NCBI GenBank assembly: GCA_030726725.1
Contig: JANRDC010000031.1
Location: forward strand, 62,001 to 126,000
Length of the DNA stretch: 64,000 nucleotides
Direction: 5' to 3'
Source: Flavobacteriaceae bacterium
GTDB lineage: Bacteria; Bacteroidota; Bacteroidia; Flavobacteriales; Flavobacteriaceae
Shown here: positions 1 to 64,000 of the stretch, in pieces
Layout: each line of letters begins with the position of its first letter
Numbering within the stretch: the first letter of the stretch is position 1
Position numbers and translations under genes: made by a program
Notes under the pieces: generated by a model
Told to the model about the DNA's origin: nothing
The model's database searches: none
Seen by the model: the letters and a program-made list of their open reading frames with translations, nothing else

Positions 1-1
1 T

Positions 2-601
2 CACGGTACCCAATGGATCACCAAAGAATTGTTGTTGGGACAAGAACTGCCTGAATCTCCTATTTCTGTTCAATCAGAACTTCCGCTCAATGCGCGTTAT
101 ATGGTTGACTTTTGTCTATTTGCCTATTTGACACAGGTCAAAAAAACACCTTGGTGGACAGTGGAAACCTGGGGGCAAGAAGTTGATATCGACCCCACTT
201 ACCTCAGTGAGCGCTATAAAGCTCAGGTCAAATGGCTTGAAGAACACAGAGCATTTATCGACCATGGATGGGAGGGGCTTTTCGGTGTTCAGTTCTATGA
301 TCGCGTCAAGGAATGGACGCAAAAACTGATTCTGAGAAACAGCAAAAGATTGATTAAAGAGTTAGAGGGCTCAGGCGAACTGTTGATTTTGCTGAGCAAA
401 TCAACGCACAAAGAGCTGAATCCAAAAGAAAAGAAAAAAGTCCAGGAGCAGCTCCTCGATATTTTTAAAAGTATTCCATCACTTGCCATTTTCTTGTTGC
501 CAGGGGGTGCACTACTACTGCCGATGGTCGTCAAGTTGATTCCCAAATTGTTGCCCAGTGCCTTTGATGAAAACAGAATAGACAAAGACCCTAACGGGTA
601 A
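2..601 (+). CDS. LETM1-like domain protein, C-terminal part (5' end outside window)
   Basis: The reading frame is open from the first complete codon at base 2 to the TAA at 599-601, so the gene begins before the window. The C-terminal half carries a stretch (SIPSLAIFLLPGGALLLPMV, followed by KLIPKLLPSAF) that closely resembles the conserved hydrophobic core of the LETM1 domain of mitochondrial ion-exchange proteins; LETM1-like proteins of unknown function occur in many Bacteroidota. A TTG at 29 could act as a start but the frame upstream is coding-like, so I treat the gene as truncated. It lies 11 bases before rluF on the same strand and may share its transcript. Function in bacteria is not established; a membrane-associated role is inferred from the family only. 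Confidence 0.7.
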   Translation, partial: HGTQWITKELLLGQELPESPISVQSELPLNARYMVDFCLFAYLTQVKKTPWWTVETWGQEVDIDPTYLSERYKAQVKWLEEHRAFIDHGWEGLFGVQFYDRVKEWTQKLILRNSKRLIKELEGSGELLILLSKSTHKELNPKEKKKVQEQLLDIFKSIPSLAIFLLPGGALLLPMVVKLIPKLLPSAFDENRIDKDPNG

Positions 602-612
602 ATCAACCACCT

Positions 613-1353
613 ATGGAACCGATTAGGATCAATAAATTTTTAAGCGAAATAGGATACTGCTCCAGAAGAGAAGCGGATAAACTCATCGAGCAAGGGCGTG
701 TAAAAATCAATGGGGCGGTCCCAGAGATGGGTACCAAAGTAACCGATGCAGATCAAGTATCTGTGGATGGAAAGGAAGTGAATTCCCGAAAAAAATCCCA
801 CGTGTATTTGGCGCTCAATAAACCAGTAGGTATTGTCTGCACCACAGACGCTGGTGTAGAGAAAGACAATATCATCGATTTTATCAATTACCCTGAGCGC
901 ATCTTTCCCATAGGCAGGCTCGACAAAGCCAGCGAGGGGCTGATTCTGTTGACCAGCGATGGAGACATCGTCAACAAAATTTTGCGCGCCAGCAATGGGC
1001 ACGAAAAAGAGTATCAGGTGTGGGTAAACAAACCCATTGATGCTCGCTTTATCGACAGGATGAGTAAAGGAGTCCCTATTCTGGGCACGGTATCGAGGCC
1101 ATGTGTGGTGAAACCCATGGGCGCTATGGGATTTACCATAGTACTTACCCAAGGATTAAACCGGCAAATCAGGCGTATGTGTGAACACCTAGGTTATCGG
1201 GTCACCCGACTCAAAAGGGTGCGCATCATGAACATCAGCCTGGACACAGAACTGGGAGCCTGGAGGCATCTAACCCGACAAGAACTAGAAAGATTAACAC
1301 AAAGCGTACAAACCTCAGCCAAAACCGCTGAATACACAAGACCCAAATCCTGA
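613..1353 (+). CDS. rluF: 23S rRNA pseudouridine synthase, RluF type
   Basis: 246 residues. An N-terminal S4 RNA-binding domain (about residues 4-50) is followed by the RsuA/RluB/E/F catalytic domain. The signature GRLDKASEG places the catalytic aspartate at D104, and GLNRQIRRMCEHLGY is at about 181-195. The stretch VNKILRASNGHEKEY closely resembles E. coli RluF, which makes pseudouridine 2604 of 23S rRNA, so RluF is preferred over RluB or RluE. The stop codon shares one base with the start of oxyR (TGATG at 1351-1355), implying translational coupling. It starts at ATG 613, 11 bases after the LETM1-like gene. Confidence 0.9.
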   Translation: MEPIRINKFLSEIGYCSRREADKLIEQGRVKINGAVPEMGTKVTDADQVSVDGKEVNSRKKSHVYLALNKPVGIVCTTDAGVEKDNIIDFINYPERIFPIGRLDKASEGLILLTSDGDIVNKILRASNGHEKEYQVWVNKPIDARFIDRMSKGVPILGTVSRPCVVKPMGAMGFTIVLTQGLNRQIRRMCEHLGYRVTRLKRVRIMNISLDTELGAWRHLTRQELERLTQSVQTSAKTAEYTRPKS

Positions 1354-2297
1354 TGACGATTACCCAATTACAGTATATCATAGCTGTTGCTACCCATAGG
1401 AACTTCACCTTGGCCGCTGAAAAATGTTTTGTCACGCAGCCTACCCTATCCATGCAAATTCAAAAATTAGAGGAAGAGCTCGGTGTAGAAATATTTGACC
1501 GCACAAAAAAACCTATTGGATTGAGCAAAGCGGGTGAAAAGATCGCTGTACAAGCTGAAAAAATAGTGGCAGAAGTATCGCGGATGAAAGACATCATCGA
1601 TATTGAAAAGGGTTATGTGGGCGGCGTTTTTACCTTGGGGATTATCCCCACAGTAACACCAACGCTATTGCCTTTGTTTCTCCACAACTTCATCACCAAA
1701 TACCCAAATGTCCAACTGCAAATTCAAGAACACCACACAGAATCACTGATCGAGCTGCTCAAAGAAGGTGTATTGGATGCAGCGATAGCGGCTACGCCTC
1801 TAGAAGAAGAGTTACTGGTTGAAAAACCGATGTATTTCGAACCTTTTGTCGGCTATGTTGCCCCAGATCATCCCCTTTCCGCGCACCCAAACTGGCATCC
1901 ATCCATGCTCGACACAGATGATTTATTGCTTTTAGAGGACGGACACTGTTTTCGCAATGGAATATTGAATTTGTGCCGCAATAAAAACCAAGCGCCTCCT
2001 CAACCTTTCTCCATTGAAATTGGCAGTTTTGACACCTTAGTACAGCTGGTCGACAATTCAATGGGGATCACCTTACTGCCCTATTTGACGGGTATCAGAC
2101 TTCAAGAATCTCAGCAAACCAGACTGCGCCATTTTAATTCGCCCCAACCAGCGCGTGAAATCAGTTTGATTCACAGAACAAATGCGTTAAAGCAACACCT
2201 CATCGACGCTCTTTTTCACTGCATTAGAACAGCCGTTTCCAGTTCAGTGCCCTTTAGCGATGTACAAATTATCAGCCCGCTTAAAAATAAAAAATGA
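1353..2297 (+). CDS. oxyR: OxyR, hydrogen-peroxide-sensing LysR-type activator
   Basis: 314 residues, the usual length for OxyR. The N-terminal winged helix (about residues 1-60, with AAEKCFVTQPTLSMQIQKLE) is of LysR type and the rest is the substrate-binding-like regulatory domain. The redox pair is visible: EDGHCFRNGILNLC puts cysteines at 199 and 208, the same numbers as the peroxide-sensing C199/C208 of E. coli OxyR, which form a disulfide on oxidation. The gene overlaps rluF by one base and the downstream carboxypeptidase by four (ATGA at 2294-2297), so it sits inside a translationally coupled run. No catalase, ahpC or dps gene is adjacent; its targets must be elsewhere. Confidence 0.93.
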   Translation: MTITQLQYIIAVATHRNFTLAAEKCFVTQPTLSMQIQKLEEELGVEIFDRTKKPIGLSKAGEKIAVQAEKIVAEVSRMKDIIDIEKGYVGGVFTLGIIPTVTPTLLPLFLHNFITKYPNVQLQIQEHHTESLIELLKEGVLDAAIAATPLEEELLVEKPMYFEPFVGYVAPDHPLSAHPNWHPSMLDTDDLLLLEDGHCFRNGILNLCRNKNQAPPQPFSIEIGSFDTLVQLVDNSMGITLLPYLTGIRLQESQQTRLRHFNSPQPAREISLIHRTNALKQHLIDALFHCIRTAVSSSVPFSDVQIISPLKNKK

Positions 2298-3583
2298 GAC
2301 AAGCCAAACTTTTTGTGAGCCTGATACTGGTGCTCATCTCTCTGTCCTGCAAGTCACTCCAAACAGAGGCCAAGTCAACGGCGCCAACAACTGCTCTACG
2401 TCCAGAGGCATCCGCAGCAAAAGCGTACAGTGGCTGGTTGGTTATTGACGCGAAAACCAAGGACACGATTGTCCAGGAACAATCCGAACAGCTGTTTATT
2501 CCCGGTAGCAATATTAAAATTCTCACACTGTACGCTGCGCTAAAATCGATTCCGACAAAATTGCCGACAGCGCGCTACCAAATAGATGGGGACACGATAT
2601 ATATTCAAGGTTTGGGCAATCCAACTACCTTGCATCCAGCGTGGGGAGATCAAGAGTTGATTGAATTGATTAAGCCCTATAAAAAGGTGTATTTAGCGCC
2701 AAATCCACAATATTTATGGCCCTGGGGCCCTGGATGGGCGTGGGAAGATTTCGACACCTATTTTGCTGCAGAAAAAAATGCACTGCCACTTTGGGGCAAT
2801 CAACTTTGGGCGATTCCCAAGGGTCAAAACACGGAGTTCTACCCCAGATCCATGCTAAAACAAGTGCGTATTACCGCTGAGAAACCCGCTTTCAAAAGAG
2901 CGCGCAACGCCAATGAGTTTTTTGTTCCCCAAAAACTCCAGGACACACTTTCTATCCCGCTTTTGACCCAAGATGACCTCACCGCTAAATTGCTTGAAGA
3001 AGCCTCTAGCACACCTACTGCTGTTCGTGCATTTCCTGAAGGCCCCGCCCGAATACTCGAGGGTAGAGACAGAGATCAGGTGCTCAAAAAAATGATGTGG
3101 CAGAGTGATAACTTCTTGGCTGAACAAATTTTGCTACAAGTAAACTATCAGCGTACGGGTAATTTAGTAGATCAAAACGGATCGACAGCACTAGCTACAG
3201 ACTTTTTTCCCTTTTGGAAAGAAAAAATCAGGTGGGTCGATGGTTCCGGTTTGTCGAGATACAATTTGATGAGCCCACTTTCGATAGTTCAAGCATTGGA
3301 GGCCTTGTATGATTTCCAACCCTACGAATCACTGAAAGATTTTTTTCCCGCCGGAGGCCAGCGCGGAACCCTGAAAAACAGGTATAAAAATTCGGAGGGT
3401 CAGCCTTATGTGTACGCCAAAACAGGAAGTATGGGCCAAGTGTATTGCCTGAGTGGATACCTGGAAACTGATGCTGGCAAGACATTGATATTCAGTGCTA
3501 TGTACAATAATTTCACCCAACCGACGGCTTTGGTGATCCAAGAAATCGAAAACAAACTCAAGACATTAAAGTCTGAGTATTGA
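2294..3583 (+). CDS. dacB: D-alanyl-D-alanine carboxypeptidase/endopeptidase (PBP4 family, S13), lipoprotein
   Basis: 429 residues. All three penicillin-binding active-site motifs are present: SNIK at 72-75 (nucleophile S72), SDN at 271-273 and KTG at 376-378. The large gap between the first two motifs is typical of PBP4/S13 enzymes, which trim or cleave peptide cross-links of peptidoglycan in the periplasm. A signal peptide ends in the lipobox LISLSC, giving lipidation at C19. The start codon overlaps the oxyR stop (ATGA). The stop TGA at 3581-3583 is directly followed by the opposing stop of the convergent AIM24-like gene, leaving no intergenic DNA. Confidence 0.9.
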   Translation: MRQAKLFVSLILVLISLSCKSLQTEAKSTAPTTALRPEASAAKAYSGWLVIDAKTKDTIVQEQSEQLFIPGSNIKILTLYAALKSIPTKLPTARYQIDGDTIYIQGLGNPTTLHPAWGDQELIELIKPYKKVYLAPNPQYLWPWGPGWAWEDFDTYFAAEKNALPLWGNQLWAIPKGQNTEFYPRSMLKQVRITAEKPAFKRARNANEFFVPQKLQDTLSIPLLTQDDLTAKLLEEASSTPTAVRAFPEGPARILEGRDRDQVLKKMMWQSDNFLAEQILLQVNYQRTGNLVDQNGSTALATDFFPFWKEKIRWVDGSGLSRYNLMSPLSIVQALEALYDFQPYESLKDFFPAGGQRGTLKNRYKNSEGQPYVYAKTGSMGQVYCLSGYLETDAGKTLIFSAMYNNFTQPTALVIQEIENKLKTLKSEY

Positions 3584-4384
3584 TTAAAATCGATTGTCTC
3601 CGTCAAGCAAATTCCCTAAACCTCCGAGCACACTGCCTTCCCCTTTATGAGATCCCCCGCCTTGAGGTGCTGCTGCCCAAACGCGTTGGGCGAGTCTGGA
3701 GAAAGGAAGCGATTGAATATACACGGTACCCGGTCCGGTCAACGAAGCAAAAAAAAGTCCTTCGCCCCCAAATAAAGTATTCTTAATGCCGCCGACAAAT
3801 TGTATGTCGTAATCCACCCCTTGGGTAAATCCGACCAAACAACCAGTGTCCACGCGCAAAACCTCACCCCGCTCCAAAGTTTTCTGGGCCAATGTTCCCC
3901 CGGCATGAATAAATGACATTCCATCGCCTTCCAGTTTCTGCATGATAAAGCCCTCGCCTCCAAACAATCCTCTACCCAGTTTTTTTGAAAACTCAATACC
4001 CACCGAAACACCTTGGGCAGCACACAGAAACGCATCTTTCTGACAGATGAATCTGCCGCCAACTTCACTGAGGTCAATCGGGATAATTTTACCTGGGTAA
4101 GGCGCGGCAAAGCTCACTTTCTTTTTACCGACACCCTGGTTCATATAGGCCGTCATAAACAAGCTTTCCCCGGTGAGCAATCGCTTTCCAGCAGAGAGCA
4201 TTTTTCCAAAAATACCTTGATCGGGTTGGGCGCCGTCTCCAAAGATGGTTTGCATCTCGATATGTTGTTCCATCATCATTAAACTACCTGCCTCAGCTAC
4301 CACCACTTCTTGTGGATCAAGCTCAACAGATACGTATTGCATTTCTTCTCCGAAAATCTGGTAATCTATTTCGTGTGCATTCAT
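3584..4384 (-). CDS. AIM24/TIGR00266 family protein
   Basis: 266 residues from the ATG at 4384. Glycine-rich repeats such as [14 protein letters not shown] and [14 protein letters not shown], and the N-terminal sequence [16 protein letters not shown], match the TIGR00266/AIM24 family, whose members form a beta-structured barrel; biochemical function is unknown. An in-frame TTG-like extension to 4405 exists, but the ATG at 4384 overlaps the stop of the upstream DUF4442 gene in an ATGA arrangement, which supports the shorter start. The two genes therefore form a small operon. The 3' end abuts the carboxypeptidase stop codon. Confidence 0.82.
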
Positions 4385-4857
4385 GATTTGCGTTTTAATG
4401 TCCATTCAAAGTTAAACTCAGCCACGATGACTCCCCGGTCATCTGTACCCACTGCTTTAGTCCATACCAACACCCCTTCACCGGTTTTTATAGTCTGCTC
4501 CATCGCATCTTTAATCTTTGGGCCGTCTGAGCAAGCAAAGGTGATCACCCCTTTTGCTTTTTTGTGAAAAACAGCCTTATTCTGAGCCACCAGCATAGAA
4601 ACAGGCGTGCCGGATTTGGTTAAGTGATACATCACCAAAGCTCCAGTCGCCAATTCTGCTGCCATACCCTGTACCGCCCAAAACATAGAACCAAAAGGAT
4701 TCTGGTTGACCCATCGGTAGCGCACCCGAGTGTGTGCTTGATCGCCATCACACTGCGTTAATCGCACACCTGTCCACCATGCGGCGGGCAACTTAAAAAA
4801 TAAATATCGGTTAAAGAGTTGAGGATTCATGAAGTGAATATAGGCAGATTTGCCCAT
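4381..4857 (-). CDS. DUF4442 hotdog-fold protein (putative thioesterase-like)
   Basis: 158 residues. The pattern [20 protein letters not shown] corresponds to the central helix region of hotdog-fold thioesterase-like proteins assigned to DUF4442. No enzyme activity has been shown that I can infer here; an acyl-thioester substrate is only a family-level guess. It starts at ATG 4857 (an internal ATG nine codons later is possible) and overlaps the following AIM24-like gene by four bases. It diverges from the padR gene, sharing the 4858-4971 spacer. Confidence 0.7.
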
Positions 4858-4916
4858 TATCCGGATCCTGATTGAACTGGAAAAACATAAAATATGTTAA
4901 AATTTACTACTATGTA

Positions 4917-4948
4917 TTGCATAATACCTTTTAAAAGATATATATTTG
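4917..4948 (+). promoter_or_regulatory. Bacteroidota-type promoter of padR-pspC
   Basis: TTG at 4917-4919 and TATATTTG at 4941-4948 are separated by 21 bases, matching the -33/-7 layout (TTTG, TAnnTTTG) of the primary sigma factor in Bacteroidota. The -7 element ends 23 bases before the padR ATG. Confidence 0.6.
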
Positions 4949-4971
4949 CATCAACAAGTAATATATAGATC

Positions 4972-5298
4972 ATGAACATTGAAAACACCAAAGCCCAGAT
5001 GCGCAAAGGCGTTCTTGAGTACTGCATTCTGTCTGTACTCAACAACAAAGACCTCTATGCCTCTGAGATCTTGGAACACCTAAAGCAAGCCAAACTGTTG
5101 GTGGTTGAAGGTACCCTTTACCCCCTGCTGACCCGGCTAAAAAACGCAGAATTGCTGCAGTACAGATGGGAAGAATCAACCGGTGGACCTCCGAGAAAGT
5201 ATTACACCTTAACAGATTTAGGAAAAAAATTCCTAGCTGAACTAGACCAAACCTGGAATGAATTAAATCAAGCCGTGCAACAAGTCACGCAACAATAG
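4972..5298 (+). CDS. PadR-family transcriptional regulator
   Basis: 108 residues, the length of the small PadR-s2 subgroup. A winged helix with GTLYPLLTRLKNAELLQYRW and the wing region STGGPPRKYYTLTDLGKKFL is diagnostic. It sits two bases before the PspC-domain membrane protein on the same strand. This PadR-PspC pairing is recurrent in Flavobacteriia and suggests that the regulator controls its own operon in response to envelope conditions, which is inference. Confidence 0.88.
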   Translation: MNIENTKAQMRKGVLEYCILSVLNNKDLYASEILEHLKQAKLLVVEGTLYPLLTRLKNAELLQYRWEESTGGPPRKYYTLTDLGKKFLAELDQTWNELNQAVQQVTQQ

Positions 5299-5300
5299 CC

Positions 5301-6908
5301 ATGAACAAAACAATCAACATCAATTTAGGCGGCCTTGTGTTTTATATCGACGAGGATGCCTACCAACAACTAAAAAACTATTTGAGCGCCATTGAGCGTT
5401 CGCTGAGCAGCTCTGAGGGCAAGGAAGAAATCATTGCCGATATTGAGTCGCGCATCGCTGAACTGTTCAACGAAAAATTAAAAGACAACAAACAGGTGAT
5501 CAACCAACAAGACGTGCACAGCGTGATCCAGGTGATGGGAGAACCCGAAGACTATCGTGTTGATGAAGAGGTATTTGGCGGGGACGAAAAACAGTCAAAA
5601 TCCAGCGCTTCAAGCCGAAAATTGTACCGGGATACCGACAACAAAATGCTGGCAGGTGTCAGTGCTGGATTAGGTCATTATTTTGGCATCAACAAGAACT
5701 GGATCAGGCTTTTGTTTTTGGCGTTCTCCTTGAGCGGCGGATTTGGTCTGTTGCTTTATGCCATCCTCTGGATTGGTATGCCTGAGGCGAAAACTACAGC
5801 GCAAAAACTGGAGATGAAGGGAGAGCCCATCAATTTGGATACCATTGAAAAAAAAGTAAAAGAAGGGTTTCAATCGGTAAAAAAAAATGTGGAAGAAGTT
5901 GACTTAAACGAGGTGGGGCAAAAGATCAAAAACGAAGGCAGGTCCCTAGGAGACGCTCTATCTACCTTCATCACTGAATTCTTTGGGGTCATCACCACGA
6001 TTGTCAAGGGTTTTTTTCAAATCCTAGGTAAATTGATCGGTCTGGTGTTGATCACTGTGGGGAGTGGCGTACTGATCGCCTTATTGATTGTTTTCCTGTT
6101 TATGGGTATGATTGATGTACACCTCGCTAAAGACTGGGGATTCATTTATCAAGGATTTTCAGACTATCCCGAATGGTTGATGCACTTGCTGCTGTTTATT
6201 GCTGTGGGCATCCCCTTCTTTTCCCTACTGTTGGTCGGATTGCAAATGGTATTCAATCAGATGAGCAAATTACACACCGGGGTTAAGGTCGGACTTTTTG
6301 CCCTTTGGTTATTGAGTGTTGTTGGGCTGATTGGCATGGGCGTTACCCAACTAAATTCTGACGTAGTCGGCACCCAGCAACTGGAAGAGAAAAACATGGT
6401 GTTTGAAGCGAGTACCGACACCTTGACCCTTGACTTTAAACGGGACAGCAAATTAGACATGCTTTGGGAAGATGCCTATTGGCAAGATCAGCGCACATTG
6501 ACTCCAGGATATGACGAACAAGGAAACGAAATACTCGCTTCTAAAAAAATAAACCTGAGTCTTGGGTTATCAGATACAGCTCAAATCCGAGTTGCAGTCG
6601 CCAAGAAAGCCAGAGGACTTAGATACAACAGCGCTTTAGATCGCGCTAGAGCAGTGGACTATGAATGGTCGCTAAACCAGGACTCCCTAGTGCTTTCTGA
6701 CTACTTTACCACACCATCGCGTTGGAAAAATAAAGGCCAATCGGTAAAGATTGGCCTAGAGCTACCCAAAGGAACTTTGGTGAAAATGAGTGAGCGCAGT
6801 GCCGAAGGCGTGGAACACTTCTGGCAACTCACCGGTGATCGCGGACAAAACACCCACTTATGGGTGGTTGAGGATCAAGATCATCTGCGCTGTTTGGACT
6901 GTGAATAA
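5301..6908 (+). CDS. PspC-domain membrane protein
   Basis: 535 residues. An N-terminal cytosolic region of about 90 residues precedes a PspC domain (about residues 110-155: KLYRDTDNKMLAGVSAGLGH, then a transmembrane helix with GGFGLLLYAILWIGMP). Three further hydrophobic helices lie around residues 235-265, 290-315 and 325-345, and a C-terminal extracytoplasmic beta-rich domain follows. PspC proteins take part in phage-shock-type envelope stress responses in Proteobacteria; in Bacteroidota the role is unproven. It is co-transcribed with the PadR gene. The stop lies four bases from the convergent trxB stop. Confidence 0.82.
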   Translation: MNKTININLGGLVFYIDEDAYQQLKNYLSAIERSLSSSEGKEEIIADIESRIAELFNEKLKDNKQVINQQDVHSVIQVMGEPEDYRVDEEVFGGDEKQSKSSASSRKLYRDTDNKMLAGVSAGLGHYFGINKNWIRLLFLAFSLSGGFGLLLYAILWIGMPEAKTTAQKLEMKGEPINLDTIEKKVKEGFQSVKKNVEEVDLNEVGQKIKNEGRSLGDALSTFITEFFGVITTIVKGFFQILGKLIGLVLITVGSGVLIALLIVFLFMGMIDVHLAKDWGFIYQGFSDYPEWLMHLLLFIAVGIPFFSLLLVGLQMVFNQMSKLHTGVKVGLFALWLLSVVGLIGMGVTQLNSDVVGTQQLEEKNMVFEASTDTLTLDFKRDSKLDMLWEDAYWQDQRTLTPGYDEQGNEILASKKINLSLGLSDTAQIRVAVAKKARGLRYNSALDRARAVDYEWSLNQDSLVLSDYFTTPSRWKNKGQSVKIGLELPKGTLVKMSERSAEGVEHFWQLTGDRGQNTHLWVVEDQDHLRCLDCE

Positions 6909-6912
6909 AGCA

Positions 6913-7860
6913 CTACTCTAAAGTAGCCAAATAGCGCTCTGCATCAAGTGCAGCCATACATCCAGTACCGGCAGCTGTAATGGCTTGTCGGTACTCTTTG
7001 TCTTGGACATCTCCTGAGGCAAATACCCCTGGTTTATTGGTTTTGGTGGATTTGCCATGGGTGATCAAATATCCTGTTTCATCCATATCCAACTGCCCTT
7101 TAAATATATCGGTGTTGGGCTTGTGACCGATGGCCACAAACAAACCTGTAACCGCAATCACCTCTTCTTTACCTGTTTTGTTGTTGACGATTTTCAATCC
7201 CTCAACTACCTGTTCTCCCAAAACCTCAGCAACTTCGGTGTTGTATCTGATCTCGATATTGGGCAGGTTTTTTACCCTGTGCTGCATGGCTTTTGAGGCG
7301 CGCATCTCTTCCTTGCGCACCAGCATGGTGACTTTTTTACAAATATTGGCCAAATAGGATGCCTCTTCAGCTGCGGTATCACCTGCACCCACAATCGCTA
7401 CTTCTTGTCCTTTGTAGAAAAAACCATCACAAACTGCGCAAGCAGAAACACCACCTCCCTTGAGTCTTTCCTCACTGGGTAGTCCTAAATATTTGGCCGT
7501 TGCCCCTGTCGAAATAATGATTGTTTTTGCCTCGATATGCTTGTTTCCATCCACCACAACGCGATGAATTCCTCCAGCCTTTTCAGAAAAAACAACCTCG
7601 GTCACCATACCGATGCGCACATCTGTACCAAATCTCTCAGCCTGTTTCTGCAGCTGAACCATCATGGTAGGTCCATCAACACCATCGGGATACCCCGGGA
7701 AATTGTCTACCTCAGTGGTGGTGGTTAACTGACCTCCAGGCTCCATACCTGTGTATAAAACGGGTTTCATATCTGCCCGAGCTGCATAGATCGCAGCCGT
7801 ATATCCCGCAGGACCTGAACCGATAATCAACGTGGTTAATTGTTCTACTTCTTGTGACAT
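6913..7860 (-). CDS. trxB: Thioredoxin reductase
   Basis: 315 residues, typical length. FAD-binding GSGPAGYTAAIYAARA at about 14-29, NADPH-binding GAGDTAAEEA in the middle and the redox motif SACAVCDGFF with C141 and C144 identify low-molecular-weight thioredoxin reductase, which passes electrons from NADPH to thioredoxin in the cytosol. The gene is transcribed alone: a terminator lies upstream (7953-7990) and a consensus -7 element sits 20 bases before its ATG. It has no thioredoxin gene next to it. Confidence 0.95.
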   Translation of the reverse strand: MSQEVEQLTTLIIGSGPAGYTAAIYAARADMKPVLYTGMEPGGQLTTTTEVDNFPGYPDGVDGPTMMVQLQKQAERFGTDVRIGMVTEVVFSEKAGGIHRVVVDGNKHIEAKTIIISTGATAKYLGLPSEERLKGGGVSACAVCDGFFYKGQEVAIVGAGDTAAEEASYLANICKKVTMLVRKEEMRASKAMQHRVKNLPNIEIRYNTEVAEVLGEQVVEGLKIVNNKTGKEEVIAVTGLFVAIGHKPNTDIFKGQLDMDETGYLITHGKSTKTNKPGVFASGDVQDKEYRQAITAAGTGCMAALDAERYLATLE

Positions 7861-7879
7861 ATTTATTTCATTTAAAACA

Positions 7880-7887
7880 CAAAATTA
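7880..7887 (-). promoter_or_regulatory. -7 promoter element of trxB
   Basis: On the minus strand TAATTTTG fits TAnnTTTG and ends 19 bases before the trxB start codon. No clear TTG is visible at the -33 position. Confidence 0.45.
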
Positions 7888-7952
7888 CCTAATCTCACCG
7901 GGGGTTGCACGGCTGAGTTATTAAAAGTTATTCCCAAAATCCGAAGCCAATA

Positions 7953-7990
7953 CCTAAAAAAAATAAGCCCTAAGGCTTATTTTTTTTAGG
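7953..7990 (-). terminator. Intrinsic terminator after the SQR gene
   Basis: A perfect 17-bp inverted repeat (7953-7969 with 7974-7990) around a four-base loop, with GGCTTA arms flanked by an A8/T8 run. It directly abuts the TAA of the sulfide:quinone oxidoreductase gene at 7991 and separates it from trxB. The symmetry would let it work on both strands. Confidence 0.9.
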
Positions 7991-9247
7991 TTATACATTT
8001 TCACCCTTCATCATTTTCTGCCAATACAGATAAGGCAACATATATTTTTTCAACATCCACAATCTCCAATGCTCTTTCGCAGAGTTAAAAACCAACATCT
8101 GTTTGAGTTGAGGATCTGGTGTGAAATTATTTTGATAATCAAATTCAGCCAAAACCATCTTGCCGTAACCGGTCACCAAAGGACAAGAGGAATAACCGTT
8201 ATACGATGAGTTCAATGCAGTTTCATGCTTGATTAAACGGGAAATATTATCCACTACAATAGGCACTTGTTTTCTAATCGCAGCCCCAGTTTTGGCTGTA
8301 GGCAAAGCAGCCACATCGCCCAAACCGAAAATATTGGGGTATTTGTTGTGTTGCATGCTGTTGATGTTGACATCCAACCACCCACCTGCATTGACCAAAT
8401 CAGAGGATTTAACAAATCCAGGAGCAGTTTGGGGAGGTGCAGTATGCATAAAATCAAAAGGTATAGCCAACAAATCCCCTTCCATATAACTACCTGGAGT
8501 TTGGGCTGTAAAGGCCGCCTTTTGAGATTCATCTCCCATAAACTGGAAATAAGCCACCTTTTTTGCGCCGTCAATCCGAACAGGATTATGCAGCGGTTTG
8601 AAATCTACGCTATATCTTTTGAGCACCTGCATCAAGGTTTCTTTAACTACCTGGACGCCAAAGATCACCGAACCCGGGGTCGCAAAAATCACATGACTTT
8701 TTGAAGACAGACCGTTTTTTCTGAGGTAATCCGCAGCCAAATACATGATTTTCTGAGGGGCTCCTCCGCACTTAATCGGAGTGTTGGGCTGCGTAAACAA
8801 CGCGTTGCCCCCTTTAAAATTTTTCAATTGAGACCATACATATTCTGGATCTGTGTAATTGCTGCACACTACTCCACGATCCATAGCCTCTTTCAGTCCT
8901 TCAATCATCTCTGGAGCCATCACTAAACCAGGAGCGACTACCAGATAGTCATAAGAAATAGATCCAGAATTTTCTGTAGTGATACTGTTTTGATCCGCTT
9001 GAAAGCTAACTACCTTATCCTTAATCCAATGCGCCTTGGCTGGGATTAATTCCTTCATAGGCTTGGCTGTTTTGGCAAAACTGTAGGTACCTGCACCCAC
9101 TAGAGTCCAAGCCGGCTGATAGTAATGAGTATCTGCGGGCTCAACAATTCCAACATCTAAAGAAGGATCTTTCTTCAACAACTGTGCCGCAGTCATGATC
9201 CCGGCTGTTCCGCCTCCGATCACTAAAATTTGGTGGTGTGTTTTCAT
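7991..9247 (-). CDS. sqr: Sulfide:quinone oxidoreductase-like flavoprotein
   Basis: 418 residues. The N-terminal GGGTAGIMTAA dinucleotide fold and VEPADTHYYQPAWTLVGAG match SQR proteins, which oxidise sulfide and reduce membrane quinones. The segment PIKCGGAPQKIMYLAADYLR (C160) and SSCPLVTGYGK (C355) correspond to the two redox cysteines of the mitochondrial/bacterial type II SQR group; a third cysteine, C128, also stands near the flavin region. The C-terminus is rich in aromatic and basic residues (RLWMLKKYMLPYLYWQKMMK), consistent with monotopic membrane attachment. It is a single-gene transcript, bounded by the terminator at 7953-7990. No persulfide dioxygenase or rhodanese is adjacent, so physiological use as sulfide detoxification is inference. 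Confidence 0.85.
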   Translation of the reverse strand: MKTHHQILVIGGGTAGIMTAAQLLKKDPSLDVGIVEPADTHYYQPAWTLVGAGTYSFAKTAKPMKELIPAKAHWIKDKVVSFQADQNSITTENSGSISYDYLVVAPGLVMAPEMIEGLKEAMDRGVVCSNYTDPEYVWSQLKNFKGGNALFTQPNTPIKCGGAPQKIMYLAADYLRKNGLSSKSHVIFATPGSVIFGVQVVKETLMQVLKRYSVDFKPLHNPVRIDGAKKVAYFQFMGDESQKAAFTAQTPGSYMEGDLLAIPFDFMHTAPPQTAPGFVKSSDLVNAGGWLDVNINSMQHNKYPNIFGLGDVAALPTAKTGAAIRKQVPIVVDNISRLIKHETALNSSYNGYSSCPLVTGYGKMVLAEFDYQNNFTPDPQLKQMLVFNSAKEHWRLWMLKKYMLPYLYWQKMMKGENV

Positions 9248-9389
9248 AAGGTTGATTTAGTACATCACTAAATATATATCATTACATCTAATCCAACCGT
9301 AACCTGAGTTACAAATGAGGAATTTTGCTCAAAAAAATAAGCACAAACAAAAACTTGTTTTAAGTTTCAATTGAATGATGTAACAAAAC
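9248..9389. other. Intergenic spacer upstream of the SQR gene
   Basis: AT-rich spacer between the SQR start and the tRNA-Pro terminator. On the minus strand TTG followed after 19 bases by TATATTTA resembles a weak promoter for the SQR gene (about 9266-9296). I see no coding potential or conserved RNA here. Confidence 0.5.
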
Positions 9390-9419
9390 AAAAAAGCCAA
9401 GCTAATGCTTGGCTTTTTT
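9390..9419 (-). terminator. Terminator of tRNA-Pro(GGG)
   Basis: AAAAAAGCCAAGC (9390-9402), loop TAAT, GCTTGGCTTTTTT (9407-9419). On the minus strand it lies immediately after the CCA end of the tRNA. Confidence 0.88.
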
Positions 9420-9420
9420 T

Positions 9421-9497
9421 TGGTCGGGATGACAGGATTTGAACCTGCGACCACACGCCCCCCAGACGTGTACGCTACCGGACTGCGCTACATCCCG
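9421..9497 (-). tRNA. tRNA-Pro, anticodon GGG
   Basis: 77 bases including an encoded CCA. The acceptor CGGGATG pairs fully with CATCCCG. The anticodon stem CACGT/GCGTG closes the loop CTGGGGG, so the anticodon is GGG. The T loop is TTCAAAT. It has its own promoter and terminator. Confidence 0.95.
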
Positions 9498-9514
9498 ATT
9501 TCCATAAAGTGGGG

Positions 9515-9544
9515 CAAAAATACTACTTTTTTTAAGTGAACCAA
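9515..9544 (-). promoter_or_regulatory. Promoter of tRNA-Pro(GGG)
   Basis: Minus strand: TTG (9542-9544), 19-base spacer, TATTTTTG (9515-9522), a full match to the Bacteroidota consensus. The -7 element ends 17 bases upstream of the tRNA 5' end. Confidence 0.65.
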
Positions 9545-9613
9545 GGAATATCTACGACAAATAACGGTCAGTCCTGGGCGTACTAAAAAGAATTGTACTT
9601 TAGGGTATTGCTA

Positions 9614-11026
9614 ATGCACCCTATGGAACCAGAAAAAATAAATGCGCTGTTTTACGGATTAAAAAGCGCCCAATACCGCGTCGGAGCCTATAGTCACACC
9701 AAGCGTATTGAACAGCTCAAACAATTAAAAAAAGCGCTAGCCAACACCTATAGAACCCGCATCCACCAGGCACTAAAGGATGATTTTGGCAAACCCAGTA
9801 CTGAGGTTGACCTCACAGAAATTTATCCGGTTATCGGTGAAATTGATCAAGCCTGTCAACACCTCAAAAAATGGATGTCCCCCACCCGAGTCCATACACC
9901 CATCACTATTTGGGGATCAACCTCCTACTATATACAAGAGCCAAAAGGAGTGTGCTTGATCATGTCACCATGGAACTACCCCATCAATTTGGTGTTTAGT
10001 CCGTTGATCAGCGCACTTGCTGCTGGGAATACTGTGCTGGTTAAACCCTCAGAACACGCGTCTAAAACCAGCGCATTAGTGGGAGAAATCATCGAATCCA
10101 TTTGGCCTCTTGATGAAGTAGCTGTAGTGCTCGGAGGGATAGAAACAGCGACAGCCTTGCTCGAACTTCCATGGAACCACATCCACTTTACAGGAGCGCC
10201 AAGCATCGGAAAAATTGTGATGACAGCGGCGGCAAAACACCTGAGCTCAGTGACCCTTGAATTAGGTGGCCAATCCCCATTGATCATCGATCAAACGGCT
10301 GATATTATGGACTGCGTTCAAAAACTAGCGTGGAGCAAATGGATCAATGCAGGACAGACCTGCATTGCCCCTAACCATGTCTGGGTACATCGATCTAAAT
10401 ACACCGCCCTAATTGAAGGATTAAAAGCGCAAATAGACACGGCATATCAAAATACAGAAAACAGAAGTGAGAGCTATTGCCAAATCGTCAATAAAAAACA
10501 TTTTGATCGATTGTCCGAGGCGTTGCACCAAGCAGTAGCTGGGGGTGCTGAAATCGCAATGGGCGGAACTACGCTGACCGAAGATCGATATATCGCCCCC
10601 ACGGTGGTGGTCAATGCGCCCAAGGACTGTGCCCTGATGAGGGAAGAAATATTTGGCCCTATGCTACCCGTACTGATTTTTGATGACCTAAGGGAAGTGA
10701 TTGAAGACCTAAAGTCGCAAGAAAAGCCATTGGCCCTGTACTTCTTTTCTAAAAACAAAAAAAACATGGATCTTGTACTCAAGCACACAAGAGCGGGAAG
10801 TACGTGTATCAACCATGCAGTGGTGCAGTACGCCAACGGTCATTTGCCGTTTGGAGGCAGCAACAACAGCGGACTAGGAAAAAGCCATGGCGTATTTGGA
10901 TTCAGAGAATTTTCCAACCAAAGATCTGTGGTCAAAACCTGGCACAATGGATTGTTGCGACTAGTATTTCCCCCCTATACTCCCTTAAAGGAAAAAATAG
11001 CTCGTTGGTCGATCAAATGGCTGTAA
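9614..11026 (+). CDS. Aldehyde dehydrogenase family protein (class 3-like)
   Basis: 470 residues from ATG 9614; ATG 9623 is an equally good start. NAD-binding and catalytic features are present: SPWNYPINL, VTLELGGQSP with the general base E216, and NAGQTCIAP with the nucleophile C250 (numbers from 9614). The shortened N-terminus and the basic/hydrophobic C-terminus (YTPLKEKIARWSIKWL) resemble class 3 and fatty aldehyde dehydrogenases, which oxidise medium- and long-chain aldehydes to acids with NAD(P). The substrate cannot be read from sequence. It converges on the sugar dehydrogenase gene with a six-base gap and no obvious terminator. Confidence 0.85.
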   Translation: MHPMEPEKINALFYGLKSAQYRVGAYSHTKRIEQLKQLKKALANTYRTRIHQALKDDFGKPSTEVDLTEIYPVIGEIDQACQHLKKWMSPTRVHTPITIWGSTSYYIQEPKGVCLIMSPWNYPINLVFSPLISALAAGNTVLVKPSEHASKTSALVGEIIESIWPLDEVAVVLGGIETATALLELPWNHIHFTGAPSIGKIVMTAAAKHLSSVTLELGGQSPLIIDQTADIMDCVQKLAWSKWINAGQTCIAPNHVWVHRSKYTALIEGLKAQIDTAYQNTENRSESYCQIVNKKHFDRLSEALHQAVAGGAEIAMGGTTLTEDRYIAPTVVVNAPKDCALMREEIFGPMLPVLIFDDLREVIEDLKSQEKPLALYFFSKNKKNMDLVLKHTRAGSTCINHAVVQYANGHLPFGGSNNSGLGKSHGVFGFREFSNQRSVVKTWHNGLLRLVFPPYTPLKEKIARWSIKWL

Positions 11027-11032
11027 ATAACC

Positions 11033-12148
11033 CTAGGATCTGGGCGTCACTCTAAAGACGCCTTTGGACTCCACTCCGATGTAGAACGCGCCGTCAGGAC
11101 CTTGTACCACGCTGCGCACCCGACCGATATCGGCCAATAACTTGGTGCGTCCCACCACTTGATCCCCTTCCATATCGAGGTGTTCCAAGTATTGAAAAGA
11201 CAGTGATCCCACCAGGATATCCCCTTTCCAGTCAGCATACATGGGGCTATCTATGTAGCACAAACTAGATGGTGCGATGGAAGGAACCCAGTAATAAATC
11301 GGTTGCTCCATTCCCACTTCTTCTGTTTTGTCGGTAATCGGTGTGCCGCTGTAATTGATACCGTAGGTGATCACAGGCCATCCGTAATTGGCTCCTTTGC
11401 GCACCACATTTAATTCATCCCCACCTCTGGGTCCGTGTTCTGTATTCCACAATTCTTTTCGTTCTGGATGAAAAATTAAACCTTGGGGGTTTCTATGACC
11501 AAAAGAATAAATCGCCTGTTTGGCTCCTGGCACCCCATAGAGCGGATTATCCTTAGGAATACTTCCATCCTCATTGACGCAGTAAATTTTACCCCCATCC
11601 TTGGACGTGTCTTGCGGATTAATGTCCTGTTCACCGCGTTCCCCAATAGAGAAATAGACTTTGCCCTTCCCGTCCAAATAGATGCGGGATCCAAAGTGTT
11701 GCCCTTTAGTGGTGTTAGGCGTGGCCTTGTACAATGTCTTCACGTCGACAAGCTGATCGTCGACCAATCTAGCCCTAACCAAAGCTGTATGTGCCCCATT
11801 ACCTCCTTCTGGAGAGGAAAGGGTCATAAATATCAAGGAGTTTTTTACGAAATTGGGATGAACCGCAATGTCTAGCAATCCACCTTGTCCCCTGGAATAA
11901 ACCTCAGGAACCCCGGAAACGGCCACTTTTTTCTCCCCGTCAAAACGATACAACACGCCGCTTCTATCTGTGATCAACAAATGACCATCGGGTAAAAATG
12001 CCAAACCCCAAGGAGTTTCAATTCCTGTAACATAAGGGGTAGCCACCACTGGATCAACTGATGGAATGGTTACCTGATTGGGTTTGTCCTGAGCACAACT
12101 GATCAGAACACCTCCAAATAAAAAACCGAGTAAAACACCTATTCTCAT
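11033..12148 (-). CDS. PQQ-dependent sugar dehydrogenase-like lipoprotein
   Basis: 371 residues. A short signal peptide with lipobox GVLISCAQ predicts lipidation at C18. The rest is a six-bladed propeller of the glucose/sorbosone dehydrogenase family (soluble GDH, YliI/Asd type): WGLAFLPDGHLLITDRSGVL, SFGHRNPQGLIFHP, WNTEHGPRGGDELNVV and GANYGWPVITYG are typical. Members oxidise aldose sugars at the outer membrane or periplasm using PQQ; the real substrate and the PQQ supply are unknown, and no pqq genes are present here. Confidence 0.85.
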   Translation of the reverse strand: MRIGVLLGFLFGGVLISCAQDKPNQVTIPSVDPVVATPYVTGIETPWGLAFLPDGHLLITDRSGVLYRFDGEKKVAVSGVPEVYSRGQGGLLDIAVHPNFVKNSLIFMTLSSPEGGNGAHTALVRARLVDDQLVDVKTLYKATPNTTKGQHFGSRIYLDGKGKVYFSIGERGEQDINPQDTSKDGGKIYCVNEDGSIPKDNPLYGVPGAKQAIYSFGHRNPQGLIFHPERKELWNTEHGPRGGDELNVVRKGANYGWPVITYGINYSGTPITDKTEEVGMEQPIYYWVPSIAPSSLCYIDSPMYADWKGDILVGSLSFQYLEHLDMEGDQVVGRTKLLADIGRVRSVVQGPDGAFYIGVESKGVFRVTPRS

Positions 12149-12204
12149 GGGATTATTTTTGTCTAAATATAATAAGAAAACTGGGCTAAATTAATGGGAA
12201 TGTC

Positions 12205-12212
12205 TATATTTG
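12205..12212 (+). promoter_or_regulatory. -7 element of tRNA-Pro(TGG)
   Basis: TATATTTG, a full TAnnTTTG match, ends only seven bases before the mature tRNA 5' end at 12220, so the primary transcript would have a very short 5' leader. Confidence 0.55.
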
Positions 12213-12219
12213 CCGACCT

Positions 12220-12297
12220 CGGGGTGTAGCGTAGCCCGGTTATCGCGCCGCGTTTGGGACGCGGAGGCCGCAGGTTCGAATCCTGCCACCCCGACCA
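12220..12297 (+). tRNA. tRNA-Pro, anticodon TGG
   Basis: 78 bases with encoded CCA. Acceptor CGGGGTG pairs with CACCCCG; anticodon stem CCGCG/CGCGG closes loop TTTGGGA, giving anticodon TGG; T loop TTCGAAT. Together with the GGG species at 9421 it provides two of the proline isoacceptors. Confidence 0.96.
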
Positions 12298-12330
12298 AAA
12301 TCCCCTAATTCAGGTGATTAGCTAATCCCA

Positions 12331-12367
12331 AAAAAAAATCCTGCACAAAAACGTGCAGGATTTTTTT
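12331..12367. terminator. Bidirectional terminator between tRNA-Pro(TGG) and the S1/P1 nuclease
   Basis: ATCCTGCAC and GTGCAGGAT arms with loop AAAAAC, flanked by A8 on one side and T7 on the other, so both converging transcripts (tRNA on plus, nuclease on minus) can end here. Confidence 0.88.
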
Positions 12368-12380
12368 ATGAGCATTGGTA

Positions 12381-13175
12381 CTAAAACAAATCTTCCAGAA
12401 TACCCGCTAGCCGAACACCTGCCAACAAAAGCCTTTGACGAAGCACTGCTTTGTGTTCGTAAGTGTATTCGTAATACAAATTGGCCTCTGCAGGAGTCTG
12501 CTCATAAAGCTTTGCTGCTATCGCTTGTGACTCTTCTACCCAATCCAATACTGAAGTGCTTTGCCACTGGCGCACTTGCGCTTTGGTGACCCTAGGGAAA
12601 TCCTGGGTCCATTCGCTGTAGGAAAGATCAAAATAATCGATTACATCGGAGTCCCAAACCCTGTGCAGGTTTGAATTTCTACCAAACCACTTGAGCTTGA
12701 TGTCGTTACCCCCTTTATCCTCTGCCCGACCCACATGCAAGGGTTGGTGTAGGTCTCCAATTAAATGCACCAGCATTTTCAGGGCAAACTGTCGATCGGA
12801 ACTAGAGACCTTCGGATCTTTAATATCTGAGATGCATTTATTGATGCCTTGCACTAAATCACCTTGTACCGATGCAGCCGCTGGATCGTAATCCGCAGAT
12901 AAAGGCATATTGATGTAGTGCCAGGGGTCATAATCCTTAAAACGTTTGTCGGATTTGATTTCATCCGCATAGGTAGACACCCAGGCCAATGATTGTCCAT
13001 CGAGCAATTCAGCGATGTTTCTCTGGGCTTTTTTGCTCAAGTATTGTGTGGCTACCGCGCCTACAACACGGTGTCCTGTTTGACCCCAATCATCAGCAGT
13101 AGATGTGGGTATCGAAGCAGAAAAAACAGTGATTGGGTACAAAAAAACTAGGGCAGCCCGGGTAAAGAGATTCAT
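12381..13175 (-). CDS. S1/P1 family nuclease, secreted
   Basis: 264 residues with an N-terminal signal peptide. The full set of trinuclear-zinc ligands of S1/P1 nucleases can be read: W30 and H35 (DDWGQTGHR), D71, H86 (PWHYINMP), H137, D141 and H147 (HLIGDLHQPLH), D158 (GGND), H171 and D175 (NLHRVWDSD). These enzymes hydrolyse single-stranded DNA and RNA, and 3'-nucleotides, outside the cytoplasm. In the family the Trp is the mature N-terminus; here cleavage would have to occur just before W30. A role in phosphorus or nucleotide scavenging is inferred. Confidence 0.92.
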   Translation of the reverse strand: MNLFTRAALVFLYPITVFSASIPTSTADDWGQTGHRVVGAVATQYLSKKAQRNIAELLDGQSLAWVSTYADEIKSDKRFKDYDPWHYINMPLSADYDPAAASVQGDLVQGINKCISDIKDPKVSSSDRQFALKMLVHLIGDLHQPLHVGRAEDKGGNDIKLKWFGRNSNLHRVWDSDVIDYFDLSYSEWTQDFPRVTKAQVRQWQSTSVLDWVEESQAIAAKLYEQTPAEANLYYEYTYEHKAVLRQRLLLAGVRLAGILEDLF

Positions 13176-13278
13176 GATAAAAATTTTTTGTTAAATATAG
13201 GACAGTTCATACCGCATAACGAATTTCACAGGTTAAATTTTTGCGTTCATTTCTGGGGAAAAAATGTATTTTTAGGTT

Positions 13279-15483
13279 ATGATATCGCACAAAATCTCCG
13301 GTCTATTCGGCCTCACTTTCCTCTTGTTTATTCAGTGGACTCTAGCCCAAAACACACAAAAAGTTACCGTTTTTAAAATTGATAAACCCATTGTTTTGGA
13401 TGGATTTATTGAGGAGGATGTTTGGAAAAAAGCGGAAAGTGCGCAAAACTTTTATCAGTACTTCCCCACGGACTCACTCCAAGCCGCTTACGATTCAAAG
13501 ATTTCCTTTCTCTACGACGACGCCAATTTATACATCGCCTTGGACATCACTACACCTGGAGATAAGTATGTAATTCCTTCCTTAAAACGCGACTACCGAG
13601 CGGGTAACAACGACAATATTTCATTGATTTTTGACACGTTTAACGATGGAATCAACGCCTATTTATTCGGTGTCAATCCATTGGGGGTGATGCGTGAGGC
13701 GCTGATAGCTGGAGGAGGTAACGATCTGAGAAACTTTACCACCAGCTGGGATGTTAAATGGCGCTCAGAGATCCACCAAAAAGAAAATGGCTACTACGGT
13801 GAGATCATCATCCCTTTAAACTCACTTAAATTCAAGCCAGGAAGCCAGGTTTGGCGGTTTAATTCCTACCGATTTGACATGCAATCGGGAGAGACAACCA
13901 CCTGGGCCAATATTCCCCAAAACCAACAAATTTTTGGATTGGCCTTTATGGGTGATTTAGTTTTTGAACACCCCTTAGGACAATCGAGAACACCTCTAGC
14001 CATTGTTCCTTTTGTCAATGGAATTGCTGAAAAGGGCTTGGATATGTCCAGTGGTCAAACAGTAAGCGTTGGTGCCGATGCGAAAATACCACTGGGCAAC
14101 AGCATGAATTTGGACCTAACCTATCGCCCAGATTTTTCGAATGTGGAAATCGATGATCAAGTGACCAACCTCACCAGATTTGAGTTGTTAATGCCTGAAA
14201 GGCGTCAGTTTTTTATCGACAACAATGATCTGTTTGGCAATTATGGGAACAGCCAAGATGTTAATCCCTTTTTCTCCAGACGAATTGGACTGGCCAAAGA
14301 TCAAGACGGCAATACGATTGAAAACAAAATCAATGCTGGCGCCCGATTTTCTGGAAACCTGTCCCATGGGTGGCGATTGGGACTGTTGCATATTCAAACA
14401 GAGGCTGATCCAGAAAATGAGATTAGCGGCAACAACAATTCGGTGTTTGCACTGCAAAAGCAAGTATTTGCCCGCTCAAGCATCAGCTTGATCGCGGTTC
14501 AAAGGGCCGCCATTACCGGGGATGAATTTACCGAAGAAGCAGATAGATACAACCGAGTGATCGGGCTGGATTACAACTTAGCCTCTGAGGACAATAAATG
14601 GACAGGTAAATTTTATTACATCCACACAGACAGCCCTGAAATAGGACCACAATCAGGTGCTGCGGGGGGGGAATTGGAATATTTAAGCAAAAATTTTGGC
14701 GCAGGAATGCGCGTTTCCTATGTAGGTGAAGATTATCGGGCGGATTTAGGTTATACACGCAGGTATGACTTCTTGGTGGTCCGCCCCTTTGTTCAATACA
14801 ATATTTGGCCGCAAAAAGGAGGAATCAACCGACACGAGATCAGGTTTAGCCCGAATAAATTATGGCGACCTGGTTTAGATTACCAAAATACTGACCGCAA
14901 TACTTCGCTTTCTTGGGAGGCCTCGATGAACAATCTGAGCAGTTGGCAAATACGCGCCACTCAGCGCTATACTTATTTAACTGACGATTTTAACCCAACA
15001 GGGAAGGATGAAAATTTACCCATTCCCGCGCAAACAGGATATACCTACAACGAGATTGAATTGGAATACCAATCAGATCCTAGAAAATCGCTGTTCTACT
15101 CCCTAAATCCGAGCAGTGGACAATTTTATAACGGATGGCGCAACGCGCTGCAAGCCAGGTTGTCCTTGCGCATGCAACCCAAGACAACCATCAGCGTACA
15201 GACTGAATACAATCAATTGTTGTTTCCGAGCCCTTACGGAGATGCTACCCTATTTTTTATCAGCCCTAAACTGGACTACACCTTCTCAAAATCGGTGTTT
15301 TGGTCAGCTACAGCTCAATACAACAACAGCGGAGATTACTTGGGGATCAACGCGCGGTTGCAGTGGAGGTTTGCGCCATTGTCAGATTTGTTTGTCGTCT
15401 ATAACGATCAATATGAGTGGACTGACTTATTGCCCAAGTACAGATCGATTAACTTAAAACTCACCTATTGGCTGAACATATAA
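13279..15483 (+). CDS. DUF5916 outer-membrane protein with CBM9-like N-terminal domain
   Basis: 734 residues with a signal peptide ending near residue 23 (TLAQ). Residues about 30-210 form a family 9 carbohydrate-binding-like beta-sandwich (IVLDGFIEEDVWKKAESAQNF is its usual opening). The remainder is the DUF5916 region, whose alternating aromatic strands, such as QWRFAPLSDLFVVYNDQYEW near the end, look like a beta barrel. The family is abundant in Bacteroidota; its function is unknown. It overlaps the following HAD gene by 16 bases. Confidence 0.82.
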   Translation: MISHKISGLFGLTFLLFIQWTLAQNTQKVTVFKIDKPIVLDGFIEEDVWKKAESAQNFYQYFPTDSLQAAYDSKISFLYDDANLYIALDITTPGDKYVIPSLKRDYRAGNNDNISLIFDTFNDGINAYLFGVNPLGVMREALIAGGGNDLRNFTTSWDVKWRSEIHQKENGYYGEIIIPLNSLKFKPGSQVWRFNSYRFDMQSGETTTWANIPQNQQIFGLAFMGDLVFEHPLGQSRTPLAIVPFVNGIAEKGLDMSSGQTVSVGADAKIPLGNSMNLDLTYRPDFSNVEIDDQVTNLTRFELLMPERRQFFIDNNDLFGNYGNSQDVNPFFSRRIGLAKDQDGNTIENKINAGARFSGNLSHGWRLGLLHIQTEADPENEISGNNNSVFALQKQVFARSSISLIAVQRAAITGDEFTEEADRYNRVIGLDYNLASEDNKWTGKFYYIHTDSPEIGPQSGAAGGELEYLSKNFGAGMRVSYVGEDYRADLGYTRRYDFLVVRPFVQYNIWPQKGGINRHEIRFSPNKLWRPGLDYQNTDRNTSLSWEASMNNLSSWQIRATQRYTYLTDDFNPTGKDENLPIPAQTGYTYNEIELEYQSDPRKSLFYSLNPSSGQFYNGWRNALQARLSLRMQPKTTISVQTEYNQLLFPSPYGDATLFFISPKLDYTFSKSVFWSATAQYNNSGDYLGINARLQWRFAPLSDLFVVYNDQYEWTDLLPKYRSINLKLTYWLNI

Positions 15484-16307
15484 TTTTTCCCCAAAGACCT
15501 ATTGAAGCATACAAAACCCTGTGTTTTGACCTAGATGGAACACTTCTGGCCCTAAAGTCGCACATGACTCCCCAGGCTTACAGCTATTTAGGAACCTTAA
15601 AAGACAAACACAATCTCTTGTTGTGTTCTGCAAGAATACCCTCTGGAATGCGTTATCACCAGGAGTCCATAGGTATTCTTGGTGCACCCATGTTGTGTTA
15701 CAACGGCGCGTTGTTGCTCGAGGGTGATCAAACCGTATTCAGCAAAACTATTCCTGAAACAGCGCTGGATTTACTGAAAAGATCCTTAGCGGAAATTCAG
15801 GTCAATTGGGGGCTGTACGCCTATGATCAATGGTGGGTTTCTAAAGATAGCGAACGGGTGCAAAAAGAGCGTTCCAACACCTGTACTGAGCCGCTCTGGG
15901 GAGAAACCTATACTACCCTAAAGCGTTTGGTTGATGAGTTTGGCGGTGTGCACAAAATCATGTTGATGGGTGAAAAAAGTGAAGTGGACAAAGCGATGAC
16001 TGCCCTAGCACACTTACAAGGCTCAGCTTTGGTGTTTTTCCGGTCCAACGACACCTTAATCGAGATCGCTCCAATAGGTGTGGGAAAAAAAGAGGGTGTG
16101 TTGCAGTTGATCGGAGCCACAGGCCTTGATGACGCCATGGCCTTTGGAGACAATGACAACGACATCGAGCTGCTCCAAGCAGCCGGTTGGGGTGTGGCTG
16201 TTCAAAATGCTAAACCAGGTGTTCAATCAGCGGCGGATGCGGTAACCCCCTTGAGTTGTACAGAAGATGGCGTGATTGACTACCTTAGACAGTGTTATGC
16301 AAGATAA
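15468..16307 (+). CDS. HAD-superfamily phosphatase, Cof type
   Basis: 279 residues starting from TTG 15468, inside the end of the DUF5916 gene; no ATG lies before the catalytic motif. Motif I is CFDLDGTLLA (nucleophile D), followed by the Cof-type C2 cap, the conserved lysine region around GVGKKEGV and motif IV AFGDNDNDIELLQAAG. Such cytosolic enzymes dephosphorylate sugar phosphates or cofactors such as FMN; the substrate is unknown. It overlaps the DUF819 gene by 11 bases. Confidence 0.85.
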   Translation: MAEHIIFPQRPIEAYKTLCFDLDGTLLALKSHMTPQAYSYLGTLKDKHNLLLCSARIPSGMRYHQESIGILGAPMLCYNGALLLEGDQTVFSKTIPETALDLLKRSLAEIQVNWGLYAYDQWWVSKDSERVQKERSNTCTEPLWGETYTTLKRLVDEFGGVHKIMLMGEKSEVDKAMTALAHLQGSALVFFRSNDTLIEIAPIGVGKKEGVLQLIGATGLDDAMAFGDNDNDIELLQAAGWGVAVQNAKPGVQSAADAVTPLSCTEDGVIDYLRQCYAR

Positions 16308-17568
16308 ATTGACCCCGTTAATTACCGACGACACCCTAGTTATGGGACTGATTGCTGCCTGTTTGGGTTTTGTGTTTTTTACCCAGCACGGAAAACATCC
16401 TTTTTGGAAAAAATTTTATGGCATTGTTCCCCCAGTACTGATGTGTTATTTGCTGCCCGCCCTGCTCAGGAGTGCCGGAGTGATCAGTGATACCACAAGC
16501 GGCTTATACCATATAACCAGTCAGTATTTGCTCCCAGCAGCCTTAGTCTTAATGACCTTGAGCATGGACCTCAAGGCAATCATACAATTGGGCCCAAAGG
16601 CCCTGATCATGTTTTTAACCGGATCATTGGGGATTGTGCTCGGAGGTCCCATAGCGTTGCTGGTCGTTTCCTGGATTGACCCTTCCTTGACGCAAGGCGT
16701 GGGATTTGATGCGCTTTGGCGTGGACTATCCACCATTGCGGGAAGTTGGATTGGCGGGGGTGCCAATCAAGCGGCTATGTTTGAGGTATTCCAATACAAT
16801 CCAGAAAAATACGGAGGTATGGTATTGGTCGATATCGTAGTGGCCAACATCTGGTTGGCCGTATTGCTCTTGGGAGTAGGCAGAAAAGATCAGATCAACC
16901 GTTGGTTAAAGGCGGATAACTCTTCCATCATTGCTTTACAAGAAAAAGTAGGGAAATTTACCCAAAGCATCACCAGGGTACCCAGTTTACACGATTACAT
17001 GGCCCTTCTAGCCATCAGCTTTGTCTCGGTGGGTATCGGACATGCGCTTGGTGGCTGGCTGTCCCAGTGGGCATTGAGTTTTGAGGTGGTCGCCCAAAGC
17101 ACCGGTTTTCTCTCATTTTTGAGTTCTTCGTTTTTTTGGATGGTCGTTGTGGTCACCCTTCTGGGGATGTTGTATTCAACAACCTCCTTAAAAAACTACG
17201 AAGGAGCTGGAGCCAGTAAAATAGGAAGTGTGTTTGTCTATCTTTTGGTCGCTTCTATTGGCATGAAAATGGACCTCGGGGCGGCCCTAGAACAGCCAGG
17301 ACTAATCGCCATCGGAGTAGTTTGGATGGTGGTGCACGCAGGACTGATGATCGGTGTAGCAAAATGGATTAAGGCCCCTTATTTTTTCTTGGCCGTAGGC
17401 AGCCAGGCCAATGTAGGCGGTGCCGCATCTGCGCCCATTATCGCTGCAGAATTTCATCCTGCCCTGAGTTCTGTGGGCGTCATTCTCGCTGTCTTTGGTT
17501 ATGCTGTTGGAACAGCGGGTGCTTTGATTTGCGCCTACTTAATGGAAATCGCCACGACACTCACCTAA
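16297..17568 (+). CDS. DUF819 family membrane protein (putative transporter)
   Basis: 423 residues from ATG 16297, which overlaps the HAD stop. A TTG seven codons upstream is possible. About 11-12 hydrophobic helices span the protein, with glycine-rich loops such as AGSWIGGGANQAAMFEV and GSQANVGGAASAPIIAAEF that are conserved in DUF819 (YjcL-like) proteins. These resemble ion/solute carriers with an inverted repeat, but no substrate is known. Overlap with the HAD gene suggests co-translation. Confidence 0.8.
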   Translation: MQDKLTPLITDDTLVMGLIAACLGFVFFTQHGKHPFWKKFYGIVPPVLMCYLLPALLRSAGVISDTTSGLYHITSQYLLPAALVLMTLSMDLKAIIQLGPKALIMFLTGSLGIVLGGPIALLVVSWIDPSLTQGVGFDALWRGLSTIAGSWIGGGANQAAMFEVFQYNPEKYGGMVLVDIVVANIWLAVLLLGVGRKDQINRWLKADNSSIIALQEKVGKFTQSITRVPSLHDYMALLAISFVSVGIGHALGGWLSQWALSFEVVAQSTGFLSFLSSSFFWMVVVVTLLGMLYSTTSLKNYEGAGASKIGSVFVYLLVASIGMKMDLGAALEQPGLIAIGVVWMVVHAGLMIGVAKWIKAPYFFLAVGSQANVGGAASAPIIAAEFHPALSSVGVILAVFGYAVGTAGALICAYLMEIATTLT

Positions 17569-17610
17569 AATTCCACCATTTTCTGTTTCTTTGCCCACAA
17601 ATTGAGTGAT

Positions 17611-18309
17611 ATGAAAAAAATTATGCTTCTGTGCGCCGCAGCTTTATTAGGCGTTTCTTGTTCAGGTGATGTGAACCAATCCTTGTTGAGCGGAAATATT
17701 CGAGGCATCAAGAAGGGAACACTTTATTTGCAGCAGATCGTAGATACCACTGTGGTTGTCCTTGATTCCGTAGTCTTTGCGGGGGATGGTCAATTTGAAT
17801 TCAACCCAGAAGTGACCGAGCCCAGTCTTTACTACCTGTATCTGGATCGCAAGGATGAAAACCCATACAACGACAGACTGCCCATCTTTTTGGAAGACAG
17901 CAAGATTCAGGTGGATGCTGCCTGGGATACATTTGCCGTTACAGCTAAGGTCACTGGGTCAAAAACCCACGACCAATTCACTGAATTCCAGCAAATGATG
18001 TCAAAATTCAATCAGCAAAACCTGGCCTTGATGCAACAAGCCATGGCCATGGACCCCAAAACTCAACAAAAATCCATGGACTCACTTTTGGATAAAAACA
18101 ACAAGAATGAGCTCAGAAGGTATCTATTTGCCATCAATTACGCCTTAAACAACAGAAACTCTGTAATAGCTCCTTATGTGGCCGTAGTCGAAATACCTGA
18201 GGCCAGCCCGGTGTTTTTGGATTCAATTTACCGGTCGTTACCTCCTGAAATTGCCCAAACATCCTACGGTAAAGCATTGGAGACACTACTTCAAAATTCA
18301 ACCAAATAA
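17611..18309 (+). CDS. DUF4369 lipoprotein
   Basis: 232 residues from ATG 17611; the TTG nine bases earlier is less likely. The lipobox LLGVSC gives lipidation near residue 17. The N-terminal half, with SGNIRGIKKGTLYLQQIVDT and a following VVLDSVVFAGDGQFEF, is the DUF4369 domain commonly found in front of thioredoxin-like domains in Bacteroidota. Here no thioredoxin domain or CxxC follows, so it is a stand-alone form. A TTTCTTTG element at 17586-17593 is a partial promoter match. Function unknown; location is probably the periplasmic face of a membrane. Confidence 0.78.
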   Translation: MKKIMLLCAAALLGVSCSGDVNQSLLSGNIRGIKKGTLYLQQIVDTTVVVLDSVVFAGDGQFEFNPEVTEPSLYYLYLDRKDENPYNDRLPIFLEDSKIQVDAAWDTFAVTAKVTGSKTHDQFTEFQQMMSKFNQQNLALMQQAMAMDPKTQQKSMDSLLDKNNKNELRRYLFAINYALNNRNSVIAPYVAVVEIPEASPVFLDSIYRSLPPEIAQTSYGKALETLLQNSTK

Positions 18310-18315
18310 AAAGCG

Positions 18316-18323
18316 TATCTTTG
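18316..18323 (+). promoter_or_regulatory. -7 element before the 89-residue gene
   Basis: TATCTTTG, a full TAnnTTTG match, ends 16 bases before the ATG at 18340, immediately after the DUF4369 stop. No TTG is seen at the -33 distance. Confidence 0.45.
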
Positions 18324-18339
18324 CCAAAAATTTTGACCT

Positions 18340-18609
18340 ATGGCCAGTATTAAAGACTTAAAGAAAGATGTGAACTATGTATTAGGCGACTTAATTGAAG
18401 CGGTATACATTTGGGAAGGCATCAACAAAAAATACGATTCAAAAGAAGCCCAATCTATTATCGATGAAGCCATCAGTTCTTTTGATCAATTGATCGAACA
18501 GATCAACGACAAAAAAGTAGAAAACAGAGGAAAACACTTACGTGCAGTTAAAGGTCAATTAGAGACTGTAGCACAAGGTTTAGTAGCTAAAATAAACACC
18601 CTTTCCTAA
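18340..18609 (+). CDS. Small conserved-looking helical protein, function unknown
   Basis: 89 residues, very charged and predicted mostly helical: DLKKDVNYVLGDLIEAVYIW and a heptad-like middle (IIDEAISSFDQLIEQIND). No signal peptide, cysteines or metal motifs. I do not recognise a named family; it has the look of a flavobacterial conserved hypothetical. It has its own -7 element and so may be independently expressed. The stop overlaps the convergent idi stop by four bases (CTAA at 18606-18609). Confidence 0.7.
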   Translation: MASIKDLKKDVNYVLGDLIEAVYIWEGINKKYDSKEAQSIIDEAISSFDQLIEQINDKKVENRGKHLRAVKGQLETVAQGLVAKINTLS

Positions 18610-19136
18610 GATAGGTTGGATGCCTCCAAGTGGTGGGCATACTGCTCAAAAATGATTCGAAACCAGGCCGTGTAAAGGTCTGGTTTTTTTTGTAGGTCAT
18701 TTTTTATCCAGGTCACGGACTTCCAAGACCAATCAGCCACTTCTTCTGGGTTGATCACTGGTGGATCATCATACCTGCCAACCACCACGTGATCGAGTTC
18801 GTGTTCCATCAGTCCATTGTCAAATTCGGCCTTATAGATAAAATGAAACAAGGGGGTCAACTCGGTGTCAAAACCCATTTCCTCGCGAAGTCTTCGGTGG
18901 GCAGCCTCTAGTGTTGATTCTCCAGCCCTTTGATGGGAACAACACGTATTGGTCCACAGTCCAGGAGAGTGGTATTTTTCATGGGCGCGTTGTTGCAACA
19001 TGATCTCGCCCTGCTTATTGGTGATAAACACAGAAAAAGCTCGGTGAAGCACTCCTTTTTGGTGCGCCTCAAGTTTGTTCATCAACCCAATCGGCTGATC
19101 ATCGGTATTGACTAAAATTACTTGTTCTTCTGCCAT
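18606..19136 (-). CDS. idi: Isopentenyl-diphosphate delta-isomerase, type I
   Basis: 176 residues. The Nudix-like fold carries the type I IDI active site: WTNTCCSHQ with the catalytic cysteine at C66 (a second cysteine at C65 precedes it) and MEHELDH with the catalytic glutamate near 111-113; LREEMGFD is the Nudix-derived helix. It interconverts IPP and DMAPP for isoprenoid synthesis in the cytosol. It starts at ATG 19136 and diverges from prfC. Confidence 0.93.
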   Translation of the reverse strand: MAEEQVILVNTDDQPIGLMNKLEAHQKGVLHRAFSVFITNKQGEIMLQQRAHEKYHSPGLWTNTCCSHQRAGESTLEAAHRRLREEMGFDTELTPLFHFIYKAEFDNGLMEHELDHVVVGRYDDPPVINPEEVADWSWKSVTWIKNDLQKKPDLYTAWFRIIFEQYAHHLEASNLS

Positions 19137-19191
19137 GAGGTAAAAATAAGGGATTTGCCCATAACCTTCGGATCATCCCTTTATTTTGATG

Positions 19192-19199
19192 TATTTTTG
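19192..19199 (+). promoter_or_regulatory. -7 promoter element of prfC
   Basis: TATTTTTG fits TAnnTTTG and ends 16 bases before the ATG at 19216. Because it lies inside a possible longer reading frame starting at 19186, it supports the shorter prfC start. Confidence 0.5.
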
Positions 19200-19215
19200 T
19201 CAAAAATTTTACGCC

Positions 19216-20808
19216 ATGAGCCTACAAAAAGAGCTCCTTAAACGACGCACTTTTGGAATTATCTCCCACCCCGATGCGGGGAAAACTACCCTAACTGAGA
19301 AATTACTGCTCTTTGGGGGGGCAATTCAGGAGGCTGGAGCGGTGAAAAACAACAAAATTAAAAAAGGGGCTACCAGTGACTTTATGGAGATTGAGCGGCA
19401 ACGCGGAATTTCGGTAGCTACTTCTGTGTTGGCTTTTTACTACAAAGACAAAAAAATTAATATCCTGGATACTCCAGGTCACAAGGATTTCGCAGAGGAT
19501 ACCTTTAGAACCTTGACGGCTGTTGATTCGGTGATCGTGGTGATCGATGTGGCCAAGGGTGTGGAGGAACAGACTGAGAAACTGGTAGAGGTGTGCCGCA
19601 TGCGGCAAATCCCGATGATTGTCTTCATCAATAAGTTGGACAGAGAAGGAAAAGACGCCTTTGACTTACTGGATGAGGTAGAGCAGAAATTGGGACTTCA
19701 TGTGAGCTTGATGAGTTTTCCTATCGGTATGGGATACGACTTTAAAGGAATCTACAATATTTGGGAAAAGAACATCAATCTGTTTAGTGGTGATCCTAAG
19801 AAAAATATCGAAGACACTATAGCTTTTGACGACATCAACAGTCCAGAACTGGAGAAAATTATCGGAGCTCGACAAGCTAGTCTGCTCAGAGATCACTTGG
19901 AACTGATCGATGGTGTATACCCCCCATTTGACCGAGAAGCCTACTTAAGCGGAGCCCAGCAACCCGTTTTTTTTGGATCTGCGCTCAACAACTTTGGGGT
20001 ACGCGAGCTCTTGGACTGTTTTATTGAGATAGCCCCATCACCACGGCCCAAAAAGGCAGAAGAGCGCTTGGTGGATCCTACTGAAAACCAGATGACAGGA
20101 TTTGTGTTTAAAATCCATGCCAACATGGATCCCAAACACAGAGATCGACTCGCATTTATCAAAATCGTCTCGGGTACATTTGAGCGAAACAAGCCATACC
20201 TTCATGTGCGACAAGACAAAAAGATGAAGTTTTCTAGCCCCAATGCATTTTTTGCAGAGAAGAAGGAAATCATCGACATATCCTATCCCGGAGATATTGT
20301 TGGATTACACGACACAGGTAATTTTAAAATCGGGGACACCCTGACCGAACAAGAGGTGTTAAACTACAAAGGTATTCCCAGTTTCTCCCCAGAGCATTTT
20401 CGCTACATCAACAATGCAGATCCGCTTAAGTCTAAGCAACTCTTTAAAGGTATTGATCAATTGATGGATGAAGGGGTTGCTCAGTTATTCACCCTGGAGC
20501 TCAATGGAAGAAAAGTAATCGGAACCGTTGGTGCTCTGCAATACGAGGTAATTCAGTACCGTTTACAGCACGAATACGGAGCCGCGTGTACCTATGAGCC
20601 ATTCCCGGTATACAAAGCTTGTTGGGTAGAAGCAACTGACCCCAAGAACGCAGAATTTAAAGAGTTTCTGCGCATCAAGCATAAATTTATGGCTAAAGAC
20701 AAGAAAAACCAATTGGTATTCCTGGCAGATTCAGCGTTCTCCCTGCAGATGACCATAGAAAAATACCCCTCTGTAAAATTGCACTTCACCTCAGAATGGG
20801 ATGAATAG
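19216..20808 (+). CDS. prfC: Peptide chain release factor 3 (GTPase)
   Basis: 530 residues, normal for RF3. The G domain starts with G1 SHPDAGKTTLTEKLL, G2/G3 RQRGISVATS and LDTPGHKDFAED, and G4 NKLD. RF3 removes RF1/RF2 from the ribosome after peptide release. The start at ATG 19216 (MSLQKELLKRRTFGIISH) matches the usual N-terminus. It is monocistronic and ends at the bidirectional terminator 20811-20845. Confidence 0.95.
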   Translation: MSLQKELLKRRTFGIISHPDAGKTTLTEKLLLFGGAIQEAGAVKNNKIKKGATSDFMEIERQRGISVATSVLAFYYKDKKINILDTPGHKDFAEDTFRTLTAVDSVIVVIDVAKGVEEQTEKLVEVCRMRQIPMIVFINKLDREGKDAFDLLDEVEQKLGLHVSLMSFPIGMGYDFKGIYNIWEKNINLFSGDPKKNIEDTIAFDDINSPELEKIIGARQASLLRDHLELIDGVYPPFDREAYLSGAQQPVFFGSALNNFGVRELLDCFIEIAPSPRPKKAEERLVDPTENQMTGFVFKIHANMDPKHRDRLAFIKIVSGTFERNKPYLHVRQDKKMKFSSPNAFFAEKKEIIDISYPGDIVGLHDTGNFKIGDTLTEQEVLNYKGIPSFSPEHFRYINNADPLKSKQLFKGIDQLMDEGVAQLFTLELNGRKVIGTVGALQYEVIQYRLQHEYGAACTYEPFPVYKACWVEATDPKNAEFKEFLRIKHKFMAKDKKNQLVFLADSAFSLQMTIEKYPSVKLHFTSEWDE

Positions 20809-20810
20809 AT

Positions 20811-20845
20811 AAAAAAAAACCACAACTAAAGTTGTGGTTTTTTTT
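20811..20845. terminator. Bidirectional terminator between prfC and the rpoBC operon
   Basis: AAACCACAAC and GTTGTGGTTT arms with loop TAAA, within A9 on the left and T9 on the right. It ends both prfC (plus) and the long ribosomal/RNA polymerase operon (minus), overlapping the 3' boundary of the DUF3467 gene. Confidence 0.9.
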
Positions 20846-20847
20846 GG

Positions 20848-21144
20848 TTATGCTTGGCCAGGAGGGCCAAAATTGAGCGGTATGTGTGGATGAACATCTT
20901 CTTTGATCGACCCGTGGGTCGCTTCAAACTTGTGGATGTTTTCTCCAAGGGCCTTCAAAAATCGCTTGGCGTGTTCAGGCGTGAGCACGATTCTACTGCG
21001 CACTTTAGCCTTAGGGGCGCCAGGCATCAAGGTGATGAAATCAACTACAAACTCCGATGAAGAGTGGTTGATGACCGCCAAGTTGGAATAAATCCCCTCA
21101 GCGGTTTTTTCATCTAGCTCAATATTGATCTGGTTTTGACTCAT
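20848..21144 (-). CDS. DUF3467 protein at the end of the rpoBC operon
   Basis: 98 residues. INIELDEKTAEGIYSNLAVI, SEFVVDFITLMPG and LTPEHAKRFLKALGENI are the hallmark segments of DUF3467, a small cytosolic family of unknown function. The start codon shares one base with the rpoC stop (TAATG on the minus strand), so it is translationally coupled to RNA polymerase beta'. It is the last gene before the terminator. Confidence 0.85.
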   Translation of the reverse strand: MSQNQINIELDEKTAEGIYSNLAVINHSSSEFVVDFITLMPGAPKAKVRSRIVLTPEHAKRFLKALGENIHKFEATHGSIKEDVHPHIPLNFGPPGQA

Positions 21145-24100
21145 TAGGAAAATTTCAATTCTTCTTTACGGGCCAATAGTTGATCGTACTCTTCCTGTGC
21201 GCCAACAATGATTTTGTCGTAAGAACGTAGACCTGTACCTGCAGGAATCTTGTGTCCTACAATGACATTCTCTTTCAGTCCTTCCAATCCATCAATTTTA
21301 CCGCTCACAGCCGCCTCGTTCAATACCTTAGTTGTTTCCTGGAAGGAAGCAGCTGAGATAAATGACTTGGTCTGTAGTGAAGCACGGGTAATTCCTTGTA
21401 GGATCGGGGTAGCAACAGCTGCCATAGCATCACGTGCTACAACGAGTTGTTTGTCCTCTCGTTTGAGCAGAGAGTTCTCATCTCTGAGTTCACGTGCAGT
21501 AACTATTTGCCCAGGCTTTAAGTTGACAGAATCTCCCGCGTCTTCTACGACTTTCTTGCCGTAAATCGCGTCGTTTTCTTTGATAAAGTCGCTCTTGTGC
21601 ACCAATTGGTCTTCAAGGAATAGCGTATCTCCAGAATCCAAGATCTGAACTTTGCGCATCATTTGACGCACCACTACTTCAAAGTGTTTGTCATTGATTT
21701 TTACCCCTTGCAAACGATATACTTCTTGTACCTCATTGACCAAGTACTGCTGTACCGCAGAAGGTCCTTTGATCGACAGGATATCTTCAGGAGTAATCGA
21801 TCCATCAGACAATGGCATTCCAGCGCGAACGTAGTCGTTTTCTTGAACCAAGATTTGGTTAGAAAGCTTCACCAAGTAACGCTTCACTTCACCTAATTTA
21901 GATTCAACAACAATCTCGCGGTTACCGCGTTTGATTTTACCGAATGATACCACACCATCAATCTCAGAAACCACTGCTGGGTTGGATGGATTACGCGCTT
22001 CAAACAATTCTGTAACACGTGGTAGACCTCCTGTAATATCCCCTGCCTTAGCAGATTTTCTTGGAATTTTAACCAGGATTTTTCCTTCAGTGATTTTATC
22101 TGAATCATTGACCATCAAGTGAGATCCAACAGGTAAGTTGTAGGAACGCAACACTTCGTCTTTGTTGTTTTTAATCAACAACGTAGGAATCAGATTTTTG
22201 TTTCTAGACTCGATAATCACTTTCTCTTGGAAACCGGTTTGCTCATCGATTTCTACTTGATAAGTCACCCCTTGCTCAATCTCTTGGTAAGAAATTTTAC
22301 CGGTGAATTCAGAGACAATAACTCCGTTGTATGGATCCCAAGAACAGATGGTTTGTCCAGATTCAACGCGTTGGCCATCTTTGATAAATAAGTGAGAACC
22401 GTAAGGAATATTGTTGGTGCTTAACGTAATTCCAGTGTTGGCATCTACAATCTTGATTTCAGTGGTACGAGAGATCACGATATCGACAGATTTGCCTTCG
22501 TTGTCTTCTCCTTTAACTGTTCTTAAATCTTCGATTTCTGCAATACCTGGGAATTTGACGCTTAACTTGTTGTCTTCAGAGATGTTACCTGCGATACCAC
22601 CCACGTGGAATGTTCTCAAGGTCAACTGGGTTCCAGGCTCTCCAATAGATTGGGCAGCTACGACACCTACTGCTTCCCCTTTCTGCACCATTTTCTGGGT
22701 AGAAAGGTTGCGGCCGTAACACTTGGCACAAATACCTTGTTCTGCTTCACAGGTCAATGCAGAGCGAACCTCTATACGCTCAATCGGAGAAGCTTCAATG
22801 CGCTTCACGTCTTTCTCGGAAATTTCTTGACCCGCACTGAGCAACAACTCTTCGTTCAATGGATTGTATACATCTTGTAAGGAAACACGTCCTAGGATGC
22901 GTTCACCCAAGGTTTCTACTACCTCTTCGTTTTTCTTTAAGGCTTCAACTTCTACACCGCGCAATGTGCCGCAATCTTCAGTATTGATGATTACATCTTG
23001 AGATACATCCACCAAACGACGCGTCAAATAACCCGCATCTGCTGTTTTTAAAGCAGTATCCGCAAGACCCTTACGGGCACCGTGGGTAGAGATAAAGTAT
23101 TCCATGATCGAAAGACCTTCCTTAAAGTTTGAAAGGATAGGGTTTTCGATAATTTCACCACCACCAGCAGTTGATTTGATCGGCTTGGCCATCAAACCAC
23201 GCATACCGGTTAACTGGCGAATCTGTTCTTTTGAACCACGCGCACCTGAATCCAACATCATGTACACAGAGTTGAATCCTTGTTGGTCTTCGCGGATGTT
23301 TTTCATAGCCAATTCAGTCAACATAGCATTAGTAGATGTCCAAACATCGATCACCTGGTTGTAGCGCTCGTTGTTGGTGATCAATCCCATGTTGTAGTTG
23401 GCCATGATGTTGTCCACCTGGTCATTGGCCTTCTCGATCATTCCTTGTTTTTGCTCAGGAATAATGATATCGCCCAAAGAGAAGGAAAGTCCTCCGCGGA
23501 ATGCGAACTCATAACCCATCTTTTTGATGTTGTCCAAGAAAGCAGCAGTCTCAGGAACTGAAGTTACACTGAGGATGTGACCAATAATGTCGCGCAGCGC
23601 TTTTTTATTCAATACTTGGTTGATATAACCAGCGTTTTCTGGAACTTCTTTATTGAACAATACACGGCCTACAGTGGTCTCGATGATTTGATTCACCAAT
23701 TCACCTTGCTCATTGAAATCCTTGGCGCGTACCTTAATACCCGCATTCAACTCGACACGACCTTCGTTTAAGGCGATTTCTACTTCTTCATAAGAGTAGA
23801 AAGTCATGCCTTCTCCTTTGACTTTGTGTTCAGGTGTTGACTTGCGCTCTTTGGTCATGTAATACAGACCGAGCACCATGTCCTGAGATGGTACCGTAAT
23901 TGGAGAACCATTCGCAGGGTTTAGAATATTGTGTGACGCCAACATCAACAATTGAGCTTCCAAAATCGCTTCTGGTCCTAAAGGAAGGTGAACCGCCATT
24001 TGATCCCCATCGAAATCCGCGTTAAACGCAGTACAAGCTAGTGGGTGTAATCTAATCGCTTTACCTTCGATCAACTTAGGTTGGAATGCTTGGATACCCA

Positions 24101-25445
24101 AACGGTGAAGCGTTGGAGCACGGTTGAGCAATACAGGGTGTCCTTTCAGTACATTTTCCAGGATGTCCCAAACTACTGGCTCTTTTTTATCGATGATTTT
24201 CTTGGCTGATTTCACGGTTTTTACAATACCGCGCTCAATCAATTTGCGGATGACAAATGGCTTGTACAACTCAGCGGCCATGTCTTTGGGAAGTCCGCAC
24301 TCAAATAGTTTTAACTCAGGTCCTACCACGATAACCGAACGAGCAGAGTAATCCACACGTTTCCCCAAAAGGTTTTGACGGAAACGCCCTTGCTTACCTT
24401 TTAGCGAATCTGAAAGAGATTTCAGCGGACGGTTTGACTCGGTTTTCACCGCAGAAGCTTTTCTGGTGTTGTCAAACAACGAATCAACAGCCTCTTGCAA
24501 CATACGCTTTTCGTTGCGCAAGATCACCTCTGGAGCTTTGATTTCCACCAAACGCTTTAAACGGTTGTTGCGAATGATTACACGTCTGTATAAGTCATTC
24601 AAATCTGAGGTAGCAAAACGGCCACCATCCAAAGGCACCAATGGACGCAATTCGGGCGGAATTACGGGAATCACTTTCATGATCATCCACTCGGGGCGAT
24701 TCTCTCTGTTGTCCTGAGACTCTCTGAGCGCTTCAACGACTTGAAGACGTTTTAAAGCCTCTGTTTTGCGTTGTTTTGAAGTCTCAGCATTGGCCTTGTG
24801 TCTCAATTCATAAGACAATTCATCCAAGTCGATGCGGGCCAATAGATCGATCAAGCACTCTGCCCCCATTTTGGCGACAAACTTGTTGGGATCCGTATCC
24901 TCCAAATATTGGTTGTCTGCAGGCAAACTATCCAAAATAGTCAAATACTCTTCCTCGGTCAAGAAATCCATTTTCTTGAGCTCTTCACCATCTGCTCCTT
25001 GGGCAATACCTGGCTGAATCACCACATATCGCTCGTAGTAGATAATCATGTCCAATTTCTTGGAAGGGAGACCAAGCAGATATCCTATTTTGTTGGGTAA
25101 AGATCTAAAATACCAGATATGGGCTACAGGTACGACTAGGTTGATGTGACCCACGCGGTCTCTTCTCACCTTTTTCTCAGTAACCTCTACCCCACAACGG
25201 TCACACACGATACCGCGGTAACGGATGCGTTTGTATTTGCCACAAGCACACTCGTAATCCTTTACAGGACCGAATATACGCTCACAAAACAAACCATCTC
25301 GCTCAGGTTTGTGCGTGCGGTAGTTAATCGTCTCCGGCTTGAGTACTTCACCCTTTGAGGCTGCCAAAATAACTTCTGGCGACGCCAAGCCGATCGATAT
25401 TTTATTAAATCTTTTTACTGTGTTGTTATCTTTAAGTCTAGCCAT
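21144..25445 (-). CDS. rpoC: DNA-directed RNA polymerase subunit beta'
   Basis: 1433 residues. The N-terminal zinc site (C66, C68, C81, C84 in [21 protein letters not shown]), the catalytic NADFDGDQM magnesium motif, the trigger loop region ([15 protein letters not shown]) and the second zinc site with [16 protein letters not shown] are all present. The frame is intact. It follows rpoB by 46 bases. Confidence 0.98.
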
Positions 25446-25491
25446 AATGCTATGGTGATGGTATTAATGATTAAATCAATGAAGTAAGCAG

Positions 25492-28400
25492 TTATTCCTC
25501 GAGTCTAATGTCTAATCCAAGACCTTTTAGCTCGTGCATCAACACGTTAAATGATTCAGGTAAACCAGGCTCTGGCATGGTTTCTCCTTTCACAATAGCT
25601 TCATAGGTTTTGGCTCTTCCAATAACGTCATCGGATTTAACCGTCAAGATTTCCCTCAGGGTTGAAGAAGCACCATATGCCTCTAAAGCCCAAACTTCCA
25701 TCTCTCCAAAACGCTGTCCTCCGAACTGAGCCTTACCACCCAATGGTTGTTGGGTAATCAAAGAGTAAGGTCCGATAGAGCGCGCGTGCATTTTATCATC
25801 TACCATGTGGCCCAATTTCAGCATGTAAATCACCCCAACTGTTGCAGGTTGATCGAAGCGCTGTCCTGTACCACCGTCATATAGGTAGGTGTGTCCGAAT
25901 TGTGGCACTCCTGCCTCTTCGGTAAATTGGTTGATTTGTTCGATCGAAGCACCGTCAAAAATAGGTGTAGCAAACTTCTTGTTTAACTTTTGGCCTGCCC
26001 ATCCAAGCACGGTTTCATAGATCTGACCAATGTTCATACGAGAAGGTACACCCAGTGGATTCAATACGATATCTACCGGAGTTCCGTCCTCCAAGAAAGG
26101 CATGTCTTCGTGGCGTACAATGCGAGAAACAATACCTTTGTTTCCGTGACGTCCCGCCATTTTATCCCCTACCTTAAGCTTGCGCTTCTTGGCGATATAA
26201 ACTTTAGCTAACTTCATGATTCCTGCAGGCAACTCATCTCCCACCGAAATGGTAAACTTGTCGCGTCTCAGGTTACCTTGAAGGTCGTTTAGTTTGATCT
26301 TGTAGTTGTGCAACAAATCGGTTACTGCACTGTTTAGCTCAGCATCTGTTGTCCAAGTACCCGAAACCAAGTGAGCAAAATCCTCTACGGACTGCAACAT
26401 CTTGATGGTGTACTTCTTGCCTTTGGGCAAAATCTCCTCACCGAGGTCGTTTAACACTCCTTGAGAGGTTTTTCCGTTAACCAAAGAGAACAATTTCTCG
26501 ATCAAAACATCCTTGAGCTGTTGGAATTTAACTTCGTATTCCATTTCCAACTGTCCAATGGCGTCTTTGTCTTCACTGCGTTTGCGCTTGTCTTTGACAG
26601 ATCTTGAAAACAACTTCTTGTCGATAACCACACCGTGTAGCGATGGGGTAGCTTTTAGTGAAGCATCTTTCACATCGCCTGCTTTGTCACCAAAAATGGC
26701 GCGCAATAGTTTTTCTTCTGGGGTGGGATCAGACTCACCTTTTGGCGTGATTTTACCGATCAAAATGTCGCCAGGCTTCACTTCAGCACCGATGCGAATC
26801 ATACCGTTTTCATCCAAATCACGGGTAGCTTCCTCAGAAACATTGGGGATGTCATTGGTCAATTCTTCAGCACCCAACTTGGTGTCGCGAACCTCCAACG
26901 AATACTCATCCACGTGGATTGAGGTAAAAATATCTTCGCGTACAACACGCTCAGAAATCACAATAGCATCCTCGAAGTTATAACCTTTCCATGGCATAAA
27001 CGCCACTTTAAGGTTGCGTCCTAAGGCCAATTCGCCTTGCTCAGTCGCATAACCTTCGCACAATACTTGTCCTTGTTTTACGCGATCTCCTTTGCGGACA
27101 ATCGGTTTCAAGTTAATGCTGGTTCCTTGGTTGGTTTTTCTAAACTTAACTAACTCGTAGGTTTTAGCATCTTCTTCAAAACTGATCAAACGCTCGTGAT
27201 CTGTTCTGTCGTACTTGATGGTGATTTTTTGAGCATCTACATACTCAATCACCCCATCTCCTTCAGCATTGATCAATACTCTTGAATCAGCAGCGACTTG
27301 TTTTTCCAATCCAGTACCTACAATAGGCGACTCGGGACGCAACAGAGGAACTGCTTGACGCATCATGTTAGAGCCCATCAAAGCGCGGTTTGCATCATCG
27401 TGCTCCAAGAAAGGAATCAAAGAGGCAGATATCGATGCGATCTGGTTGGGAGAAACGTCCGTATAATCAACCTCTTGTGGATCAACTACTGGGAAATCTC
27501 CTTCCAAACGAACGATTAATTTTTCTGTCTGAATATTTCCTTGGTCGTCTAAAGGAATATTTGCCTGGGCAATTTTCTTAGCTTCCTCTTCTTCAGCAGA
27601 TAGGTAGTGGAACTCAGAAAGGTCTACTTTACCGTTATTTACTTTGCGGTAAGGTGTTTCCAAGAATCCCATAGGGTTTACCTTGGCAAATACGGACATA
27701 GAAGAAATCAAACCGATGTTCGGTCCTTCTGGCGTCTCAATAGGACACAACCTTCCGTAGTGCGTGTAGTGAACGTCGCGCACCTCAAATCCGGCGCGTT
27801 CTCTGGATAGACCACCTGGTCCAAGAGCCGACAGTCGGCGCTTGTGGGTGATCTCAGCCAATGGGTTGGTTTGGTCCATAAACTGAGACAGCTGATTGGT
27901 ACCAAAGAAAGAGTTGATCACCGAAGACAAAGTCTTGGCGTTGATCAAGTCAATTGGGGTAAACACCTCGTTGTCGCGAACATTCATGCGCTCGCGGATG
28001 GTTCTAGCCATACGGGCAAGACCCACACCAAACTGCTGAGACAATTGCTCCCCTACAGTGCGCACACGTCTGTTGGACAAGTGATCGATATCGTCAATCT
28101 CCGCTTTGGAGTTGATCAATTCGATTAAGTATTTAATAATAGTAATGATATCCTCACGGGTAAGCACTTGCATATCCATGTTGATGTTCAATCCTAATTT
28201 CTTGTTCATTCTGTAGCGACCTACCTCACCGAGGTTGTAGCGCTGATCAGAGAAGAACAATTTATCGATGATTCCACGCGCAGTTTCCTCATCTGGTGGC
28301 TCAGAATTTCTGAGCTGTCTGTAAATGTGTTCTACAGCCTCTTTTTCAGAGTTTGTAGGGTCTTTTTGAAGCGTGTTGTGGATGATTGCATAATCTGCAT

Positions 28401-29301
28401 TGGCGTTGTTTTCCTTGTGCAGCAAAATGGTCTTCACATCCGCTTCTATAATCTCGTCGATGTGGTCTTTATCAAGAATGGTATCGCGATCTAAAATGAT
28501 CTCGTTGCGCTCGATGGAAACTACTTCGCCGGTATCTTCATCGACGAAATCTTCATGCCAAGTATTTAAAACACGGGCAGCTAATTTTCGTCCTAGTACT
28601 TTTTTCAGTCCTGCTTTAGAAACTTTAACCTCCTCAGAAAGGTCGAAAATTTCTAAAATATCTTTATCTCGCTCAAATCCAATCGCGCGGAATAATGTAG
28701 TGACAGGTAATTTCTTTTTACGGTCGATGTACGCGTACATCACTCCGTTAATGTCTGTAGCAAATTCAATCCAAGAACCCTTAAACGGAATTACTCTGGC
28801 TGAATAAAGCTTGGTTCCATTGGTGTGAAATGACTGTCCAAAAAAGACGCCTGGAGAACGGTGTAATTGAGAAACGACAACACGCTCAGCTCCATTGATC
28901 ACAAATGTACCGCTAGGGGTCATATACGGGATCGTGCCGAGGTATACATCTTGTACAATAGTTTCAAAATCCTCGTGCTCAGGATCAGTGCAATACAGCT
29001 TTAAACGGGCTTTCAAAGGAACACTGTAGGTCAATCCCCTTTCAATACACTCTTGAATCGTGTAACGCGGTGGATCTACAAAATAATCGAGGAACTCAAG
29101 AACAAACTGGTTGCGGGTGTCTGTGATGGGAAAGTTCTCCTTAAAGGTATTGAACAACCCCTCGTTGCTGCGCTCGTCAGATTTGGTCTCTAATTGGAAA
29201 AAGTCCTGAAATGATTTGATCTGAATGTCCAAGAAATCCGGATAATTCGGTATGTTCTTAGTGGAGGAAAAATTGATTCTTTCAGTCTGATTTGTGAACA
29301 T
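25492..29301 (-). CDS. rpoB: DNA-directed RNA polymerase subunit beta
   Basis: 1269 residues from ATG 29301 (a TTG directly before it is less likely). The rifampicin-binding region reads [20 protein letters not shown] then [20 protein letters not shown], with no change at the classic resistance positions compared with sensitive enzymes. C-terminal [20 protein letters not shown] is intact. The 190-base gap to the rplL start holds a hairpin with a U-tract (29369-29411). Confidence 0.98.
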
Positions 29302-29368
29302 CAATGGACAATTTTATGTGGTGAATACTGAGAAAGAGGGATGTATACAGCGTCATATACACCTATAA

Positions 29369-29411
29369 AAAGGCTTAGGTCTAGCCGCAAAACTGCGAAA
29401 AGACCTAAACC
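29369..29411 (-). promoter_or_regulatory. Hairpin with U-tract between rplL and rpoB (possible partial terminator)
   Basis: On the minus strand an outer stem TTAGGTCT/AGACCTAA (29401-29408 with 29375-29382) encloses an inner CGCA/TGCG stem, and the outer stem is followed by GCCTTTTTAT. It resembles an intrinsic terminator placed between ribosomal-protein and RNA-polymerase genes, where E. coli has a leaky attenuator. The function is inferred. Confidence 0.6.
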
Positions 29412-29430
29412 CGTAAGTTACATTGAGTAA

Positions 29431-29811
29431 TTATTTAAGCTCAACAACAGCTCCTGCTTCTTCCAATGATTTTTTGATGCCTTCGGCCTCATCTTTAGAA
29501 ACACCTTCTTTAACAGGTTTTGGAGCAGCATCAACGATGTCTTTAGCTTCTTTCAAGCCAAGACCAGTTAATTCTTTAACCAATTTAACTACAGCCAATT
29601 TAGAGGCTCCAGCTTCTTTAAGGATTACATCGAATTCTGTTTGCTCTTCAGCAGCAGTTGCATCAGCACCAGCACCACCTCCAGCAGCAACTGCAACAGC
29701 AGCAGCAGCAGGCTCGATACCGTACTCTTCTTTCAAGATAGCTGCTAACTCGTTTACTTCTTTAACGGTTAGGTTAACTAGTTGTTCTGCGAAATCTTTC
29801 AAATTTGCCAT
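29431..29811 (-). CDS. rplL: 50S ribosomal protein bL12 (L7/L12)
   Basis: 126 residues: N-terminal dimerisation domain, an alanine/glycine-rich hinge ([20 protein letters not shown]) and the C-terminal factor-binding domain with [20 protein letters not shown]. It forms the ribosomal stalk that recruits GTPase factors. It lies 49 bases after rplJ. Confidence 0.97.
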
Positions 29812-29860
29812 TTTTCTATCGTTTTAAAATTTGTAAATATAATTGTTGATTAGTGCTGAA

Positions 29861-30376
29861 TTATTTCTCGGAAAGGGTTTTCAAAATACCCGCCAATTTT
29901 CCGCCACCTGATTTCAAACCAGAAATAACATTCTTGGCTGGTGATTGCAATAGGCCAATCACTTCTCCAATCATTTCTTCTCTAGACTTGATCGCTACCA
30001 GGGCATCCAATTGGTTGTCTCCGATGTAAATCGCTTCTTCGATAAAAGCACCTTTAAGCACAGGCTTATTGGATTTCTTTCTGAAATTCTTAATCAATTT
30101 AGCAGGGACACTGCTTTGATCAGAAATCATGATCGATGTACTTCCTTTCAATACAGAAGGAAGATCACCAAAGTCTTTATCAGAAGCTTCCATTGCTTTG
30201 GCAAGCAATGTGTTTTTTACTACGTTAAGTTGAATGTTTTCTTTGAAACAAGCTCTGCGCAAATCAGAGGTAGTCGCTGCATCCAACCCAGAAGTATCCG
30301 CCAAATAAATGATCGAGTGATCAGCTAATTTAGCCGTAAGGTCTTGTATTGCTTGTGTTTTTTCTTCTCTTGTCAT
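29861..30376 (-). CDS. rplJ: 50S ribosomal protein uL10
   Basis: 171 residues; MTREEKTQAIQDLTAKL at the N-terminus and the C-terminal helix that binds bL12 dimers. It anchors the stalk on 23S rRNA. Only 21 bases separate it from rplA, so an extensive L10 leader site of the E. coli kind cannot lie there. Confidence 0.96.
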   Translation of the reverse strand: MTREEKTQAIQDLTAKLADHSIIYLADTSGLDAATTSDLRRACFKENIQLNVVKNTLLAKAMEASDKDFGDLPSVLKGSTSIMISDQSSVPAKLIKNFRKKSNKPVLKGAFIEEAIYIGDNQLDALVAIKSREEMIGEVIGLLQSPAKNVISGLKSGGGKLAGILKTLSEK

Positions 30377-30397
30377 GGGATAATTTTTTTAATACCC

Positions 30398-31087
30398 TTA
30401 AACGGCTTTAGGATCCAATTGAACACTTGGGCTCATGGTGCTAGACATGTAAATAGTCTTCACATATACCCCTTTAGCTGCTGTTGGCTTCAGTTTGATC
30501 AAAGTGTCGATCAATTCCTTAGCGTTATCCGCAAGTTGAGTGGCAGAGAAAGATACTTTGCCAATACCTGCGTGAACGATACCAGTTTTGTCCACTTTAA
30601 AATCAATTTTACCCGCTTTGACTTCTGCAACCGCTTTGGCTACATCCATGGTCACTGTACCTGTTTTGGGGTTAGGCATCAAACCTCTAGGTCCTAAGAC
30701 ACGGCCCAATGGTCCTAACTTACCCATAACACTAGGCATGGTGATAATTACATCGACATCGGTCCAACCGTTTTTGATTTTCTCCAAGTACTCGTCAAGT
30801 CCCACAAAATCAGCACCTGCTTCTTTAGCTTCTGCTTCTTTATCTGGGGTAACCAAGGCCAAGACCTTGACATCCTTACCAGTACCATGAGGAAGGGTTA
30901 CTACTCCTCTAACCATCTGATTTGCCTTACGTGGGTCTACACCTAAACGCACAGCGATGTCTACAGAAGCATCAAAATTTGAATTGGTGATTTCTTTCAC
31001 CAAAGCACTGGCTTCAGACAAAGAATACAATTTAGTCTTGTCAATCTTAGCGCGTGCTTCTTTTTGCTTTTTCGTTAATGTTGCCAT
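30398..31087 (-). CDS. rplA: 50S ribosomal protein uL1
   Basis: 229 residues with the L1 signatures [40 protein letters not shown] and [12 protein letters not shown]. It forms the L1 stalk of the 50S subunit and in other bacteria represses the rplK-rplA transcript. It lies 17 bases after rplK. Confidence 0.97.
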
Positions 31088-31104
31088 ATCTACTGCTTTA
31101 GATG

Positions 31105-31542
31105 TTAGAAAGGTTTTTTACCTGCTACTTTCAAACCCATTGAGCGTGCAGTTCCTGCAATCATCATCATTGCAGATTCTAACGTAAATGCGTTCAAATC
31201 AACCATTTTGTCTTCAGCGATCGTTTTTACTTGATCCCAGCTGACAGAGGCCACCTTGATTTTGTTTGGTTCGCCAGATCCTTTCTTAACCTTAGCTGCT
31301 TCCATGAGTTGAACGGCCGCTGGAGGAGTCTTAACGACGAAGTCAAAAGACTTGTCCTTGTACACGGTGATCTGTACTGGTAAAACTTTACCAGGTTTAT
31401 CTTGGGTTCTCGCATTAAACTGCTTGCAGAACTCCATGATATTGACACCGGCAGAACCTAAAGCGGGTCCAACCGGTGGCGATGGATTCGCTGCACCTCC
31501 CCTAACTTGTAGCTTAACTACTTTACTGATTTCTTTTGCCAT
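31105..31542 (-). CDS. rplK: 50S ribosomal protein uL11
   Basis: 145 residues; [20 protein letters not shown] at the N-terminus with the proline-rich switch, and the C-terminal rRNA-binding domain. It builds the GTPase-associated centre. Its leader has a small hairpin (31560-31585). Confidence 0.97.
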
Positions 31543-31559
31543 TGTTCAATTGAATTAAC

Positions 31560-31585
31560 GAAGGTGAAATTGGAAGCACACCTTC
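31560..31585 (-). promoter_or_regulatory. Leader hairpin before rplK-rplA
   Basis: GAAGGTG/CACCTTC arms (seven base pairs) with a 12-base loop, 18 bases before the rplK start on the minus strand. This is the place where L1 binds its own mRNA in other bacteria; I cannot confirm an L1-type motif. Confidence 0.3.
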
Positions 31586-31602
31586 TCTATTTAGTGTAAC
31601 AC

Positions 31603-32154
31603 TTATACTTTTTCAACTTGCATATAGCTGAGTTCCAGTGGAGTTTTTCTTCCGAAAATCTTCACCATTACCTCAAGCTTGCGTTTTTCCTCATTGATCT
31701 TTTCGACAGTTCCATTGAAACCGTTGAAAGGACCATCGATTACTTTGATCGTTTCGCCCATCACAAAAGGAATAGCTACTTGATCGGAAGTAGCTGCAAG
31801 CTCATCCACTTTACCAAGCATTCTATTCACTTCAGATTTTCTGAGCGGAACTGGATCTCCTCCTTTAGTCTCCCCTAGGAAGCCGATAACATTGGTAATT
31901 GATCTGATCGCGTGGACCATCTCTCCATCCAAGTTGGCTTTCACCATAATGTAACCAGGAAAATATACTTTTTCTTTGTTGAGCTTTTTTCCATTGCGGA
32001 TCTGTACCACTTTCTCAGTAGGCACCAAAACTTCCTCTAGCTCTTGGGCAAAACCCAAACGAGCTATTTCAGTTTCAATATACCCTTTGATCTTGTGCTC
32101 CTGACCACTTACAGCCCGAACCACATACCACTTTTTCTCAACAGTCTCAGACAT
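31603..32154 (-). CDS. nusG: Transcription termination/antitermination factor NusG
   Basis: 183 residues: NGN domain (WYVVRAVSGQEHKIKGYIE, FPGYIMVKANLD) and C-terminal KOW domain (FVMGETIKVIDGPFNGFNG). It binds RNA polymerase and couples it to Rho or the ribosome. It follows secE by seven bases. Confidence 0.97.
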   Translation of the reverse strand: MSETVEKKWYVVRAVSGQEHKIKGYIETEIARLGFAQELEEVLVPTEKVVQIRNGKKLNKEKVYFPGYIMVKANLDGEMVHAIRSITNVIGFLGETKGGDPVPLRKSEVNRMLGKVDELAATSDQVAIPFVMGETIKVIDGPFNGFNGTVEKINEEKRKLEVMVKIFGRKTPLELSYMQVEKV

Positions 32155-32161
32155 AGGGCAA

Positions 32162-32350
32162 TTAATTGATAATGTTGTTAAAATAAAGCTGAATCAACTG
32201 AGACAAGGCGCTGTCAACCCCCCATATAGCTAAAGCAAATACTACTGAAAAAACAGCAACTACAACCATCAGGTTTGACGCTTCAGCTTTAGTAGGCAAA
32301 GTCACATTGTGCTTTAACTCTTCTATTGATTCCTTTATATACTGCAACAT
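32162..32350 (-). CDS. secE: Preprotein translocase subunit SecE
   Basis: 62 residues from ATG 32350 (MLQYIKESIEELKHNVTLP), with one transmembrane helix (LMVVVAVFSVVFALAIWGV). A longer open frame runs back into tRNA-Trp and is an artefact. It is part of the SecYEG channel in the inner membrane. The secE-nusG pair is the usual neighbour of the L11 operon. Confidence 0.94.
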   Translation of the reverse strand: MLQYIKESIEELKHNVTLPTKAEASNLMVVVAVFSVVFALAIWGVDSALSQLIQLYFNNIIN

Positions 32351-32383
32351 ATTCGATCTATTTAAATAGGTGATGAACCTTTG

Positions 32384-32456
32384 CACGGGAGGAGAGACTC
32401 GAACTCCCGACACCTGGTTTTGGAGACCAGTGCTCTACCAACTGAGCTACACCCGT
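32384..32456 (-). tRNA. tRNA-Trp, anticodon CCA
   Basis: 73 bases to the discriminator G73, with no encoded CCA (CAA follows). Anticodon stem CTGGT/ACCAG closes loop CTCCAAA. The acceptor ACGGGTG against CTCCCGT has one mismatch, U6 opposite U67; the other pairs are Watson-Crick. It is located between tuf and secE, as in many Bacteroidota. Confidence 0.93.
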
Positions 32457-32459
32457 ATC

Positions 32460-32475
32460 AGATGCCGAAGCATCT
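32460..32475 (-). other. UUCG tetraloop hairpin at the 5' side of tRNA-Trp
   Basis: On the minus strand AGATGC-TTCG-GCATCT forms a six-base-pair stem with the extra-stable C(UUCG)G loop, three bases before the mature 5' end of tRNA-Trp. It may guide tRNA processing or protect the tuf mRNA 3' end. Confidence 0.6.
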
Positions 32476-32489
32476 TGTATTCATTAAGA

Positions 32490-32518
32490 AAGGTATCCGC
32501 CCAGAGGGCGGACACCTT
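32490..32518 (-). other. Strong stem-loop after tuf
   Basis: A 13-bp stem on the minus strand (AAGGTGTCCGCCC with GGGCGGATACCTT, one G-U pair) and a three-base loop, 21 bases past the tuf stop. Only a weak T-run (TTTCTT) follows, so it looks more like an mRNA stabiliser or processing signal than a full terminator. Confidence 0.65.
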
Positions 32519-32539
32519 ATAGACTTTATTGTATAAAGT

Positions 32540-33727
32540 TTAGTCTAGGATTTCAGTTACCTGACCAGCTCCTACAGTTCTACCACCCTCGCGGATTGCA
32601 AAACGAAGACCAACGCTCAATGCAATAGGTTGCAACAAATCAACGTTAATCGTCAAGTTATCACCAGGCATCACCATTTCTACACCAGCTGGAAGGCTGA
32701 TTGTTCCAGTAACGTCAGTTGTTCTTACATAGAACTGTGGACGATAGTTGTTGTGGAATGGAGTGTGACGTCCACCTTCTTCTTTTTTCAAGATATAAAC
32801 CTCAGCTTTGAATTTAGCGTGTGGTTTAACAGAACCTGACTTACAGATAACCATACCTCTTTTGATATCAGCTTTGTCGATACCTCTAAGCAATAGTCCA
32901 ACGTTGTCACCAGCTTCACCTCTGTCAAGAATTTTGCGGAACATCTCAACCCCTGTAATAGTAGAAGTTAATTTTTCAGCACCCATACCGATGATTTCAA
33001 CTGCATCTCCAGTATTAGCAACACCAGTTTCGATACGACCTGTAGCAACAGTTCCACGACCAGTAATGGTAAATACATCTTCAACAGGCATCAAGAAAGG
33101 CTTATCTACATCGCGCTCAGGCATTTCAATCCAAGTGTCAACAGCTTCCATCAACTGCATTACAGTATCCACCCACTTTTGCTCACCGTTCAAAGCACCT
33201 AGTGCAGAACCAGAAATAACTGGACCATTGTCTCCGTCATACTCATAGAAAGAAAGCAATTCTCTTACTTCCATTTCTACCAACTCCAACAACTCAGCAT
33301 CATCCACCATATCCACTTTGTTCAAGAAAACAACGATTCTTGGAATACCAACTTGTCTTCCTAGTAGGATGTGTTCTCTGGTTTGTGGCATTGGACCGTC
33401 AGTTGCAGCAACAACCAAGATAGCGCCGTCCATCTGAGCAGCACCAGTAACCATGTTCTTTACGTAATCCGCGTGACCTGGACAGTCAACGTGAGCGTAG
33501 TGTCTGTTTGCTGTAGAATATTCAACGTGTGAAGTATTGATTGTAATACCTCTTTCTTTTTCTTCAGGAGCGTTGTCGATAGAATCGAAACTTCTCTTTT
33601 CAGAAAGTCCTGCATTGGCCAAAACCGAAGTAATAGCAGCAGTCAATGTAGTTTTTCCGTGATCTACGTGTCCAATAGTACCGATGTTTAAGTGCGGTTT
33701 TGAACGATCGAAATTAGCCTTTGCCAT
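32540..33727 (-). CDS. tuf: Elongation factor Tu
   Basis: 395 residues. GTPase motifs [22 protein letters not shown] and NKVDM, and the C-terminal beta barrels with [20 protein letters not shown], are intact. EF-Tu delivers aminoacyl-tRNA to the ribosome. It is preceded by four tRNA genes and followed by tRNA-Trp and secE, which resembles the E. coli tufB context. Confidence 0.98.
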
Positions 33728-33780
33728 GTTAAATAATTTTAATCTTAGTTTATATTAGTGTATAGTTTATTACGCTATTG

Positions 33781-33852
33781 AGCCAATGACGAGAATTGAA
33801 CTCGTGACCTCTTCCTTACCAAGGAAGCGCTCTACCCCTGAGCTACACCGGC
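33781..33852 (-). tRNA. tRNA-Thr, anticodon GGT
   Basis: 72 bases. Acceptor GCCGGTG with CATTGGC (two G-U pairs); anticodon stem CTTCC/GGAAG closes loop TTGGTAA; T loop TTCAATT. CCA is not encoded. It is the last tRNA before tuf. Confidence 0.95.
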
Positions 33853-33952
33853 ATTGGTTTTTAAATCCTTAAAAACCGAAAAGGCACCGTGTAATACACA
33901 GCACCGAACAATGCTCAGCATTGAAGGTTTAGCCCAAGGACTTAAACATTTG

Positions 33953-34025
33953 AGCGGGAGACGAGGTTCGAACTCGCGACATTCAGCTTGGAAGGCTGAC
34001 GCTCTACCAACTGAGCTACTCCCGC
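33953..34025 (-). tRNA. tRNA-Gly, anticodon TCC
   Basis: 73 bases. Acceptor GCGGGAG/CTCCCGC is fully paired; anticodon stem TCAGC/GCTGA closes loop CTTCCAA; T loop TTCGAAC. CCA is not encoded. Confidence 0.96.
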
Positions 34026-34125
34026 AAAAAAACAATAAAACGATGCCGCTAGGCAAATCGGGCGACAAAATTAATACATCTCGTTTTGATATGCAATAAT
34101 TTATCGATGAATCAATGTGATTCAT

Positions 34126-34210
<85 letters not shown>

Positions 34211-34260
34211 TTAACCTAATAACACCATTTAAAGAACGTTACAACATCGCTGTTGTTTTG

Positions 34261-34334
34261 AGCCGATAGAGGGGCTCGAACCCACGACCTGCTGATTACA
34301 AATCAGCTGCTCTAGCCAACTGAGCTACATCGGC
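34261..34334 (-). tRNA. tRNA-Thr, anticodon TGT
   Basis: 74 bases. Acceptor GCCGATG/TATCGGC with one G-U pair; anticodon stem GCTGA/TCAGC closes loop TTTGTAA. CCA is not encoded. It is the first tRNA of the Thr-Tyr-Gly-Thr cluster, the same order as E. coli thrU-tyrU-glyT-thrT before tufB. Confidence 0.95.
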
Positions 34335-34353
34335 ATTTACTTTTCTTTTTGAC

Positions 34354-34382
34354 AAAAAAAAGTCCGCTTTTTCAAACGGACT
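34354..34382 (-). terminator. Terminator-type hairpin between hpf and the tRNA-tuf operon
   Basis: Minus strand: AGTCCGTTT-GAAA-AAGCGGACT (nine pairs, GNRA loop) followed by eight T. It should stop hpf transcripts. A consensus promoter lies immediately upstream of it, so transcripts from that promoter would begin with this same hairpin. Confidence 0.85.
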
Positions 34383-34383
34383 G

Positions 34384-34412
34384 CAAATGTAGGGAAATAT
34401 TTGAGCATTCAA
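34384..34412 (-). promoter_or_regulatory. Consensus promoter in front of the tRNA-tuf-secE-rpl-rpo cluster
   Basis: Minus strand: TTTG (34410-34413), 18-base spacer, TACATTTG (34384-34391). This is a full match at both elements and one of the best promoters in the window. The start site would fall at about 34378-34380, inside the first arm of the terminator-type hairpin. Confidence 0.7.
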
Positions 34413-34429
34413 AATATTTTGAAAAAAAA

Positions 34430-34732
34430 TTACGCCATTTTCCTTCGCTTTTCTTTGAGCTCTTTGAGCATGCGTTCAGCGGAACTGCACGCAGTATCAG
34501 CAGCCTCTTCAAAAGTTTTACACTGTTTGGTGACCACAATACTCTCCTTGGGAACATGGACTTTAAGTTCCATGATTTTGTTCTCTTTTTCGGAGGTATT
34601 CTCCACCTTTAAAAACACATCCACATCAATGACATGGTCGAAAAAGTGCTCCATTTTATGGACGCGATTCTGAACAAATTCAATCAGACTTTGATCGGCA
34701 TTAAAATTTACATCTTGAATAGTTACTTTCAT
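34430..34732 (-). CDS. hpf: Ribosome hibernation-promoting factor, short form (HPF/RaiA family)
   Basis: 100 residues from ATG 34732; a GTG just before it is possible. MKVTIQDVNFNADQSLIEFV and the lysine-rich end (KELKEKRRKMA) are typical of the short HPF/YfiA fold that binds the 30S decoding region in stationary phase. It sits between xerC and the tRNA-tuf operon, a conserved order in Bacteroidota. Confidence 0.88.
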   Translation of the reverse strand: MKVTIQDVNFNADQSLIEFVQNRVHKMEHFFDHVIDVDVFLKVENTSEKENKIMELKVHVPKESIVVTKQCKTFEEAADTACSSAERMLKELKEKRRKMA

Positions 34733-34777
34733 CACAGACTTATTTTAGTGAAACATACAACAACCCTCTGTGTGGGG

Positions 34778-35677
34778 CTATTTTTTTGTAGACCTTGGAT
34801 GAGCGCCTCGATAAGATTTTTTCAAGTCTTCAATACTGTTGTGCGTATATACTTGCGTAGCCGCTAAGCTTGTGTGACCCAGAAGTTCTTTGACAGAATT
34901 TAAATCCGCTCCAGATTGCAAAACATGGGTAGCAAATGTGTGGCGCAACATATGTGGACTCCTTTTTTCTTTAGAGGACACTTCACTAAGATAGCGATTT
35001 ACCAAACGATACACAAATGAATCTGAGAGTTTTCGGCCATCTGACTTCACCAAAAGAAAGGGTATTGCTGTATCGGAAATCACTTGACTTCTCAGTGTAA
35101 AATAATTTCGCAGCAAAGGCAATAAAGACTCAATCAGGGGAACTAATCGCTCCTTGTTGCGTTTGCCCAAAACCTTGATCTGAGCACGTTCGATGTCTAC
35201 GTCAATTATTTTAAGCCCGATGAGTTCTGCACGTCTGATTCCAGTTCCATACAAAAGCGCGATCATCAATCGATTCCTTGTTTCATCAAAACCCAGCTCG
35301 GAAAAATCCCTATCCCATGTATCAAACAAGGCATTCATTTCATTGAGCGAGAATGGCAATGATAATTTTGGCCTCGATTTAAGGGACTGGTGCACCTCTA
35401 AAGGACTCTGAGACAACAAACCCGCTTTTAACAAAAAAAGATAGTAAGCCTTTAGGGAAGAAATCTTGCGGTTGATGGTTTGGTGTTTGTTGCCTTGATC
35501 CATCAAAAATACCATCCATGACCTGATGTGCACATAGGAAGCCGAATCGACAGAAACCTGATGATCCACCTTTAAATAATCTTCAAAAGAATGCAAGTCC
35601 CTCAAGTAGGCTTTGATGGTGTGGGCAGAAGCCATTCGCTCCATAAACAGATAATCTTGGAATGCGCTTAAGGACAT
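34778..35677 (-). CDS. xerC: Tyrosine recombinase XerC/XerD
   Basis: 299 residues from ATG 35677. The N-terminal SAM-like domain (about residues 1-85) and catalytic domain carry R148 (GTGIRRAEL), K172 (LGKRNKE), H242 and R245 (SPHMLRHTFA), H268 (LLGHTSL) and the nucleophile Y277 (QVYTH). It resolves chromosome dimers at dif with its partner. It is a chromosomal housekeeping gene rather than a mobile integrase, judging from the rpsU-xerC-hpf context. A TATCTTTC element (35681-35688) lies so close to the ATG that a nearly leaderless transcript is possible. Confidence 0.92.
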   Translation of the reverse strand: MSLSAFQDYLFMERMASAHTIKAYLRDLHSFEDYLKVDHQVSVDSASYVHIRSWMVFLMDQGNKHQTINRKISSLKAYYLFLLKAGLLSQSPLEVHQSLKSRPKLSLPFSLNEMNALFDTWDRDFSELGFDETRNRLMIALLYGTGIRRAELIGLKIIDVDIERAQIKVLGKRNKERLVPLIESLLPLLRNYFTLRSQVISDTAIPFLLVKSDGRKLSDSFVYRLVNRYLSEVSSKEKRSPHMLRHTFATHVLQSGADLNSVKELLGHTSLAATQVYTHNSIEDLKKSYRGAHPRSTKK

Positions 35678-35707
35678 AGGGAAAGATAACAAAAACCTGT
35701 AAAAACA

Positions 35708-35730
35708 AAAAAGTCCCGAGGCCGGGACTT
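35708..35730 (-). terminator. Terminator of rpsU
   Basis: AAGTCCCG/CGGGACTT arms (35711-35718 and 35723-35730) with a four-base loop, followed on the minus strand by a T-rich tract (TTTTTTGTTTTT). It separates rpsU from xerC. Confidence 0.85.
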
Positions 35731-35762
35731 TATGTCAATCACATCAAATGTGTTTAAGGAGC

Positions 35763-35957
35763 TTATAGATCTGCTTGATCTCTTAAGTTTTGGATGTAAG
35801 CTGCCTTCTGAACTTGTTTTCTTTTAGTTACTGAAGGTTTGGTAAATTGCTGACGATCTCTCAATTGGCGCATAGTGCCAGTTTTGTCAAACTTTCTCTT
35901 GAAACGCTTAAGCGCTCTATCGATATTCTCTCCTTCTTTGATGGGTATAATTAACAT
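35763..35957 (-). CDS. rpsU: 30S ribosomal protein bS21
   Basis: 64 residues: MLIIPIKEGENIDRALKRFK and a basic C-terminal helix. In Bacteroidota ribosomes bS21, bS18 and bS6 hold the 3' end of 16S rRNA and hide the anti-Shine-Dalgarno. This gene has its own promoter, a very strong Shine-Dalgarno and a terminator, so it is a single-gene unit. Confidence 0.97.
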   Translation of the reverse strand: MLIIPIKEGENIDRALKRFKRKFDKTGTMRQLRDRQQFTKPSVTKRKQVQKAAYIQNLRDQADL

Positions 35958-35964
35958 AAGACGT

Positions 35965-35972
35965 ACCTCCTT
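35965..35972 (-). promoter_or_regulatory. Full-strength Shine-Dalgarno of rpsU
   Basis: Minus strand AAGGAGGT, an eight-base match to the anti-Shine-Dalgarno, with the last G of GGAGG eight bases from the ATG. Other genes in the window lack such sites. In Flavobacterium bS21 is known to regulate its own translation through this feature. Confidence 0.9.
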
Positions 35973-35992
35973 TCTTTATGGTTTTCGGACTG

Positions 35993-36020
35993 CAAATATA
36001 AACGTTTCTTGGATATTCAA
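35993..36020 (-). promoter_or_regulatory. Promoter of rpsU
   Basis: Minus strand: TTG (36018-36020), 17-base spacer, TATATTTG (35993-36000), ending 35 bases before the ATG. Confidence 0.6.
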
Positions 36021-36025
36021 TCCTA

Positions 36026-37183
36026 CTATTTCAAAATATTTCTAGAAATCACCAACTTCTGAATTTCAGAGGTCCCCTCCCCGATGGTACACAACTTAGC
36101 GTCTCTATAAAATTTCTCCACAGGAAAGTCTTTGGTATAACCGTAACCACCGAAAATCTGAATCGCTTCTGTAGCCACGCGCACACACATTTCTGATGCG
36201 TATAGCTTACACATTGCGCCGATTTGGGTCATGGGTTGTTTGGCATTTTTTAGTGCAGCTGCCTTGTGTGTCATCAAACTTGCGGCTTCAATCTCGGTGG
36301 CCATATCAGCCAATTTAAATGAAATACCCTGAAAAGCGTTGATGGGCTGACCAAATTGGTGGCGTTCTCCTGAGTATTTTAAAGCAGCTTCAAATGCACC
36401 TAAGCCAATGCCTAAAGAAAGGGCTGCGATGGAAATTCTACCTCCATCCAAAATAGCCAAACTCTGTTTAAAACCTTCGCCAACTGCGCCGAGTCGGTTA
36501 CTGTCTGGAACGATGCACTGGTCAAAAACCATTTCTGCAGTTTCCGAAGCCCTCATGCCCAACTTGTCCTCTTTTTTTCCGGCGCTAAAACCTGGAGTTC
36601 CACGCTCAACCACAAAAGCTGTAGCGTTGTTTTTGGCTCCCTTTTCACCTGTGCGGGCAATCACTACAGCAACTTGACCACTTGCCCCATGGGTGATAAA
36701 ATTCTTGGTGCCACTGATCACCCAATGATCGCCTTCTTTGACAGCAGTAGTGCTCATGGAGCCAGCGTCAGATCCAGTATTGTGTTCTGTGAGCCCCCAT
36801 GCGCCAATCCATTGACCAGTAGCTAATTTTGGAATCCACTTTTGTTTTTGATCTTCATCGCCAAAAGTCAAAATATGATTGGTACACAAAGAATTATGAG
36901 CGGCAATTGACAATCCAATAGATGGGTCTACCTTGGATATTTCCTCGACAATAGCGATGTACTCGTGATAACCTAATCCAGATCCACCGTATTGCTCTGG
37001 AACCAGGATACCCATAAATCCCAACTCACCTGCTTTCTGAAGTACATCCATAGGCAAATGTTGTTGTTCATCCCAAACCCGAACGTTTGGAGCGATAAAT
37101 TGTTGGGCAAAATCTCTGGCTGCTTCAGCAACCATCGCTTGTGTATCTGAGTATTGGAATCCAATGGCTTGTGGTAGGCTCAT
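36026..37183 (-). CDS. Acyl-CoA dehydrogenase
   Basis: 385 residues, the usual length. The FAD/substrate motifs WGLTEHNTGSDAGSMSTTA and FGQPINAFQGISFKLADMA, and the C-terminal YRDAKLCTIGEGTSEIQ carrying the catalytic-base glutamate (GEGTS), mark the short/medium-chain family. It introduces the first double bond in fatty-acid or branched-chain acyl-CoA oxidation and passes electrons to ETF. Chain specificity cannot be told. It is transcribed alone. Confidence 0.92.
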   Translation of the reverse strand: MSLPQAIGFQYSDTQAMVAEAARDFAQQFIAPNVRVWDEQQHLPMDVLQKAGELGFMGILVPEQYGGSGLGYHEYIAIVEEISKVDPSIGLSIAAHNSLCTNHILTFGDEDQKQKWIPKLATGQWIGAWGLTEHNTGSDAGSMSTTAVKEGDHWVISGTKNFITHGASGQVAVVIARTGEKGAKNNATAFVVERGTPGFSAGKKEDKLGMRASETAEMVFDQCIVPDSNRLGAVGEGFKQSLAILDGGRISIAALSLGIGLGAFEAALKYSGERHQFGQPINAFQGISFKLADMATEIEAASLMTHKAAALKNAKQPMTQIGAMCKLYASEMCVRVATEAIQIFGGYGYTKDFPVEKFYRDAKLCTIGEGTSEIQKLVISRNILK

Positions 37184-37241
37184 ATAACTTATGGGATTTT
37201 GTTTATCCTTAAATAGAAAAGATTAAACAAAAATACATCCT

Positions 37242-37688
37242 TTATTGATTAGGTACGTAAAAATAATCAAAAAGTCTGAGTGCGACGACACTGTCTAAAC
37301 CATAAACCTTGTACAATTGATCTTTGTGGGTATATCCACCTATGGCATCTCTATATTTGATGATGCGTTTGGACAAAACTGGCCCAATACCATGAATCGG
37401 CAACAAGTCGGATGCTGAAGCAGTATTTAAATTTGATTGGTGGGTAGCAGGGATTGGGAGCTGAAGCTTTGGCTTGTCGGGTGTCTTAATTTGACTACGC
37501 GTTTCATTTTGAGGGCTTGAAGTACTTGATGAGTTCACCTCTGTAAAGCGTTTAGGAACTTCTAGGGAAATTTGTTCCCGAGTCAGCAAGTCCAAAGACC
37601 AGAACAACTCAACCGATAAACCAAAAACCAGCAAAATAAAAATCCCTTTTTGCTGATGTAATGACCAAGCAAAAAGGGATTTTTTCAT
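37242..37688 (-). CDS. ComEA-like helix-hairpin-helix protein
   Basis: 148 residues. One N-terminal transmembrane segment (about residues 14-34) and a low-complexity Ser/Thr/Pro linker lead to a helix-hairpin-helix domain with NLNTASASDLLPIHGIGPVL at about residues 86-105. The fold binds DNA non-specifically; the relatives include ComEA, the DNA-uptake receptor. A role in DNA uptake is possible but unproven here. It lies 11 bases after the symporter gene on the same strand. Confidence 0.8.
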   Translation of the reverse strand: MKKSLFAWSLHQQKGIFILLVFGLSVELFWSLDLLTREQISLEVPKRFTEVNSSSTSSPQNETRSQIKTPDKPKLQLPIPATHQSNLNTASASDLLPIHGIGPVLSKRIIKYRDAIGGYTHKDQLYKVYGLDSVVALRLFDYFYVPNQ

Positions 37689-37699
37689 CTGTCGTTGAT

Positions 37700-39280
37700 T
37701 TAGCTGAGACGCGCCTCTTTGATCGCGCCCAAATATTTTTTTAATTCCTGCTGTACTTTGGGGAAAAGCAACAGTAAACCAATCATATTGGGGAATACCA
37801 ACGCCAAAATCATCGCGTCAGAAAACTTGATCACAGCGTCCAAGGTGGCTCCTGCACCAATGACAATAAAAGCGAGGAACAACACTTTGTACACCACATC
37901 GGCTAATCTACCGCGTCCAAACAAATACTTCCATGCTTGAAGACCGTAATAAGACCAAGAAATCATGGTAGAAAAAGCAAACAACACAATAGCAAAAGTA
38001 AGTACATACCTAAATCCTGGTATGACAGAATCATACGCCATTGAAGTCAGGTCTACCCCACCGATATAGGTTCCGGTAGCGTTGAGCTTTACCGTACTTC
38101 CCACAGCGTTCCCGTAGTCAAATGCATTGACATCCATATTAAAGAAAATGATGACTAATGCGGTCATCGTACAAATGACTACTGTATCGATAAAGGGCTC
38201 TAAAAGGGCCACTACTCCCTCACTAGCCGCGTACTTCGTTTTTACAGCTGAGTGGGCAATGGCTGCTGAACCTGCTCCAGCCTCATTCGAAAATGCAGCG
38301 CGTTGAAAACCAACGATAATCACCCCAATAATACCGCCCAAACCAGCCTGGGGCGAAAAAGCGCCTTCAAAAATCATGGTAAATGCTGGACCTACGTATT
38401 GGATATTGGCAAAAATAATCACTAGAGAAGCCAAAATATACAAACCTGCCATAAAGGGGACAATTTTCTCTGTCACCTTGGCGATTTGCTTGATACCACC
38501 GATAATCACAATTCCGACCAAAACCGCTAGAATCAATCCGATGATCACCCCAATAGAACCTCCTTCAAGGTTAAACATAGAAATGATTTGAACCGTGGCT
38601 TGATTGGACTGGAAGGCATTTCCACCCCCAAAAGAGGCACCGACACACAACACAGCAAACAAAACACCCAGGAACTTTCCTACTTGCTTCCACCCTATTT
38701 CTTGTAGTCCACGAGAGAGATAGTACATAGGACCTCCGTAAACAACGCCGTTTTGATCGACGTCACGGTATTTAACACCTAAAGTACACTCGACAAATTT
38801 TGAGGACATCCCGATCAATCCACAAACAATCATCCAAAAGGTTGCCCCTGGTCCGCCAACGGCAATCGCAACGGCAACACCAGCGATATTTCCCAAACCT
38901 ACAGTTCCTGAAACAGCAGTCGCTAATGCCTGAAAATGACTTACTTCTCCGTCTTTATCTTCAGATGAAGCGTTATTGGGATCGTGATCAATAGCGTCGT
39001 ATTTGCCGCGTACAGTGCGCAAAGCCAGGCCAAATTGAGATACACTGGGAAACTTAAAATAAATGGTAAAAAAAGTAGCGCCCCCAATCAAGAGCAAAAG
39101 AACAAAGGGAACGTTCATAGGGCCAATAGGCACAGTAGTCAGCACCAAGGATTCCCACCAGGTAGCTACCGGCATAAATGCATCGTTCACGCGTTCGTCA
39201 AGGCCTTTTTCTGCTTCTTGTGCCCAAGTGGTTAACGGAAGGACAAAAAGGAAAAAAGCCAACAATCTAAATTTGTTCAT
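37700..39280 (-). CDS. Alanine/sodium symporter (AGCS family)
   Basis: 526 residues from ATG 39280, with an additional N-terminal signal-like helix before the core. About ten transmembrane helices; AGCS signatures include QALATAVSGTVGLGNIAGVA and FQRAAFSNEAGAGSAAIAHS. It imports alanine or glycine with sodium across the inner membrane. A longer frame to 39337 lacks a good start. The next gene downstream is the ComEA-like gene. Confidence 0.9.
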   Translation of the reverse strand: MNKFRLLAFFLFVLPLTTWAQEAEKGLDERVNDAFMPVATWWESLVLTTVPIGPMNVPFVLLLLIGGATFFTIYFKFPSVSQFGLALRTVRGKYDAIDHDPNNASSEDKDGEVSHFQALATAVSGTVGLGNIAGVAVAIAVGGPGATFWMIVCGLIGMSSKFVECTLGVKYRDVDQNGVVYGGPMYYLSRGLQEIGWKQVGKFLGVLFAVLCVGASFGGGNAFQSNQATVQIISMFNLEGGSIGVIIGLILAVLVGIVIIGGIKQIAKVTEKIVPFMAGLYILASLVIIFANIQYVGPAFTMIFEGAFSPQAGLGGIIGVIIVGFQRAAFSNEAGAGSAAIAHSAVKTKYAASEGVVALLEPFIDTVVICTMTALVIIFFNMDVNAFDYGNAVGSTVKLNATGTYIGGVDLTSMAYDSVIPGFRYVLTFAIVLFAFSTMISWSYYGLQAWKYLFGRGRLADVVYKVLFLAFIVIGAGATLDAVIKFSDAMILALVFPNMIGLLLLFPKVQQELKKYLGAIKEARLS

Positions 39281-39373
39281 GGAGTTTTGGATTAGTTTCG
39301 TTTGAAACGACCAATATCCAAAAAAAAATCCGAGCAATCAAATTATGGGGAAGAAAGGAAAAAAGTCAATAAA

Positions 39374-40378
39374 CTAAAAACTGAATACCTGATGCAGTGC
39401 ATCAATCTGCTCGGAACGTCCCAAAACAATGATTTTTCCTTTGGGATCCAGCAACTGATCAGCTTCAGGATTGATGATGTATTGACCTGATTCCGAGACA
39501 TATCCAATCACGGTACAGCCAGTTTTATGACGCAGATTAAGATCCCTCAAAGTAGCTGCGCCTCGAGCGTCGATCAAAGTATCCAGTGATATCTCCACCA
39601 AATTAGTTTTCTCTTTACCACCCATACCCAAACGGTCCATAAAAGTAATCAGGTCGGGGTCTGCGACCAACGAGGCCATGTGATCCCCCCCTATGCGCTC
39701 AGGTAGCACCACTTGATTTGCTCCGGCCATGGTCAGCTTTTTGCATGCTGAGGGGTCTGAGGCTCTGCTGATAATCACCAAATCAGGGTTTAATTGTCGG
39801 GCTGACAAAACCAAAAAAAGATTTGATGCGTCGTCAGGTAGGGCTGCGATTAAGTAACCAGCGCGTTCAATACCTGCAGTGAGCAGCACCTCATCATCGT
39901 TGGCATCTCCTTGAAGAAATACGATGTCCTTAGGTACCCGTTGGGCTACTGCTTCATTTTTATCGATTACCACAAATGGCATGTGAAACGACTGGAGCTT
40001 TGCAGCGACCTGAGCCCCGTTTCTGCCATATCCACAAATGATCACTTGTTTTTCCATTCGACTGATTGTTTTGGTTAGTTTCTTTTTTCTGAGTTGTAGC
40101 AAAGTGTTGTTGGCCAATAGTTCCTCTGTAATAGCGCGGAGCGAAAAACCAATGATAAACAAACTGGCCAGCAAAAGAAACATAGTGAAAATCCTTCCGG
40201 CCGACCCCAATGGGGCTATTTCTCCATAGCCTACCGTGGTCACTGTAATTACCGACATGTACAGCGCATCCAACCATTTAAAGTCGGAAATAAAGTGATA
40301 GCCCAACATACCTACCAGGATTAAGGTATTGAGCAACAAAACGGAAAGCCAGATTTTAGACCGAAAAAAATCTTTCAT
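39374..40378 (-). CDS. Potassium channel with RCK domains
   Basis: 334 residues. Two transmembrane helices flank a pore loop with the selectivity filter TVGYG (48-52). An RCK N-domain with the Rossmann motif VIICGYGRNGAQVAAKL follows, then an RCK C-domain. It resembles MthK/Kch-type channels gated by ligand binding to the cytosolic ring. It is last in the rhodanese-PspC-channel operon, three bases after the PspC gene. Confidence 0.9.
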   Translation of the reverse strand: MKDFFRSKIWLSVLLLNTLILVGMLGYHFISDFKWLDALYMSVITVTTVGYGEIAPLGSAGRIFTMFLLLASLFIIGFSLRAITEELLANNTLLQLRKKKLTKTISRMEKQVIICGYGRNGAQVAAKLQSFHMPFVVIDKNEAVAQRVPKDIVFLQGDANDDEVLLTAGIERAGYLIAALPDDASNLFLVLSARQLNPDLVIISRASDPSACKKLTMAGANQVVLPERIGGDHMASLVADPDLITFMDRLGMGGKEKTNLVEISLDTLIDARGAATLRDLNLRHKTGCTVIGYVSESGQYIINPEADQLLDPKGKIIVLGRSEQIDALHQVFSF

Positions 40379-40381
40379 GGG

Positions 40382-40603
40382 CTAAAGGTCAAACACAGAA
40401 GTGCGCTTGGTATAAAACAAGTCTTTTATCTTTAAAACAACACCGATAAATAGATAAAGTGCAAATCCAGCCCCTAGCGTCATAAAGCTAAAGTATATAA
40501 ACATCACGCGCATCAAACGCGTGCGTATTCCGAATCGCTCACCCATACGTTGCGCAATCCGAAAACCAAACTTTTGAAAAAAGTGAATCAGGTTGACCAG
40601 CAT
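40382..40603 (-). CDS. Small PspC-domain membrane protein
   Basis: 73 residues from ATG 40603 (MLVNLIHFFQKFGFRIAQRM). A short amphipathic N-terminus and one transmembrane helix (FIYFSFMTLGAGFALYLFIG) form a minimal PspC domain. The start overlaps the rhodanese stop by one base (TAATG), which favours it over the upstream in-frame codons. Confidence 0.75.
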   Translation of the reverse strand: MLVNLIHFFQKFGFRIAQRMGERFGIRTRLMRVMFIYFSFMTLGAGFALYLFIGVVLKIKDLFYTKRTSVFDL

Positions 40604-40911
40604 TACACCAGAGGGCCTTCCCAACTCATCACACCGCCGATCAGGTTATACGCTTTGGCAATTCCTTTAGCATTCATGATCGCACAGGCTTGTCCACTGC
40701 GGTTCCCAGATCTGCAATACACGTAATAAGATTTTTCAGGATCTAATTGTTCTACGGCCTGCATAAATGCCGGTCCTCCAAAGATGTCTATGTGCACTGC
40801 ACCTTCTATCTGTCCTTCAGCTACTTCGTCAGCTGTTCTTACATCAATAATCACCGCCTGGGAATCATTGTCTAATTGTTGTTTCCAATTTTGTTGGGAT
40901 AAATCTGCCAT
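40603..40911 (-). CDS. Rhodanese-like domain protein
   Basis: 102 residues, a single rhodanese domain. VIIDVRTADEVAEGQIEGAV and the active loop VYCRSGNRSG with the persulfide-forming cysteine are present. Single-domain rhodaneses carry sulfur in the cytosol; the specific acceptor is unknown. It is the first gene of the operon with the PspC protein and the potassium channel. Confidence 0.88.
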   Translation of the reverse strand: MADLSQQNWKQQLDNDSQAVIIDVRTADEVAEGQIEGAVHIDIFGGPAFMQAVEQLDPEKSYYVYCRSGNRSGQACAIMNAKGIAKAYNLIGGVMSWEGPLV

Positions 40912-40980
40912 AGTTTAAATTTTTTGCAAACCTACACGATAAGTTTACAGCTGTTGGTGACCAAAATTACAAAGTAAATC

Positions 40981-41010
40981 TTTGAGAACTAAAAAATAAT
41001 ACTACATTTG
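40981..41010 (+). promoter_or_regulatory. Promoter of marR-yceI
   Basis: TTTG (40981-40984), 18-base spacer, TACATTTG (41003-41010), identical in both elements to the tRNA-tuf promoter. Confidence 0.7.
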
Positions 41011-41032
41011 TACCTACAAATTTTGTAGATAC
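41010..41032 (+). promoter_or_regulatory. Palindromic operator overlapping the marR start region
   Basis: Arms CTACAAA (41014-41020) and TTTGTAG (41022-41028) around one central base, extended outward by GTA/TAC with one mismatch. It covers the predicted transcription start and ends directly before the ATG at 41033, an ideal place for self-repression by the MarR protein. Confidence 0.65.
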
Positions 41033-41491
41033 ATGAATGTAGAGGAAATCATCAAGTCATCCAAGCCTATTGCGCCAAGAGCGCGTATTGGCCTATTGAT
41101 TCACCTGATTCATACAAACATTCAAGAAACATTGTTGGAGGCGATTAAACCTTATGATATCAGTCTAGCGCAATTCAACGTCCTGCGCATCTTACAAGGA
41201 TATCGCGATACTGCATACATGGAAACGCTCAACGAGCGCATGATACACAAAAGCAGTAACACTACGCGGGTGGTAGACAAATTGATTGCCAAAGGTTTGG
41301 TGGAACGCAAGGTGTGTTCACAGAACAGAAGAAAAATTGAAGTGCGTATTACCCCAGATGGAACAGCTTTATTGACCTTGCTCTCTGAGGCGATCCAAAA
41401 GGCAGAAGAACTACTCACCCATTCATTGAGCTTGGATGAGCTAGCACAATTAACCCAATTATTAAACAAATTTAAAACCAAAACAACATGA
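41033..41491 (+). CDS. MarR-family transcriptional regulator
   Basis: 152 residues. The winged helix is in ISLAQFNVLRILQGYRDTAY and KSSNTTRVVDKLIAKGLVER with the wing KVCSQNRRKIEVRIT. MarR dimers bind palindromes of about this length and release on ligand binding or oxidation; one cysteine (in the wing) is seen. The stop overlaps the yceI start (ATGA), so they form one operon. Co-occurrence with YceI is common in Flavobacteriia; the signal is unknown. Confidence 0.9.
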   Translation: MNVEEIIKSSKPIAPRARIGLLIHLIHTNIQETLLEAIKPYDISLAQFNVLRILQGYRDTAYMETLNERMIHKSSNTTRVVDKLIAKGLVERKVCSQNRRKIEVRITPDGTALLTLLSEAIQKAEELLTHSLSLDELAQLTQLLNKFKTKTT

Positions 41492-42096
41492 AAAAAGGAT
41501 TATTGATTGCAGGAATGGCACTGATGTTTGTCGCTTGTGGCGCGAAAAAAGAAAACCAAGAGGAAGCTGCTGTTGCTGTTGAAGCCACAGCCAACAACAC
41601 TGTTGCTGTAAAATCAGGGGAAAGCCAAGTATTGTGGAAAGGTTATAAGGTAACCGGACAACACGAAGGAACCATTGCTTTGACCGAAGGAAGCTTGTCT
41701 TTTGCAGATCAAGTACTTACTGGAGGATCTTTCACCGTAGACATGACTAGTCTTGTGGCTACTGACCTTGATGGGGAAATGAAAGGAAAATTAGAAGGAC
41801 ACTTAAAGTCAGATGATTTTTTTGGAACAGAAACTCACCCGACTGCCCAATTGGTCATCACTCAAGTAGGTGTTGATGCTGCTGGCGGATACCAGGTAAC
41901 TGGAGATTTATCGATCAAAGGGATTACTCAACCGGTAAGTTTCCCTATGACAGTTGCGGCAAACACAGCAACTGCATCGTTAAAAATTGACCGTACTTTA
42001 TATGATATTCGTTACGGATCTAACAATTTCTTTGAAAACTTGGGCGACAAAGCCATCAACAACGAATTTGATCTAGAAGTAACCCTTCAATTTTAA
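41488..42096 (+). CDS. YceI-family lipoprotein
   Basis: 202 residues. Lipobox MFVACG predicts lipidation at C17. The YceI lipocalin-like barrel follows, with SGESQVLWKGYKVTGQHEGT, LKSDDFFGTETHPTAQLVIT and GDLSIKGITQPVSFPM. Family members bind polyisoprenoid or other amphiphilic lipids in the periplasm. It is coupled to the MarR gene. There is no terminator before the trp promoter, so its transcript would run into the trp attenuator. Confidence 0.9.
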   Translation: MKKGLLIAGMALMFVACGAKKENQEEAAVAVEATANNTVAVKSGESQVLWKGYKVTGQHEGTIALTEGSLSFADQVLTGGSFTVDMTSLVATDLDGEMKGKLEGHLKSDDFFGTETHPTAQLVITQVGVDAAGGYQVTGDLSIKGITQPVSFPMTVAANTATASLKIDRTLYDIRYGSNNFFENLGDKAINNEFDLEVTLQF

Positions 42097-42104
42097 AGGA
42101 ACAC

Positions 42105-42134
42105 TTGTTTTTTTGTACAGGTTACTTATCTTTG
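42105..42134 (+). promoter_or_regulatory. Promoter of the trp operon
   Basis: TTG (42105-42107), 19-base spacer, TATCTTTG (42127-42134). The -7 element ends five bases before the leader peptide ATG, so the leader mRNA may be leaderless. Confidence 0.65.
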
Positions 42135-42139
42135 AGGCC

Positions 42140-42196
42140 ATGAACAACAAAAACAAATTTTCTTGGTGGTGGAACAACTTACAGCAAAACCTGTGA
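42140..42196 (+). CDS. trpL: trp operon leader peptide with three consecutive Trp codons
   Basis: A complete 18-codon frame, MNNKNKFSWWWNNLQQNL, with TGG TGG TGG at 42164-42172 and stop TGA at 42194-42196. Tryptophan is the rarest residue, so three in a row in a short frame 70 bases before trpE is strong evidence for a leader peptide that senses charged tRNA-Trp. It follows the trp promoter and precedes an intrinsic terminator. The frame is too short for ordinary gene finding. Confidence 0.9.
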   Translation: MNNKNKFSWWWNNLQQNL

Positions 42197-42197
42197 G
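42178..42197 (+). promoter_or_regulatory. Candidate pause/anti-antiterminator hairpin in the trp leader
   Basis: CTTACAG (42178-42184) pairs with CTGTGAG (42191-42197) around a six-base loop (seven pairs, one G-U). It begins six bases after the Trp codons, where a ribosome stalled there would prevent it from forming. Confidence 0.5.
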
Positions 42198-42221
42198 CAA
42201 ACCCTACTGTATAACCATACT

Positions 42222-42254
42222 AAGGCTTGTCTTCACGACAAGCCTTTTTTCTTT
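42222..42254 (+). terminator. Attenuator terminator of the trp operon
   Basis: AAGGCTTGTC (42222-42231) pairs perfectly with GACAAGCCTT (42237-42246), loop TTCAC, followed by TTTTTTCTTT. It lies between the leader peptide and trpE. It should be formed when Trp is plentiful, and also stops read-through from yceI. Confidence 0.92.
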
Positions 42255-42266
42255 AATAACCCTGCT

Positions 42267-43670
42267 ATGAGAATCCATCGTCTGAAAACAGATTACCAAA
42301 AACTGCTCGCAGATACACTGACACCGGTGAGTGTTTATCTGAAGATCAGGGATCGATTTGCCCAAAGTATTTTGTTGGAGAGCAGCGATTATCACGCCAA
42401 TGACAATAGCTTCTCCTATATCTGTTGCCAGCCGATTGCCTGGTTCAAAATAGAACGCGATCAAGTAGAAGAGCGCTACCCTGACGGGAGTACCCATCAC
42501 TACACCCTGGCGGAAAAGGACAATGTCCCTGAACTCATTGCGCAATTCAGTACCTCATTCTCAGTGGATGGGCCTGCCTTTAAATTTATTAACCACGGAC
42601 TATTTGGTTATATGTCCTACGACAGTGTGCGGTATTTTGAGGATATTAAAATTGAGAAAAAAGAGCCTCAAACCAGTATACCAGACGTGTATTACGCGGT
42701 TTATCAAAACATCATAGCGATCAATCATTTCAACAACGAAGCATTCCTTTTTTGTCACCACACAGAGGATCAACACAGCAATTTAGCTGAACTTGCAGGC
42801 TGGATTCAGGTACCCTCATTTCCCAGTTATCCGTTTAAGCTGGTGGGTGATCAAAAAACCAACGTGGCTGATCAGGATTTTAAGTCTTTGGTGGATTTAG
42901 CAAAAACCCATTGCCAAAGAGGAGATGTGTTTCAACTGGTATTGTCCAGAAGATTTGAGCAGCCATTTCAGGGAGATGAATTCAATGTTTATCGGGCTTT
43001 GAGAACCATCAACCCCTCTCCATATCTGTTTTATTTCGATTACGGCAACTTTAAATTATTGGGCAGTTCACCTGAAGCTCAATTGGTGGTCAAAAATGAC
43101 CTTTGCGAAATCCATCCCATTGCGGGTACGTTTCGCAGGACCGGAAATGACGAGCAAGATGCGGAGTTGGCCAAAAAGCTAAGCGAAGATGCTAAAGAAA
43201 ACGCGGAGCACGTCATGTTGGTCGACCTAGCGCGCAACGATCTCAGCAGGCACGGAAGTATTGTGCAGGTGGAGACCTATAAAGAAGTCCAATTCTTTTC
43301 CCATGTGATCCACTTGGTGTCCAAAGTAACCGGGCGAAAAAAACCTGAAGTACCCACCATGAAAGTAGTGGCGGACACATTTCCGGCAGGCACATTGAGC
43401 GGTGCACCTAAACACAAAGCCATGGAGCTTATCGAGCGATACGAACCCACCCCAAGAGGGTATTACGGAGGAGCGATAGGATTTATGGACTTTTCTGGAA
43501 ATTTTAACCACGCCATCATGATTCGCACCTTTTTAAGCAAAAACCAAACACTATACTTCCAAGCGGGTGCTGGTATTGTTGCCGCCTCCAGCGCTGAAGC
43601 GGAGAATCAAGAAACCTATAATAAACTCGGTGCTTTACACAAAGCGCTTTCTATGGCAGAAGCCCTTTAA
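42267..43670 (+). CDS. trpE: Anthranilate synthase component I
   Basis: 467 residues. The N-terminal LLES motif (36-39) is the tryptophan feedback site. The chorismate-binding domain includes FQLVLSRRFE, GSSPEAQLVV, HPIAGTFRRTG, DLARNDLSRHG and GAPKHKAMELIE. It makes anthranilate from chorismate with TrpG. It is the first structural gene, 12 bases after the attenuator T-tract, followed by trpG four bases on. Confidence 0.96.
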   Translation: MRIHRLKTDYQKLLADTLTPVSVYLKIRDRFAQSILLESSDYHANDNSFSYICCQPIAWFKIERDQVEERYPDGSTHHYTLAEKDNVPELIAQFSTSFSVDGPAFKFINHGLFGYMSYDSVRYFEDIKIEKKEPQTSIPDVYYAVYQNIIAINHFNNEAFLFCHHTEDQHSNLAELAGWIQVPSFPSYPFKLVGDQKTNVADQDFKSLVDLAKTHCQRGDVFQLVLSRRFEQPFQGDEFNVYRALRTINPSPYLFYFDYGNFKLLGSSPEAQLVVKNDLCEIHPIAGTFRRTGNDEQDAELAKKLSEDAKENAEHVMLVDLARNDLSRHGSIVQVETYKEVQFFSHVIHLVSKVTGRKKPEVPTMKVVADTFPAGTLSGAPKHKAMELIERYEPTPRGYYGGAIGFMDFSGNFNHAIMIRTFLSKNQTLYFQAGAGIVAASSAEAENQETYNKLGALHKALSMAEAL

Positions 43671-43674
43671 GGAG

Positions 43675-44253
43675 ATGAAAGAAATACTTGTTATCGACAA
43701 CTACGACAGTTTTACCTATAACCTGGTCCACCACCTTGAAGCGCTGGGTGCCCGTGTTCGGGTGGTGCGCAATGACCAAATCGCTTTGGAGGAGGTAGAC
43801 CGATTTGACCATATTGTATTGTCCCCCGGACCCGGAATTCCCGATGAAGCAGGACTGCTAAAAGCGATTATTCAAGCCTATGCCCCCACCAAAGCGATTT
43901 TTGGGGTGTGCCTGGGTCAGCAAGCGATTGCTGAGGTTTTCGGCGGAAGTTTAACCAACCTCAGCCAAGTATACCACGGAATAGGCACACAGATCAACAT
44001 CGATACCACCGAGCCTATTTTTCGCGGGCTACCCGAACAAATTCAGGCGGGAAGATATCATTCTTGGGTGGTGAACCAGGAAGATTTGCCTGCAGAATTA
44101 CGCGTGACTGCTCGAGACCAAAATGGGCAAATCATGGCCATCAGACACCTCAACTACGAGGTTTGCGCTGTGCAATTTCACCCGGAATCGATCCTTACCC
44201 CGGACGGAGCGCAGATGTTACAACAATGGCTCACCCATACCAAATACTTTTAG
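43675..44253 (+). CDS. trpG: Anthranilate synthase component II (glutamine amidotransferase)
   Basis: 192 residues from ATG 43675. Class I amidotransferase: SPGPGIPDEAG, FGVCLGQQAIAEVFGG with the nucleophile C79, and the His/Glu pair in VQFHPESILTPDG. It supplies ammonia to TrpE. The frame is open further upstream into trpE, but MKEILVIDNYDSFTYNLVH is the standard start. A possible double use in folate synthesis cannot be excluded; no pab genes are nearby. Confidence 0.95.
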   Translation: MKEILVIDNYDSFTYNLVHHLEALGARVRVVRNDQIALEEVDRFDHIVLSPGPGIPDEAGLLKAIIQAYAPTKAIFGVCLGQQAIAEVFGGSLTNLSQVYHGIGTQINIDTTEPIFRGLPEQIQAGRYHSWVVNQEDLPAELRVTARDQNGQIMAIRHLNYEVCAVQFHPESILTPDGAQMLQQWLTHTKYF

Positions 44254-44256
44254 CGG

Positions 44257-45261
44257 ATGAAGACATTGCTCAACCAATTGACCCAACACCAACAACTTTC
44301 CAAAGAATCAGCCAAACAGGTGTTGACGCAAATCGCTCAAGGCCAATACTCAGAATCTGAGATCGCCGCCTTTTTGACGGTTTATATGATGCGCAGTATC
44401 AGTATCGAGGAATTAGCTGGATTTCGGGATGCATTGCTCGAACTGTGCATTCCCATAGACTTGTCCGCATATACTGCTATTGACCTCTGTGGTACTGGGG
44501 GTGACGGAAAAGATACCTTTAATATTTCAACACTAGCCTCTTTTGTCACAGCTGGAGCAGGGATACACGTAGCCAAACACGGTAATTACGGGGTTTCATC
44601 TGCCTGCGGGTCGAGCAATGTGCTTGAAGCTTTGGGCATTAAATTTAGTGCTGACGAGGCGTTTTTGCGCAGTTGTATCGAAAAGGCAGGCATCTGTGTG
44701 CTACACGCCCCGCTTTTTCACCCAGCCATGAAACAAGTAGCCCCGGTGCGCAGAAGTCTTGGCGTCAAAACTTTTTTCAATATGTTGGGTCCCATGGTGA
44801 ACCCCTCAAGACCGACTTATCAGCTGGTGGGTGTTTTTCAACTAGAACTAGCTAGGATGTATCAATACCTGTATCAAAAAGACCAAACCCAATACACCAT
44901 TGTTCACGCGCTGGATGGGTATGATGAAATATCTTTGACCGGAAGTGCGAAAATCATCACACCCCAAGGTGAGTCTTTGTTAAATCCCCAAGATTTTAAA
45001 GCCCAGCAATGGAAGATGAGCGATATTACTGGGGGGAATGGCATTGAAGATGCTGCAAAAATTTTTCAGGAGGTACTCAAAGGCCAAGGCACCCAAGCGC
45101 AAAACGAGGTGGTTTGTGCCAATGCCGCATTGGCCATATCCACAGTCCAAGGTTGCAGTCTAGCTCATGCCGTAGACCAAGCCGTAGATAGTCTACAGTC
45201 CGGGCGTGCTCATCAATCATTTGTTTCATTGCAAAATATATCAAAGTCATGGACATCTTAA
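44257..45261 (+). CDS. trpD: Anthranilate phosphoribosyltransferase
   Basis: 334 residues. PRPP-binding CGTGGDGKDTFNIST, then AGIHVAKHGNYGVSSACGSS and VRRSLGVKTFFNMLGPMVNP are diagnostic. It joins anthranilate to PRPP. It starts three bases after trpG and overlaps trpC by 13 bases. Confidence 0.96.
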   Translation: MKTLLNQLTQHQQLSKESAKQVLTQIAQGQYSESEIAAFLTVYMMRSISIEELAGFRDALLELCIPIDLSAYTAIDLCGTGGDGKDTFNISTLASFVTAGAGIHVAKHGNYGVSSACGSSNVLEALGIKFSADEAFLRSCIEKAGICVLHAPLFHPAMKQVAPVRRSLGVKTFFNMLGPMVNPSRPTYQLVGVFQLELARMYQYLYQKDQTQYTIVHALDGYDEISLTGSAKIITPQGESLLNPQDFKAQQWKMSDITGGNGIEDAAKIFQEVLKGQGTQAQNEVVCANAALAISTVQGCSLAHAVDQAVDSLQSGRAHQSFVSLQNISKSWTS

Positions 45262-46037
45262 CCCGCATATGCCGCAACAAGCAAGTACAAGTGGACCTGG
45301 TGAAAAATCAAGTGCCGCTTTCTGTACTTCAATCCATGCCTGCGTACACCAGAAATGCATATTCACTCAGGGACTTATTATACCACAGTTCCAGTGGACT
45401 GATTACAGAACACAAAAGAAGATCTCCGTCAAAAAATCACATAAGAACAGATCACCATATTCAAGAGGTGGCTAAAGGCTACCAATCAGGGGGTGCATGT
45501 GGTATGTCCGTATTGACTGAAGTAGGCTATTTTGGTGGGGCGCCAGAGGACTTGATTATTGCGCGCGCCAGTTGTAGCTTACCCCTTTTGCGCAAAGACT
45601 TTATGGTGGATCCCTATCAGGTCCATGAAGCTAAAGCATGGGGTGCCGACGTAATCTTGTTAATCGCAGCAGCTTTGGATCCCAAATCTATTGATTTGCT
45701 GAGCGGTTTAGCACATGAACTAGGTTTGGAGGTGCTTTTGGAAGTTCACGACTTGGCCGAACTCAATCGCTCATTGACACCTCATATAGATATGGTCGGA
45801 GTCAACAACCGAAACCTGAAGACCTTTGAGGTATCGACACAAGTAAGTATTGATCTTGCCCAGCACATCCCAGACCACCTGGTAAAAATTTCAGAAAGCG
45901 GATTGACTGACGCAAAAGAAATAAGCGCATTGCGCGCCGTGGGATACCGTGGCTTTCTCGTTGGGGAGCATTTGATGAAGTCGGATGACCCCGGCGAGGC
46001 AACGCGACTAATGATTGAAGAAATTACCCGTATATGA
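45249..46037 (+). CDS. trpC: Indole-3-glycerol-phosphate synthase
   Basis: 262 residues. TIM barrel with the catalytic lysines near VKNQVPL and SCSLPLLRKDFMVDPYQ, GLEVLLEVHDLAEL, MVGVNNRNLKTFEV and ISESGLTD. It closes the indole ring. Overlaps trpD upstream and trpF downstream (ATGA). Confidence 0.96.
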   Translation: MDILTRICRNKQVQVDLVKNQVPLSVLQSMPAYTRNAYSLRDLLYHSSSGLITEHKRRSPSKNHIRTDHHIQEVAKGYQSGGACGMSVLTEVGYFGGAPEDLIIARASCSLPLLRKDFMVDPYQVHEAKAWGADVILLIAAALDPKSIDLLSGLAHELGLEVLLEVHDLAELNRSLTPHIDMVGVNNRNLKTFEVSTQVSIDLAQHIPDHLVKISESGLTDAKEISALRAVGYRGFLVGEHLMKSDDPGEATRLMIEEITRI

Positions 46038-46690
46038 GGCTAAATCATTGGGAACTTAAGGTTTGTGGCATGACCCAAAGGGACAACATCCAAGCTGTTT
46101 TGGAAGCAAAACCTGATTGGATGGGACTCATTTTCTGGCCAGAGTCCAAACGGTATTGTACCTTAACGGCTACGGCTTGGCAAACTATTGATTTAGCCCA
46201 AACCAAGTCAGTAGGCGTATTTGTCGATCAACCCATCGATGAGGTCGCCCAAATCGCACAAACCTATAAGCTCAACGGCCTGCAGCTTCATGGGAACGAA
46301 TCTCCAGAATACCTAAAAACACTTAAAAGCATACTGCCAAAGGCGACTGTGATTAAAGCATTCTCGGTAGATCAGGACTTTAATTGGAAGATACTCATGC
46401 CGTATCAAGCGTGTTGCGACCTATTTTTATTTGACACAAAAGGACCTCTTCCGGGCGGAAATGGAACAGCCTTTGATTGGTCCATTTTGACCCAATATCC
46501 AGGACCAACACCCTTTTTACTGAGCGGTGGAATACATCTTGGATTGACTAAAAGCCTTTTAGCATGGGGCAACACTCCGGCATCCAAGTGGTGTGTGGGG
46601 ATCGATGTGAACTCTGGTTTTGAAGTCAGTCCGGGCATAAAAAATCCAGAACAAATCAAAGAAATTAGCCTACAGTGCAAACAACTATAA
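46034..46690 (+). CDS. trpF: Phosphoribosylanthranilate isomerase
   Basis: 218 residues. KVCGMTQRDNI with the catalytic cysteine near residue 12, LQLHGNESPEYL and FLLSGGIHLG are typical of TrpF, a separate protein here rather than fused to TrpC as in E. coli. The start overlaps the trpC stop by four bases. Confidence 0.95.
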   Translation: MRLNHWELKVCGMTQRDNIQAVLEAKPDWMGLIFWPESKRYCTLTATAWQTIDLAQTKSVGVFVDQPIDEVAQIAQTYKLNGLQLHGNESPEYLKTLKSILPKATVIKAFSVDQDFNWKILMPYQACCDLFLFDTKGPLPGGNGTAFDWSILTQYPGPTPFLLSGGIHLGLTKSLLAWGNTPASKWCVGIDVNSGFEVSPGIKNPEQIKEISLQCKQL

Positions 46691-46700
46691 ATCAAAGCAG

Positions 46701-47888
46701 ATGAAAAAAAGTTATCAAGTGGACGAGTGGGGATATTACGGAACATTTGGGGGTGCCTACATCCCTGAAATGCTGTACCCAAACACGGAAGAACTGCGCA
46801 CTCAATACCTGTCTATCATGGCAGAGCCAGACTTTCAACAGCAATTTGACCAACTGCTCAAGGACTATGTCGGAAGGCCAACACCCTTGTATTTTGCTCA
46901 GCGATTATCCGCACAGGTCGGCTGTAAAATCTATCTAAAGCGCGAAGACTTATGCCATACAGGTGCGCACAAAATCAACAACACCATCGGACAAATACTG
47001 ATGGCCAAAAGGCTGGGCAAATCTAGAATTATCGCTGAAACAGGAGCTGGACAACACGGAGTAGCCACGGCCACTGTTTGCGCATTGATGGGGCTGGAAT
47101 GCATCGTTTATATGGGCGAAGTAGATATCAAACGCCAAGCGCCTAACGTGGCGCGCATGAAAATGTTGGGGGCTCAAGTTCGTCCAGCTACCTCTGGTTC
47201 GAAAACCTTAAAAGATGCGACCAACGAAGCCATTAGGGACTGGATCAACAACCCAGTAAATACCCACTACATCATCGGCTCTGTAGTAGGACCACACCCC
47301 TACCCAGATATGGTCGCCAGATTCCAATCGGTTATCGCTCAAGAAACCATGGATCAACTCATGGAAGTTGAAGGCAGAGACTATCCAGACGCCGTAGTCG
47401 CCTGTGTCGGTGGGGGCAGTAATGCCGCTGGTGCCTATTATCACTTTCTAGACCGTGAAGAAGTGCGCATCATCGCCGTTGAGGCTGCCGGTAAGGGCAT
47501 CCACACCGATGAAAGTGCCGCTACTTCAGTATTGGGGAGAGAAGGAATCATACACGGATCTAAAACCCTATTGATGCAATCTCCAGATGGACAAATCACG
47601 GAACCATACTCTATTTCAGCAGGTTTGGATTACCCGGGTATTGGCCCGATGCACGCACACCTCTTCCGTTCCAAAAGAGGAGAGTTTATCTCGGCCACTG
47701 ACGAACAAGCCATGCAAGCTGGACTGATGTTGAGTCAATTAGAAGGAATTATCCCCGCTATAGAAACATCACACGCCTTGGCGGTATTGGATCAATTAAA
47801 CTTTAAATCCACGGATGTAGTGGTGGTTAACCTCTCTGGAAGAGGAGATAAAGACCTCAACACCTACATCGATTATTTTAAATTATAG
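46701..47888 (+). CDS. trpB: Tryptophan synthase beta chain
   Basis: 395 residues. PLP lysine K91 in GAHKINNTIGQ, the phosphate-binding GGGSNAAG loop and ETGAGQHGVATATV identify standard TrpB1. It condenses indole with serine. It lies three bases before trpA. Confidence 0.97.
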   Translation: MKKSYQVDEWGYYGTFGGAYIPEMLYPNTEELRTQYLSIMAEPDFQQQFDQLLKDYVGRPTPLYFAQRLSAQVGCKIYLKREDLCHTGAHKINNTIGQILMAKRLGKSRIIAETGAGQHGVATATVCALMGLECIVYMGEVDIKRQAPNVARMKMLGAQVRPATSGSKTLKDATNEAIRDWINNPVNTHYIIGSVVGPHPYPDMVARFQSVIAQETMDQLMEVEGRDYPDAVVACVGGGSNAAGAYYHFLDREEVRIIAVEAAGKGIHTDESAATSVLGREGIIHGSKTLLMQSPDGQITEPYSISAGLDYPGIGPMHAHLFRSKRGEFISATDEQAMQAGLMLSQLEGIIPAIETSHALAVLDQLNFKSTDVVVVNLSGRGDKDLNTYIDYFKL

Positions 47889-47891
47889 GGC

Positions 47892-48659
47892 ATGAGCACA
47901 CGTATTGAACAATTGTTTCAAAACAAGAAGGATATTCTATCCATATACTTTACCGCTGGATATCCCGCACACTCAGACACCCTGCCTATTTTGACCTCAC
48001 TGCAAGCACAGGGGGTTGATATGGTAGAAATAGGTTTGCCTTTCTCCGACCCATTGGCCGATGGACCTGTGATACAGCAGAGCTCTACCCAGGCATTGGC
48101 CCTAGGTATGACTACCGAAGTGCTTTTTGAACAACTAAAAGATGTGCGGTCCAAAATCGATATTCCTCTGGTGATCATGGGTTATTTTAACCCAGTTTTG
48201 CAGTTTGGGGTTGCGGAATTTTGTAAAAAATGCGCTGAAACAGGGATTGATGCGGTTATTTTACCCGATCTACCGCTGACAGTTTACGAACGTGAATACA
48301 AAGCCATTTTTGAAAGCTATGGGATTCACTTGATCTTTTTAATCACCCCCCAAACTTCTGATGAGCGCATTCGGGCGTTGGATCAGGCCAGCAAAGGATT
48401 TATTTACTTGGTGAGCACCGCCAGTGTAACAGGCAGCGGAGCAGGGTTTGGTCAGGCGCAGGCAGATTATTTTAAGCGCATCTCAGACATGAAACTCCAG
48501 AATCCAATTGTAGTTGGATTTGGCATCAAAGACCGAGAGACGTTTGCTCAAGCTACTGCACACGCTGATGGTGCCATCATCGGCTCTGCATTTATCAATG
48601 CATTGAGTGATCAAGGGCTTGAAGTCATACCTGAATTCGTTCAGGGCATACGCGGCTAA
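47892..48659 (+). CDS. trpA: Tryptophan synthase alpha chain
   Basis: 255 residues. MVEIGLPFSDPLADGPVIQ holds the catalytic Glu and Asp, and the loop TASVTGSGAGFG is conserved. It releases indole for TrpB. It is the last trp gene; its stop overlaps the convergent peptidase stop (CTAA at 48656-48659) and no terminator is seen. Confidence 0.96.
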   Translation: MSTRIEQLFQNKKDILSIYFTAGYPAHSDTLPILTSLQAQGVDMVEIGLPFSDPLADGPVIQQSSTQALALGMTTEVLFEQLKDVRSKIDIPLVIMGYFNPVLQFGVAEFCKKCAETGIDAVILPDLPLTVYEREYKAIFESYGIHLIFLITPQTSDERIRALDQASKGFIYLVSTASVTGSGAGFGQAQADYFKRISDMKLQNPIVVGFGIKDRETFAQATAHADGAIIGSAFINALSDQGLEVIPEFVQGIRG

Positions 48660-50158
48660 GGAACTAAATTGGGGGTCGTCAACAAGCGCTCGAAGAACTT
48701 AATTCCATAGGCAACCTGACCTAAAGTGATGTTTTCGTTGGGACTGTGTTGGTTGTTGTCCGCATTGACCAAGGGCACAATGTAAGCTGGTATTTGCAAA
48801 GCGTTGACAAATGGAGCAATCGGCACTGTGCCTCCCATCGTTCTAATCTGTACCACCGGCGCGCCAAACCAAGATTCCATCTGCGCAGTAAGCGTCTGTC
48901 CAAACGGAAGGCTTAAGTCTGTGCGAAATGCATCGGTAACACTCCCCTCAGTGACCGTGACTATTTTGGGGAAACGCGCGCGCTCTTGGTCAGTAGGCAC
49001 GTGATCCAGCAGGGTAAATCCTTGTTTTTCAATGTGTTGTTTGACCAATTTTTTGAGTCGATGACCATCGCTTTCTACGACTAGCCTCAGGTCCAAAGCT
49101 GCAGTAGCCGTAGCTGGAACAATGGTTCTGGCTTGATCACCCACCCAAGCAGCGGACATCCCACGGATATTTAATGAGGGGTATTGGAGCGATTGCTGAT
49201 AAAAGGAGCCTACCGCATCAGGCTGGGCAAATCCTAAATTCTTGGCGATGATTTCCGTGCGGTCAGGTACGGCTGCCAATACTTGATTCACCTGATCGCT
49301 GATAGAAATACCATCGTAATACCCTGGTATCAATACCCTACCCCTTTCGTCTTTCATCGAGGCCAATAACTGAGCCAATGACAATGCGGGATTAGGCGCA
49401 AAATTTCCGTAATGACCCGAATGCTGTGGCAGAGTGGGTCCGTAGGTCGTGAGCTCCATGGTCGTGATCCCCCTGCATCCGTAAATCAAGGTAGGTGCAC
49501 CTGAAGGGTGCAGCGGACCATCGTTGATCACGAGTATATCGGCATCGAGCAGTTCCTTGTAGGTAACCACTGCTTGTGCCAAAGGGGCGGAACTTTTTTC
49601 CTCTTCAGAATCCAAAATGACCTTGATGTTGTACGCCAGAGGTACACCTCGTTTTACCGAAAGATCAAAGGCGTTTAAAAGAGCCACAATAGGCCCCTTG
49701 TCATCTGAAGTTGAGCGTCCAAACAAACGCCAATCTGAAGGAATGCTATCGTTGATATCAGTGAAAGGTCGCTCCTGCCAACCTTCACGATCCGGGGATT
49801 TCAAAACGACCTGATAAGGATCTGCTTGGTCCCACTTGGCTGGATCAACCCCTTGACCGTCAAAATGCATATAGAGCAAAATGGTTTTTAGTCCTTGTTT
49901 TTGGGGTAATGCAGCAAAGAAAAGCGGTGCACCACTGGTTGGCAACACCGAAGTATTAAACCCTCTTTGGGCAAATTCTTTTTCCAACCAAAATATGTTT
50001 CGGTTGATGTCTGCTAGATCATTAGCGTCATTGGGCAGGGATACAAAGTCTACAATTTGATCAATGGTATGCCGCCACTGGGTTTGGAATAGCGCGTCAT
50101 TTTGACCATAGACAACCGTACTGAGCAAGAATAGCCCTAAAAAAAAGCCTTTTTTCAT
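48656..50158 (-). CDS. M20-family metallopeptidase, exported
   Basis: 500 residues with an N-terminal signal peptide (LFLLSTVVYGQ). Metal-binding motifs of the M20 di-zinc family are present: YMHFDGQG, GRSTSDDKGP, DSEEEKSSAP and the terminal HSPNENI histidine region. Members cleave dipeptides or tripeptides; export suggests periplasmic peptide digestion. Convergent with trpA. Confidence 0.87.
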   Translation of the reverse strand: MKKGFFLGLFLLSTVVYGQNDALFQTQWRHTIDQIVDFVSLPNDANDLADINRNIFWLEKEFAQRGFNTSVLPTSGAPLFFAALPQKQGLKTILLYMHFDGQGVDPAKWDQADPYQVVLKSPDREGWQERPFTDINDSIPSDWRLFGRSTSDDKGPIVALLNAFDLSVKRGVPLAYNIKVILDSEEEKSSAPLAQAVVTYKELLDADILVINDGPLHPSGAPTLIYGCRGITTMELTTYGPTLPQHSGHYGNFAPNPALSLAQLLASMKDERGRVLIPGYYDGISISDQVNQVLAAVPDRTEIIAKNLGFAQPDAVGSFYQQSLQYPSLNIRGMSAAWVGDQARTIVPATATAALDLRLVVESDGHRLKKLVKQHIEKQGFTLLDHVPTDQERARFPKIVTVTEGSVTDAFRTDLSLPFGQTLTAQMESWFGAPVVQIRTMGGTVPIAPFVNALQIPAYIVPLVNADNNQHSPNENITLGQVAYGIKFFERLLTTPNLVP

Positions 50159-50196
50159 CGAGTGGAATTTACCCCCAAATTAGGCAATCGCCACGG

Positions 50197-53100
50197 CTAT
50201 TCCAAACGCAAAACCAAGTCATCTGTCTGAACCAATTCACCAGCAGAAAGCACCACCTCAGCAATACTTCCCGCATCTTGTGCGGTCACCGTAGTTTCCA
50301 TTTTCATGGCTTCAATAACAAAAAGCGGTTGGTTGCGCTTGACGCTTTCTCCTTTTTTTACCAGCACTTGAGAAAGCAGTCCCTGGAGTGGTGCCCCTAC
50401 TTCCAGCGGTTGGTCCACCTGGGCCTTTCTGTTTTCTTTTTTCTCTACCTTGACCTTTTTGTCCTTGACAACCAAAGTTCTGAGCTGACCGTTTACTTTG
50501 AAATAAACAGGCACATTTCCCTGGGTATCGGCCACCCCTTTAAGCATGAGAGAAACCAATATATTTTTCCCGCGATCCAATGGAATCATGATTTCTTCGC
50601 CGGGTTCCATGCCAAAAAAGAAGTTTTTCGTAGGTAGGTTCATCACCTTGCCGTAGCGCAAATAATTGGCCAGTGCCTCCTCAAAAACCTTGGGATACAA
50701 ACTGTAGGATAAGAAATCAGTAAACTGAAGATCTCGGTCAAGCCCAGGTTGGAATTGCTCCAAAAATGCTGCGTAGGCCCGATCAAAATCGATGGGCTCC
50801 ATGTGCGCGTTAGGACGCTCGGTGTACGGCACCTTATCTTTAAGGATAATGCTTTGTAACTCTTTGGGGAAGCCACCGACGGGTTGTCCCAAATCTCCTT
50901 GAAACATAGAGATCACTGAATCGGGAAAATTCATGGTGTGTCCTTTGTCCCAGACATCTTGAATGCTGTACTTGTTGCTGATCAGGTATTGCGCCATATC
51001 GCCCACTACCTTGGAGCTAGGCGTTACTTTGATGATATCGCCGAACAACTGGTTGACGTCACCATACATTTGAGTCACCTCGGCAAATTTGTCTTCAAGG
51101 CCCAAAGCGATGGCTTGACCCTTAAGGTTTGAGTATTGGCCTCCTGGAATTTCGTGGGTATACACCGCTCCTGTACCCGCTTTTAGCCCAGACTCAAATG
51201 GGTAATAGTACTGTCTGACTGTCTCCCAATAATCTGAATGAGCTGCCAAACTAGCTCGATTCATGGCTCGCTCACGCGGATGGAAACGCATCAATTCCAC
51301 CATAGAGTTAAAGTTGGGCTGAGAGGTCAGTCCAGAAAGACCACCTAAGGCAACATCGATGACGTCTACACCAGCTTCGATCGCTTTGACATACATCGCG
51401 GCCTGGGTAGAAGAAGTGTCGTGGGTGTGCAGGTGGATCGGAATATTGACCGTATCCTTTAAAGCACTGATCAATTCGTATGCGGCGTATGGTTTTAACA
51501 AACCTGCCATGTCCTTTACCCCTAATATGTGCGCCCCAGCATTTTCAATATCCTTGGCCAGTTGGAGATAATATTTAAGGTCGTATTTGGTTTTTGTTGG
51601 GTCGAGAATATCGCCCGTGTAACAAAGAGAACCCTCAGCCAAACCTCCGGTGTGTTTGCGCACATGGGCTATGGCAGGAGCAATGGACTCCATCCAGTTT
51701 AACGAATCAAAAATGCGGTATACATCCATTCCAGTCTCCCAAGACTGGGCGACAAATTTTTCGATCAAGTTATCTGGGTACGCCTTGTAGCCCACTCCAT
51801 TGGACCCCCTGAGCAACATTTGGGTCAAGGTGTGTGGCATCGCCTTGCGCAATAAAGCTAAACGCTCCCAGGGATCTTCCTGCAAAAAGCGCATACATAC
51901 ATCAAAAGTAGCGCCGCCCCATACCTCCATAGAGAAAATCTCAGGGTTGTCCAGCGCATAGCGTTCTGCGACTTGAAGCATATCTACTGTGCGCATTCGT
52001 GTCGCCAACAAGCTTTGATGGGCATCGCGCATGGTGGTATCCGTGTAATGAATTTGAGGATCTTTAAGCAACCACTGGGCAAATCCCTCCGGTCCCAACT
52101 CCGTGAGTTTGTCTTTGGTACCCACCACTGTTTTGTGGGTAGGCATAGGTGGCACTGGTGGTTTGGAAAAAATACGACCTTGATCTACTTTTTTTACATC
52201 TGGGTGACCGTTGACAATGACCTCCCCCAAATAAGCGATTAACTTGTTAGCTCTGTTCTTAGGAGGTTTAATATCAAACAACGAGGGCGTGTCCTTGATG
52301 AAATTTACCGTTACCTTACCTTGTCTAAATGTTTCGTGACTCAGGATATTGTCCAAAAATGCCATATTGGTCTCCACACCGCGGATGCGGAACTCGGAAA
52401 GCGCCCTGCGCATTTTTCGGCAGGAACCATCGAGGGTTCTGCTGATGGCAGATACTTTAACCAACATGGAATCAAAAAATGGGGAGATTTTCACCCCTTG
52501 ATAAATACTGCCCGCATCCAATCTGATGCCCAACCCTGACGCAGAACGATAGGTCGTCACCACGCCGTAATCCGGCTTAAAATCATTGAGGGGGTTCTCA
52601 GTAGTGATTCTACACTGAAGCGCATAGCCAGTGATGACTACGGATTCTTGGCTGGGTATTTTAATCTGTTGATCGCTGAGCTTGTATCCCCCAGCAATAA
52701 ACAATTGTGCCTTGACCAAATCAATGTTGGTGATCATTTCAGTCACGGTGTGCTCTACCTGTATTCTTGGATTTACTTCGATAAAGTAAATACTGCCGTC
52801 ATCATCTACCAAAAACTCAACCGTACCGATATTGTTGTAATCTACCGCTTTGCAAATGGTCAAGGCGTAGTGATATAGGGCATCTTTAGTGGCTTGATCC
52901 AAGCCCAATGAAGGGGCAAATTCGATGACCTTCTGGTAACGACGCTGTACCGAACAATCCCGCTCATAGAGGTGGACCATATTGCCGTGGTGGTCAGCGA
53001 CAATTTGAATTTCTATGTGTTTCGGGTTTTCAACAAACTTCTCGAGAAAAACAGTATCGTCTCCAAATGCATTGGCCGATTCCCTTCTAGCTTCCGGAAA

Positions 53101-53688
53101 TCCTTTGATGAGTTCCTGTTCTGTGCGTATCACGCGCATACCCCTACCCCCACCTCCTGAGGCGGCTTTGAGCATCAGTGGGTAACCTATTTTCTGGGCT
53201 TCTTCCAAAGCGATTTCAATCGTATCCAGTGAGGCTTCACTGCTGCGAATGATGGGAATATTATTTTGTACCGCAACTGTTTTGGCGGTGATCTTATCGC
53301 CCAAGGCCTTGAGTACGGAGACTTTTGGGCCCACAAAAATCAATCCGTGGTCTGCACACTTCTGAGCAAAATTGGCATTTTCAGACAAAAATCCATATCC
53401 GGGGTGGATGGCATCAACACCGTTGTCCAAAGCGACTTGAATGATCAAATCGATGTCCAAATAAGGCTTCAGCGGCTCGTTGTTCTCTCCGATCTGGTAA
53501 CTCTCATCCGCCTTGTATCTGTGTAGGGAATAACGGTCTTCATAGGTGTAAATTCCTACGGTTTTGATACCGATTTCAACGCAAGCGCGAAAAATTCTAA
53601 TGGCGATTTCGCCTCTGTTGGCGATGAGTACTTTTTTGATTTCCACAGGAAGAGATTTGTGCTGGAGTTTTTTCAGTAAAACCCCCAT
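50197..53688 (-). CDS. pyc: Pyruvate carboxylase
   Basis: 1163 residues from ATG 53688; a GTG 14 codons later is another option and the frame is open to 53742. Biotin carboxylase domain (VLIANRGEIAIRIFRACVEI, ASGGGGRGMRVI), a carboxyltransferase domain starting at IHYTDTTMRDAHQSLLATRM and a C-terminal biotinyl domain with the lysine of EAMKM 35 residues from the end. It makes oxaloacetate from pyruvate, bicarbonate and ATP; biotin is attached by BirA (59396). The upstream region has repeated CACAATAA half-sites (53760-53800). Confidence 0.96.
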   Translation of the reverse strand: MGVLLKKLQHKSLPVEIKKVLIANRGEIAIRIFRACVEIGIKTVGIYTYEDRYSLHRYKADESYQIGENNEPLKPYLDIDLIIQVALDNGVDAIHPGYGFLSENANFAQKCADHGLIFVGPKVSVLKALGDKITAKTVAVQNNIPIIRSSEASLDTIEIALEEAQKIGYPLMLKAASGGGGRGMRVIRTEQELIKGFPEARRESANAFGDDTVFLEKFVENPKHIEIQIVADHHGNMVHLYERDCSVQRRYQKVIEFAPSLGLDQATKDALYHYALTICKAVDYNNIGTVEFLVDDDGSIYFIEVNPRIQVEHTVTEMITNIDLVKAQLFIAGGYKLSDQQIKIPSQESVVITGYALQCRITTENPLNDFKPDYGVVTTYRSASGLGIRLDAGSIYQGVKISPFFDSMLVKVSAISRTLDGSCRKMRRALSEFRIRGVETNMAFLDNILSHETFRQGKVTVNFIKDTPSLFDIKPPKNRANKLIAYLGEVIVNGHPDVKKVDQGRIFSKPPVPPMPTHKTVVGTKDKLTELGPEGFAQWLLKDPQIHYTDTTMRDAHQSLLATRMRTVDMLQVAERYALDNPEIFSMEVWGGATFDVCMRFLQEDPWERLALLRKAMPHTLTQMLLRGSNGVGYKAYPDNLIEKFVAQSWETGMDVYRIFDSLNWMESIAPAIAHVRKHTGGLAEGSLCYTGDILDPTKTKYDLKYYLQLAKDIENAGAHILGVKDMAGLLKPYAAYELISALKDTVNIPIHLHTHDTSSTQAAMYVKAIEAGVDVIDVALGGLSGLTSQPNFNSMVELMRFHPRERAMNRASLAAHSDYWETVRQYYYPFESGLKAGTGAVYTHEIPGGQYSNLKGQAIALGLEDKFAEVTQMYGDVNQLFGDIIKVTPSSKVVGDMAQYLISNKYSIQDVWDKGHTMNFPDSVISMFQGDLGQPVGGFPKELQSIILKDKVPYTERPNAHMEPIDFDRAYAAFLEQFQPGLDRDLQFTDFLSYSLYPKVFEEALANYLRYGKVMNLPTKNFFFGMEPGEEIMIPLDRGKNILVSLMLKGVADTQGNVPVYFKVNGQLRTLVVKDKKVKVEKKENRKAQVDQPLEVGAPLQGLLSQVLVKKGESVKRNQPLFVIEAMKMETTVTAQDAGSIAEVVLSAGELVQTDDLVLRLE

Positions 53689-53759
53689 GGCAAAAATAAA
53701 GGACAAAGACCCCTTGACCAAATTAGATCCTTTAAAAAACAAAGGGATTTGCCGGTAAT

Positions 53760-53800
53760 TTGTGATAAAATCAAAGAAATATCACAATAAAACACAATAA
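53760..53800. repeat. Inverted and direct repeats upstream of pyc
   Basis: TTGTGATA (53760-53767) and TATCACAA (53780-53787) form an inverted repeat with a 12-base gap, and CACAATAA occurs at 53783-53790 and 53793-53800, one helical turn apart. It lies 72-112 bases upstream of the pyc start, where a promoter would be. A regulator-binding site is likely, but not of CRP spacing. Confidence 0.5.
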
Positions 53801-53832
53801 GCACTTCGATTTGTTGTAGAAATGGCAAATGC

Positions 53833-54594
53833 TTAACGCACAAAAACAGGGTGATGCGGGTCTTTGGTCAAAGACTCACTCCATCGATACCCCTCAGCCT
53901 GAAAGCCCTGAACATCAAACAAACTTTCCGCTTTAGATTCGATCAAATAGCGCACCATCAATCCACGGGCTTTTTTGGCGTAAAATGAAATCACCTTAAA
54001 CTGCCCTTTGCTGTCATCCAAAAAAACTGGGTGAACCACAGGTCCAGCAATCGATGGGAAATCGATCACTGCACTGTACTCTTGGCTGGCTAGATTGACC
54101 AATAATTCATCGGCTTGAAGTTGGGTGCGCAAAAAATCAGTCACTGGTTTTTTCCAAAACTGCACCAGATTGGATTTGGTTCCTATCGGCAACTTAGTAC
54201 CCATCTCCAGTCGATACGGCTGAATTCCATCCAATGGTTTAAGGATACCGTACAACCCGGAGAGTATAAACCCTTGACGGTCGAGTTCTTGCAGCAGCGT
54301 TGGGGGCAATGAAACAGCGTCAAGTCCTTGATAGACATCTCCTGTAAATGCCAATACAGCAGGGCGCAACATTTCCAGAGCAGGCTCTGAGGAAAACAAT
54401 TGATTTCTCTGATAATTTAGATCGGATAACGCCTTGGATATACCCATAAGCGCACCCAAATCGGCGGGTTTCTTTTTCTTGAGCACCGACATCACCTGAG
54501 CTGCTTGGTCGCCAAAAGCAGGCGTACTCAGTGAGATATTTGGATGAGTGGATGTAAAGTCTAAGGACTTGGCCGGAGAGATCAAATACTTCAT
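53833..54594 (-). CDS. yaaA: YaaA family peroxide-stress protein
   Basis: 253 residues. MKYLISPAKSLDFTST, FTGDVYQGLDA, LYGILKPLDGIQPYRLEMGT and VNLASQEYSAVI are conserved in YaaA/DUF328, a cytosolic protein that limits free iron damage under peroxide stress in E. coli. No OxyR site was searched for. It is a single gene. Confidence 0.92.
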   Translation of the reverse strand: MKYLISPAKSLDFTSTHPNISLSTPAFGDQAAQVMSVLKKKKPADLGALMGISKALSDLNYQRNQLFSSEPALEMLRPAVLAFTGDVYQGLDAVSLPPTLLQELDRQGFILSGLYGILKPLDGIQPYRLEMGTKLPIGTKSNLVQFWKKPVTDFLRTQLQADELLVNLASQEYSAVIDFPSIAGPVVHPVFLDDSKGQFKVISFYAKKARGLMVRYLIESKAESLFDVQGFQAEGYRWSESLTKDPHHPVFVR

Positions 54595-54633
54595 TGTGCA
54601 GCGTTTTGCACAAAATTAAGTGATTTTATCGAC

Positions 54634-55668
54634 TTAGTCTGTTCTTTGGTTGTGGGTGTAATTGCGCCACTTCTCGATACAATCACTCATGTCTTGAGGA
54701 ATAGGAGCTTCGAAAAAACAACGCTCACCTGTTTTTGGGTGAATAAAGCCGAGTGTTTGCGCGTGTAAGGCCTGTCTGGGCAATACTTTAAAGGCGTTCT
54801 CTACAAACTGCTTGTACTTGGTAAATGTGGTGCCCTTAAGGATCTGATGCCCCCCATAGCGTTCGTCATTGAATAAGGGGTGTCCTATATGTTTAAAATG
54901 AGCGCGAATCTGATGAGTTCTGCCCGTTTCTAATCGACAGGAAACCATAGTGATATACCCCAAACGCTCGATGACTTTATAGTGTGTCACTGCTTCCTTT
55001 CCGTAGGCGCCATCGGGAAAGACATCCATTTGGAGTCTGTTTTTAAGCGATCTTCCGATATGACCCGTGATGGTTCCAGTTTCATCATTTAAACTACCCC
55101 AGACCAAAGCGATGTATTGTCGTTCAGATGTTTTATCGGCAAATTGCTTGGAAAGGTGGGCCATAGCCTGATCGTTCTTGGCGACGACCAACAACCCGGA
55201 GGTATCCTTGTCAATTCGGTGCACCAATCCAGGGCGATCATCCGAATTCACGGGCCATTGTGCACTGTGGTGCAACAATGCATTGATCAATGTGCCTGAA
55301 TAATTCCCATGTCCAGGGTGCACCACCATACCCGCTGGTTTGTTGACCACCATCAGGTCGTGATCTTCGTATACAATATCCAAAGGAATGTCCTCAGCAA
55401 CGAGTAAATGCTCGTGGGGCGGATGGGCAAACATGACTTGGATTTCATCATGTGGCTTTACTTTATAGTTGGATTTTACAGGAACCCCGTTGGCCCAGAT
55501 CATGTCGTCTTTGGCCGCTTGTTGAATCTTGTTTCTCGTCGCTTTTTCGATTAAGTTCATTAAAAACTTATCGATTCTCAAAGGGTTTTGACCTGCGGAC
55601 ACCAAAAAATGATGGTGTTGGTGCAGGACATCATCCTCTTCTGGCTCTTCCCAGTGTGGATCTATCAT
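54634..55668 (-). CDS. rluD: Pseudouridine synthase, RluD-type (RluA family)
   Basis: 344 residues. N-terminal S4 domain (RIDKFLMNLIEKATRNKIQQ), catalytic HRIDKDTSGLLVVAKND with the aspartate and GRTHQIRAHFKHIGHPLFND. RluD modifies helix 69 of 23S rRNA. The start overlaps the upstream PASTA gene (ATGA), which suggests coupling. Confidence 0.9.
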   Translation of the reverse strand: MIDPHWEEPEEDDVLHQHHHFLVSAGQNPLRIDKFLMNLIEKATRNKIQQAAKDDMIWANGVPVKSNYKVKPHDEIQVMFAHPPHEHLLVAEDIPLDIVYEDHDLMVVNKPAGMVVHPGHGNYSGTLINALLHHSAQWPVNSDDRPGLVHRIDKDTSGLLVVAKNDQAMAHLSKQFADKTSERQYIALVWGSLNDETGTITGHIGRSLKNRLQMDVFPDGAYGKEAVTHYKVIERLGYITMVSCRLETGRTHQIRAHFKHIGHPLFNDERYGGHQILKGTTFTKYKQFVENAFKVLPRQALHAQTLGFIHPKTGERCFFEAPIPQDMSDCIEKWRNYTHNQRTD

Positions 55669-56231
55669 TGTTCTTCTAGGGGTTTATTGCCATTGCCCAC
55701 CACCAAAGTCAGTGAGGACATCTGAGGAATTTTCTGGCCAGACTTCAGGGTTTTTCCTCGGTATAGGACTTCGTAGACCATGTCGGTGCCCAGTGCGTCG
55801 ATATACTCGATATTACCTACTTTGAAACCTGCAGCTGTCAATCGCGAAGTAGCATTGCGCAAAGTGACTTGAACGACTAAGGGAACAGCCACCTCGGAAT
55901 AACCCGCAGCGTTCATGGTGAGGTATATCTGTCTTTTTTCTTTGACAAAGGAACCAGCGGTAGGAAACTGTTCTATAACGCTGTAGGGCGGATGATTGGG
56001 ATTGTATTTGGTAGAATCCACCACCGCATAGCGCAAATCCAGTGCGGTCAAGGCAGATGCCGCTGGGGCCAAAGCCATACCTGAAAGGTCGGGTACGGTG
56101 ATTTTTTGATCGTGATGGGTATTGTATTTGAGCCATTGCATCAAAATAAAGGTCAACACCACCGTGATCCCCGCTGCGCGAACAGCCCACTTAAAAAACC
56201 CGAGATCGGTAAGCCAGCGAATGATTTTCAT
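55665..56231 (-). CDS. PASTA-domain membrane protein
   Basis: 188 residues from ATG 56231. One transmembrane helix near residues 18-37 (WAVRAAGITVVLTFILMQWL) and two to three PASTA repeats outside: KITVPDLSGMALAPAASALT, PPYSVIEQFPTAGSFVKEKR and a third. PASTA domains bind peptidoglycan fragments or beta-lactams. There is no kinase domain. It precedes rluD and diverges from ddl, which would fit a cell-wall role. Confidence 0.87.
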   Translation of the reverse strand: MKIIRWLTDLGFFKWAVRAAGITVVLTFILMQWLKYNTHHDQKITVPDLSGMALAPAASALTALDLRYAVVDSTKYNPNHPPYSVIEQFPTAGSFVKEKRQIYLTMNAAGYSEVAVPLVVQVTLRNATSRLTAAGFKVGNIEYIDALGTDMVYEVLYRGKTLKSGQKIPQMSSLTLVVGNGNKPLEEQ

Positions 56232-56249
56232 CCTGTATAGAATTTGCGG

Positions 56250-56257
56250 CAAAGATA
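56250..56257 (-). promoter_or_regulatory. -7 element of the PASTA-rluD transcript
   Basis: Minus strand TATCTTTG matches the consensus and ends 18 bases before the ATG at 56231. It lies in the divergent spacer shared with ddl. Confidence 0.5.
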
Positions 56258-56320
56258 TAAAACCTTTGCCTTGTGCCTTTTATTATTCCATTTCCGTTAA
56301 TTTTATGGCAAATTTCTGAT

Positions 56321-57295
56321 ATGAAGAAAAATATCGCCGTGGTTATGGGTGGGTATACCAGCGAATACGCCATTTCATTGAAAAGCGGTTCCGTGGTAGT
56401 GAACCACCTCAACAAAAACAAATACAACGTATTTCCTGTACTGATCGAACAAAAAGGTTGGCAGGTGGTGCTCGATTCAGGTCAATTCCCTGTGGACAAA
56501 ACAGATTTCTCTACCGAGATCGACGGGGTCAAAATATCCTTTGATTGCGTGTTTAACGCCATTCACGGAAGCCCTGGTGAGGATGGATTATTGCAGGGTT
56601 ATTTACAGATGATCGGGGTTCCACAAACGGCTTGCGATCCGTATCAAGCGGCACTAACCTACAACAAACGAGATTTATTGGCCGTGACCAAATCCATGGG
56701 CATACCCTGCGCAGCTTCGTACACTTTAAATCAAGGTGACGCGATCGATGTGCTGGCCATTGAGCAAGCCGTCGGATTTCCTTGTTTTGTCAAGGCCAAT
56801 AAATCCGGTTCTAGCTTTGGGATCACTAAGGTTTATCGCCGGGAAGATTTGCCAGCTGCTTTGGCAACAGCCTACAAAGAAGATGATGAAGTGATCATCG
56901 AAGCGGCCTTAGTAGGTACAGAAGTCTCCGTAGGGGTCATCAAATATCAAGGAAAAACCACCGTCTTGCCCATCACGGAAATCATTTCAGAAAATGACTT
57001 TTTTGACTACGAAGCGAAATATTTGGGTAAATCTCAAGAAATCACCCCAGCCAGAATCACCCAGGAACAACAAGAAAAGGTGGAGTGGATGGCCTCCAGG
57101 ATTTACGATCGCTTAAAATTGCGCGGATTTACCCGCTCTGAATTTATTTTGGTAGGTGACACTCCGCATTTGTTAGAGGTAAACACCACTCCAGGGATGA
57201 CCGAGCAATCACTGTTGCCCATGCAAGCAGCGGCAGCTGGAATTTCATTAGAGGCGCTATTTGACAGCGCCATACAAAACGCACTCAACCCTTAG
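56321..57295 (+). CDS. ddl: D-alanine-D-alanine ligase
   Basis: 324 residues from ATG 56321. MGGYTSEYAISLKSG, the HGSPGEDG loop, ATP-grasp motifs (CFVKANKSGSSFGITKV) and the end GFTRSEFI plus EVNTTPGMTEQSLLPMQ are typical. It makes the dipeptide for peptidoglycan precursors. It is followed by coaD after five bases. Confidence 0.95.
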   Translation: MKKNIAVVMGGYTSEYAISLKSGSVVVNHLNKNKYNVFPVLIEQKGWQVVLDSGQFPVDKTDFSTEIDGVKISFDCVFNAIHGSPGEDGLLQGYLQMIGVPQTACDPYQAALTYNKRDLLAVTKSMGIPCAASYTLNQGDAIDVLAIEQAVGFPCFVKANKSGSSFGITKVYRREDLPAALATAYKEDDEVIIEAALVGTEVSVGVIKYQGKTTVLPITEIISENDFFDYEAKYLGKSQEITPARITQEQQEKVEWMASRIYDRLKLRGFTRSEFILVGDTPHLLEVNTTPGMTEQSLLPMQAAAAGISLEALFDSAIQNALNP

Positions 57296-57300
57296 TCCCC

Positions 57301-57768
57301 ATGAAAAACCGCACCGCCATATTTCCTGGATCTTTTGACCCACTTACCCTGGGGCATGTTGACGTCATCCAACGAGCCCTTCCATTGTTTGACCATTTAG
57401 TGATTGCTATTGGGGTCAACGCGGACAAAAAATATATGTATTCCCTGGAGGAACGCAAAAAAATTATACAGGATACCTTTCGCGGGATCAACAATATCGA
57501 AGTAGTACACTACGAGGGCCTAACCGTGGATTTTTGCCAAAAAGTAGGGGCTCAATTCATTTTGCGCGGACTGAGAAACCCGGCTGATTTTGAGTTTGAA
57601 AAGGCCATTGCCCACACCAACAGAACGCTTTCGGACATTGAAACTGTCTTTTTGCTCACTGCCTCAGCCACCTCTTTTATCAGCTCGTCGATTGTACGTG
57701 ATGTCATCAGAAACCACGGAGACTACAGCAAATTGGTGCCCGCATCAGTGATGCAGTTCACCAAGTGA
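57301..57768 (+). CDS. coaD: Phosphopantetheine adenylyltransferase
   Basis: 155 residues. GSFDPLTLGHVDVIQRA holds the T/HxGH nucleotidyl-transfer motif and TSFISSSIVRDV the C-terminal ISSTxVR-like motif. It makes dephospho-CoA. Probably co-transcribed with ddl. The stop is directly adjacent to the convergent Nudix stop. Confidence 0.95.
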   Translation: MKNRTAIFPGSFDPLTLGHVDVIQRALPLFDHLVIAIGVNADKKYMYSLEERKKIIQDTFRGINNIEVVHYEGLTVDFCQKVGAQFILRGLRNPADFEFEKAIAHTNRTLSDIETVFLLTASATSFISSSIVRDVIRNHGDYSKLVPASVMQFTK

Positions 57769-58356
57769 TCAATCCCCAAAAAGTATGCGAATATTGGTGT
57801 ATGACTTGGTCAGCGCCTTGGTGATTTGTTCCGGATTTTTCCACTTTACCTTTTCGATGCCCTCATCGAGCTGTGGGGTTAGGGGTCCTGTGTAGGTCGT
57901 GCGCATCGCATACCAAAAAACCTCTTTTAGTCGGTATTTTTCTTTGCGCTTAAACACGTGGTAAGTAGTCAATAATTGATTCTCAATCTTGAGTTCCTTC
58001 ACACCGGTTTCCTCAGCAACTTCTCTAAGCGCGCACACTTCCAAGGATTCTCCTTTTTCGCAACGGCCCTTGGGCAAATCCCATTTGTTGTTCCGGTAGA
58101 TAAATAGCACTTCCCCTTGTTTATTGGTCACTACGCCTCCCGCAGCCACCTCTCTTTTGATGCTTTTACAAAATTTGTTCAGGATCTCAGAATGATTGGG
58201 ATGGTAGATATACGCCTTTTTGATTTTGCCTTCCATCAGCAAATCAATCGCCTCGTTAATCGCTTCTGGATTCAACAAGAAATACTTGTTATTGTTGATT
58301 TCAGACAGTTTATTTGTCAGAATGAGCGGAGCTTCATTCACAAAAACTTTATACAT
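57769..58356 (-). CDS. Nudix hydrolase with N-terminal extension
   Basis: 195 residues. The Nudix box G-x5-E-x7-REVAEETGV is at 97-119 (GRCEKGESLEVCALREVAEE). An unrelated N-terminal region of about 65 residues precedes it. Substrate unknown. Its start codon lies inside the -7 element of the divergent pyrE promoter. Confidence 0.88.
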   Translation of the reverse strand: MYKVFVNEAPLILTNKLSEINNNKYFLLNPEAINEAIDLLMEGKIKKAYIYHPNHSEILNKFCKSIKREVAAGGVVTNKQGEVLFIYRNNKWDLPKGRCEKGESLEVCALREVAEETGVKELKIENQLLTTYHVFKRKEKYRLKEVFWYAMRTTYTGPLTPQLDEGIEKVKWKNPEQITKALTKSYTNIRILFGD

Positions 58357-58359
58357 TTG
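58352..58359 (+). promoter_or_regulatory. -7 element of pyrE, overlapping the Nudix start codon
   Basis: TACATTTG is a full consensus match ending five bases before the pyrE ATG, so the pyrE mRNA is predicted to be leaderless or nearly so. Confidence 0.55.
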
Positions 58360-58364
58360 TGCCT

Positions 58365-59006
58365 ATGATTTTACATCCAGAAACAGCGCGTAAAACAGCT
58401 GAACTCCTACTGCAAATAAATGCAATTAAATTGAATCCCGGAAATCCTTTTTTATGGGCTTCCGGATGGAAATCTCCGATCTATTGCGACAACAGAATCA
58501 TGCTTTCCCACGTAGCCGTGCGCACTTATGTGGCTGAGCAGATGGCCCAACAAATCAAAAACCTCTACCCCAAGGCACAGGTAATCGCAGGAGTAGCCAC
58601 AGGAGCTATAGGCGTGGGTATGTTGGTCGCCCAGATACTCTCGCTTCCATTTGTTTATGTTCGCCCTGAACCAAAATCACATGGAAGAAAAAATCAAATC
58701 GAGGGATCGTTGGAAGCAGGTTCATCTGTTGTGGTTGTCGAAGATTTAATCAGTACGGGGAAAAGCAGTTTATTGGCCGTTGAAGCATTAAAGGCTTCCG
58801 GTGCTGAGGTGTTGGGCATGATCGCCATTTTTACCTATGGTTTTGAACACGCGCAACAGGCCTTTGACGCACAAAAAGTAACACTGAACACATTAAGTGA
58901 CTATGCACACCTTATTGAAAGCGCGCTTGCGCAGGGTGTTGTAGATCACAACGCACATCAAACCCTCCTTGATTGGAGAAAAAATCCAGCCCAGTGGGGT
59001 CAATAG
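58365..59006 (+). CDS. pyrE: Orotate phosphoribosyltransferase
   Basis: 213 residues from ATG 58365. The PRPP motif VVVVEDLISTGKSSL, the active loop RPEPKSHGRKNQIEG and WASGWKSPIYCDNR identify OPRTase, which makes OMP in pyrimidine synthesis. It is followed by the SRPBCC gene after one base. No pyrimidine attenuator is visible. Confidence 0.95.
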   Translation: MILHPETARKTAELLLQINAIKLNPGNPFLWASGWKSPIYCDNRIMLSHVAVRTYVAEQMAQQIKNLYPKAQVIAGVATGAIGVGMLVAQILSLPFVYVRPEPKSHGRKNQIEGSLEAGSSVVVVEDLISTGKSSLLAVEALKASGAEVLGMIAIFTYGFEHAQQAFDAQKVTLNTLSDYAHLIESALAQGVVDHNAHQTLLDWRKNPAQWGQ

Positions 59007-59007
59007 T

Positions 59008-59406
59008 ATGCATTTAGAAAGTCCTGAAATTCAACTGTCCAAAAGCACCGAAACGATTTACAACTTTTTATCGCAACCCGATAATTTTGGTCCCCTGATG
59101 CCGAGTAATACTTCAAAATTTGAGGTGTTGGACGAGAAGACTTTTGTATTTGCCCTCAGTGGCATGCCAGAGATCAAACTGCGTTTTAAGGAAGGTAACC
59201 CCTTCGATTTAGTCGTTTTGGGAGCTGCTTCAGATAAGTTGCCCTTTGAACTCAAAGCGCATATCGGTGAAACTGCACCGGGACAAAGCAGCGTTAAACT
59301 GACTTTTGATGGGGATCTAAATCCCATGATGGCGATGATGATCCAGGGGCCCCTAAACAACTTTTTAAAAGCCTTGGTCGAAAATTTGTCTCAGGTTATG
59401 GGGTAA
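59008..59406 (+). CDS. SRPBCC-like small protein
   Basis: 132 residues from ATG 59008. IQLSKSTETIYNFLSQPDNF and a C-terminal helix with PLNNFLKALVENLSQ have the layout of the START/SRPBCC ligand-binding fold. The ligand is unknown. It is co-transcribed with pyrE, and its 3' end overlaps the convergent birA gene by 11 bases (59396-59406). Confidence 0.75.
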   Translation: MHLESPEIQLSKSTETIYNFLSQPDNFGPLMPSNTSKFEVLDEKTFVFALSGMPEIKLRFKEGNPFDLVVLGAASDKLPFELKAHIGETAPGQSSVKLTFDGDLNPMMAMMIQGPLNNFLKALVENLSQVMG

Positions 59407-60130
59407 TCACCCAAGTCACCTCTTGGATACCAAAGGACATTGGCTGTTGATTGACTTCAAGTAAAAGTTGTCCGTGTTCATCTGTCCCCAGTACTCGGGC
59501 AGAAAACAGTCCCAGTGCTGCGTGACGAAACTGATGGACTTCGCCCCTGCCAAACATTTTTAGTTGAAAAGCCTGGCTGATGTGCACTTCTTGCGCTACA
59601 TCAAAACGCATCAGGGCTTGGCTGATGTGCTGCAGCATATGACTGGTTAAACCTTCTAGGCTGTCCAGAGAAAAACCCTCAACAGATAATGAGGTTGCTT
59701 GACTCAGTGTCCCAAAGTCCTTTTGGAATACATTGATGCCCACACCTATGATGGAATAGTTGATGTTTTTTCCACCAACACCATTCTCAATTAAGATTCC
59801 CCCAACTTTTTTGGACCCGATAAACAAATCATTGGGCCACTTTAACTGGGGATTTGCCATCCCTATATCGGACAGCCAATGAACCAGGGACAGGCCGATG
59901 TATTGTGAAATCAAATAACTCTTGGCGACAGAAAATGATTTCCAACGCTTGTAAACGCTGGCAGAAATATTGCTGTTGGGCGCTGAAATCCACGTATTTC
60001 CCCGTTGTCCCCTACCCGATGTTTGGTTAGGGGTAATGACCCAGGTCATATCCTTGAGCGCTCCATCGGCAACCAGCGCCTTCAGGTGATCGCTGGTCGA
60101 GGGACATTGGGGCAAATCAATCCGGTTCAT
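59396..60130 (-). CDS. birA: Biotin-protein ligase
   Basis: 244 residues from ATG 60130; an in-frame TTG at 60166 would add 12 residues. SGRGQRGNTWISAPN is the biotinyl-AMP loop and LKWPNDLFIGSKKVGGILIE the biotin-binding site. No N-terminal helix-turn-helix is present, so it is the non-repressor type. It should biotinylate pyruvate carboxylase and acetyl-CoA carboxylase. Confidence 0.9.
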   Translation of the reverse strand: MNRIDLPQCPSTSDHLKALVADGALKDMTWVITPNQTSGRGQRGNTWISAPNSNISASVYKRWKSFSVAKSYLISQYIGLSLVHWLSDIGMANPQLKWPNDLFIGSKKVGGILIENGVGGKNINYSIIGVGINVFQKDFGTLSQATSLSVEGFSLDSLEGLTSHMLQHISQALMRFDVAQEVHISQAFQLKMFGRGEVHQFRHAALGLFSARVLGTDEHGQLLLEVNQQPMSFGIQEVTWVITP

Positions 60131-60189
60131 CAATGAAATCGATAAATAATGTTCTGTTAAATTCAAAGGCTAAGAACGCAAAAAAATGG

Positions 60190-60197
60190 TAACTTTG
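60190..60197 (+). promoter_or_regulatory. -7 element of rsfS
   Basis: TAACTTTG matches TAnnTTTG and ends 19 bases before the rsfS ATG at 60217. Confidence 0.5.
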
Positions 60198-60216
60198 CGA
60201 AAATTAAAATTACTGG

Positions 60217-60597
60217 ATGCAAAAGAACAAACCCAGTGTTGATGCACTATTGTCGCACATCATTGAAGGGATTGAAACCCTAAAAGGACAAGACATCAGC
60301 ATACTTGATCTCAGAGAGATTGACAATACCGTATGCGACTACTTCGTCGTGTGCAACGGAACTTCCAACACCCACGTAAACGCTATTGTAAACTCGATCC
60401 AAAAACTGGTGAGTAAATCCCTTAAAGATAAGCCTTGGCATGTTGAGGGGGCGCAAAACGCGGAATGGGTGCTGATGGACTATGTCCATGTAGTGGTTCA
60501 CGTATTCCAAAAACACATCCGAACCCATTACGACCTAGAGAGTTTGTGGGGTGATGCAAAAATCACCTTGTTGCAAAACGCTCAAAATCCTAACTAA
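60217..60597 (+). CDS. rsfS: Ribosomal silencing factor RsfS
   Basis: 126 residues. GQDISILDLREIDNTVCDYF, VCNGTSNTHVNAI and WHVEGAQNAEWVLMDYVHVV are the RsfS/YbeB (Iojap) signature. It binds L14 and blocks subunit joining under starvation. ftsH follows after four bases. Confidence 0.94.
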   Translation: MQKNKPSVDALLSHIIEGIETLKGQDISILDLREIDNTVCDYFVVCNGTSNTHVNAIVNSIQKLVSKSLKDKPWHVEGAQNAEWVLMDYVHVVVHVFQKHIRTHYDLESLWGDAKITLLQNAQNPN

Positions 60598-60601
60598 AAT
60601 T

Positions 60602-62590
60602 ATGGCCAAAGAAAAACCCACACCCAAGAAACCGAAATTTAATATTTGGTGGATTTATACCATTGTAGCCATTGGTTTACTCGGACTACAGTGGCTGGGT
60701 AGCGCTGGATTTTCCAGCACTCAAAAAACCTCCACTTTTGAGTTGCAATCTTTCCTGGAACAAGGGGATGTAGCCAAAATTATCGTGGTGACCAACACCA
60801 AACAGGCCAAGATATACCTCACCCCTGAGGCCCTAAAACAAGAACGCCACAGCAAGGTAAACACCCCTTCTTTTGGCATAGGTGCAGGGATTGGACACCA
60901 ATACGTGCTCAATTACGGAGACTTACAAAACTTTGAAAACGAAGTAAAAAAGACCATTGCTGAAAATCAACTGACCACCGGGTTGGACTACGAGACAGAA
61001 TCCAATGTACTGGGTGATTTGCTGTTGAGTATCCTGCCTTTTGTGCTGATTATCGGGGTGTGGATTTTCATCATGCGCAGAATGTCTGGCGGTGGTGCTG
61101 GAGGAGCTGGAGGTCAGATTTTCAACATCGGAAAATCAAAAGCCAAGTTATTCGACGAAAAATCAGACACCAGAACTTCATTCAAAGACGTTGCCGGACT
61201 TGAAGGCGCTAAGGAAGAAGTAGAAGAAATTGTAGAATTCCTGAGAAACCCAGAAAAATACACTTCACTAGGGGGTAAAATACCGAAAGGCGCTCTTTTG
61301 GTGGGACCTCCAGGTACTGGAAAAACTTTGCTCGCCAAGGCTGTAGCCGGTGAGGCTAAAGTTCCCTTTTTCTCTTTGTCAGGATCTGACTTTGTCGAGA
61401 TGTTTGTCGGTGTAGGTGCTTCAAGGGTGCGCGACTTGTTTAAACAAGCCAAAGACAAATCCCCAGCCATCATATTTATCGATGAAATTGACGCTATTGG
61501 AAGGGCCCGTGGAAAAAACAACATCACCGGTTCCAACGACGAGCGAGAAAACACGCTCAATCAACTGCTCACCGAAATGGATGGATTTGGCACCAATACC
61601 AATGTGATTGTGCTGGCTGCTACCAACAGAGCTGATGTACTGGATAAAGCATTGATGCGCGCAGGTCGTTTTGACCGACAGATCTATGTTGATCTCCCCG
61701 ATTTAAACGAACGCAAAGAAATATTTGAAGTGCATTTGCGCCCGATTAAAACTGCCGAAACGCTGGATTTGGACTTTTTGGCCAAACAAACACCTGGATT
61801 CTCCGGAGCTGACATCGCCAATGTGTGTAACGAGGCTGCCCTGATCGCTGCCCGAAAAGAGAAAAAGGCGGTGACTAAAGAAGACTTTTTAGACGCTGTG
61901 GACCGCATTGTTGGGGGACTAGAAAAGAAAAACAAAATCATTACCCCAGGAGAAAAAGAAACCATTGCCTATCACGAGTCCGGTCACGCGACAGTGAGTT
62001 GGTTGCTTGAACACGCAGCTCCATTGGTCAAAGTAACCATCGTGCCTAGGGGACAATCTTTAGGAGCAGCTTGGTATCTACCCGAAGAAAGACAGATTGT
62101 GCGCACCGAGCAAATGCTGGACGAAATGTGTGCTACCCTAGGAGGACGTGCGGCAGAACAAGTTGTATTTGGCAAGATTTCAACGGGAGCGTTAAGCGAC
62201 CTTGAAAAAATAACCAAGCAAGCTAGAGCGATGATTACCATCTATGGCTTAAACGATACTTTGGGCAACATTACCTACTACGATTCATCGGGTCAAAGCG
62301 AATACGGATTCACCAAACCGTACAGCGAAGAAACCGCCCAAGTAATCGACAAAGAGATTTCCTTACTCATTGAATCCCAGTACCAAAGGGCTATAGAACT
62401 CTTGACCAACAACAGAAGTAAATTAGATGAGTTAGCTCAGCGATTGTTGGAAAAAGAAGTTATATTTAAGGACGATTTAGAAAAGATTTTTGGACAACGC
62501 CCGTTTGAAAAAAACGCAGAACCTGCTGATTCATCGGAAGTTGTACTGCAACAACCCATAGAAGAGCCGTCCACGGAAGGAGAACATTGA
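60602..62590 (+). CDS. ftsH: ATP-dependent zinc metalloprotease FtsH
   Basis: 662 residues from ATG 60602. Two transmembrane helices (about 14-33 and 140-157) flank a periplasmic domain; Walker A GPPGTGKT (235-242), Walker B IIFIDEID (290-297), and zinc motif HESGH with H458, E459 and H462. It degrades membrane and some soluble proteins. The stop overlaps the start of the LUD gene (TTGA at 62587-62590). Confidence 0.97.
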
Positions 62591-63189
62591 ACCTATTTGA
62601 CAAAATATTTGGCGCCAAAAAACAGTCAAGCACCGCTCAACAAGAAGAGCGAAGCGCTTATATGCCAGATGTTTCGTTGCCCACGGATGAGAAATTTGCC
62701 GTTGAGTTTAACCGCAATGGAGGAAAGTTTCTGTATTGCACAACGCTCAATGAGGTCTATGAAATGCTCGACAATATAATTATCGAACAGGGATGGCAAA
62801 GTGAGCCGTTCTTTACCACAGACCAAAATTTAATCTCTATCTGCCAGGAACGAGAAATTCCCCACAACCGAGATGTTACCTCAACCGTTTTTTTTACCAG
62901 CTGTGAGTTCTTAATCGCCCATAATGGGTCTATTCTGATGAGTGAACAGCAGTTGGGAGATAAAAAAATTGTGGATTTACCCGATCATGTTGTTGTTTTT
63001 GCCAAGACCAGCCAACTGACACCTCAGATCAACGACGGACTTCACCAAATCAAACGGAAATACGACAGAATTCCTTCCAACATTACTGCGTTAAAAAACT
63101 TCAAATTAGTAGGGGCCGATAAACCTGAGTTTTTAAGTTATGGAAGCCCCATCAAAAACGTTTATCTTCTGCTCTTAGAAGACCTTTAA
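62587..63189 (+). CDS. LUD-domain protein
   Basis: 200 residues starting from a TTG at 62587 that overlaps the ftsH stop. The region with FFTSCEFLIAHNGSILMSEQ and PDHVVVFAKTSQLTPQINDG fits the LUD (LutB/LutC-type, NagB/RpiA-like) fold. No ferredoxin domain is present. The biochemical role is unknown; the gene is conserved between ftsH and cdsA in Flavobacteriia. Confidence 0.8.
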   Translation: MNLFDKIFGAKKQSSTAQQEERSAYMPDVSLPTDEKFAVEFNRNGGKFLYCTTLNEVYEMLDNIIIEQGWQSEPFFTTDQNLISICQEREIPHNRDVTSTVFFTSCEFLIAHNGSILMSEQQLGDKKIVDLPDHVVVFAKTSQLTPQINDGLHQIKRKYDRIPSNITALKNFKLVGADKPEFLSYGSPIKNVYLLLLEDL

Positions 63190-63993
63190 ATGAGAAATGC
63201 CCTAAGAAGATCTTTGACCGGACTGGTCTATGTGTGTTTATTGCTCGCTGCGGTATTTTTAAACTCTGATGCTTTCGACTTCTTGTTTATGTCCTTTGGG
63301 CTTGCTTGTATCTTTGAATACAAAAAACTGAGTAAAATCAGGGGTTATCTGATTTTTGCCCTCTACCTTTTGTTGTGGTGGGCCTACATCTATCTACTCC
63401 ACGACCCTATTTCTCCTTGGATTTTGTTGGTGAGCACGCTGGCTATGAACATAAGGCTCATCGTATATCTGCTCAACACCCGGAAAGACAAAATGCCTGA
63501 AAGCCATAGACTGATCACCGGACTGCTTTATGTGGGCGGGGGCAGTATTTTTTTGACGATGATCCCTTATAGAGATCAGGGATTTGACGCGGTATTAATC
63601 GCGGGGGTATTCTCTGTGATCTGGGCCAATGATACCATGGCCTATGTCACAGGCAGCTTATTGGGAAAAAACAAATTATACCCCAGCGTATCCCCCAACA
63701 AAACTGTTGAGGGGGCTATAGGGGGTTTGGTCTTTGGAATGGCAGCTGCTTATCTTTGCGGACATTTTGGTGGACCACTAAGCCCGGTTCAGTGGTTGAT
63801 CCTGTCTTTTGTACTGATTGTGACTGGGAATTTAGGCGACCTTTTGGAATCTAAACTCAAACGCGCTGCCGGGGTAAAAGACAGTGGTGCCATTCTGCCT
63901 GGACACGGAGGTATGTTAGATCGATTGGACAGTTTGCTATTTTCCGCCCCTTGGGCTTATTTGACTTTGATTTTATTTGATTATGTTTCATAA
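63190..63993 (+). CDS. cdsA: Phosphatidate cytidylyltransferase
   Basis: 267 residues with about seven to eight transmembrane helices. SPNKTVEGAIGGLVFGM and the C-terminal signature DSGAILPGHGGMLDRLDSLL are the CdsA motifs. It makes CDP-diacylglycerol for phospholipids. It begins right after the LUD stop and overlaps the next gene by 11 bases. Confidence 0.94.
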   Translation: MRNALRRSLTGLVYVCLLLAAVFLNSDAFDFLFMSFGLACIFEYKKLSKIRGYLIFALYLLLWWAYIYLLHDPISPWILLVSTLAMNIRLIVYLLNTRKDKMPESHRLITGLLYVGGGSIFLTMIPYRDQGFDAVLIAGVFSVIWANDTMAYVTGSLLGKNKLYPSVSPNKTVEGAIGGLVFGMAAAYLCGHFGGPLSPVQWLILSFVLIVTGNLGDLLESKLKRAAGVKDSGAILPGHGGMLDRLDSLLFSAPWAYLTLILFDYVS

Positions 63994-64000
63994 AGAAGGA
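63983..64000 (+). CDS. Start of a probable phosphatidylserine decarboxylase gene (cut by window end)
   Basis: Six codons, MFHKEG, begin inside cdsA. This is the typical N-terminus of the psd gene that follows cdsA in Flavobacteriia. The rest lies outside the window, so the call rests on the six residues and context. Confidence 0.5.

Follow-up and report, generated by a model that had tools for sequence, protein, structure and literature searches.

The window, the whole 64,000-nt stretch of Flavobacteriaceae DNA that was analysed, carries on its forward strand a trpE-trpG-trpD-trpC-trpF-trpB-trpA operon (42267-48659, with the trpE ATG at 42267) and, upstream of the trp promoter, a yceI-like gene (41488-42096). 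The interval between the two holds, all on the forward strand, a TTG (42105-42107) located 19 nt 5' of a -7 box, TATCTTTG (42127-42134), which from its sequence is a putative Bacteroidota sigma-A promoter; a leader peptide ORF of 18 codons, MNNKNKFSWWWNNLQQNL (42140-42196, stop codon UGA at 42194-42196), with three Trp codons, UGGUGGUGG, at 42164-42172 as the proposed sensing (stall) site; and an intrinsic terminator, 3:4 in attenuator terms, with its U tract (42222-42251). The terminator hairpin (42222-42246) consists of a 10-bp stem (42222-42231 with 42237-42246) and the loop UUCAC, and is followed by T6. Three more structures, also on the forward strand, belong to the leader: a 1:2 pause or sequestering structure (42165-42208), in which an outer helix (42165-42172 with 42202-42208) surrounds an inner hairpin predicted to have 7 bp (42178-42184 with 42191-42197); a predicted 2:3 antiterminator (42192-42237), where 42192-42203 (UGUGAGCAAACC) would meet 42224-42237 (GGCUUGUCUUCACG) in 11 pairs interrupted by a 1x1 mismatch and a 2-nt bulge; and a small predicted spacer hairpin, GUAU-aacc-AUAC (42209-42220), which would shorten the antiterminator loop. 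The promoter, the ORF, the Trp codons, the leader hairpin and the terminator had all been marked in a first-pass annotation and each was found where it had been placed; the gene order trpEGDCFBA was equally borne out by the downstream genes.

That annotation had also supposed that no attenuator of this type was described in Bacteroidota, which is contradicted by three sources: the Bacteroid-trp motif, listed as cis-regulatory in Bacteroidetes by Weinberg in 2010 (PMC2864571) and held in Rfam as RF01692, 'Bacteroidete tryptophan peptide leader RNA'; a 2019 paper that places the motif ahead of the trp operon in Flavobacterium psychrophilum and likens it to E. coli attenuation (PMC6414381); and a 2021 transcriptome study of F. 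psychrophilum, which finds hints of leader-peptide attenuation upstream of amino-acid operons (PMC9723704). The kind is thus not new, given the Rfam family and the published F. psychrophilum examples; the literature on trp attenuation in Bacteroidetes is sparse and earlier reports may exist. RF01692 is the best Rfam match of the region, with 32 bits and an E value of 0.053 in 301 nt, below the gathering score of 49 bits; the window's genome contains no other RF01692 match at E<=0.1. The AUG, the UGGUGG and the final AAGGCUUGUC of the model align to the start codon, the Trp codons and the terminator arm of the window. In whole-genome searches, 113 of 198 relatives had an RF01692 match, which exceeded the cut-off in 72 of them, and the orthologous leaders before trpE in congeners pass the cut-off (52.3 bits in G011, 51.2 bits in G004). 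Judged by these cut-off-passing orthologues, by the same anatomy and by the trpE phylogeny, the window leader is a relative of RF01692, its own score being below the cut-off.

Conservation was assessed at 91 flavobacterial trpE loci gathered by TrpE protein similarity alone, blind to the leader. A Trp-run leader is present at 89 of them, and the remaining two are contig ends where the terminator is retained and the leader is cut off. After orientation, a UGGUGG leader lies within 350 nt of trpE at 86 loci; at three others (two Salegentibacter, one Flagellimonas) it is found about 420 nt further upstream, pushed away by an inserted small ORF. This ORF resembles GIY-YIG endonucleases and occupies the gap between attenuator and trpE at about 1083-1500 in L180 and L187 (Salegentibacter) and L183 (Flagellimonas). 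Of 166 unique leaders, 149 have a run of three Trp codons; in all others the run is two codons long. For the terminator stem, 177 unique leaders give 99% paired cells and 60 double-change cells; slid controls reached only 13-60%. The comparison of trpE upstream regions that the first-pass annotation had proposed thus recovered the short Trp-codon frame and compensatory changes in the terminator; covariation in the antiterminator is nearly flat (see below). Phage records searched for the leader gave no match. An alignment of all leaders (MAFFT and RNAalifold) returned the terminator and a spurious 5' helix only, the spacers being too variable, and the 1:2 structure and the antiterminator were therefore tested alignment-free. 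A second apparent leader in congeners, MMNLTWW with a strong terminator, was rejected, since its frame arises by chance where the yceI-like gene ends and its terminator is that of yceI. As a separate observation, two loci from another family of the same order (L085, 102-332, and L097, 271-497, in genomes G120 and G135) bear a tandem pair of Trp leaders before a single trpE, and each leader of the pair possesses a WWW ORF and a terminator of its own (the L085 peptides are MQKINTIWWWQSKL and MLNNKINNWWWPVLTQYAGQSCYNII). By eye, the second tandem leader shows complementarity between leader and terminator loop, UGCGGGA:UUCCGCA in L085 and UGUGGG:CCCACA in L097; a free duplex search recovered it in L085 only.

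The alternative foldings recur across the family. Trp codons are paired with downstream sequence in 154 of 177 leaders and the GUGA motif is sequestered in 147 of 163. In the window, before the terminator is made, the Trp codons are predicted to pair with 42202-42208 and UGUGAG (42192-42197) to be held by CUUACA (42178-42183). When a stall on the Trp codons is modelled with RNA free from 42184, the antiterminator forms before the 3' arm of the terminator is made; with a narrower footprint, leaving RNA free from 42178, the inner hairpin (42178-42197) persists and the antiterminator is blocked. The terminator folds when the modelled ribosome sits at the stop codon (RNA free from 42206 or 42209) and likewise when no ribosome is present. 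At equilibrium the terminator of the window is much stronger than the antiterminator (-15.1 against -6.2), and antitermination must thus be kinetic, the choice being made during transcription, as in other attenuators.

In the leaders compared, the antiterminator has a conserved core in which the UCAC of the terminator loop pairs with a GUGA located at the leader stop. Almost every leader has UCAC as the last part of this loop, an ending for which terminator function itself has no need. UCGUGA, the reverse complement of UCACGA (that is, the terminator loop and the upper 3' arm), is found near the end of the leader ORF whatever the frame, after the stop (15 codons), overlapping it (18) or inside the frame (20), and this variable position relative to the stop indicates that it is not kept for the peptide. 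The UCGUGA:UCACGA pairing usually extends through AAG:CUU and CC:GG parts into the 5' arm of the terminator. In the 177 leaders the pairing is worth -13.0 kcal/mol, compared with -7.3 kcal/mol when leader segments are shuffled (mean z -2.7), and the rank p is <=0.05 in 82% of them; the duplex of the window is among the weakest (-9.3 against -7.5 kcal/mol shuffled, p 0.15). The antiterminator of the first-pass annotation, 42197-42206 with 42221-42230, does form eight of its ten pairs (one of them G-U), but at -1.2 kcal/mol alone it is merely the weaker half of the full pairing. Rewritten versions that are still complementary occur in congeners (CUGUGA with UCACAG), in L059 (UUGUCGCAA with UUGCGACA), in L036 (GUCGUAG with CUGCGAC) and in family f15 (GGAGAAGC with GCUUCUC). 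Column shuffling of the core gave almost no excess of covariation (0.817 observed against 0.799) because the columns are nearly invariant, and this measure is hence not used as proof; support for the antiterminator comes from the conserved, otherwise useless loop and from the rewritten complementary versions. The same near-invariance would suit another explanation, in which UCGUGA...UCACGA either forms a pseudoknot with the loop of the completed terminator or serves as a binding site for a protein or an RNA, and attenuation proceeds by 1:2 versus 3:4 alone; the core spans the whole UCAC of the terminator loop and could pair while the stem stays unmelted. We consider this unlikely: in most leaders the duplex continues into the 5' arm of the terminator, so that the terminator stem is excluded, and complementarity is retained in lineages with different sequences.

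The position of the promoter suggests how the leader might be translated. In F. psychrophilum the TAnnTTTG box spans -12 to -5 (PMC9723704), which would place +1 of the window at 42139, one base before the AUG. Since TATCTTTG stops 5 nt short of the leader AUG, a virtually leaderless transcript is expected. Of 169 leaders, 152 have the box no more than 25 nt from the leader ATG, and in 44 of those it is only 4-6 nt away. This close spacing is found in 19 of 21 TrpE-tree rows of a clade comprising the window's genus, Allomuricauda, Cellulophaga, Sediminicola and Eudoraea, and on the TrpE tree it requires at least 7 changes overall, fewer than in any shuffle. TAnnTTTG is not in excess in the window (55 against 53 expected), hence lone promoter matches mean little and the leaderless claim draws on the fixed position of the box in relatives. 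A leaderless trp leader would be unusual for the family, as leaderless messages make up only 5.5% of the mRNAs whose starts are mapped in F. psychrophilum (PMC9723704). The promoter position nevertheless suggests that the trp leader transcript of the window is leaderless. It is tempting to go further and to regard the Flavobacteriaceae trp attenuator as a distinct variant, in which a frame-independent UCGUGA at the leader stop would invade the terminator through the loop and the upper 3' arm, with leaderless translation of the leader in the window's clade, a proposal for which we see the balance as even. If it is true, ribosome loading on the leader would be coupled directly to promoter clearance. 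The short leader transcript or its peptide might in addition act in trans, like rnTrpL and peTrpL of Sinorhizobium meliloti, whose trpL has the same arrangement, a leaderless attenuator RNA encoding a peptide (PMC7298713). We find this improbable, as the leader sequence outside the Trp run follows the needs of RNA pairing, UCGUGA standing in three positions relative to the stop.

A cis-acting attenuator must also be weighed against simpler readings of the same DNA. The TGGTGGTGG run occurs four times in the window against 0.57 expected from shuffles and is thus commoner than chance; the other exact runs lie at 7716-7724 (forward strand) and at 23158-23166 and 55697-55705 (reverse strand). A terminator-like site is expected by chance about once per 1.1 kb. 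As neither is rare in the window, the case rests on comparison. The fold of the RNA 42140-42256 beats 200 of 200 dinucleotide shuffles (z -3.9). The hairpin could in principle be a mere 3' terminator of the yceI-like gene and the WWW frame a chance short ORF, given that WWW alone is not rare and that the window has no other terminator between yceI and trpE. This we judge very improbable: the Trp leader is kept at nearly all of the protein-picked trpE loci across the family, a -7 box stands between the yceI-like gene and trpE, and congeners (L118, L074 and L091) possess a separate, strong 15-bp terminator after the yceI-like gene and ahead of the trp promoter, yet keep the leader and its own terminator. 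The corresponding interval of the window (42097-42126) contains no such terminator, and transcription from yceI may read through into the attenuator. Direct control of termination by a protein or a tRNA (TrpR, TRAP or T-box, which control trp operons in other phyla) instead of a translating ribosome is scarcely credible, for searches of the window's genome for these families gave no match and the conserved in-frame Trp run makes sense only with translation. The observation is real, and the conservation seen in the sequence comparison rules out chance as its source.

The analysis shows the anatomy and the conservation of a trp attenuator and, across the family, its mutually exclusive pairings, the antiterminator being weak in the window alone. 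The proposal of ribosome-mediated Trp attenuation made by the first-pass annotation gains strong comparative support from (i) the Trp run, (ii) the covarying terminator, (iii) the 1:2 sequestration and (iv) the conserved antiterminator, and we are highly confident that the element is a classical ribosome-mediated attenuator of the trp operon and a divergent relative of Bacteroid-trp. For the window itself we infer the transcription start, the translation of the leader, stalling, termination and the Trp response from the sequence. Transcription would start at about 42139, and with the start one base before the AUG a ribosome could load at once on the leaderless end. When charged tRNA-Trp is scarce, the ribosome would stall at 42164-42172, the 1:2 structure would open and 42192-42203 would be freed to pair with the terminator 5' arm, the loop and the first base of the 3' arm (42224-42237), letting the polymerase proceed into trpE. 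When Trp is plentiful, the ribosome would reach the UGA at 42194-42196 and cover the antiterminator strand, and the terminator (42222-42246) would form. Should translation not take place, the default fold would be 1:2 plus terminator, the off state. Very probably, then, the switch shuts off the tryptophan-making genes of a marine flavobacterium when tryptophan is plentiful.

We thus regard the window as a divergent addition to a catalogued regulatory RNA; we found no experimental work on Bacteroid-trp in the literature. The kind being already catalogued, the added value lies in the antiterminator and the leaderless prediction: the comparison supplies a testable antiterminator that is absent from the catalogue entry, together with a prediction of leaderless initiation, and the two make the mechanism testable in a laboratory flavobacterium.

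Four known systems can be set beside the window. The E. coli trpL shares the Trp-run leader peptide, the alternative 1:2, 2:3 and 3:4 pairings and the terminator before trpE. In contrast to trpL, the window has three adjacent Trp codons, the strand that is predicted to form its antiterminator with the terminator loop overlaps the stop codon, and TrpR is absent from its genome; furthermore, initiation based on a Shine-Dalgarno sequence is not expected, as the phylum Bacteroidota, to our knowledge, lacks it. The S. meliloti trpL/rnTrpL shares with the window a leaderless attenuator RNA, starting at the leader AUG in S. meliloti and predicted in the window, and an absence of TrpR-type repression (PMC7298713); the two are unrelated in sequence and phylum, and trans functions of the RNA and the peptide are known for S. 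meliloti. The amino-acid operon attenuators of F. psychrophilum share the organism family and the proposed mechanism. In the text consulted they are described only in general terms, their structured 5' regions were seen expressed, and the pheA and hisG genes of Flavobacteriaceae are preceded by conserved structured leaders with no Rfam match or family (PMC9723704); these may be the Phe and His counterparts of the trp attenuator. RF01692 Bacteroid-trp has in common with the window the phylum, the place before the trp operon, the AUG and A-rich start, a long hairpin whose 5' arm contains the UGGUGG codons, and the conserved 3'-end AAGGCUUGUC, identical in 10 of 10 letters. The window lacks 14 model positions before the terminator and scores below the cut-off, and the model, which stops inside the terminator, annotates no terminator 3' arm and no antiterminator. 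The antiterminator and the near-leaderless start predicted here thus go beyond the catalogued Bacteroid-trp model.
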